From assembly GCA_016744535.1 (NCBI GenBank), contig JADGEE010000026.1, forward strand, positions 1 to 33,298: 33,298 nt of DNA, in the 5' to 3' direction. Shown one piece after another: positions 1 through 33,298 of this stretch (position 1 is its first letter; every line of letters starts with the position of its first letter). Under the pieces are notes generated by a model. It was not told where the DNA came from, ran no database searches, and was given only the letters and a program-made list of their open reading frames with translations. Source of the DNA: Campylobacteraceae bacterium (GTDB taxonomy: Bacteria; Campylobacterota; Campylobacteria; Campylobacterales; BB28). A program made the translations under genes and the position numbers.

Positions 1-770
1 AAATTTATAATTTTATTTTCACTATATAATTTACTATTATAAGTAACTACAAAAATTTCATCATTTTTTTCTAAATATGTACTCTCTCCATAGTCTGTAT
101 ATGCAGTAGCACCTATACTAATTATAACTTCTTTTGGATAATTTGATTTTTTTATTAGAGTTGCTATATCCTCTAATACACTCTCATCTTTTTGATTATT
201 CATTTTATCAATTAACCAATTAATTAATTTTTCATAAAAGTAATTATAACCTAAAACTGGACTATCAATACCATATATATTTAATTTATTATCTCTTTTT
301 ACAAAACTAGCTATATGAAAGTTATCCATAACTCCACCATTTGAGAATTTATCAATATTTATAAAATTTTCAGAATATCCTTTAGAGTATTCACCCCAAT
401 TTTTCTTTTGGCTAATTTTTTTAGCTCCTTCTCGCCTAATTGAGCAATCATTATAAGCTGTAAATTTTTTAGGAATTAAATTCATAACTCTATTATCTTT
501 ATAAATAATATCACAAATTATTGCAATTTCTGGTTCTAATTGAAGATTTTGTACATCTGTGGGCATTTTTATTTTATTATTACTAAGTGGAAACACTTTC
601 AAAAAAGTATCACTATTTGGAAGATAAAATGGGAATATTCCCTTAGGTGCGTTTTTATCATCAACTTTTACATCTATAAAATCAACTATTTCTCCTGCTT
701 GTTCAAGATGATTTGCAAAATTTCCTGCAACTCCAAAACCTATTATATCTTTCATATCTTTTAAATTCAT
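1..770 (-). CDS. DUF5718-like protein, 3' end cut by window edge
   Basis: This gene runs off the left edge; 256 codons are visible. It starts at an ATG (768-770) preceded by AAGGAA at good spacing, 16 bases after the flhA stop, so it is probably the last gene of the rrf2-flhA unit. The protein begins MNLKDMKDIIGFGVAGNFA and continues with a HLEQAGE motif and an APKGIFPFY motif. From memory these are typical of the DUF5718 family, which is common in Campylobacterota and has no assigned function. An EPEIAI segment (about residues 79-84) followed by FTAYNDCSIRR resembles the metal-binding core of fumarylacetoacetate-hydrolase-fold enzymes; that link is my inference. No signal peptide or membrane segment is seen in the visible part. 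The coding assignment is sure, the family likely, the function unknown. Confidence 0.8.
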   Translation of the reverse strand, partial: MNLKDMKDIIGFGVAGNFANHLEQAGEIVDFIDVKVDDKNAPKGIFPFYLPNSDTFLKVFPLSNNKIKMPTDVQNLQLEPEIAIICDIIYKDNRVMNLIPKKFTAYNDCSIRREGAKKISQKKNWGEYSKGYSENFINIDKFSNGGVMDNFHIASFVKRDNKLNIYGIDSPVLGYNYFYEKLINWLIDKMNNQKDESVLEDIATLIKKSNYPKEVIISIGATAYTDYGESTYLEKNDEIFVVTYNSKLYSENKIIN

Positions 771-786
771 ATATTTCCTTATTAAT

Positions 787-2973
787 TTAAAATTCTATAG
801 TTCCTAAAACTTCAAATTGAGCGGTTGGGTCAATTTCAGCGTGGCTTAAAACAACAACATCTAAACCAAATTGCTCAAATCTCTCTGCCAATGCTTTTCT
901 AATCAACGGGTCTACAATTATTACAGCAGGTGCTACCCCTCTTTGTAATACATTACTAATATTAGTACTTGTAGTTTCAATTAAAGCATTTGCTTCATTT
1001 ACATTTAACATTAATTGTCTAACTCCTTGATTATCTTGGAGTTTATCTATTAAAATTTGCTCACTTGGAGCTGCAAAAGTTAAAATCTTTAAAGCTCCAT
1101 CTTCACTTTTAAAAATATTCGTAATTACACGAGATAGTTTAGCCCTTACATACTCTGTTATAATAGTAATATCTTTAACTCCTCTCTCACCTAACTCTGC
1201 AATTGTCTCTAATATAGTAAGCATATCTTTAATAGGGATCTTTTCGTGTAAAAGAGATTTTAACACTTGTTGAATTGAGCCAATTGTAGCTGAATTTAAT
1301 ACTCCCTCAACAATAATTGGATAATCCTTTCTAACTTTCTCAACTAACTCTTGTACATCTTGACGAGTTATTAAATCTTCAGAGTATTTTTTAACTAATT
1401 CACTAATATGAGTTGAAATTACAGTAGCAGGGTCTACTGTGGTATAGCCTCTCATAATAGCTTCCTCTTTTAAATTACCATCAATCCAAAGTGCATCAAG
1501 TCCAAAAGCTGGTTCTTTTGTATCTATTCCCTCTAACTCTTCTGTTACTAATCCACTATTCATTGCCATAAATTTATCAGGATAAATCTCTCCCTCACCA
1601 ATTTCAACTCCTTTTAAGAGGATTTGATAATTATTTGGTTGAAGTTGTAAGTTATCTCTAATTCTAACTTGTGGAACAACAAATCCATAATCACTTGCTA
1701 CTTTTCGTCTAATTCCTCTGATTCTCTCAAGCAAATCTCCACCTTGATTAATATCAGCTAATTTTATTAGTTGATAACCTAAATCAAGCTCTAATATCTC
1801 TACTTTTAGAATATCTTCTAATGCTCTCTGTTCTTCTTCTCTTATCTCTTCATTACTTTTTTGTTTTGGTGGATCTGGAGTAGCTGGAGTTACACCATCT
1901 ACATCTTCAGCTAAAGGTTCAGGCTCTTTTGAAAATGCTTTTAAATTAAACATATCCATAATAGAACCATCTTGACTCTGCTTAATTAAAATCCCCATTC
2001 CTAAAAATATAAATCCAACAAAAGCTAATGAAAAGGTAGGAAGCCCTGGAACCATTGCAAACATAATTAATATAAATCCAATAATAATTAATACTTTAAA
2101 ATCGCTTACTAATTGGTTTACAATTCCCTCAGCAAAATTTTTGCTATCATCTTGACTTGCACGAGTTATAATAATACCTGTTGCAGTTGAGATTAGTAGT
2201 GCTGGAATTTGAGAGACTAAACCATCTCCAATTGTTAAAATTGTAAAAACTTTTGCACTATCACCTAAATCCATATCGTGTTGAAATGAGCCTATTAAGA
2301 ATCCACCGATTATATTTATAAGAGTAATAATAATACCAGCAACAGCATCACCTTTTACAAATTTACTTGACCCATCCATTGCCCCATAAAAACTTGCCTC
2401 TTGTAAAATATGTTTTCTTCTCTGTTGTGCCTCTTTATCATCAATAAAACCTGAATTTAAATCAGCATCAATTGCCATCTGTTTTCCAGGCATCGCATCA
2501 AGTGTAAATCTAGCTGCAACTTCTGCAACTCTAGTTGAGCCTTTAGTAATTACTATAAAGTTAATTAAAACTAAAATAGTAAATACAATTACACCGATAA
2601 CATAGTTTCCACCAATAACAAAATCTCCAAAACTTGTGATAATATCACTTACAGCGTCAGGTCCATTGTGACCTTCACTTAAAATCATTCTAGTTGTAGA
2701 GATATTTAAACTAAGTCTAAATAGAGTTAAAATTAGAAGTATGGTTGGGAAAGTTGTTAAATCTGTGGGTTTTGGAACATATATTGAAATTAAAAGTATA
2801 AGTACTGCAAGTGCTAAAGATATAGTTAGAAAAAAATCAAGTATAACACTTGGAAGAGGAACTATGATAATAGCAATAATTGCAATCATAAATACTACAA
2901 CTGTTAAATCTTTTGAACCTGTTAAAAATTCCATTACAGGTTTTAATTTATCGAAAACTGCAACTCTTGCCAA
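787..2973 (-). CDS. flhA: Flagellar type III export gate protein FlhA
   Basis: FlhA is the large inner-membrane subunit of the flagellar export gate. It forms a nonameric ring that uses proton-motive force and docks chaperone-substrate complexes. The 728-residue protein has the family's usual length. An N-terminal half with several membrane helices (from about residue 22 to 320) is followed by a linker rich in E and P (about 350-395) and a cytoplasmic domain to the end. The FHIPEP-family core is visible: [13 protein letters not shown] near residue 86, the loop [19 protein letters not shown] at 155-173, and [10 protein letters not shown] at 201-210. The start is TTG, chosen because AAGGGGAC sits just upstream and the reading frame begins there. 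It lies 15 bases after the Rrf2 gene stop and is probably co-transcribed with it, as in Campylobacter. Confidence 0.97.
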
Positions 2974-2988
2974 TTAAAGTCCCCTTTT

Positions 2989-3390
2989 TTAGGATTGAAT
3001 TAAATTTTCTATCGTTAAACTCTCTAAAAAACCATCTATTTTATTTTGAAGTTTGTTAAAAAATGGGAGTATTATACACCCATTTGGATTATTTGGACAA
3101 CAATTTATATCTGATGTACACTCTAATACTTGAATTGGTTTATTTTCAACTGTTGAAATAATCTCTAAAATAGATATATTTTTTGCATCATTCTCTAAAG
3201 TAAATCCCCCATTTGCACCCTTATGAGAAATTAAAATATTTTTTTTTGCTAAACTTTGTAAAATTTTTGCTAAAAAGCTTTTTGATATATTTAAATCTTT
3301 TGCTAGTGCTTCTACATTTCTTGGAGTATCGCTTTTTGCCAATATTGCAACTGAAAGTAGTGCATACTCACTCGCCTTAGTAAATAGCAT
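2989..3390 (-). CDS. Rrf2 family transcriptional regulator, probably Fe-S sensing
   Basis: This 133-residue protein has the Rrf2 winged-helix fold seen in IscR, NsrR and RirA. The start MLFTKASEYALLSVAILA is typical, the recognition-helix region is NISKSFLAKILQSLAKK, and the wing is KGANGGFTL (57-65). Cysteines at 91, 97, 98 and 105 (C-x5-C-C-x6-C) lie in the loop where family members bind a [2Fe-2S] or [4Fe-4S] cluster, so an iron, NO or redox signal is likely; which one cannot be read from sequence. ATG start with AAGGGA upstream. It is divergent from rpsO and leads the flhA unit; the same neighbours occur in C. jejuni. A 12-base palindrome at its predicted transcription start could be its own operator. 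Confidence 0.9.
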   Translation of the reverse strand: MLFTKASEYALLSVAILAKSDTPRNVEALAKDLNISKSFLAKILQSLAKKNILISHKGANGGFTLENDAKNISILEIISTVENKPIQVLECTSDINCCPNNPNGCIILPFFNKLQNKIDGFLESLTIENLIQS

Positions 3391-3402
3391 AGAGTCCCTT
3401 GT

Positions 3403-3414
3403 TAAATTAATTTA
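3403..3414. promoter_or_regulatory. Perfect 12-base palindrome, candidate Rrf2 operator
   Basis: TAAATTAATTTA is a perfect palindrome in the gap between the Rrf2 gene and rpsO. It lies just downstream of the candidate -10 of the Rrf2 promoter, where a repressor would block initiation. In AT-rich DNA short palindromes arise by chance, so autoregulation is only a suggestion. Confidence 0.3.
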
Positions 3415-3417
3415 GTT

Positions 3418-3423
3418 ATTCTA
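3418..3423 (-). promoter_or_regulatory. Candidate -10 box for the rrf2-flhA unit
   Basis: TAGAAT on the minus strand, 28 bases upstream of the Rrf2 start codon. There is no recognisable -35, as is usual in this phylum. Confidence 0.35.
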
Positions 3424-3456
3424 CTAAGTTTAATGTAAATCTTTGCTTTCTTAGGG

Positions 3457-3462
3457 TAAAAT
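3457..3462 (+). promoter_or_regulatory. Candidate -10 box for rpsO
   Basis: TAAAAT preceded by GGG and followed by CCGCG, about 35 bases upstream of the rpsO start. The context fits a Campylobacterota sigma-70 promoter; a GC-rich initially transcribed stretch follows. Confidence 0.5.
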
Positions 3463-3497
3463 CCGCGTTTTAAAATACTACCAATCAGGAGGCTAAC

Positions 3498-3773
3498 ATG
3501 GCTTTAGATGTGGCGAAAAAAGCTGAAATCATCAAAAAGTTTGCAAAAAATGAGAAAGATACAGGTTCAAGTGAAGTTCAAATTGCACTTCTTAGCGAAA
3601 GAATAGCATATTTAACAGAGCATTTAAAAACATTCAAAAAAGACCACTCTTCAAGGCTTGGACTTTTAAAATTAGTTGGACAGAGAAAAAGACTTTTAAG
3701 ATATTTAAAAAGAACAAATTATGCTTCTTATACTTCTTTAATTGCAGAACTTAAAATTAGAGATAGAACTTAA
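3498..3773 (+). CDS. rpsO: 30S ribosomal protein S15
   Basis: S15 is a primary 16S rRNA-binding protein of the small-subunit platform and also makes a subunit bridge. The 91 residues match the family closely: the [15 protein letters not shown] segment, [15 protein letters not shown], and the RNA-binding end [20 protein letters not shown]. The ATG start has a near-perfect ribosome binding site (AGGAGG six bases upstream), consistent with high expression. It stands alone between the divergent Rrf2 gene and a convergent binding-protein gene, with its own promoter and a hairpin terminator. Confidence 0.98.
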
Positions 3774-3788
3774 AAAAATGGATAAGTT

Positions 3789-3830
3789 AAGTTAAGTAAA
3801 TAATTTATTTATTTCTTAGCTTTTTATTTT
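3789..3830 (+). terminator. Hairpin terminator after rpsO
   Basis: AAGTTAAG (3789-3796) pairs with CTTAGCTT (3815-3822, one G-T pair), and TAAATAA pairs with TTATTTA inside it, with a TTT bulge on the right arm. A T-rich tail follows and overlaps the end of the convergent lipoprotein gene. The stem is AT-rich, hence moderate confidence. Confidence 0.5.
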
Positions 3831-4975
3831 ACATCCAAATAGTGAAATTTTTTATTTTCTGCAACTTTAAAAAAAATTTCTCTTCCTACTATATCACCTC
3901 TTTTTGTAAATGAGTATTTTCCAACAGCACCATCCCAGTTTTTTTTATATCTTAGAGTTTGAGCTATTTCATAAGGAATTGTAGTTTTAGCTTCTTCTAT
4001 AGCATTTATTAAAACTTTTAGTGCATCATAACCTTGTATCGCCCAAGTATCAGGCTCTTTTTTATACTCTTTTTTAAATTCATAAATAAAGTTTTTAGTT
4101 TTTATACCCAATTTATTTGGATTATATATTGTAGCTACAATTACCCCATCTGCTTTATCTTTTGCAACTTCAATTAATTTTTTAGAATCTAGAGCACTTC
4201 CTGTTAAAATAGGAACTGTAATATCCATCTCTCTTGCTTTTTTAATAAAAAATGGAGCATTTTTGTCAGTTCCAGCTAAAAATATTGCATCAAATTCACT
4301 ATCTTTTAGCAATGCAATAATTTCTCTAAATGATTTTTCTTCTATTGAAAATGAGCGTTGATGTATTATTTCAATATCAAGTCCTATCGCTTCTTCTCTA
4401 AATATCCCTGATAGTGAATTTCCATAAAAATTATTTGAATAGAGTATTATCATCTTTTTAAAATTTATCTTTTTAGAAAATTTTGCTAAAGCTTTACCAA
4501 TTTCTATATCATTTGGAGTATTTCTAAAAATATATCTATTTGCATCTCTTGTTAGAAGTGGATATGAAATTGCTGGAGAGATAAAAACTATACCATTATA
4601 TTCATAAGTAATTGAAGCTGGTATAGCAAGTTCTGCATCTTCGTGACCAATAACAGCAATTATATCTAAGTTATCTGCAAAATCTTTGGATATTTGTTTA
4701 GCTCTAAGAAGTGAGCATTTATCATCTTGAGTTATAATTTTAACTTTTTTCCCTAAAACTCCACCATCTTCATTAATCTCTTTTAAAGCTAACTGAATTC
4801 CCTCTAAAAAGTGATTATCTCCCTCTTCTAAGCAAAATGGCCAAGTAACTCCTATTGAAACTTCATTTGAAGTTAGAGAATTTTCTGCCCTTGATTTTAC
4901 CATATCTTCATATTTATTATAAGGATTACATCCTATTAAAAAAAAAAATAAAATTAAATAGATAAAAAATTTCAT
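3824..4975 (-). CDS. Branched-chain-amino-acid-type periplasmic binding lipoprotein
   Basis: A 383-residue substrate-binding protein of the LivJ type (Peripla_BP_6 fold). The first 15 residues form a signal peptide ending in the lipobox LIGC, so Cys16 is probably lipidated and the protein membrane-tethered. The mature part begins near VSIGVTWPFCLEEGDN and shows the fold's hallmarks: GIQLALKEINEDGGVLGKKV, VIGHEDAELAIPASI and the late segment TWAIQGYDALKVL. No permease or ATPase gene is nearby. Its ATG directly abuts the stop of the SPFH gene (TAGATG), so the two are co-transcribed. The ligand cannot be told; amino acid, amide or other small polar molecules are all possible. It could work as a sensor subunit rather than in transport. 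An A11 run at 4938-4948 encodes part of the signal peptide. Confidence 0.85.
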   Translation of the reverse strand: MKFFIYLILFFFLIGCNPYNKYEDMVKSRAENSLTSNEVSIGVTWPFCLEEGDNHFLEGIQLALKEINEDGGVLGKKVKIITQDDKCSLLRAKQISKDFADNLDIIAVIGHEDAELAIPASITYEYNGIVFISPAISYPLLTRDANRYIFRNTPNDIEIGKALAKFSKKINFKKMIILYSNNFYGNSLSGIFREEAIGLDIEIIHQRSFSIEEKSFREIIALLKDSEFDAIFLAGTDKNAPFFIKKAREMDITVPILTGSALDSKKLIEVAKDKADGVIVATIYNPNKLGIKTKNFIYEFKKEYKKEPDTWAIQGYDALKVLINAIEEAKTTIPYEIAQTLRYKKNWDGAVGKYSFTKRGDIVGREIFFKVAENKKFHYLDVK

Positions 4976-5785
4976 CTACTGCTCACCTAAAATAATAGGA
5001 AGTCCACCTTCACCTGCTCCAATTACAATAACTTTGGCATTATTAGATTTTGCTAACTCTTTTGTAGCTTCAATTCCTGCCCATTTAAGATAATTATCAG
5101 TAATATTTTTTGAAATTGTATCTTTGTAAATTTTTATTCCTTCAGCTTCAACCCTTTTTCTCTCTAACTCTTGATGTTCTCTTGCTAACTTATACTCATA
5201 AGCTTTAAATTTGTGAAATTCAGTTATTTTATTTTCAATAGCTTTTTGTACACTTTTTGGAAAATCTATTTTTCTTACAATTAAATCATCCAAAATAATA
5301 AATTTTTGAGCTAACTGTTCAGTTGATTCATTTACTATTTTTTGTAGAATAGCACCTTTTGAAGTATAAATTTCTTCGTCATCAAATTGTCCAAAATATC
5401 TTCTAACTACAGATTCAACTTCAGGTACAACAACAGATACTATATAATTTGGTCCTATCTCTTTATGAATTATGCCTAACATATTGTATTCAGGTTTAAA
5501 TCTAATAGAGAGTTTTATATTAATATGAAGCCCTTGTTTAGTTAAGACTTCAAATTCGTGTTTTCTCTCTTGAATTCTAACATTATATTGCATCATAATA
5601 TCCCAAGGCATAATATAGTAAAAACCCTCTGAATATATTTTGTCTACAATTGTCCCAGAAAATCTTTCAAATAAAATTCCAGCTTCACCTGCATAAATTG
5701 TTACAAATATTTTATGCCATAAAAATACTATTAAAAATAAAATAATTAAAAGTCCAATAACAGAAAAAGAGAAAAAGTTTTTCAT
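4976..5785 (-). CDS. SPFH/prohibitin-like membrane protein
   Basis: A 269-residue protein with one N-terminal membrane helix (about 6-24) followed by an SPFH (band 7) domain. The domain begins IYAGEAGILFERFSG, continues through GFYYIMPWDIM and the strand QYNVRIQERKHEFEVLTKQG, and has a prohibitin-like KIDFPKSVQKAIENKI. A charged helical stretch, about residues 195-225 (EHQELERKRVEAEGIK), probably oligomerises. SPFH proteins form large rings at membranes and scaffold or protect partner proteins. The end is glycine-rich (GAGEGGLPIILG). It lies between a CBS-pair gene (9 bases upstream) and a binding lipoprotein abutting its stop. The family is clear; the partner is unknown, though the operon suggests one of its neighbours. 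Confidence 0.88.
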   Translation of the reverse strand: MKNFFSFSVIGLLIILFLIVFLWHKIFVTIYAGEAGILFERFSGTIVDKIYSEGFYYIMPWDIMMQYNVRIQERKHEFEVLTKQGLHINIKLSIRFKPEYNMLGIIHKEIGPNYIVSVVVPEVESVVRRYFGQFDDEEIYTSKGAILQKIVNESTEQLAQKFIILDDLIVRKIDFPKSVQKAIENKITEFHKFKAYEYKLAREHQELERKRVEAEGIKIYKDTISKNITDNYLKWAGIEATKELAKSNNAKVIVIGAGEGGLPIILGEQ

Positions 5786-5794
5786 TTAAACTCT

Positions 5795-6208
5795 TTATAC
5801 ACTAACTTCTTCTACTTTAATATCATCTATATGGTCAAAAAGAGTGTTCATAATATCACTTATAGTTATGATTCCTTTTAATTTATTATCTTGTGTTACT
5901 AAAAGTCTTTTAACGCCTAAATTAGCCATCATTTTAGCAGCATATTTAATTTCAGCTTCACCTGAAATTGAAACAGCAGGTTTTACAGAAATATCATAAA
6001 CATTTAAAAGTTCAACATCTCCCTCTTCAGCAAAAACTGCTTTTATGATACTTGTATAAGTGATAATTCCATATACATCGTGTTCGTGTTGTTTATTAAC
6101 TATAAGTGATTTTACTCCCTTATCTCTCATTATTCTAAGTGCATCTGTCAATCTAGCCAGTGGTGAAATAGTTGATACACCCTCTTTCATAATATTTTTA
6201 ACTAACAT
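5795..6208 (-). CDS. Two-CBS-domain protein
   Basis: A 137-residue cytoplasmic protein consisting of a tandem CBS pair: domain 1 from about MKEGVSTISPLARLTDALRI to the 60s, and domain 2 from SVKPAVSISGEAEIKYAAKM to GIITISDIMNTLF. Such pairs usually bind adenine nucleotides or S-adenosylmethionine and regulate a partner. I place the start at the ATG 6206-6208 and not the TTG three bases further out, because AAGGGGA is then correctly spaced; the TTG would be too close. It leads the CBS-SPFH-binding lipoprotein unit and is divergent from glgB. Stand-alone CBS pairs are often annotated as inosine-5'-monophosphate dehydrogenase-like; no catalytic domain is present here. Confidence 0.88.
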   Translation of the reverse strand: MLVKNIMKEGVSTISPLARLTDALRIMRDKGVKSLIVNKQHEHDVYGIITYTSIIKAVFAEEGDVELLNVYDISVKPAVSISGEAEIKYAAKMMANLGVKRLLVTQDNKLKGIITISDIMNTLFDHIDDIKVEEVSV

Positions 6209-6235
6209 CAATATCCCCTTTTTATTTTTATGTAT

Positions 6236-6241
6236 ATTATA
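6236..6241 (-). promoter_or_regulatory. Extended -10 promoter for the CBS-SPFH unit
   Basis: TGATATAAT on the minus strand gives a perfect TATAAT with an extended TGn, 27 bases upstream of the CBS gene start. The divergent glgB promoter has the same nine bases. Confidence 0.55.
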
Positions 6242-6282
6242 TCATATAGTTTCTATTCTTTATTAACTTTATTAAGAATTAT

Positions 6283-6297
6283 AAAAGTAATACTTTT
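6283..6297. promoter_or_regulatory. Inverted repeat upstream of the glgB promoter
   Basis: AAAAGTA-A-TACTTTT is a perfect 7+1+7 palindrome ending four bases before the extended -10 of glgB, a position where an activator or repressor could act. No known operator consensus is recognised. Confidence 0.3.
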
Positions 6298-6301
6298 TTG
6301 A

Positions 6302-6307
6302 TATAAT
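6302..6307 (+). promoter_or_regulatory. Extended -10 promoter for glgB
   Basis: TGATATAAT with a run of six T immediately before it, the typical form of Campylobacterota sigma-70 promoters; 32 bases upstream of the glgB start codon. Confidence 0.55.
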
Positions 6308-6339
6308 TAATTTATATATTAAATATAAAAGGAGCTAAG

Positions 6340-8262
6340 GTGAATTTTAAGATAGACTATAATGTATCTCTATTTTCAAAAGATGATATTTATTATTTTA
6401 AAGAGGGGACTCACTATAAACTATTTGATAAATTAGGCTCTCACATTGTAGAATTTAATAAAAAGAGGGGTGTTTATTTTGCTCTTTGGGCACCTAATGC
6501 TAGATTTGTAAGTCTTATTTCAGATTTTAATTCTTGGAATAAAAATTCACATCCACTTAAATTAAGAGATGATGAAAGTGGTATTTGGGAATGTTTTATT
6601 GAGGAAGTTACACAAGGAAATAACTATAAATATCATATTGAATCAAATATTGATAATAGAATATTCCAAAAGAGTGACCCATACTCATTTTTTTGGGAAA
6701 AACCACCAAAATCATCTTCAATAACTTGGAAATTAAATTATAGTTGGAGTGATGATGATTGGATGAAAAATCGTCATAGTAAAAACTCTTATAATTCACC
6801 TATTTCAATTTACGAGCTTCATTTAGGATCTTGGAGACGAAATCCTAATGAAAATAATAGAGTTTTGACTTATAGAGAGTTAGCTGAAGAGTTAATTCCT
6901 TATATTAAAGAATCAGGATTTACACATATTGAGCTTTTACCAATTACAGAACATCCATTTGATGGCTCTTGGGGTTATCAATGTATTGGATATTTTGCAC
7001 CAACTTCAAGATTTGGAACACCTGAAGATTTTATGTATTTAATTGATTGCTTACATCAAAATAATATAGGAGTAATTTTAGATTGGGTTCCTTCACATTT
7101 TGCAGTTGATATGCACGGATTAGCCCTTTTTGATGGCTCAAACTTATATGAGCATAAAGACCCAAAACTTGGTTTTCATCCTGAATGGGGAAGTGCTGTA
7201 TTTAATTTTGGTAGAAATGAAGTAAAAGCATTTTTAATAAGTAGTGCTATGTTTTGGATGGATAAATATCATATTGATGGAATTAGAGTTGATGCTGTGG
7301 CTTCTATTTTATATCTGAATTACGCAAGAGAAGATGGGAATTGGATTGCTAATAAATATGGAGGAAATGAGAATTTAGAAGCGATAGAGTTTTTAAAAGA
7401 CTTAAATAAAAGTATATATAGTGATTATCCTGATACTATTATGATAGCTGAAGAATCAACAGCTTGGCCTATGGTTACAAAACCACCATATTTAGGTGGA
7501 TTAGGTTTTGGTCTTAAGTGGAATATGGGCTGGATGCACGATAGTTTAAAATATCTCTCAAGAGATCCAATTTATAGAAAATATTATCAAGACCAGATAA
7601 CTTTTAGTATTTGGTATGCTTTTAATGAAAATTTTATGCTTTCACTCTCACACGACGAAGTTGTTCATATGAAAGGCTCATTAATAAATAAAATGGCTGG
7701 GGACTATTGGCAAAAATTTGCAAACTTAAGACTATTATATGGTTATATGTTTTCTCATCCAGGCAAAAAGCTATTATTTATGGGGTGTGAATTTGCTCAA
7801 TTTACAGAGTGGAATTATAAATCTAGTTTAGATTGGCACTTATTTGAGTATTCGGCACATAAAGGAATTTTTAATTTAATTAAAGATTTAAACACTATTT
7901 ATAAAAGTGAAGAGGCATTATATAAATATGACGAGAAACGAAAAGGCTTTGAGTGGATTAGCGTAGAAGATAGTGAAAATAGTATAATTAGTTATTTAAG
8001 AAAATCTTATAAAGAGAGTATTGTTGTAGTTTGTAACTTTACTCCTAAAATTAGAGATAATTATAAAGTTGGTGTTGATAAAAACTGTTTTTATAAAGAG
8101 ATATTTAATAGTGATTCAAGTGCTTATGGTGGTAGCAATGTTGGAAATAATGGTGGAATTTATGCCGATAATTATTGGATACATAACAAAGAGTTTGCAA
8201 TTAATTTAACTCTTCCTCCATTAGGAATTATTATGTTAAAGGCAGAGACTAAAGAGCTTTAA
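6340..8262 (+). CDS. glgB: 1,4-alpha-glucan branching enzyme
   Basis: GlgB (GH13) cuts alpha-1,4 glucan chains and re-attaches them as alpha-1,6 branches during glycogen synthesis. The protein has 640 residues. An N-terminal CBM48-like module (about 40-95, containing YFALWAPNARFVSLISDFN) precedes the (beta/alpha)8 catalytic barrel. The nucleophile is D318 in GIRVDAV, the general acid E371 in IAEES, and the third acidic residue D439 in SHDEVVH; the spacing of 53 and 68 residues equals that of E. coli GlgB. The N-terminus lacks the extra module of the longest homologues. The start is GTG, with AAAAGGAG five bases upstream. No glgA, glgC or glgP is nearby; an uncharacterised coiled-coil gene follows after a terminator. 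Confidence 0.96.
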   Translation: MNFKIDYNVSLFSKDDIYYFKEGTHYKLFDKLGSHIVEFNKKRGVYFALWAPNARFVSLISDFNSWNKNSHPLKLRDDESGIWECFIEEVTQGNNYKYHIESNIDNRIFQKSDPYSFFWEKPPKSSSITWKLNYSWSDDDWMKNRHSKNSYNSPISIYELHLGSWRRNPNENNRVLTYRELAEELIPYIKESGFTHIELLPITEHPFDGSWGYQCIGYFAPTSRFGTPEDFMYLIDCLHQNNIGVILDWVPSHFAVDMHGLALFDGSNLYEHKDPKLGFHPEWGSAVFNFGRNEVKAFLISSAMFWMDKYHIDGIRVDAVASILYLNYAREDGNWIANKYGGNENLEAIEFLKDLNKSIYSDYPDTIMIAEESTAWPMVTKPPYLGGLGFGLKWNMGWMHDSLKYLSRDPIYRKYYQDQITFSIWYAFNENFMLSLSHDEVVHMKGSLINKMAGDYWQKFANLRLLYGYMFSHPGKKLLFMGCEFAQFTEWNYKSSLDWHLFEYSAHKGIFNLIKDLNTIYKSEEALYKYDEKRKGFEWISVEDSENSIISYLRKSYKESIVVVCNFTPKIRDNYKVGVDKNCFYKEIFNSDSSAYGGSNVGNNGGIYADNYWIHNKEFAINLTLPPLGIIMLKAETKEL

Positions 8263-8283
8263 AGTTTTTAAGGCTTCTTTTTA
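8251..8283 (+). terminator. Hairpin terminator overlapping the glgB stop
   Basis: AAAGAGCTTT (8251-8260) pairs with AAGGCTTCTTT (8270-8280) with one bulged base and one G-T pair, followed by a short T run. The left arm includes the last glgB codons and most of its stop. Confidence 0.45.
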
Positions 8284-8319
8284 ATATTTTAAATATTTAG
8301 TTTTTAAATTTTAAGTAAA

Positions 8320-8342
8320 TATAATGAATAGTTATATATAAT
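8320..8342 (+). promoter_or_regulatory. Two candidate -10 boxes for the coiled-coil gene
   Basis: Perfect TATAAT at 8320-8325 and again at 8337-8342, both upstream of the ATG at 8377 and downstream of the glgB terminator. Either suggests the next gene has its own promoter. Confidence 0.4.
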
Positions 8343-8376
8343 GCTCATATATTAAGCTTATAAGGTAATAATTAGT

Positions 8377-10227
8377 ATGACAAATAGTGAAGTAAAAAAA
8401 GAGAGTATAGTTGAGTTAATGAAACTTATCTTTGTAGATAATAGTAATTTAAATAAATTTTTATATAAGAGTATTTTTAAATTTTTATCAAAAATAGATT
8501 TAGAGAGATTAACTATTAACAAAATATTTAATATCTCTGAAATATATCATAGTTTAGTCTCTGATACGATATTTTTTATTAATTCAAATTTTGAGATACA
8601 AAAAAGATTAGAAAAGACATCAATAGAGTTAGATGAGATAGATATAGAAAATTCTAAAAGTAATTTAAAAATAAAGTCTGTTTGTGAAAATTTTTTTAAA
8701 GGAGCATTAAATAGTAAATATTTTATAGAGTTTATAACTGATTTTTTACTTACAAATTTATCAACTCACGATAGTGAAAAGTTAAAAATAATTAGAGCTT
8801 TTTTTGAGACACATTTTATCGAAGAGAAAGGTGAAATTAACTTTGGAATTTTAAGAAAAAACTCCATTGAGAGAGCTAGATATTTAAATTTTATTGAAAA
8901 AGAGCAAAGAAGTATAGTAGATTTAAAAGAAAAAGTAGATGAATTTTTAGGAATTAAAAAAGAACAAGATGAAAAAGTATCAAAGCTTAAATCTGAAGTA
9001 GATAATTTAAAAGAGAGTTTAAATCCAATTGTCCAAAAGTTAAAGGAGAGTTTAGAAGCTAGAGAAAAGTTGATAAAAGATGAAGTTTTGACAACTTCAA
9101 AAGAGTATATGGCTATTTCAAATAGTATTAAAACTTTGAGTACCCAGCGAACAAAATTAAATTTAAATATTAAAAATGTAAATTCAAAATATGAGTTAGC
9201 CAAACAAAATATTAGTAATACTCTTAAAAATGAAGAAGATTATTTAAAACTTTTACCTGAAATGATAAAAACACAAGAGAATAAAATTAAAAATAATAAA
9301 ATAGAGTTAGATAATCACGAAGATGAATATATTAAAATAAAAGAGTTTATAGCAGAGAAATTAAATGATTTAAAACCAGATTTTGATTTTGACGCATTTA
9401 TAAAAAGTTTAAATAAAGTTGTAATAGAAAAAGAGTATTGTGATGCTTTAAAGAAAAAAAGAGATGAAAAAGAGCAAAGATACGCTGGTTTACCTAAAGA
9501 TGAACTTCAAAAATTAAAAGATGAAATATTTAAGAGTGAGGAGGAGGTAGAAAAATTAATTGTAGGAATTGTAAATCAAGCACTTAAGAATGATTTAAAT
9601 TTTCAAAAAATATCAAATGTTCATTTTATGAAAAATAATATAAAAATTATTCAAAAATATCTATTTGATTTTTTAAGAAAAGTTGTTAAAAATGCTGAAG
9701 ATTATTTAATTACTGGATTTGGAAATTTTATAATGAGAGAACAATTTCATTTTATATTTAAAATAGAATCTAAAAATTTATTAACTAAAGTTATGAATGA
9801 AAATAGTAATGCTGAATTATTCTTATCATATTATGATGGAAAGATAGAGGAGGATTTAACAGGAAAATATAAAAAGCCTGAGATTAATGATACAAAAAAT
9901 AAAATGTTAAGTCCTGCTAGAGTAATTTCTCAAGTCCAGCAATATAGAAACTATGTAAATTTTTTAACTAAAAAGAATTTAATTTTAAAAGAGTTAGTAG
10001 TTAAACTAAAGAGCTTAAAAGATAGTTTAGATAAGATTAAATCTAAAAAAGATATAGAGTTTAAAAAGATGGAAAAGGAGTATAAAGAAGTTTTTTCAGA
10101 GATAAAACTCAATAAACAACATAAAGAAAATTTTATTAATACTCAAAAAAATATAAAAGAGTTATTTGAAAATATTGAAGATATTATAGCTAAAACACTA
10201 CATAAAAAACGAACTAAGATAGAGTAA
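8377..10227 (+). CDS. Large coiled-coil protein of unknown function
   Basis: I do not recognise this 616-residue protein. It has no signal peptide and no membrane segment, so it is probably cytoplasmic. Residues 1-165 look globular and helical. Long heptad-like, K/E-rich stretches follow (about 172-335, then 350-400). A mixed segment at about 405-500 is less charged and contains ITGFGNFIMREQFHFIFKI and FLSYYDGK. A last coiled coil spans about 530-605. The overall plan (head, long coil, small middle domain, coil) recalls structural or SMC-like scaffolds, but I see no Walker A, Walker B or ABC signature, so an ATPase is not supported. ATG start with a weak ribosome site (AAGG at long spacing). 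It has its own candidate promoters and ends at a bidirectional hairpin. Base and codon use look like the neighbours', with no sign of recent transfer. Confidence 0.8.
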   Translation: MTNSEVKKESIVELMKLIFVDNSNLNKFLYKSIFKFLSKIDLERLTINKIFNISEIYHSLVSDTIFFINSNFEIQKRLEKTSIELDEIDIENSKSNLKIKSVCENFFKGALNSKYFIEFITDFLLTNLSTHDSEKLKIIRAFFETHFIEEKGEINFGILRKNSIERARYLNFIEKEQRSIVDLKEKVDEFLGIKKEQDEKVSKLKSEVDNLKESLNPIVQKLKESLEAREKLIKDEVLTTSKEYMAISNSIKTLSTQRTKLNLNIKNVNSKYELAKQNISNTLKNEEDYLKLLPEMIKTQENKIKNNKIELDNHEDEYIKIKEFIAEKLNDLKPDFDFDAFIKSLNKVVIEKEYCDALKKKRDEKEQRYAGLPKDELQKLKDEIFKSEEEVEKLIVGIVNQALKNDLNFQKISNVHFMKNNIKIIQKYLFDFLRKVVKNAEDYLITGFGNFIMREQFHFIFKIESKNLLTKVMNENSNAELFLSYYDGKIEEDLTGKYKKPEINDTKNKMLSPARVISQVQQYRNYVNFLTKKNLILKELVVKLKSLKDSLDKIKSKKDIEFKKMEKEYKEVFSEIKLNKQHKENFINTQKNIKELFENIEDIIAKTLHKKRTKIE

Positions 10228-10240
10228 ATTAAAAAATAAT

Positions 10241-10282
10241 AAAAGAGAAAAAGTTAATTACTCTTCGTAATTAATCTCTTTT
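10241..10282. terminator. Bidirectional hairpin between convergent genes
   Basis: TTAATTAC (10254-10261) pairs perfectly with GTAATTAA (10267-10274) around a TCTTC loop. Outside it AAAAGAGA (10241-10248) pairs with TCTCTTTT (10275-10282), with five unpaired bases on the left. The structure covers the last codons of the beta-propeller gene and can serve both strands. Confidence 0.5.
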
Positions 10283-13071
10283 AAAAATAGTTCACCTCCA
10301 GCAACATATAATCCATAATCTTTAGAATCACTTGTAAATATAATTCCTCTTTGATAATTATAGTTATAAGTTGTAGAATTACTATCAATTTTATCAATAG
10401 ACTTAATTTCTAAACCATCAACTTTATAAATATCTAAATAATTTTGATAACTATTTATCATAGGAGTATCTACAGTTGGTTCAGTCGTTACTGTTGGTTC
10501 AATTGGTTCAACACTAGTTTCACTAGTTGAATTACCTTCACTTACATTACTACTTTCAACACTTATATCTTCATCTGTATCACTATCAATATTATCATAA
10601 TATTCTATCTTTTCATTATAATTTAAATAGTACTTATCAAAATATTCACTTTTTTCACTCTCATTCATCTCTCTTGAGAGTGTTTGATTAATTGGAAGTG
10701 CAAAAAGAAAATCACTTGATCTGTATGTAAAAGCTTTGTGGTTATGTTCAGCTTCAGAATTTACTCTCCAATCTTCACCTATAGTTACTTTATCAGCTAA
10801 AAGTGGATTTGCAAAATCGCTTATATCAAAAAGTTCTAATTGAAGACCTTTTGTTCTTCCCTCTTCATCTGCATCTCTTCCAACTGATAAAATTCTATTT
10901 TCATCTATTGGATGGAAATATGATGAGTAACCTTCAATCTCAAGTTCTCCTATACTTTTAGGGTTAGCAGGGTCTGATAAATCAATTGTGTATAATGGAT
11001 CAGTTTGTCTAAATGTTACAATAAATCCTCTATCTCCTAAAAATCTAACGGCTTTAATAGTCTCACCCTCTTTTCCTAAGCCTTCTAATTTTCCAATATT
11101 ATTTAAACCATCCTCATTCTCTTCAATGGTAGTTATCATATTATCAGTGTCATTTCTCCAAGACCAACCACTTGTAGTTGCTACTCTTAAAATATCATTA
11201 TGTTCACTTAAACTAAATTGGTTTAATATATGTCCATCAGCAAAAGATTTACCGTTATAACTTAATTTATCTTCAATTGAAAATTTATAAATCGATGTTC
11301 TTTCTTGATAATCATTCCAGCCAAAATAGATTGGATACTCATTTGTGGTTACATAAAGAGCCTTATTATTTGCATAAATTGTAGAACTTCCACCAACAAT
11401 AGAAATACTCTCCTGTTTTGAAATATCATCTAATTCAAATGAAGTTATTGAAGTTATAAAACTTGCTTGGTCAAATTTTGATGGTGCATAAAGGCTCTCA
11501 CCTGTAATTAATTCTCTTGAAGTTTCATTCAAATTATCATTAATTGATGGACTTATATTAAGTGCTTTTTGTTGAGGATTTTCATAATCTAACTTATAGT
11601 ATTTTCCATCTTCATTTTTAGTATAGTTGTAACAATATTTACTATAATCTTCATATGGATATGGCTCAATTGCAATTGATGATTCAGGGCGTGGTTCTTC
11701 TGCTATATCTGAATCAACGCTAACTGTTGTAGCTGTTACTGCAATTTCATCTCTATTAACTGGTGCAGGTGTTAGTGCAGTTTCTGTAATCATTACTCCT
11801 ACTTCTACTCCTGTTGTTGGTTCTTCAGGATAAATTACATCTTTATTATCATAAACATACTCTTCACACTCTACATAAACTTTAGGATATTCAACTTCAA
11901 TATATGGCATATATTTTGTAACTAAATAGAGTTTAGAGTTTGCCACTCTACTATCAACTATATTCCCATCAATACTATATTCATTAACTTTTTGAATATC
12001 TTCTAAATTTGATACATTATAGACTTCTATTTTACTTTTTTCACTCCATATATTAGAAGTAGTACTCTCCCAAATTCCCCAAAAACTATTATTATATGGA
12101 TAAATTACAATTAATTTATCATCTATTAAGTATAATTCATTTGGTTTTGATTCAAGTTTGATTGATGTTAAATATTTATTTTCTCCTGCTAAAATTCTTT
12201 CAAAAGTATTTACATAAATTTCTGTATTATCCCAATTTGAAGGTAGATAAAATATGTTTTCACCATCGTGTTTAACAATATCAGCTTCATCAACTCCATC
12301 TTCTTGTAAGTTTGTTGTAGTTGCATTATCAACTTTTACACTATTTTCTCCATTTGTAGATGTATCAGCTTCAGCTATTGGCATAGCTGTTGGAACTGCC
12401 ATACCCTCATCTGTAACACCTCCTACATATATTGGATAAATATTTTGATTAGTTCTATAATTTTTATTGTAATTAATCATCGCCTCTAAATACTCATTCA
12501 TCTTTTCATTTGAATCAAAATTTGTTAATTTTGATTCTTCATCAGATAGATAAATACTTTGGTGGCCATCGGAATTTATCCAAAAACCATCACCTGAGCC
12601 TATTACATCAATTTTAGGGAAACTATCATCGTTATCACTTCCACCAAATTTACTCCAACTTGAATTGTTAAACTTCCAAACACTGTGAACATTTTCAAAC
12701 ATCTTTGGAGAAATTGCACTATTAACTGGTAAAGATATTAAATTCCAACCATCATTTAAGTTAATTTTATCGACTCTATTTAAAATTTCAATATCTTCAT
12801 CTTTATTAAGAATTACATTATTAATATTCAATTGTATATCACTATCAGAGTGTGCCCAAACTCCATCTGTTGGTTTTATATCTCCAGTATCTTTAAACTC
12901 TTCATCGTAAATCCAAATTTTTGTTATATTTTTATTATTTTGAATTAAATTATCTACTGTTGTAGCAGTAGAGAGACCAATTAAATTCCAACCCTCTTTT
13001 AAATTAACTAACTCTGCACTAAGTGTTGTTGCAATTAATGCACTACTTAAAAGTAACTTTATACTTCTCAT
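10258..13071 (-). CDS. Secreted beta-propeller protein with N-terminal GWNL repeats
   Basis: A 937-residue exported protein. A signal peptide (about 1-19, ending TLSA) is followed by two related modules of about 80 residues: LKEGWNLIGL (24-33) and LNDGWNLISLP (105-115), each closing with a GxWxxSD segment (GVWAHSDS at 70-77, GFWINSDG at 162-169). From about residue 250 the motif TTNLQEDGVDEADIVKHDG marks the Pfam Beta_propel family of secreted propeller proteins, whose function is unknown. Two low-complexity linkers interrupt the propeller: one rich in T, V, E and P between about residues 415 and 465, the other SxETSVEPIEPTVTTEP-like near the C-terminus. The ATG start has AAGGAA upstream. No secretion or sorting gene is adjacent; the DASS symporter gene is divergent. 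Surface or periplasmic location is inferred from the signal peptide only. Confidence 0.85.
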   Translation of the reverse strand: MRSIKLLLSSALIATTLSAELVNLKEGWNLIGLSTATTVDNLIQNNKNITKIWIYDEEFKDTGDIKPTDGVWAHSDSDIQLNINNVILNKDEDIEILNRVDKINLNDGWNLISLPVNSAISPKMFENVHSVWKFNNSSWSKFGGSDNDDSFPKIDVIGSGDGFWINSDGHQSIYLSDEESKLTNFDSNEKMNEYLEAMINYNKNYRTNQNIYPIYVGGVTDEGMAVPTAMPIAEADTSTNGENSVKVDNATTTNLQEDGVDEADIVKHDGENIFYLPSNWDNTEIYVNTFERILAGENKYLTSIKLESKPNELYLIDDKLIVIYPYNNSFWGIWESTTSNIWSEKSKIEVYNVSNLEDIQKVNEYSIDGNIVDSRVANSKLYLVTKYMPYIEVEYPKVYVECEEYVYDNKDVIYPEEPTTGVEVGVMITETALTPAPVNRDEIAVTATTVSVDSDIAEEPRPESSIAIEPYPYEDYSKYCYNYTKNEDGKYYKLDYENPQQKALNISPSINDNLNETSRELITGESLYAPSKFDQASFITSITSFELDDISKQESISIVGGSSTIYANNKALYVTTNEYPIYFGWNDYQERTSIYKFSIEDKLSYNGKSFADGHILNQFSLSEHNDILRVATTSGWSWRNDTDNMITTIEENEDGLNNIGKLEGLGKEGETIKAVRFLGDRGFIVTFRQTDPLYTIDLSDPANPKSIGELEIEGYSSYFHPIDENRILSVGRDADEEGRTKGLQLELFDISDFANPLLADKVTIGEDWRVNSEAEHNHKAFTYRSSDFLFALPINQTLSREMNESEKSEYFDKYYLNYNEKIEYYDNIDSDTDEDISVESSNVSEGNSTSETSVEPIEPTVTTEPTVDTPMINSYQNYLDIYKVDGLEIKSIDKIDSNSTTYNYNYQRGIIFTSDSKDYGLYVAGGELFLKEINYEE

Positions 13072-13099
13072 AATATTTCCTTTTTTAATTATTTTTCTA

Positions 13100-13105
13100 A
13101 TTATA
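13100..13105 (-). promoter_or_regulatory. Candidate -10 box for the beta-propeller gene
   Basis: TATAAT on the minus strand, 28 bases upstream of the start codon; no -35 seen. Confidence 0.4.
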
Positions 13106-13151
13106 AAATTAAATTGTGCTGTTTGTGTGCTAAAAAAAGATGATTTGATTG

Positions 13152-13166
13152 AAATCGTTATGATTT
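13152..13166. promoter_or_regulatory. Inverted repeat in front of the DASS symporter gene
   Basis: AAATC-GTTAT-GATTT, five paired bases around a five-base loop, just upstream of the candidate -10 at 13172-13177 (TAAAAT). It could be an operator; an overlapping TTGAT-N4-ATCGT is only a partial match to an FNR box. Confidence 0.25.
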
Positions 13167-13171
13167 TATAT

Positions 13172-13177
13172 TAAAAT
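13172..13177 (+). promoter_or_regulatory. Candidate -10 box for the DASS symporter gene
   Basis: TAAAAT 31 bases upstream of the start codon, in the same local context (followed by AGC) as other candidate promoters here. Confidence 0.4.
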
Positions 13178-13208
13178 AGCACCACTTTTTATTATACGAA
13201 GGAATTAA

Positions 13209-14540
13209 ATGAAGAAACTCTTTATCGCTTTGATAATTGGAATTTTTATTACACTTATTTCAACTTTAGGGTTTAACACTCAACACTCAATGCTTTTAGG
13301 TATTGTCGCATTTTTAGTTACTCTTTGGACAAATGAAGCAATACCTATGGGGGTTGTGTCACTTCTACCTTTGATGCTATTTCCAATTTTTGAAATAATA
13401 AAGTTTAAAGAGGCTACAAGTAACTATTCAAAGCCAATTATATTTCTATTTATAGGTGGTTTTTTACTGGCAATGGCTATTGAAAAAATTGGTTTACATA
13501 AAATTATTGCAAATAAATTACTATCTGTTTTTCCATCAACTCCAAGAGGGATAATTTATTCACTTGCAATTACTTCAGCTGTTATGAGTGCTTTTTTATC
13601 AAATACTACAATTACACTTATGTTAGCACCTATTGCACTATTCCTAACTGAAAATATGAAATTAAAAATTAGATTTTTATTAGCAGTTGCTTATGGGGCA
13701 AGTGTTGGTGGAATTATGACTCCAATTGGAACACCTCCAAATTTAATCTATTTAGGTTTTATGAGTGAACACGGAGGAAGTCCTATAACTTTTGTAAATT
13801 GGATATATTTAACTCTACCTTTAGCAGCTTCTATGTTAGCCATTGTGCCTTATATATTATCAATGGGAGTTACAAAAGAGGAAGTAGGTCATAATAAAGA
13901 GACTTTTCATATTAATGCAGTGCAAAAGAGATTTATCTATATTTTACTTGCTTTAGTTGTAGTATTACTCATAAACTCACCAATAAAGCCGTATTATAGT
14001 GGCTTAGGATTAAATGAAAAAATGATTCTTTTAGGTTTTGGTTTAATTACATTTGCTCCTAAAATTGGTGTTTTAGAGTGGGATGATTTTAAAAAGTTTC
14101 CTTATGAAATATTATTTTTATTTGGTGCAGGTTTTACAATAGCTATGGCATTTATGAAAACAGGATTAGCCGTTGAGATTACAAATTACTTAAATACTTT
14201 TGGAGATTTACCACTTTTTGGAATACTCTTTTTGATTGCTATTTTTGTAAGTTTTTCAACTGAAATTACAAGTAATACAGCCCTAACTTCTATTGCAATG
14301 CCCGTATTTTTTGAATTTTCAAGAGTAAATGGGTTAAATCAAGAGATAGTAATGCTAACAGCAACACTGGCTGCAAGTTACGCCTTTATGTTACCAATTG
14401 CAACTCCACCTAATGCAATTGTTATGTCATTTAGAATAATTAAAATTAAACAGATGGCACAAATTGGATTTTTTATTAATATGATAGGTGCTTTTTTACT
14501 TGCATTTACAGCTTATTTCTTTTGGGGATATATGTTGTAA
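13209..14540 (+). CDS. DASS/SLC13 family sodium:anion symporter
   Basis: A 443-residue integral membrane protein with about eleven hydrophobic segments. It carries the two inverted-repeat signatures of the divalent anion:sodium symporters: SNT at 131-133 with TPPN at 175-178, and SNT at 355-357 with TPPN at 399-402. These hairpin tips bind sodium and the substrate carboxylate in VcINDY-type carriers. C4-dicarboxylates such as succinate, malate or fumarate are the usual bacterial substrates, but sulfate, tartrate or citrate cannot be excluded from sequence. ATG start with GAAGGAA upstream. It is divergent from the beta-propeller gene and convergent with the Mur ligase gene, so it is a single-gene unit. 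Confidence 0.92.
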   Translation: MKKLFIALIIGIFITLISTLGFNTQHSMLLGIVAFLVTLWTNEAIPMGVVSLLPLMLFPIFEIIKFKEATSNYSKPIIFLFIGGFLLAMAIEKIGLHKIIANKLLSVFPSTPRGIIYSLAITSAVMSAFLSNTTITLMLAPIALFLTENMKLKIRFLLAVAYGASVGGIMTPIGTPPNLIYLGFMSEHGGSPITFVNWIYLTLPLAASMLAIVPYILSMGVTKEEVGHNKETFHINAVQKRFIYILLALVVVLLINSPIKPYYSGLGLNEKMILLGFGLITFAPKIGVLEWDDFKKFPYEILFLFGAGFTIAMAFMKTGLAVEITNYLNTFGDLPLFGILFLIAIFVSFSTEITSNTALTSIAMPVFFEFSRVNGLNQEIVMLTATLAASYAFMLPIATPPNAIVMSFRIIKIKQMAQIGFFINMIGAFLLAFTAYFFWGYML

Positions 14541-14557
14541 AATTATATAAAATATAA

Positions 14558-14615
14558 AAATGTAAGAAAGAAAATTAGAAATATTTGATTTTATCTCTCC
14601 TTTCATATTTTTTTT
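14558..14615. terminator. Possible bidirectional terminator after the symporter gene
   Basis: AAATGT-(AA)-GAAAG (14558-14570) can pair with CTTTC-ATATTT (14600-14610), followed by a T run; an inner AAAAT/ATTTT pair shortens the long loop. It is AT-rich, so support is modest. Confidence 0.35.
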
Positions 14616-14619
14616 AAAT

Positions 14620-16068
14620 TTAAATATAATTAGGTGCGTCATTTGCAAATAGAATTAAATCACCTGAATTTGTTGTAATTTTAAGTGTATCTTGTAATTT
14701 TGTTTTATCTTTTAATAAAATTCTTTTAGTTTTGTGTATATTTTTAGCAAGTATATCAGCATTTATGTTACCTGTAATTACAACTATATCAAAGTTTTCA
14801 TCAATTGCTTCTGCTAAAGTTATATTATCTTCTTCGGTACTTTCAACAATTCCAGGGGTTATAATTATTTTTTTACCATTATTATAATTTTTACACAACT
14901 TAATAGCACCTAACATTCCCTCTAAATTTCCATTGAAGCTATCATCTATAATAATTTTTCCGCCAACTTCCATTTTTGATAATCTATGTTTAATACTTTG
15001 AAGTTTTGCTACTCTATTTTGAATCTCTTTCAAAGAAAGCCCTAATTCTTTTGCTACAAAAATACCAGCAGAGATATTTATATAATTAAATTCTCCCAAT
15101 ATAGGGGCATTAAAGTAATATAATTTGTTATTAAATTCTAAATTAAAATTAATTCCATCTAAGTTTGATTTAATTTTACTTATATTTTCAGGAAATTTTA
15201 TAAGATTTAGATTATCATTTTTAACTTCTATTTCATTAAAAACAAAAGCTTTTTTAAGTCTATGGCTATCTAATATCTCTAATTTTGTAGCAATAATATT
15301 CTCTAGCGTCTTAAAATATTCAATATGTTGTCTCCCAATTTTGCCAACAACTACATATTCTGGATTTAAAAATTTTACAATTGCTTTAATATCACCTCTC
15401 TCTCTAGCCCCAGCTTCAACAATATATATATCAACTTTGTTAGTTAAATTTTCATTTATATCTTTTATAATTCCATTTATAGTATTTACACTTCTAGGCG
15501 TTGCGTGTATTCTATATTTTTCATTTAAAATTTGAGCTAAAAAGTTTTTGATACTAGTTTTACCATAACTTGCTGTAATTGCAATAATTATTAAATTTTT
15601 ATTCTCTTTTAATTTCTTTTTTGCAGAGCGTTTAAAGTGTCTCATTATCAGTCTCTCAAAAAGATCTGTAGCAATTAGACTAAAAAATAGAGGTATAAAG
15701 ACTCCAAATATTTTACAATTTATTGTATTCAAACATAAAATATTTTGAAAAATTGTCACAAAAATTAAAATTACAAAAAACCTTTTGACTCGTGAAGTAA
15801 ATACTAATTTTTTATCTATATTTTTATTCCACATAAATATCGCAGGAATAAATGCAAAATAGAAATATATCCAAAAGAAATTGGCAGTAAAATGATAAAA
15901 TACATAAGGGATTAAGAGATAAAATATATGCCACTTTGGCTTTGTATGTTTTAATATAACTCTCTCAATTTTATAGTTATACCATTGAAGATTTGTAATT
16001 AGATAGAAACCTAATGTAACTACAAAAATAATATGTGAAAAGAAATTAAAAACTGTAACTGCATCCAA
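14620..16068 (-). CDS. murF: Membrane-anchored MurF-type Mur ligase
   Basis: A 482-residue protein in two parts. Residues 1-140 hold about four hydrophobic segments. From about 158 there is an ATP-dependent Mur ligase: the P-loop is TASYGKTS (165-172, with GKTS in place of GKTT), and the central domain includes YIVEAGARERGDI and DDSFNGNLEGML, the latter matching the DDSYNANP motif of MurF. MurF adds D-Ala-D-Ala to the UDP-MurNAc-tripeptide. I recall that Campylobacterota MurF proteins carry such an N-terminal membrane extension, while most bacterial MurF are soluble. The start is TTG with AAAGGAG eight bases upstream; an ATG two bases inside is out of frame. It lies 66 bases downstream of clpB on the same strand. 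An uncharacterised Mur-ligase paralogue is the alternative. Confidence 0.78.
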   Translation of the reverse strand: MDAVTVFNFFSHIIFVVTLGFYLITNLQWYNYKIERVILKHTKPKWHIFYLLIPYVFYHFTANFFWIYFYFAFIPAIFMWNKNIDKKLVFTSRVKRFFVILIFVTIFQNILCLNTINCKIFGVFIPLFFSLIATDLFERLIMRHFKRSAKKKLKENKNLIIIAITASYGKTSIKNFLAQILNEKYRIHATPRSVNTINGIIKDINENLTNKVDIYIVEAGARERGDIKAIVKFLNPEYVVVGKIGRQHIEYFKTLENIIATKLEILDSHRLKKAFVFNEIEVKNDNLNLIKFPENISKIKSNLDGINFNLEFNNKLYYFNAPILGEFNYINISAGIFVAKELGLSLKEIQNRVAKLQSIKHRLSKMEVGGKIIIDDSFNGNLEGMLGAIKLCKNYNNGKKIIITPGIVESTEEDNITLAEAIDENFDIVVITGNINADILAKNIHKTKRILLKDKTKLQDTLKITTNSGDLILFANDAPNYI

Positions 16069-16134
16069 AATGAAACTCCTTTAATTTATTTAACTTCTTT
16101 TAAGATTAACTAATAAAATAACTTATTGTAGTGA

Positions 16135-18717
16135 TTAGGTCTTTGGTGTAACCATTAGTTTCATCTCTCCTCCATCAATATCAAATTCAACTTTAGCACC
16201 CTCAAAAACTTTATCTTCTAAAATTAAATCTGCTAATTTATCTTCTACTATTTCATATAATGCTCTCTTTAGTGGTCTTGCTCCATAAACTGGATCAAAT
16301 CCAATTTTTGCAATATACTCTTTTGCACTATTAGTTAAAATTAATTCTATATTTTTATCTTTTACTTTATTGCAAATTTCATTAAACATAATATCAACTA
16401 TTTGGGTTATTTCATCAATTCCTAATGGATTGAAAATAACAATATCATCTAATCTATTTAAAAATTCAGGCTTAAACTCTCTTTTTAATTCACTTAAAAC
16501 TGCATTTTTTCTATCATCTTTATTATGTAAAGTTATAATTTTATCACTTGCGATATTTGAAGTTAAAATAATAATTGTATTTTTAAAATCAACTACAACC
16601 CCCTTATTATCAGTAAGCCGTCCATCATCAAGGACTTGAAGTAAAATATTAAATACATCAGGGTGGGCTTTTTCTATCTCATCAAATAAAATTACACTAT
16701 AAGGCTTTCGTCTTACAGCTTCGCTTAATTGTCCACCCTCATCATAACCTACATAACCAGGAGGAGCGCCGACTAATCTACTAACGGAGTGTTTCTCCAT
16801 ATACTCACTCATATCAATTCTAATGATTGATTCTTCGCTATCAAACAGAAATTTAGCTAAAGTTTTTCCGCTTTGAGTTTTACCAACTCCAGTTGGCCCT
16901 AAAAACATAAAACTACCAATTGGGCGATTTGCTTCACTAAGTCCAGCTTTATTTCTCTTAATTACTCGCGAGATTGCGTGAAGGGCTTCGTCTTGACCGA
17001 TTACATCTTTTTTCAAAACTCCCTCAACATTTAAAATTTTATCTTTTTCACTTTGTAGCATTTTTGTGATAGCAATCCCTGTCCATCGACTTACAATTTT
17101 TGCAATAGCTTCCTCATCAACTGCATTTCTTAAAAGAGTTCCCTCTTTTTGCATTCGTTCCCACTTTGCATTTAACTCTATCTCTTGATTTAAAAGTTCA
17201 GGAATTTTGCCATACTCTATTTCAGCCGTTTTATTAAATTCACCTTCTTTTTTTGCAATTTCTGCCTCTCGCTTTAACTCATCAACTTTAACTTTTATCT
17301 CACTAATAGAGTTAAAAACTGATTTTTCATTCTCAAATTTACTCTCTAAGCCTCTCTGTTTCTCTTTAGTATCAGCCAATTCTTTTTCTATCTCTTCAAG
17401 TCGATTGTGATTTTTATCACTATCCTCCATTAAAAGAGCCTCTTTTTCAACTTCTAGAGTTTGAATTTCTCGTTTAACTCTACTTAACTCCATTGGTTCT
17501 GATTCAATTTGCATTTTAAGTTCAGCTGATGCCTCATCAATTAAATCTATCGCTTTATCAGGTAAATATCTATCACTTATATATCTACTACTAAGTTTTG
17601 CACTTGCCACTAATGCAACATCATAAATGGTAATATTGTGATGAGCTTCTAATCTCTCTTTTAAACCTCTTAATATTTGTAATGCTTGATTAATTGTAGG
17701 CTCTTCTACTCTTACAGGCTGAAATCGTCTTTGAAGTGCTGAATCTTTCTCAAAATATTTTCTATACTCTTTTAATGTGGTTGCCCCTATTGTATGAAGT
17801 TCCCCTCTAGCAAGTGCAGGTTTTAAAATATTAGCAGCGTCCATACTTCCCTCACTCGCTCCAGTTCCTACGATTGTGTGAATCTCATCAATAAATAGAA
17901 TCATATTACCACTCTTTTTAACTTCATCAATTACAGCTTTTAATCGCTCCTCAAACTCTCCCCTATATTTAGCACCCGCAATTAATGCACTCATATCAAG
18001 CGTAATAACTTTTTTATTTTGTAGGCTTGTCGGTACATCTTTGTTTACTATTTTTTGAGCTAATCCCTCAACTATCGCAGTTTTTCCAACTCCTGCTTCC
18101 CCTAATAGTATTGGATTATTTTTTGTTTTTCTAATTAAAATTTGCATAACTCGGCTAATCTCTTCATCTCTTCCGATTACTGGGTCAAGTTTTCGCTCAA
18201 TCGCTTTAGCATTTAAATCAATACCATATTTCTCTAAAGCGTCTAATTTCTCTTCACTATTTTCACTGTCTATTTTTCTACCACCTCTAATAGCTTCTAG
18301 TGTCTTTTTAAGTTCGCTTAAATCTATATATTTTGAGAATATATTTTTAAATATTTGGTGTGTTGTATTTGCCATTAACCAACTATCAACGGCTAAAAAA
18401 TTATCTCCAAATTTAGTCATTAAACCTTCAGCATTTGAGAGAGTATCGGCTACCTCTTTTGATATTCTAATGCTCTCTTTTGTAATACTTGAAGAGGTTG
18501 CTAGTTTACTTGCTTCGCTTCTAGCTTCAAGCTCGATTGCACTCTTGTCTATATTTAATTTATTTAATGCTTGATTTAAAATAGAATTTGTATTTGTTAA
18601 AAGACCCCATATTATATGAGCTACGGCTACTTCAGAATTTTTATTGTGAAGTGCTAAACTTATCCCACTCTCTATTGATTCCCTCATTTGATTAGTCAAT
18701 TTTTCAAGTATGCTCAT
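16135..18717 (-). CDS. clpB: ATP-dependent disaggregase ClpB
   Basis: ClpB is the hexameric AAA+ chaperone that, with DnaK, pulls proteins out of aggregates. The 860 residues contain the N-terminal Clp domain, AAA-1 with Walker A GEAGVGKT (K212, as in E. coli) and Walker [10 protein letters not shown], the coiled-coil M domain (about 400-520), and AAA-2 with GPTGVGKT (K613) and [13 protein letters not shown]. There is no ClpP-docking loop evident. I set the start at the ATG 18715-18717: AGGAG is then five bases upstream, whereas the in-frame GTG two codons earlier overlaps that site. A consensus sigma-70 promoter and a CIRCE-like operator precede it. It is divergent from secA and upstream of the Mur ligase gene. 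Confidence 0.97.
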
Positions 18718-18743
18718 TGTCACTCCTAGTCTTTAAGTGCCAA
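18717..18743 (-). promoter_or_regulatory. CIRCE-like HrcA operator in front of clpB
   Basis: On the minus strand TTGGCACTT (18735-18743), nine bases, then GAGTGACAA (18717-18725). The arms pair at 7 of 9 positions, each matches 7 of 9 bases of the CIRCE consensus TTAGCACTC-N9-GAGTGCTAA, and the spacer is exactly nine. It spans the predicted transcription start, the ribosome binding site and the first base of the start codon, a usual position for CIRCE. HrcA repression is the inference. Confidence 0.7.
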
Positions 18744-18744
18744 T

Positions 18745-18773
18745 ATTATATAATTTTAGTCTTCTTGTGTCAA
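18745..18773 (-). promoter_or_regulatory. Consensus sigma-70 promoter of clpB
   Basis: TTGACA (18768-18773) and TATAAT (18745-18750) on the minus strand, 17 bases apart: a perfect consensus in both hexamers and spacing. Predicted transcription start near 18738. A full -35 is rare in this phylum. Confidence 0.75.
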
Positions 18774-18889
18774 ATTATTATATAATGTGTTAATACTAAA
18801 ATAAAATTTATAAAAAAAATATTTAAAATTACTTTGAAGTACCATAAATTATATTTAGTATATTTAATCTTAATGTAGAATATATATGC

Positions 18890-18895
18890 TAAAAT
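18890..18895 (+). promoter_or_regulatory. Extended -10 promoter of secA
   Basis: TGC-TAAAAT followed by CG, 29 bases upstream of the secA start. The 200-base gap between clpB and secA holds nothing else I can identify. Confidence 0.5.
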
Positions 18896-18923
18896 CGAAA
18901 AAACTTTATTAAGGAAAATTTTT

Positions 18924-21551
18924 ATGCTAAAGAGTATAGTTAAGAAAATTTTTGGAACTAAAAATGACAAAGAGTTAAAGAGATATTCAAAGATAGTTGC
19001 AGAGATAAATAATTTAGAATCAAAGTACAAAGCATTAAATGATGATGAACTTAAATTAGAATTTAATAAATTAAAAGAGTTGGTTCAAAGTAGTAAAAAT
19101 AGTTTAGATGATGTATTAAAAGATTCATTTGCAATTACTAGAGAAGCTAGTAGAAGAGTTTTAAATATGAGACACTTTGATGTCCAATTAATTGGTGGAC
19201 TTGTACTTCACGAGGGTAGAATTGCAGAGATGAAAACAGGTGAGGGTAAAACTTTGGTAGCAACTCTTCCTATTATTTTGAATGCAATGGAAGCTAAGGG
19301 AGTTCACTTAATTACCGTAAATGATTATCTTGCTAAAAGAGATGGGCAAGAGATGGGAAAACTTTATAAATTTTTAGGTTATAGTGTAGGAGTTATTACA
19401 GGTGAGATAGATGATGAGATGCAGAGAAAAGCACAATACACATCAGATATTACTTATGGAACAAATAATGAATTTGGATTTGATTACTTAAGAGACAATA
19501 TGAGATATTCTCTTAATGAATTTGCACAAAGAGAGCATACTTTTGCAATAGTAGATGAGGTTGATTCAATTTTAATTGATGAAGCTAGAACTCCTCTTAT
19601 TATTTCAGGACCTACTAATAGAAAGTTAGAAAATTATGCTAAAGCTAATGAAGTTGGAAATGGATTAACAAAAGTTATAGAAAATAATGAAAAAGGTGAG
19701 CCTGACCAAACTAAAGGTGATTTTGTAGTTGATGAGAAAAATAAAACAGTTTTATTAACAGAAAGTGGGATTGAAAAAGCTGAAAAACTTTTTGAAGTTG
19801 ATAACTTATATAGTATAGAAAATGCAATTTTATCTCACCAATTAGACCAAGCCCTAAAAGCAAATAATCTATTTGTAAAAGATGTAGATTATGTTGTAAG
19901 AGGTGGTGAAGTTATAATTGTTGATGAATTTACAGGAAGACTTAGTGAGGGTAGAAGATTTTCAGAAGGACTTCATCAAGCACTTGAAGCTAAAGAGGGT
20001 GTTGATATTAAAGAAGAGTCTCAAACACTAGCTGATATTACATTTCAAAATTATTTTAGATTTTACGCTAAATTAGCAGGAATGACAGGAACAGCACAAA
20101 CTGAAGCGACAGAATTTGCAGAAATTTATAACTTAGATGTTATCTCAATTCCTACAAATGTGAAAGTTAATAGAGATGATTTAAATGATTTAATATATAA
20201 AACAGAGAGAGAAAAGTTTAATGCTGTAATTGATAAAATTAAAGAGTTAAATAAAAAAGGACAGCCTGTATTAGTTGGGACTGCTTCAATTGAGAGAAGT
20301 GAATTACTTCATAAATTATTAAAACAAGCAAAAGTTAATCATAATGTTTTAAATGCGAAAAATCACGAAAGAGAAGCTGAAATTATTATAAATGCTGGAA
20401 TGAAAAAAGCCGTTACAATTGCAACAAATATGGCAGGTCGTGGAGTTGATATTAAACTAGGTGAGGGAGTTCAAGAGTTAGGCGGACTTTATGTTTTAGG
20501 AACTGAGAGACACGAGAGTAGAAGAATTGATAATCAGTTAAGAGGTCGTTCAGGTAGACAAGGTGATAACGGAGGAAGTCAATTTTATTTATCATTAGAA
20601 GATAATTTGCTTAGAATTTTTGGAAGTGATAAAATTAAAGTTATTATGGAAAGACTTGGAATTGAAGAGGGTGAGCATATTGAATCAAAAATGGTAACTC
20701 GTGCAATTGAAAATGCTCAAAAGAAAGTTGAAGGAATGCATTTTGAATCTAGAAAACATATTTTAGAGTATGATGATGTAGCAAATGAACAGAGAAAGAC
20801 TATCTATAATTTTAGAAAAAATCTTTTAAATCCAGAGTATAATATTAATGAAAAGATAAAAGAGAATAGAGTTGAATATAGTGCTAAAACTTTAGCAGAA
20901 GCTGAAATATTTGATGGAATGGATAAAGATGAATTTAATTTAGATAGAGTATTAGGAACTTTAAAAGAGCAATTAAATAGTAATTCAATTACAATTAATG
21001 AGATAAAAGGTAGTGAATTCGAAGAGTTAAATAGTAAAATTTTAGAAAAGTTAGAAGTTGAATATGAAGCTAAAATGAGTGAAATTGATACTATCCAAAG
21101 AAGTGAAATAGAGAGAGTTTTATATCTTCAAATTTTAGATAATGCTTGGAGAGAGCATCTTTATCAAATGGATGTGTTAAAAACAGGAATAGGGCTTAGA
21201 GGTTACAATCAAAAAGACCCATTAGTTGAGTATAAAAAAGAGAGTTATAATCTTTTTCTTGAGTTAGTAGAGAGAATTAAATTTGAAACAATAGAGACAC
21301 TTCATACAGTTCAGCTTAGCAATAAAGAAGATGAGTTAGAACAGCAAAGAGCTATGGAAGAGATGATGAAAAAAATGCAAGCTCAAAATGAGAATATTAA
21401 AATAAATATAGGAGCAGAAGCAGAGATTCAAACCACAGTAAAAAAAGAGGAAAAAACTTCTAGAAATGCACTTTGTCCTTGTGGAAGTGGTAAAAAATAT
21501 AAATATTGTTGTGGAAAAAGTGGTCCGAAAAAGGGAGCGTTAGCAAAATAG
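18924..21551 (+). CDS. secA: Preprotein translocase ATPase SecA
   Basis: SecA is the motor that drives unfolded preproteins through SecYEG. The 875 residues are of normal length. NBD1 carries Walker A TGEGKT (105-110) and the DEVD box (211-214, in [17 protein letters not shown]); NBD2 has the arginine motif [11 protein letters not shown]; the helical scaffold and wing domains follow. The tail has the zinc-binding SEC-C motif with Cys851, Cys853, Cys862 and Cys863 ([13 protein letters not shown]), which binds SecB or ribosomes in other bacteria. ATG start with AAGGAAAA upstream. It is divergent from clpB, has its own promoter, and ends in a strong hairpin that begins before its stop codon. Confidence 0.98.
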
Positions 21552-21573
21552 AGTTTACTCTATTCTTGCTTTT
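21542..21573 (+). terminator. Strong hairpin terminator overlapping the secA stop
   Basis: AGCAA-AATAGAG (21542-21553), loop TTTA, CTCTATT-C-TTGCT (21558-21570), then TTTT. Twelve pairs with a single bulged C; the stop codon TAG lies inside the left arm. Confidence 0.75.
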
Positions 21574-21585
21574 ATATTAAAATTT

Positions 21586-23022
21586 TTAAAATAACTCTAA
21601 AATATCTTCATCATTGTCACTTATGTGACTATCACTTAATTCTAACTCTAATTGAACACAAGAACTAAATAAAGAGCTATCTAAATAATGAATATCAATA
21701 GCACTTTTATCTATAAAAATGGAATTTCTCCAAGAAACTAAATCTGTTGTTATTCCATCTAATAGGAGTAAAATTTTTTTTTTCTTTTTATCATTTATGT
21801 AAATTAAATCATTTAATATATTTGAGAGTGAATTGAGTGCATAAGCTAAATCTTCAAAAGTTACAAGTGATTTAATAGTTATACTATATTTTAAAATTAT
21901 TTCTGAAATATTAATAATTATATTTTGAAAGTTTGAATTATTATTATTCAACTCATTTTTTAACTTATCTTCTAACTCTTTCATTTCTGAAAGTTCACAT
22001 AATATATCTTCATTAATATTAGCTATATACTCATTTGCATTCAATTTATGCCTATGAGATTTTCTCAAAATATTTTTTTCCTCTTCATTTAAGATAAGTA
22101 TATTTTTTGGATTATCTTTTAAATTAATTATTGGTTGAGTAACTTGACGATTTTTTTTAAACTTAGTAAAAAGCACATCTTTTAGTAATTCATTGGAATT
22201 TTTTATCTTATTTTTTTGATATTCTAAAAGAGTTATATCACTAAAAGAGTAAATTTTGCTTAACTCTCCATTGACATCTAAATTAACTTCTTTTAAATTA
22301 ATTCTAAATATTCTATTTTGATTATCTTTTTCAATAATAACTAAATTATTAATTTCATTATTATAGTCATCTAAAGAGGATAAATATCCCTCTTTCTTTT
22401 TAAAAAAATCATTAATACTTTTTTCTTTATTAATAAGTTTTTCTAATTGACTTTTTGAGAATATTTCATTAAAAGTAGTGTTTATAAATCTAATCTCATC
22501 TCCTGTATATACAATACAAGCTATAGGAAAAGAGTTTGCAACTTTATCTATAATATTAGTAGTGGTTATATTGATTCTCTCTTGTATAAGTTTTTGTTCA
22601 TACTCTTTAGCTTTTTTTTTATTGTTTATACTAAGTGCAACTTCATATAGAGCTTTTGAGAGTTTTTTTGGTTCAAGTGGTTTTATTACATATCTATCAA
22701 CTCCAAGTTCAATTGAATCTAAAAAATAATCTTCATCATTAAAAGCAGTTGTAATTACTACAGGAATAAATTTATCAATTTTTTTTAACTCTTTTATCAT
22801 TTCAAGACCTGTCATTTTAGGCATTTGAATATCAGTTATAACTAAATCAAATTTATCTTTTTTAAAACAATTAAGCCCATTTTGACCATTAGATGCAGTT
22901 ACTACCTTTTTGAAAAAATTACTTAAAATTGAACTTGTAAAAGTTCTAATTTCATCTTGATCTTCAACATATAATACTATTAAATCTTTTGCAATATTTT
23001 GCAAATCTTTTAAACTTGACAC
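21586..23022 (-). CDS. Response regulator: REC, PAS-like and helical C-terminal domain
   Basis: A 478-residue soluble signalling protein. Residues 10-130 form a receiver domain with all key residues: E20/D21, phospho-acceptor D64 (VITDIQMPKM), T91/T92 and K114 (YVIKPLEP). A PAS-like domain follows (about 160-275, with IACIVYTGDEIRFINTTFNEIFSKS and ending YSFSDITLLE). The rest is helical and ends with a segment, SWRNSIF then DIHYLDSSLFSSC, that I remember from other Campylobacterota signalling proteins but cannot name. There is no HTH, GGDEF, EAL or histidine-kinase domain, so output is probably by protein contact. The start is GTG with AAAGGAAAA upstream. No cognate kinase gene is adjacent. 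It is convergent with secA and divergent from folD. Confidence 0.85.
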   Translation of the reverse strand: MSSLKDLQNIAKDLIVLYVEDQDEIRTFTSSILSNFFKKVVTASNGQNGLNCFKKDKFDLVITDIQMPKMTGLEMIKELKKIDKFIPVVITTAFNDEDYFLDSIELGVDRYVIKPLEPKKLSKALYEVALSINNKKKAKEYEQKLIQERINITTTNIIDKVANSFPIACIVYTGDEIRFINTTFNEIFSKSQLEKLINKEKSINDFFKKKEGYLSSLDDYNNEINNLVIIEKDNQNRIFRINLKEVNLDVNGELSKIYSFSDITLLEYQKNKIKNSNELLKDVLFTKFKKNRQVTQPIINLKDNPKNILILNEEEKNILRKSHRHKLNANEYIANINEDILCELSEMKELEDKLKNELNNNNSNFQNIIINISEIILKYSITIKSLVTFEDLAYALNSLSNILNDLIYINDKKKKKILLLLDGITTDLVSWRNSIFIDKSAIDIHYLDSSLFSSCVQLELELSDSHISDNDEDILELF

Positions 23023-23079
23023 TAATTTTCCTTTATGAATAACTAAATCAATATTTTTTTATATTTTTTTAATTTAATC

Positions 23080-23085
23080 ATTATA
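23080..23085 (-). promoter_or_regulatory. Candidate -10 box for the response regulator gene
   Basis: TATAAT on the minus strand, about 58 bases upstream of the GTG start, within a run of alternating AT that makes the exact box uncertain. Confidence 0.3.
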
Positions 23086-23138
23086 TATATATTGATATAT
23101 AAAGTCTATTAAACAAAATAAAATAGTTATTTAGCTAA

Positions 23139-23144
23139 TATAAT
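23139..23144 (+). promoter_or_regulatory. Candidate -10 box for the folD operon
   Basis: Perfect TATAAT 26 bases upstream of the folD start; it would drive the long co-directional run from folD onward. Confidence 0.5.
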
Positions 23145-23169
23145 CAAAATTTTTTGTATAAGGATTTAT

Positions 23170-24018
23170 ATGCAAATTCTCGATGGAAAAGCACTCTCAA
23201 AAAAAATCAAAGAAGATATAAAATCAAAAGTTAAAGTATTAAAAGAGCAAAAAGGAATTACACCTGGACTTGCTGTAATTTTGGTAGGAGATGATCCAGC
23301 TAGTCATACTTATGTAAAGATGAAAGCTAAATCTTGTAAAAATGTTGGTATCTATTCAGTTACTCACGAAATGCCTTATGATATTAAAGAGGATGAGGTT
23401 TTAGAGACAATTGCTATGATGAATAAAAATCCAAATATTGACGGAATTTTAATTCAACTACCACTTCCTACTCATATTGACACTACAAAAGTTCTTGAGA
23501 TGGTTGCACCACAAAAGGATGTAGATGGATTTCACCCCTTCAATGTAGGAAGATTAGTTACAAATTTAGATGGCTTTGTGCCTTGTACACCACTTGGTGT
23601 TATGAAATTACTTAAAGAGTATGATATTAACGTAGAGGGTATGAATGCGGTTGTAGTAGGTGCTAGTAATATTGTGGGTAAACCTATGGCAAATTTACTT
23701 TTAAATGCAAATGCAACTGTTGATGTTTGTCATATCTATACAAAAGATTTAAAAAGACATACACTAAATGCTGATATATTACTTGTTGGAGTTGGAAAGC
23801 CAAATTTAATAACAGAAGATATGGTGAAAGATGGAGCTATTGTAATTGATATTGGCACAAATAGACTTGAAAGTGGAAAATTAGTTGGAGATGTTGATTT
23901 TGAAAAAATATCTAAGAAAGTAACTCATATTACACCAGTACCGGGTGGAGTGGGTCCTATGACAATTGCGATGTTAATTGAAAATACACTTACAGCATCA
24001 AAATTAAGAAGAGGTTAA
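23170..24018 (+). CDS. folD: Bifunctional methylene-THF dehydrogenase/cyclohydrolase FolD
   Basis: FolD interconverts 5,10-methylene- and 10-formyl-tetrahydrofolate using NADP, supplying one-carbon units for purines and formyl-Met-tRNA. The 282 residues show the catalytic Tyr48-x3-Lys52 (YVKMK), the DGFHPFNVGRL segment, the nucleotide-binding loop GASNIVGKPMANLLL (with Ala where many homologues have Arg: GASNIVG for GRSNIVG), and the C-terminal signature PGGVGPMTIAMLIENT. ATG start with AAGGA upstream. It is the first gene of a run shared with H. pylori (folD, lepB, M50 protease, rpiB, small protein, apt). Confidence 0.97.
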   Translation: MQILDGKALSKKIKEDIKSKVKVLKEQKGITPGLAVILVGDDPASHTYVKMKAKSCKNVGIYSVTHEMPYDIKEDEVLETIAMMNKNPNIDGILIQLPLPTHIDTTKVLEMVAPQKDVDGFHPFNVGRLVTNLDGFVPCTPLGVMKLLKEYDINVEGMNAVVVGASNIVGKPMANLLLNANATVDVCHIYTKDLKRHTLNADILLVGVGKPNLITEDMVKDGAIVIDIGTNRLESGKLVGDVDFEKISKKVTHITPVPGGVGPMTIAMLIENTLTASKLRRG

Positions 24019-24024
24019 TAGTTA

Positions 24025-24801
24025 ATGAAAAAGAAAATTTTACACGGAGCAAAAAAAGCTTACGATTTTTCAAATAGTTGGACAGGTACTATAATAATAG
24101 TTCTATTAATAATATTTTTTGTTGCACAAGCATTTGTAATTCCGTCAGGTAGTATGAAAAATACAATGTTAATTGGTGACCATTTATTTGTTAAAAAATT
24201 TGCTTATGGAGTTCCAACACCTAGAATTCCTTGGGTTGAAATCCCTTTACTTCCAGATTTTAATGATAACGGTCATTTAATAAAAGGAGAAGGACCTAAA
24301 AGAGGTGATATTGTAATTTTTAGATATCCAAAAGATGAGAAAATACATTATGTAAAGAGGTGTGTTGCAGTTGGTGGAGATATGTTATTTCTTCATAATA
24401 AGAGATTACACTTAAGACCACACGAGGGTGATGATTATATAAAAGCAAATTACCCTAAAGAGAAAATTATAAATATAAATAATATTCTTTGGGTAATTGA
24501 CCCTTACAGAGATGAGCATAATGGAGTTCATAATGATGAGAGTGTTGTAAATAATGGTGGACATCCTCCTCAAATTTTTAATTTACTACCTCATATCGTT
24601 CCTAAAGGGGACTACTTTATGATGGGTGATAATAGAGACCACTCAAATGATAGTAGATTTTGGGGAACTGTACCATATAAATTAATTGTTGGAAAACCTT
24701 GGTTTGTTTATTTTAGCTGGGATGATGATTATAAAATTAGATGGAGTAGAATGGGACAAACAATAGAGGATATTGAAAAAGATTTAGCTAATGTCAAATG
24801 A
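24025..24801 (+). CDS. lepB: Signal peptidase I
   Basis: LepB removes signal peptides from exported proteins at the periplasmic face of the inner membrane. The 258-residue protein has one N-terminal membrane helix (about 20-38). Its catalytic serine is Ser43 in IPSGSM, its general base Lys111 in HYVKR, and conserved box E is GDNRDHSNDSRFWG. One membrane anchor in place of E. coli's two is normal in this phylum. It follows folD by six bases and overlaps the next gene by 11. Confidence 0.96.
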   Translation: MKKKILHGAKKAYDFSNSWTGTIIIVLLIIFFVAQAFVIPSGSMKNTMLIGDHLFVKKFAYGVPTPRIPWVEIPLLPDFNDNGHLIKGEGPKRGDIVIFRYPKDEKIHYVKRCVAVGGDMLFLHNKRLHLRPHEGDDYIKANYPKEKIININNILWVIDPYRDEHNGVHNDESVVNNGGHPPQIFNLLPHIVPKGDYFMMGDNRDHSNDSRFWGTVPYKLIVGKPWFVYFSWDDDYKIRWSRMGQTIEDIEKDLANVK

Positions 24802-25429
24802 TTTTGATTTAATTAAAATTATTGCTATTGTTTTATCACTAATGATTGCAATTATAGGTCACGAAATTATGCACGGTTTGGTTGCATATTACTATAAAGA
24901 TGATACGGCAAAAAAAGCAAATCGATTAAATATAAATCCAATAGTTCATATAGATATTATAGGAACTATTGTTGTTCCTATAATGCTATTTTTAGCAAAT
25001 GCTCCATTTTTATTTGGATGGGCAAAACCAGTCCCAGTTAATATGAAAACTGTTATAAATAGTGGAGGATATTTTGGGGCTATAAATGTAGCACTAGCAG
25101 GAATAATTTATAATTTAGTAGTTGCAATAGTATCATCTATAATTTTATTTTCAATATATAGTGGAACAGTAGGATTTATAGAGTATCTACTTCTATATTT
25201 AGTAATTTATAATAGTGTTTTAGCTATTTTTAATCTTTGGCCAATTCCACCACTTGATGGTGCAAATGCAGTTATGTTTTTAGCTATGAAACTGAAAATT
25301 TATGCTATTGCAAAATTTTATCAAAAAATTGAACCTTATGGTATGATTTTATTAATTATTGTTTTAGCCACACCACTCTCTAGTATATTTTTTGAACCTG
25401 CAAGAATTTTAATTAAAACTTTACTTTAA
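24791..25429 (+). CDS. Site-2-protease-family (M50) membrane metalloprotease
   Basis: A 212-residue membrane protein with about five hydrophobic segments. The zinc site is HEIMH (24-28) in the first membrane helix; the second motif NLWPIPPLDG (148-157) supplies Asp156. This small group of M50 peptidases lacks a PDZ domain, unlike RseP, and its substrate is unknown. The start ATG lies inside the end of lepB (11-base overlap), so the two are translationally coupled. The same gene follows lepB in H. pylori. Confidence 0.9.
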   Translation: MSNDFDLIKIIAIVLSLMIAIIGHEIMHGLVAYYYKDDTAKKANRLNINPIVHIDIIGTIVVPIMLFLANAPFLFGWAKPVPVNMKTVINSGGYFGAINVALAGIIYNLVVAIVSSIILFSIYSGTVGFIEYLLLYLVIYNSVLAIFNLWPIPPLDGANAVMFLAMKLKIYAIAKFYQKIEPYGMILLIIVLATPLSSIFFEPARILIKTLL

Positions 25430-25447
25430 AAATATAAAAGGAAATAG

Positions 25448-25891
25448 ATGAAGTATTATATTGCAACAGACCACGCTGGAATTGATACAAAAGATTTTAC
25501 AAAAAGCTTACTTGAAAAAAAGGGTTATGAAGTAGTTGATTTAAGCCCAAAAACAAAAGATAGAGTTGATTATCCAGATTTTGCAAAAAAAGTAGCAAAA
25601 AGTGTTTTGGAAGATAAAGGAAGCTTAGGAGTACTTATTTGTGGAACAGGAATAGGTATGAGTTTAACTGCAAATAAATTTGATGGAATTAGAGCGGCAC
25701 TATGTAATGATATTTATAGTGCATCGATGGCTAAAGCTCATAATGATGCAAATATTTTATGTTTTGGTGCTAGAATTGTTGGAGAGGGAGTAATAGAATC
25801 AATTATAGATACTTGGTGTAAGAGTGAATTTGAGGGAGGCAGACATGCAAACAGAATTGCTAAAATTAATAACAGTGTCGATAACTGTTAG
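25448..25891 (+). CDS. rpiB: Ribose-5-phosphate isomerase B
   Basis: RpiB interconverts ribose 5-phosphate and ribulose 5-phosphate in the pentose phosphate pathway. The 147 residues carry Asp8-His9 in ATDHAG, the catalytic Cys65 in CGTGIGMSLTANK, and His98 in AHNDANIL. RpiB/LacAB relatives can act on allose or galactose phosphates, but the neighbours and phylum favour the ribose enzyme. ATG start with AAAAGGAA upstream, 18 bases after the M50 protease gene. Confidence 0.95.
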   Translation: MKYYIATDHAGIDTKDFTKSLLEKKGYEVVDLSPKTKDRVDYPDFAKKVAKSVLEDKGSLGVLICGTGIGMSLTANKFDGIRAALCNDIYSASMAKAHNDANILCFGARIVGEGVIESIIDTWCKSEFEGGRHANRIAKINNSVDNC

Positions 25892-25903
25892 AGAGTATAG
25901 AAA

Positions 25904-26236
25904 ATGGTAGTAGAGTGGTTAATTATCACAACTTCAATATTGGCAATATTATATATTTTATCAAAAATGTTTTATTATAAGAGTTTAGCCGAAAAAGAGA
26001 AGACAAATAACTCAATTATGAAAACAACCCTTAGTGAAGCTGAAATTTTAATTAGAAAATATCAAATTCAACTTCAGAGAGGACTGGGTAATATTGATAT
26101 TTTGACAGAGGAATTAACTAAAATTAGAAAAGAGTTAAAAGTGATAAAATCTCGTAATAGTCAATATAAATTAGAGGGTGAAAAATTAAAAAGTAAAATA
26201 GAAGAGTTAGAAAATAAAATTGAAGCACTTATTTAA
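25904..26236 (+). CDS. Small single-pass membrane coiled-coil protein
   Basis: A 110-residue protein with one N-terminal membrane helix (about 5-22, WLIITTSILAILYIL) followed by a charged helical region that becomes a coiled coil (about 57-108, rich in E, K and L). No function is known to me. A short uncharacterised gene sits between rpiB and apt in H. pylori too, which argues that this is a real and conserved gene. It is 12 bases after rpiB and nine before apt. Such proteins often help organise a membrane complex; that is a guess here. Confidence 0.75.
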   Translation: MVVEWLIITTSILAILYILSKMFYYKSLAEKEKTNNSIMKTTLSEAEILIRKYQIQLQRGLGNIDILTEELTKIRKELKVIKSRNSQYKLEGEKLKSKIEELENKIEALI

Positions 26237-26245
26237 GGAGTAATT

Positions 26246-26785
26246 ATGAAAAAAGAGCATAAAGATATTATTAAAAAAGCAATTAGAGATATTGAAGATT
26301 TTCCAAAAGAGGGAATAGTTTTTAAAGATATTACAACACTTTTAAATGATGGTAAAGCTTATGATTTATTGATTGAGCATTTAGCACATAGATACAGAGA
26401 TTATAATTTGGATTTTATTGCAGGAATTGAGAGTAGAGGCTTTATTTTCGGCTCAAGCCTTGCTACAAAACTTGGAATCGGATTTGTACCAGTTAGAAAA
26501 AAAGGTAAGCTTCCATATACTACAATTAGTGAAAAATACTCTCTTGAGTATGGAGTTGATGAGGTTGAAATCCATATAGATGCTTTTAGAGATGTAAAAA
26601 AAGCAAAAATTTTACTAATTGATGATTTAATTGCTACTGGTGGTACGGCTTATGCAGCTTGTAATTTAATAAATAAAGCAAAAGCAGAATGTGTAGAGGT
26701 CTGTTTTATTATTAATTTAAAAGCATTAGAGGGTGATAAAAAATTAAAAGATTTAGCCCCAGTTTATAGTGTGTTGGAGTTTTAA
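26246..26785 (+). CDS. apt: Adenine phosphoribosyltransferase
   Basis: Apt salvages adenine to AMP using phosphoribosyl pyrophosphate. The 179 residues have the usual start [18 protein letters not shown], the base-binding segment [11 protein letters not shown] and the PRPP loop [12 protein letters not shown] (124-135). ATG start with AAGGAG six bases upstream. Its stop overlaps the trpB start by one base (TAATG), which couples the two. Confidence 0.96.
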
Positions 26786-27990
26786 TGTATATTCCAAAAG
26801 AGAGTAGTTTTGATCCAGATAAAAATGGTCATTTTGGAATATTTGGAGGTAGGTATGTTCCTGAAACTCTTATGCCTGTACTCCTTGAACTTGAAAAACA
26901 CTATAATGAAATTAGATTTGATGAGAGTTTTTGGGCTGAAGTTAAAGAGTATATGAGTGATTATGTAGGGCGACCATCTCCACTCTATTTTGCTAAAAAT
27001 ATTTCAGAGGATATTGGTGCAAAAGTATATTTAAAGAGAGAAGATTTAAATCATACTGGTGCACATAAAGTAAATAATACTATCACTCAAGCATTAATCG
27101 CAAAAAGACTTGGTAAAACTAAAGTTATAGCTGAAACAGGAGCAGGACAGCACGGAGTTGCAACTGCAACTGTTTCTGCACTTTTAGGGCTAGAGTGTGA
27201 TATTTTTATGGGTGCTAAAGATGTAGAGAGACAAGAGTTAAATGTTTTTAGAATGAAACTTTTAGGTGCTAAAGTTTACGCTGTTGAAAATGGTAGTCGA
27301 ACACTAAAAGATGCGATGAATGAGGCCATTAGATATTGGGTAACAAATGCAAGAGATACATTCTATATAATTGGAACAGTAGCAGGGCCACATCCATATC
27401 CGATGATGGTAAGAGATTTTCAAGCAATAATCGGTTACGAGGCAAAAGCACAAATTTTAAAAAAAGAGAAAAAATTACCAGATTTTGTAATAGCTTGTAT
27501 TGGTGGTGGAAGTAATGCAATTGGTATATTTAATCACTTTTTAGATGAAAAAAATGTTGAGTGTATTGGAATTGAAGCTGGTGGACTTGGGGTTGATACT
27601 GATAAGCACGGTGCAAGTTTAGCAAAAGGTTCAGCTGGGGTTTTACACGGACAAATGAGTTATTTACTTCAAGATGAAGATGGGCAGATAAAAGAGGCTC
27701 ATTCTATTTCAGCTGGACTTGATTACCCAGGCATTGGACCAGAACACGCTTATTTAAAAGATATGGATATTGCAAAATATGAATCAATCACAGATGAGGA
27801 AGCACTTGATGCTTTTGTTTGGCTTAGTCAAAGAGAGGGAATTATTCCAGCATTTGAAAGTTCACACGCAATTGCCTATTTAAAAAAGATGGATAAAAAT
27901 AAAATCAAAGATAAAATTATTATTGTAAACCTCTCAGGAAGAGGCGATAAAGATATGATTCAAGCAAAAGATATTCTGAAATTTGATTAA
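26785..27990 (+). CDS. trpB: Tryptophan synthase beta subunit
   Basis: TrpB condenses indole and serine to tryptophan with pyridoxal phosphate. The 401 residues match the standard TrpB1 form. The cofactor lysine is Lys95 in HTGAHKVNN, the phosphate-binding loop is GGGSNAIG, and the end SGRGDKDM is typical. TrpA-contact regions appear intact, so a partner TrpA is expected elsewhere. No other trp gene is in the window; the gene is coupled to apt by a one-base overlap. Confidence 0.97.
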
Positions 27991-28023
27991 GTTCTTTTTT
28001 TAAATTAAAATAAAGGAGCAAAG

Positions 28024-28413
28024 ATGAGATATTTAATTTTAGCTAGTTTAGTTTTAGTTTTTATTGGGTGTAGTGATACTGAAAAAAATATTGAAACTTC
28101 AAATGAGAGTATAGTTGATAAAACAGTTCAAAAAATTGATACAGTTGTAAATAATGTTAAAGAGGAAATTGTAATTGATGGTCAAACAATATTTAGTGCT
28201 TGTGCTACTTGTCACGGAATAAATGGTGAAAAAAAAGCTTTAAATGTATCTAATCTTTTACAAGGACAGAGTAAAAATGAGATTATTACAAAATTAAATG
28301 GTTATAAAAATGGAACTTATGGTGGTGCTATGAAAGGTGTTATGAGTTCACAAGCTAAAATATTAACTAAAGAGAAAATTGAAGCTTTAGGTGATTATAT
28401 ATCTAAATTTTAA
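28024..28413 (+). CDS. Cytochrome c lipoprotein (class I, c553-like)
   Basis: A 129-residue exported haem protein. A signal peptide ends in the lipobox FIGC, so Cys16 is probably lipid-anchored. A linker follows, then one haem site CATCH (60-64) and a likely axial methionine in GGAMKGVMSSQ (103 or 107). The end KIEALGDYISKF is the usual last helix of monohaem class I cytochromes. It is probably a small periplasmic electron carrier; the partner oxidase or reductase is not in the window. ATG start with AAAGGAG upstream. Confidence 0.9.
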   Translation: MRYLILASLVLVFIGCSDTEKNIETSNESIVDKTVQKIDTVVNNVKEEIVIDGQTIFSACATCHGINGEKKALNVSNLLQGQSKNEIITKLNGYKNGTYGGAMKGVMSSQAKILTKEKIEALGDYISKF

Positions 28414-28421
28414 GGTAAAAT

Positions 28422-29396
28422 TTGACTTTTACATTTTTAGGAACTTCAGCTGGTACACCTACAAAAAGTAGGAATGTATCAGCACTTGGAGTTAATTTTG
28501 ATAAAAATTCAAAATGGTATCTATTTGATTGTGGTGAAGGTACACAACACCAACTCTTAAGAAGTGATTTATCAATTGGAAAATTAGATAAAATCTTTAT
28601 AACCCATCTTCACGGCGATCACTGTTATGGATTAGCTGGACTTATTGCTTCAAAATCTATGAATGAAATTAAAACAACACTTGAAATTTATGGACCAGTT
28701 GGAATAAAAGAGTATTTAGATGGAATTATTAAAACTACAAATTTACATTTATGTTTTGAGCTTAAAATTATTGAAATTAAGAGTGGAGATGAGTTAAAAT
28801 TTAGTGATTTTAATATAAAAATTTTAAGCTTAAAACATAGTGTAACTACGATTGCTTATTATATAATTGAGTATCCTAAAATGGGACAATTTGATAAAAA
28901 AAAAGCAATTGCTTATGGAATTAAACCAAGCCCTATTTATGCAAAATTAAAGAGAGGTAAAACTGTAACACTAGAAGATGGAAGAGTTATCGATGGTAAA
29001 ATATTTTCAAAAGAGCCAATTAATGCCAAAAGAGTAATTATAGCAGGAGATAACTACTCACCTGAAATTTTAAATCCATATTTACAAGAGATTGATTTAT
29101 TAATTCACGAAGCTACATATACACAAGCTACTTATGATAAATTGAGTCTGAAACTACAACATTCAACTGCTAAAAAAGTGGCTATTGTTTGTGAAGAGGT
29201 AAAAGTGCCAAATTTAATTCTAACTCATATAAGTCCTAGATACAGATTTAATCCAATTAAAACAAAAGAGTCGATAACTCTACTTGCAAAAGAGATTGAA
29301 GATAATTTCAGTGGAGAGTTTTTTATAGCAAATGATTTTGATAAATTTTATTTAGATAAATATAAAAAACTCTCTATTAAAGGAGTAAAAAGTTGA
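28422..29396 (+). CDS. rnz: Ribonuclease Z
   Basis: RNase Z trims the 3' ends of tRNA precursors. The 324 residues start MTFTFLGTSAGTPTKSRNVSA, typical of the family, with the metallo-beta-lactamase motif HLHGDH (62-67), and later IAGDNYSPEI and HEATYT, and LTHISPRY near the C-terminus, which bring the other zinc ligands. The start is TTG, with AAGGTAAAA upstream and no better codon nearby. It overlaps the next gene by four bases. Confidence 0.94.
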   Translation: MTFTFLGTSAGTPTKSRNVSALGVNFDKNSKWYLFDCGEGTQHQLLRSDLSIGKLDKIFITHLHGDHCYGLAGLIASKSMNEIKTTLEIYGPVGIKEYLDGIIKTTNLHLCFELKIIEIKSGDELKFSDFNIKILSLKHSVTTIAYYIIEYPKMGQFDKKKAIAYGIKPSPIYAKLKRGKTVTLEDGRVIDGKIFSKEPINAKRVIIAGDNYSPEILNPYLQEIDLLIHEATYTQATYDKLSLKLQHSTAKKVAIVCEEVKVPNLILTHISPRYRFNPIKTKESITLLAKEIEDNFSGEFFIANDFDKFYLDKYKKLSIKGVKS

Positions 29397-30106
29397 AAGT
29401 TTACGATTTTTTAACAGATGAGGGAGATTGCTCATATTTAGATAATCATACTCAAAAGATACACTATAAAGTTATTCAAGATTGTTCAAAAGAGTTTTAT
29501 AGTAAATTGATAGAGAGAGGTTGGAGACGATTTGGTAAAATGTTTTCACGCCCAATTTGTAAAAATTGCAATAAGTGCGAAAGTATGAAAATTGATATTG
29601 AAAATTTTAATCCATCAAAATCTATGAGAAGAACTATAAAAAAAAATAGTGATTTAAAAATAGTGATTAGAAAAGCCTCTATAACACAAGATCATTTAAA
29701 TTTGTTTAATAAATATCATAAATTTATGGAAAATAAAAAGGGTTGGAAATTTGAAGAAAATTCATCTGAAAATTATTTTGGTTCATTTGTGAGTGGATAT
29801 AATGAGTTTGGTTATGAAATGCTATTTTTTTTAGATAATAAATTAATTGCAGTTGATTTAATTGATATTTTAGATGATGGAATCTCAGCAGTATATTTCT
29901 ATTATGATCCTGATTTTTCAAAGAGATATCTAGGAGTTTATTCTATATATAAAGAGATTGAGTTAGCACAAGAGTTAAATTTAAATTGGATATATTTAGG
30001 TTATTATGTACAAGAGTGCGGAAGTCTTAATTATAAAGCAAAGTATACACCTCATAAAATATTAGAAGGAAGACCCGACATAGACGAGGAGTTTATTTGG
30101 AGTTAA
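29393..30106 (+). CDS. bpt: Aspartate/glutamate leucyltransferase (N-degron enzyme)
   Basis: This 237-residue protein belongs to the Bpt/ATE family, which transfers leucine from Leu-tRNA to proteins with N-terminal Asp or Glu and so marks them for ClpS/ClpAP. The family hallmark cysteines are Cys13 and Cys56/Cys59/Cys62 in PICKNCNKCESMKI, followed by NPSKSMRR. The C-terminal GNAT-like part contains YFYYDPDF and LGYYV. The start is TTG, inside the rnz stop (TTGA), with AAAGGAG at correct spacing. Many databases call it arginyltransferase; bacterial members of this group add leucine. Confidence 0.9.
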   Translation: MKVYDFLTDEGDCSYLDNHTQKIHYKVIQDCSKEFYSKLIERGWRRFGKMFSRPICKNCNKCESMKIDIENFNPSKSMRRTIKKNSDLKIVIRKASITQDHLNLFNKYHKFMENKKGWKFEENSSENYFGSFVSGYNEFGYEMLFFLDNKLIAVDLIDILDDGISAVYFYYDPDFSKRYLGVYSIYKEIELAQELNLNWIYLGYYVQECGSLNYKAKYTPHKILEGRPDIDEEFIWS

Positions 30107-31011
30107 AAACTATTATAGGCATAGATTTAGGTTCTAATACTCTACGAGTAGTAAAAATTGATTGTAAAAATAAAAATAGAGTAGAAGAGTTTGAAAGAGT
30201 TGTAAAAACTGCTGATAAATTACACGAAAGTGGTATTATTTCTAATGAAGCAAAAGGTAGAGTAATAGAAGCTATCTTGAGAGCAAAAAAGAAAATAAAT
30301 TTTAATACTGAAATAATAGCAGTTACAACAGAGGCATTAAGAAGTGCAAAAAATTCAAATGAAATTTTAAATGAGATAAAAGTTAAAACAGGAGTTGAAT
30401 TTAAAGTAATTAGTGGAGAGGATGAAGCTAAATTTACAACTTTAGCTGTAAAAGAGGCACTTAAAAATTTAAATTATATAAATAAAAACTTTTTACTTGT
30501 AGATGTTGGAGGTGGTTCAACTGAAATTATAATAGATGGAGTTATTGCTAAGAGTTTTAAATTAGGAATTATTCCTATTGCACAAAAATATAAAACTAAA
30601 GAAAATATAGAAAAAAATATAAAAAAAGAGTTTAAAGAGATAAGTTTGTTTATTAAAGAGATTTATAAAAAATATAAAAAACCACTTTTATTTGTAGCCA
30701 CAGCAGGAACTCCAACTACAATTTCAGCAATGAAATTGGGGCTTGATTATGAGAGTTATGACTATAAAAAAGTTAGTGGTAGTAAATTAAAAATTGAAGA
30801 TTTAGATATAGAATTAGAAAAATTATTAAAAGTAGATTTAAAAACTAGAGAGAAATTAGTCGGAGTTGGTAGAAGTGATTTAATAGTAGCAGGGGTTCTA
30901 ATTTTAAAAGAGTTATTGATTTTAACAAAATTCAATGAGTGTATTGTTATTGACGATGGCTTACGAGAGGGAATTGCGATTGCAAAGTGTTTAAATAAAG
31001 TAAAAGAATAA
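30097..31011 (+). CDS. Ppx/GppA family phosphatase (short form)
   Basis: A 304-residue member of the exopolyphosphatase/pppGpp phosphatase family. The ASKHA-type phosphate loops are visible: GIDLGSNTLRVVKID (8-22) and LVDVGGGSTEII (about 133-144), with TTEALRSAKN between them. The protein stops after the two-domain core and lacks the C-terminal HD-like domain of the long E. coli enzymes. Whether it acts on polyphosphate or pppGpp cannot be decided. The start is TTG with GAGGAG upstream and lies ten bases inside the end of bpt, so translation is coupled. It ends the long plus-strand run at a strong hairpin. Confidence 0.92.
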   Translation: MELKTIIGIDLGSNTLRVVKIDCKNKNRVEEFERVVKTADKLHESGIISNEAKGRVIEAILRAKKKINFNTEIIAVTTEALRSAKNSNEILNEIKVKTGVEFKVISGEDEAKFTTLAVKEALKNLNYINKNFLLVDVGGGSTEIIIDGVIAKSFKLGIIPIAQKYKTKENIEKNIKKEFKEISLFIKEIYKKYKKPLLFVATAGTPTTISAMKLGLDYESYDYKKVSGSKLKIEDLDIELEKLLKVDLKTREKLVGVGRSDLIVAGVLILKELLILTKFNECIVIDDGLREGIAIAKCLNKVKE

Positions 31012-31035
31012 AAAAGAGTTTTTAACTCTCTTTTT
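31011..31035. terminator. Bidirectional terminator between ppx/gppA and rpsR
   Basis: AAAAAGAG (31011-31018) can pair with CTCTTTTT (31028-31035), or AGAGTT with AACTCT for a tighter loop, with A and T runs on either side. It fills the 25 bases between two convergent stop codons. Confidence 0.75.
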
Positions 31036-31036
31036 A

Positions 31037-31300
31037 TTAATATCTAGCAAAAGTGCTAAATTCCATAACTTTTTTAGTATTTACAATATATGGAACTAAT
31101 GCAATATGTCTAGCTCTTTTAATTGCTCTCTCAACTAACTCTTGGTGTTTTTTACAATTACCAGTAAGTCTTCTTGGCATAATTTTATATCTTTCAGATA
31201 GAGAGTGTCTAATAAGTCTTATATCTTTATAATCTATAAAACCAACTTTCATTTCACAATATTTACAAGTTTTTTTAGTATATTTTCTTTTTTCAGCCAT
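31037..31300 (-). CDS. rpsR: 30S ribosomal protein S18
   Basis: S18 pairs with S6 on the small-subunit platform. The 87 residues include the conserved core [20 protein letters not shown] and the C-terminal [15 protein letters not shown]. This is a zinc-ribbon (C+) type: Cys12-x2-Cys15 and Cys49-x2-His52 are all present. ATG start with GGAGAA upstream, 11 bases after ssb. It is last in the rpsF-ssb-rpsR operon. Confidence 0.98.
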
Positions 31301-31311
31301 TTATATTCTCC

Positions 31312-31791
31312 TTAAAACGGTATGTCATCTTCATTTATATCAATCTCTGGTATTTTTTCAGGCTCATTAGCATAAGGCTTTTGATAACTCTGTTGTGGTT
31401 GTTGCTGTTGAGCTGGTTGCTGTGTTTGTGATTGCGATTGTTGTGGTTGATATCCACCTCCGTCACTATCAGATTTAGGAAGCATTTGCATATTCTCAAC
31501 TGTCACAGAGTGCCTACTCTGTTTTTTACCTTCTTGATTTGTCCATTGCTCAAAATTTAGTCTACCTTCGACTAAAACTTTAGAACCTCTTCTTAAATAT
31601 TGATTAGCAACTTCGGCACTTCTACCCCAAAAAGTAATATCAATAAAGCAAACTTCTTCTTTAGGTTCTCCATTTACTTTATATTTTCTATTTGTTGCAA
31701 TAGCAGTCTTTGCTAATGCTTGACCACTTGGTAAATACCTAATCTCTATATCTCTTGTTAAATTACCAACCAATATCACCTTATTAAACAT
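31312..31791 (-). CDS. ssb: Single-stranded DNA-binding protein
   Basis: SSB coats single-stranded DNA in replication, repair and recombination. The 159 residues have an OB fold (about 1-105, MFNKVILVGNLTRDIEIRY at the start), a Q/P-rich flexible linker (about 115-140), and the acidic tip DINEDDIPF that recruits partner proteins. ATG start with AAAAGG upstream. It lies between rpsF and rpsR as in most bacteria. Confidence 0.98.
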   Translation of the reverse strand: MFNKVILVGNLTRDIEIRYLPSGQALAKTAIATNRKYKVNGEPKEEVCFIDITFWGRSAEVANQYLRRGSKVLVEGRLNFEQWTNQEGKKQSRHSVTVENMQMLPKSDSDGGGYQPQQSQSQTQQPAQQQQPQQSYQKPYANEPEKIPEIDINEDDIPF

Positions 31792-31802
31792 AAATTTACC
31801 TT

Positions 31803-32153
31803 TTACGCTCTAGCATTTTTTTTATTTAAATCTTCTACTGTTTTATTCCAGTATGCAAGTTCTTTTTTCTTTACATATTTTACAACTATAAATCTAATAA
31901 TATCTTCATTAATTCTATAGATTCTCTCTAATTCTAAAATTGAATTACCTGGTGCTTTAAAATAAATTGTGTAGTAATAACCTCTGCTATCTTTATCAAT
32001 TTTGTAAGCTAACTCTCTAGCTCCAACTTCATTAGTTGCAGAAATTTCTCCACCACCTTTAGTAATTACACCTTTAACGAATTCAATTCTTTCGTTTCTC
32101 TCTTCTTCTGTTAATGTTGGTTTTAAAACAAACATAGTATCGTAAAATTTCAT
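31803..32153 (-). CDS. rpsF: 30S ribosomal protein S6
   Basis: S6 binds S18 at the platform of the small subunit. The 116 residues have the ferredoxin-like fold with MKFYDTMFVLKPTLTEEER at the start, the central GARELAYKIDKDSRGYYY and a lysine-rich end. ATG start with AAAGGAG five bases upstream. Its promoter overlaps the end of holA, and the leader carries a GC-rich hairpin. Confidence 0.97.
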   Translation of the reverse strand: MKFYDTMFVLKPTLTEEERNERIEFVKGVITKGGGEISATNEVGARELAYKIDKDSRGYYYTIYFKAPGNSILELERIYRINEDIIRFIVVKYVKKKELAYWNKTVEDLNKKNARA

Positions 32154-32170
32154 TTTACTCCTTTTGGTTT

Positions 32171-32192
32171 CTTAGCCCTTATATTGGGCAAG
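32171..32192 (-). promoter_or_regulatory. Hairpin in the rpsF leader, candidate S6:S18 autoregulation site
   Basis: On the minus strand CTT-GCCC, loop AATATAA, GGGC-T-AAG: seven pairs with one bulged T, 18 bases upstream of the rpsF start codon. No T run follows, so it is not a terminator. Known rpsF leaders in other phyla bind the S6:S18 complex; this one is only a positional candidate. Confidence 0.4.
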
Positions 32193-32210
32193 GATTTATT
32201 AAGACTCGCG

Positions 32211-32216
32211 ATTGTA
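32211..32216 (-). promoter_or_regulatory. Extended -10 promoter of the rpsF-ssb-rpsR operon
   Basis: TGA-TACAAT on the minus strand, followed by CGCGAG. The TGA is also the stop codon of holA, so promoter and stop overlap. Confidence 0.5.
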
Positions 32217-33176
32217 TCAAAATAAAGTTTGTAGCTTTATTAAAGTTGAATATAGAATAGAATTTTTATCGACTTTAGATTCAGTTTTTAATAATAATTC
32301 ACTTTTTTGAAGATGTTCTATTATTAAGTCAAAACTTTTTAAATTTAATCTTTTTGCAATCTTAAATCTATTCTCTTCAATGTGTTTTGGTAACTTATAA
32401 CCTAAAACTGCTTTTGAATCAAAAAATCCATTTGCTTGAAAAAATAGATAAAACATAAAAATATTGCTAATAAAACTAGTGATAGCCATAATAACTCTTA
32501 ACTCATCCTCTTTTTCTAAAATAGTTTTTAAATCACTGAAAAAATATTTTTTATCGAAAATTTTTAAAATCAACTCATCTAAATTTACATCTCCTAAACC
32601 ATAAGTTAATTTATCTATCTCTTTTGTAGTTATTTTTATATCCAAAATAGCAAATTTATTTAACTCATTCATAGCTAAAGCCAAATCATAATTTTCAATT
32701 ACTAATAAGTGTTCAAGTGAATATCTATCTATATCTATATTTAACTTGTTAGCTTTTATATTTAAAAGTTGTATAGCTTCATTTAAAAATGGTTTGAAAA
32801 ATCTCACAAAACTATTTTTAAAATATCCACTCATAGTTTTAAAATCTTTTCCATAAAATTCAACTATTAAATAACTATCATCAACTTTTTTAGTTAAATC
32901 TATTAAAGATTTAATTTCATCTTTAGATATTTTTTTATCAAGCTTTAAAATTAATATATTTTTATCTCCAAATAGAGATGTTTGAGATAGATAGTTTTTA
33001 GCTGTTTTAAAATCATACTCATCAAAATAAAATACTAATTTTTCACTATTATTTTCAATGTTTTTAACAATAATATTTGAGTAATATTCAATAAAATAGT
33101 TACACTCACCAAAAAGCATAATATTTTTTGGAATTTTATTTTGATTTATTAAATTATCAATTTCTCTTTTATACAT
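32217..33176 (-). CDS. holA: DNA polymerase III delta subunit
   Basis: HolA opens the sliding clamp as part of the clamp loader. The 319 residues fit the divergent Campylobacterota delta: MYKREIDNLINQNKIPKNIM, LFGECNYFIEYY, a central segment YFYDEYDFKTAKNYLSQTSLFGDKN-like stretch (about 48-73), and helical domains to the end. Sequence conservation in this family is low, so gene order carries weight: in H. pylori the same gene precedes rpsF-ssb-rpsR. ATG start; the ribosome site (AAAGGA) is rather far upstream and lies in the end of the preceding gene. Confidence 0.85.
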   Translation of the reverse strand: MYKREIDNLINQNKIPKNIMLFGECNYFIEYYSNIIVKNIENNSEKLVFYFDEYDFKTAKNYLSQTSLFGDKNILILKLDKKISKDEIKSLIDLTKKVDDSYLIVEFYGKDFKTMSGYFKNSFVRFFKPFLNEAIQLLNIKANKLNIDIDRYSLEHLLVIENYDLALAMNELNKFAILDIKITTKEIDKLTYGLGDVNLDELILKIFDKKYFFSDLKTILEKEDELRVIMAITSFISNIFMFYLFFQANGFFDSKAVLGYKLPKHIEENRFKIAKRLNLKSFDLIIEHLQKSELLLKTESKVDKNSILYSTLIKLQTLF

Positions 33177-33183
33177 TAATTAG

Positions 33184-33298
33184 TTAATCCTTTAAAATAT
33201 GACCGACACTTTTAATAAAATAGATTGTAGCAAAATCTATAAAAAATTTTTTTGCTAAATTACTATCAATAATTTTATCACTTTCACCCAAATATATC
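33184..33298 (-). CDS. rnr: 3' end of a gene, probably ribonuclease R
   Basis: Only the last 37 codons are visible, ending in TAA seven bases before the holA start. The fragment reads IYLGESDKIIDSNLAKKFF and continues FATIYFIKSVGHILKD. The fragment alone does not identify a family. In H. pylori the vacB/rnr gene is directly upstream of holA, so RNase R, a 3'-5' exoribonuclease, is the expected product. Confidence 0.55.
   Translation of the reverse strand, partial: IYLGESDKIIDSNLAKKFFIDFATIYFIKSVGHILKD

Follow-up and report, generated by a model that had tools for sequence, protein, structure and literature searches.

A gene for a prohibitin-type SPFH (Band 7) protein and a gene for a Liv-type (Peripla_BP_6) binding protein, which follows it directly, form a pair that is conserved in several phyla, occurs twice in the genome of this Campylobacteraceae bacterium and is apparently undescribed. 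On balance, the two products probably make up a two-part, periplasm-facing accessory for the export of nonribosomal or cyclic peptides, with the copy in the window (the whole analysed stretch of 33,298 nucleotides) being a detached paralogue that acts in trans.

Three co-oriented genes and the CBS protein

The original prediction grouped three genes, separated by only 9 and 0 bases, into one unit, and all three were found to be real and placed as claimed:

6208-5795, minus strand: two-CBS-domain protein (137 aa from the ATG; CBS E=1.9e-20; two CBS stretches)
5785-4976, minus strand: prohibitin-type SPFH (Band 7) protein (269 aa; Band_7 PF01145 E=2.3e-23, residues 29-192)
4975-3824, minus strand: Liv-type (Peripla_BP_6) binding lipoprotein (383 aa; Peripla_BP_6 E=1.2e-38; lipobox LIGC)

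The genes are co-oriented, with 9 bases between the CBS and SPFH genes and none between the SPFH and binding protein genes, a plausible ribosome-binding site can be seen by eye ahead of each of the three starts, and all three are possibly read as one transcript. The promoter scan was uninformative (21 promoter-like sites, with 17.9 as the mean for shuffled sequences), and no terminator-like site was found in the same scan. None of the three products has an NfeD domain in the Pfam scan.

This compact layout is the evidence for a device in which the CBS, SPFH and binding proteins together couple a ligand outside the cell to the nucleotide state inside, a reading that we consider highly improbable. 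The search with a one-sequence profile (E<=1e-5) revealed no CBS gene in the stretch around any of the 80 related SPFH genes, nor does one stand beside the pair's other copy in the genome (C86). Three close relatives of the CBS protein (44-52% identity) are all encoded beside DUF1538 and P-II-like genes, the P-II assignment being below the Pfam cut-off (16.7 bits at most, the threshold being 25) and one small protein out of four matching nothing. The DUF1538/P-II-like gene pair of this genome, on C168, has no adjoining CBS gene, as if the latter had moved away from it. Membership of the CBS gene in the unit is thus rejected, and the link to the energy state of the cell that had been proposed is unsupported, because it depended on this gene. 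The CBS gene looks like a co-oriented chance local neighbour, perhaps co-transcribed with the pair.

Conservation of the SPFH-binding protein pair

The 80 SPFH loci used for comparison were chosen by similarity to the SPFH protein from the window, and in this sample, biased towards the window's relatives, the binding protein gene lies directly after the SPFH gene in 37 loci, distributed over several phyla. Its ATG falls within -38 to +37 nt of the SPFH stop in 32 of the 37; the binding protein calls are weak or cut off in four (L026, L050, L057 and L060; 54-98 bits), two of which (L026 and L050) are unrecognised by Pfam. The SPFH proteins accompanied by a binding protein constitute essentially one clade (2 changes versus a shuffled mean of 29.3), with one exception, where the contig ends just after the SPFH gene. 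The association (37/80) is more than chance. Hence, when related genomes are asked about the neighbourhood originally predicted, the claim that the SPFH and Liv-type proteins belong together is borne out, by adjacency as well as by duplication within the genome, and the inclusion of the CBS gene is not. In a further 14 of the 80 loci an exporter, DUF697 or synthetase gene is present and the SPFH gene has no adjoining binding protein gene (one of these loci is cut by a contig end), so that some lineages can evidently do without the binder.

Full-text term searches of the open-licence part of PMC returned no description of the pair in the portions of the articles available there (including PMC12016528, PMC2636767, PMC13086221 and PMC8636102). 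PMC12016528, as far as its available text goes, deals with the exporter-prohibitin-NRPS/PKS neighbourhood alone, and the terms "binding protein", "transporter", "nonribosomal" and "peptide synthetase" were not found by the term search in the main text of PMC2636767.

The SPFH protein

The single-chain model of the SPFH protein from the window (pLDDT 86.6, pTM 0.62) predicts one N-terminal membrane helix, the SPFH domain, a long helix and two C-terminal strands, the latter with low confidence (52-58 for the last 20 residues). Structure comparison identified human prohibitin 1/2 as the best matches (Foldseek 2.1e-18; VIA Z 20.4), and prohibitin 8rrh_A scores similarly (Foldseek 5.1e-18; VIA Z 20.3 over 249 residues, rmsd 7.2). 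Because ribosomal proteins and FliL also reach Z values of about 10-11 against the SPFH core, only VIA rows well above this level were used. In 35 of 40 paired SPFH proteins lysines and arginines are more numerous before the membrane helix than after it, which under the positive-inside rule would fit a periplasmic SPFH domain; this bias is missing in the window protein (1 before, 2 after), in the C86 copy (3 and 3) and in three others.

Among solved structures, prohibitin and HflC come closest. The window-type proteins share with prokaryotic prohibitins (SPFH4) and HflK/C the fold, the single N-terminal membrane helix, the SPFH domain and the long helix, but differ from them in the dedicated Liv-type binding protein encoded next door and in the company of cyclic-peptide exporters. 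The arrangement also resembles the SPFH-NfeD pairs (QmcA-YbbJ, flotillin operons), where an SPFH gene has one dedicated partner gene, but the partner here is a binding protein and not NfeD.

According to the accessible text of PMC2636767, prohibitin and HflC act with FtsH-type proteases. Could the SPFH protein then be a prohibitin/HflC-like modulator of FtsH, with the binding protein as a periplasmic substrate or regulator, and with the peptide clusters connected to it via envelope stress or via quality control of the export machinery? The Bacteroidota relatives (29 of the 80 loci), which lack exporter, DUF697 and synthetase markers in the neighbourhood, agree with such a function and imply that another role exists in the wider SPFH family. 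For the pair itself we regard this protease adaptor as unlikely, as it leaves both the conserved binding protein and the exporters unexplained; besides, inspection by eye revealed no protease gene adjoining either the window or the C86 copy of the pair, and the genome encodes a further SPFH protein, at C128 (25% identity, with only part of the query aligned).

The binding protein

The model of the binding protein is of high quality (pLDDT 93.9), and its best solved match is 4mlc/4q6b, a leucine complex (34% identity), i.e. the protein exhibits the Peripla_BP_6 fold of the LivJ/LivK branched-chain amino acid binding proteins. The LIGC lipobox at its N-terminus was found both by eye and by script; the window protein is thus lipid-anchored, and the sister copies carry a TM-like N-terminus instead. 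It departs from LivJ/LivK in its SPFH partner, in the absence of a LivH/M permease from the genome, and in the fusions seen among its relatives, either to a peptide-type SBP_bac_5 domain (L027, L056, L058, L066) or to TSP3 repeats (L031, L046, L053), with L031 additionally possessing an OmpA domain. The search for the LivH/M-type permease family PF02653 gave 0 matches in this genome (99.98% complete), and, as a control, the same search detects it in 12 of 14 well-known genomes. The binding protein is therefore solitary genome-wide as far as a permease is concerned, in agreement with the original prediction, and a Liv importer split across the genome can be ruled out on this ground.

The leucine complex and the family assignment would suit a solitary receptor that imports or senses free amino acids together with some other partner, with the SPFH protein only organising the membrane. 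We find this quite unlikely, given the missing PF02653 permease and the exporters and synthetases with which the pair keeps company; moreover, the 12 long partner proteins scanned with Pfam are devoid of any recognised signalling domain, although in five the C-terminal part matches nothing.

Exporters and synthetases in the neighbourhood

The exporters belong to TIGR01194, the cyclic peptide export ABC transporters, which we take to be of the PvdE/SyrD type. At C86 a DUF697 gene and a TIGR01194 exporter gene (340.9 bits against a cut-off of 286.2) immediately precede the second copy of the pair (SPFH protein 62% and binding protein 42% identical to those from the window). In another member of Campylobacterota (G286) the gene order is DUF697-exporter-SPFH-binding protein-nonribosomal peptide synthetase, and in yet another (G021) the exporter, SPFH and binding protein genes share one cluster with synthetase, PPTase and thioesterase genes. 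Among the 37 paired loci, an exporter (>100 bits) or a synthetase-like ORF was found in the stretch around the pair in 20 (18 if synthetase hits must also pass 100 bits), nine have DUF697 only, and eight have none of the three in the stretch examined. The window copy differs from the TIGR01194 exporter clusters, in which other copies stand directly behind the exporter, some with DUF697 and a synthetase: neither an exporter nor a synthetase was seen beside it on inspection by eye of all the listed ORFs of the window, and TIGR01194 has no match on the window's contig (C14). The genome as a whole encodes two TIGR01194 exporters scoring over the cut-off and has six condensation-domain hits.

Service in trans to a distant exporter is consistent with the genomes of other such pairs. 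At 23 loci no exporter scores above 100 bits in the stretch around the pair; ten of the genomes concerned were chosen, and nine were searchable (L032 not among them). An exporter over the cut-off is present in all nine and condensation domains in eight, versus ten of ten Bacteroidota controls, all from this one phylum, with neither. Five of the nine loci (L031, L033, L049, L066, L067) start less than 1 kb from a contig end, where an adjoining exporter gene could simply be missing from the available sequence; L028 has a synthetase-like ORF, and L046 and L053 have another kind of ABC permease-ATPase ORF directly upstream of the SPFH gene. This leaves only L040 (and L032) as plainly solitary like the window.

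The lack of an adjoining exporter and DUF697, unlike in the nearest tree relatives of the window SPFH protein, might also be expected of a functionless relic of a C86-type cluster. This is very unlikely: both genes are full length, model well and keep the zero gap, the branch of the window SPFH protein (0.25, compared with 0.28 for the C86 copy) reveals no further drift on the tree, and similar solitary pairs exist in Thiotrichaceae (L040, L032).

The presence of an exporter does not predict the pair, since in Campylobacterota the exporter family occurs in 98 of 397 genomes (E<=1e-70; nearly all of these genomes in one family) and the SPFH protein in 2 of 397; the rule that an exporter implies the pair is thus ruled out. 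A PF00144 serine hydrolase (beta-lactamase family) gene adjoins the exporters in L011 and L121; as a general periplasmic maturation enzyme it was rejected, being present in only five loci, of which L011 and L034 are the same place.

Proposed role

To our knowledge, the onward route of nonribosomal peptides from the inner-membrane exporter is open in most systems. We propose that the SPFH protein would form a ring or cage at the periplasmic face of the inner membrane, as prohibitin and HflK/C do, and that the tethered Liv-type protein would sit in or on this cage. An ABC exporter of the cyclic-peptide type would move the peptide across the inner membrane, whereupon the Liv-type protein may hold it, or an amino-acid-like part of it, until its maturation or its transfer to a step at the outer membrane. 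The window pair would be a detached paralogue serving one or other of the two exporters whose genes lie at other places in the genome, and the CBS gene upstream a local newcomer. Of the sensory or scaffolding device envisaged originally, the scaffold is still possible; the sensing has lost ground, as the neighbourhood points to the export of nonribosomal or cyclic peptides.

We are more hesitant about a broader, albeit quite possible, version, in which the pair would be a widespread undescribed export accessory, with a prohibitin-type cage and a tethered binder receiving nonribosomal or cyclic peptides from a PvdE/SyrD-type exporter and keeping them for maturation or for transfer across the envelope, the SBP_bac_5, TSP3 and OmpA fusions representing hand-over variants, and the window copy again working in trans.

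Through this pair, cyclic-peptide exporters of several phyla become linked to a prohibitin-type protein and its binding protein. The role of bacterial prohibitins is poorly known, and a 2009 survey stated that none of the bacterial members had been studied (PMC2636767). If the broader version is true, it would provide a concrete client for these proteins. The pair makes the questions of prohibitin function and of peptide transfer directly testable, it offers a marker for peptide clusters, and its binding protein may open a route to their ligands.

Gene organization of the locus

Three minus-strand genes had been placed in one unit by the original prediction, and both their positions and their Pfam families were confirmed:

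6208-5795, minus strand: CBS gene, encoding a protein with two CBS domains (Pfam)
5785-4976, minus strand: SPFH gene, with a Pfam Band 7/SPFH domain
4975-3824, minus strand: lipoprotein gene, encoding a Liv-type binding protein (Pfam)

The CBS and SPFH genes are separated by 9 bases, the SPFH and lipoprotein genes by 0. One flank holds flhA, an Rrf2-type regulator and rpsO, and the opposite flank glgB; these are housekeeping genes, named by eye from their translations, and the unit is therefore isolated. About 4 kb beyond it, a 937-aa protein with a signal-like N-terminus is encoded on the minus strand (10258-13071).

A second pair beside a peptide exporter

The genome of the window (3.02 Mb, 174 contigs, 99.98% complete) possesses on contig C86 a second SPFH gene (62% identity) and a second binding-protein gene (42%), adjacent to each other and preceded by genes for a DUF697 protein and for an ABC exporter that scores above the cut-off of the NCBI cyclic peptide exporter model (TIGR01194). 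Next downstream come two proteins, the first combining SBP_bac_3 stretches with a PEGA domain and the second bearing GspD N0 plus secretin N domains (L006:9377-13079); both look like additional envelope components for this route of export. No CBS gene was seen at the C86 locus, and PF02653 found no match in the genome. Exporters above the cut-off number two (C85, C86), and six condensation-domain matches were identified on contigs C10, C26, C58 and C129, with open frames of up to 3,255 aa. This 3 Mb genome is rich in nonribosomal peptide synthetases, which to our knowledge is rare in Campylobacterota.

SPFH relatives at E<=1e-25 were found in 2 of the 397 genomes of a phylum sample that includes the window's own. 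A looser threshold (E<=1e-10) retrieved them from 4 of 60 genomes in a sample of relatives, strongly in the window's genome and in G021, weakly in G014 and G015 (22 and 29% identity). The G021 locus, encountered again as L034 in the species-genome scan, has the order exporter-SPFH-binding protein in a cluster with a synthetase, a phosphopantetheinyl transferase and a thioesterase, while a further genome, G286, has the order DUF697-exporter-SPFH-binding protein-synthetase. Exporters of this family occur in 98 of the 397 genomes, nearly all of which belong to a single taxonomic family that lacks the pair; the pair accompanies exporters, and exporters do not require the pair. Across 1,665 aligned positions, the synthetase on contig C26 of the window's genome and the G021 synthetase share 35% identity, and the two genomes may therefore make peptide products of related type.

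Distribution of the pair across bacteria

Among the best 80 of 407 SPFH relatives from a species-genome collection, 37 loci carry a Liv-type binding protein directly 3' of SPFH on the same strand; 4 of these assignments come from low-scoring or truncated matches (54-98 bits), and Pfam does not recognise two of the four. In another 14 the SPFH gene lacks an adjoining binding protein, but an exporter, DUF697 or synthetase is present (one of the 14, L039, is truncated where its contig ends), and 29 have none of the four. The binding-protein ATG lies -38 to +37 nt from the SPFH stop in 32 of the 37 paired loci, the pattern expected of a coupled pair. Within the stretch examined, the paired loci contain an exporter ORF (>100 bits) in 14 cases, DUF697 in 23 and a synthetase-like ORF in 14, the last count taking in weak matches down to about 25 bits; 20 have an exporter or synthetase (18 with synthetase >100 bits), 9 DUF697 alone and 8 no marker. 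In two Desulfobacterales-type loci (L027:10791-18010 and L058:1088-8366) three Liv-type proteins stand in a row behind SPFH, the first being an SBP_bac_5 fusion in both. In three annotated plasmid relatives from Alphaproteobacteria, the genes for exporter, SPFH and DUF697 lie near one another, and two of these plasmids carry annotated nonribosomal peptide synthetases; the Liv-type binding protein is absent from all three.

In 23 paired loci the stretch examined shows no exporter match >100 bits. Ten of these were taken (the eight marker-less ones plus L028 and L067), and 10 of the 29 Bacteroidota loci served as controls. The genome search, which covered nine of the ten paired genomes (all except that of L032), identified a cyclic peptide exporter above the cut-off in 9/9 versus 0/10 controls, and condensation domains in 8/9 versus 0/10. 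Five of the nine searched loci (L031, L033, L049, L066, L067) begin <1 kb from a contig end. In two Pseudoalteromonas loci an ABC permease-ATPase ORF of another kind than TIGR01194 (722 and 725 aa, with a C-terminal ABC_tran domain) lies directly 5' of SPFH (L046:7694-9862, L053:7643-9820), and in L028 a synthetase-like ORF directly precedes it. Plainly solitary, like the window copy, are only L040 and L032, the genome of the latter being outside the search.

Phylogeny of the SPFH proteins

In a rapid maximum-likelihood phylogeny of 89 SPFHs (SH-aLRT support only), the presence of the binding protein needs two changes, versus 29.3 in shuffles; the second change is the truncated locus L039. The 29 SPFHs with neither binding protein nor marker form a single clade, of Bacteroidota (support 98). 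The C86 copy, L025 (Sulfurovaceae) and L024 group together, with the window SPFH as the next branch out (support 98 for the group of four); the first three all stand behind exporters, and therefore the exporter-linked state is, from sequence relationships, likelier to be ancestral for the window copy. The L024 contig is labelled Flavobacteriaceae (isolate BB24) and forms a pair with Sulfurovaceae L025 (isolate BB41) in the phylogeny, perhaps owing to misbinning or recent transfer.

Origin of the CBS gene

Relatives of the window CBS gene were found in 3 of 12 other genomes searched (G011 52%, G036 47%, G051 44% identity), and in 3/3 cases adjoin a small P-II-like gene (below the Pfam cut-off) and a DUF1538 gene, a trio thus recurring in three Campylobacterota genomes (L021, L022, L023). 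The window's own genome has DUF1538 and P-II-like genes with the CBS member missing (L120:3084-4915, contig C168), and the window CBS gene is the sole match there at E<=1e-8. Given these observations, the simplest reading is that the CBS gene split from the DUF1538/P-II-like unit and came to stand ahead of SPFH. Of the sensory or scaffolding device originally proposed, the SPFH and binding proteins do belong together, as judged from the paired loci, their single clade and the C86 copy; the CBS protein does not, since none of the 80 SPFH loci has the gene (one-sequence profile) and its relatives keep other company.

Predicted structures and envelope location

The SPFH model (pLDDT 86.6, pTM 0.62) begins with an N-terminal helix, continues through the SPFH domain into a helix of 51 residues and ends in two C-terminal strands; these strands lie within a well-conserved motif and are of low model confidence. 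Its top matches are prohibitins, followed by erlin, HflC, stomatin and others. The charge bias around the membrane helix predicts a mainly periplasmic protein for 35 of 40 paired SPFHs; charges are equal in 2 (including the C86 copy) and opposite in 3 (including the window protein). The binding-protein model (pLDDT 93.9) is matched better by 4mlc and 4q6b (leucine complex, Desulfitobacterium) than by any LivJ. A script classified 40 binding-protein N-termini (a set with three additional tandem ORFs and with one locus counted twice) as lipobox (16), membrane-helix-like (20) or neither (4); the window protein is of the lipobox kind, the C86, G021, G286, L024 and L025 copies of the membrane-helix-like one. 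A scan of 12 long partner proteins identified an extra SBP_bac_5 (peptide-type) binding domain in four (L027, L056, L058, L066) and TSP3 repeats in three (L031, L046, L053), with OmpA as well in L031; these additions are periplasmic-type. No signalling domain was recognised in the 12, the C-terminal part of the other five being unmatched (L030: weak match).

Possible function of the pair

Within the searchable papers we found no description of an SPFH and Liv-type binding protein pair. In Thalassobaculum, a cyclic peptide exporter and a prohibitin family protein are reported to adjoin an NRPS/PKS cluster, with no binding protein mentioned in the passages on that neighbourhood (PMC12016528).

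The analysis establishes the genes, their pairing, the clade, the genomic company and the folds. Beyond this, we lean slightly towards the view that the pair assists the export of nonribosomal or cyclic peptides. The SPFH protein would form an oligomeric assembly facing the periplasm, and the tethered binding protein, with such peptides as its putative ligands, would work with it to help them out of the cell. The window pair would then be a detached paralogue, acting in trans.
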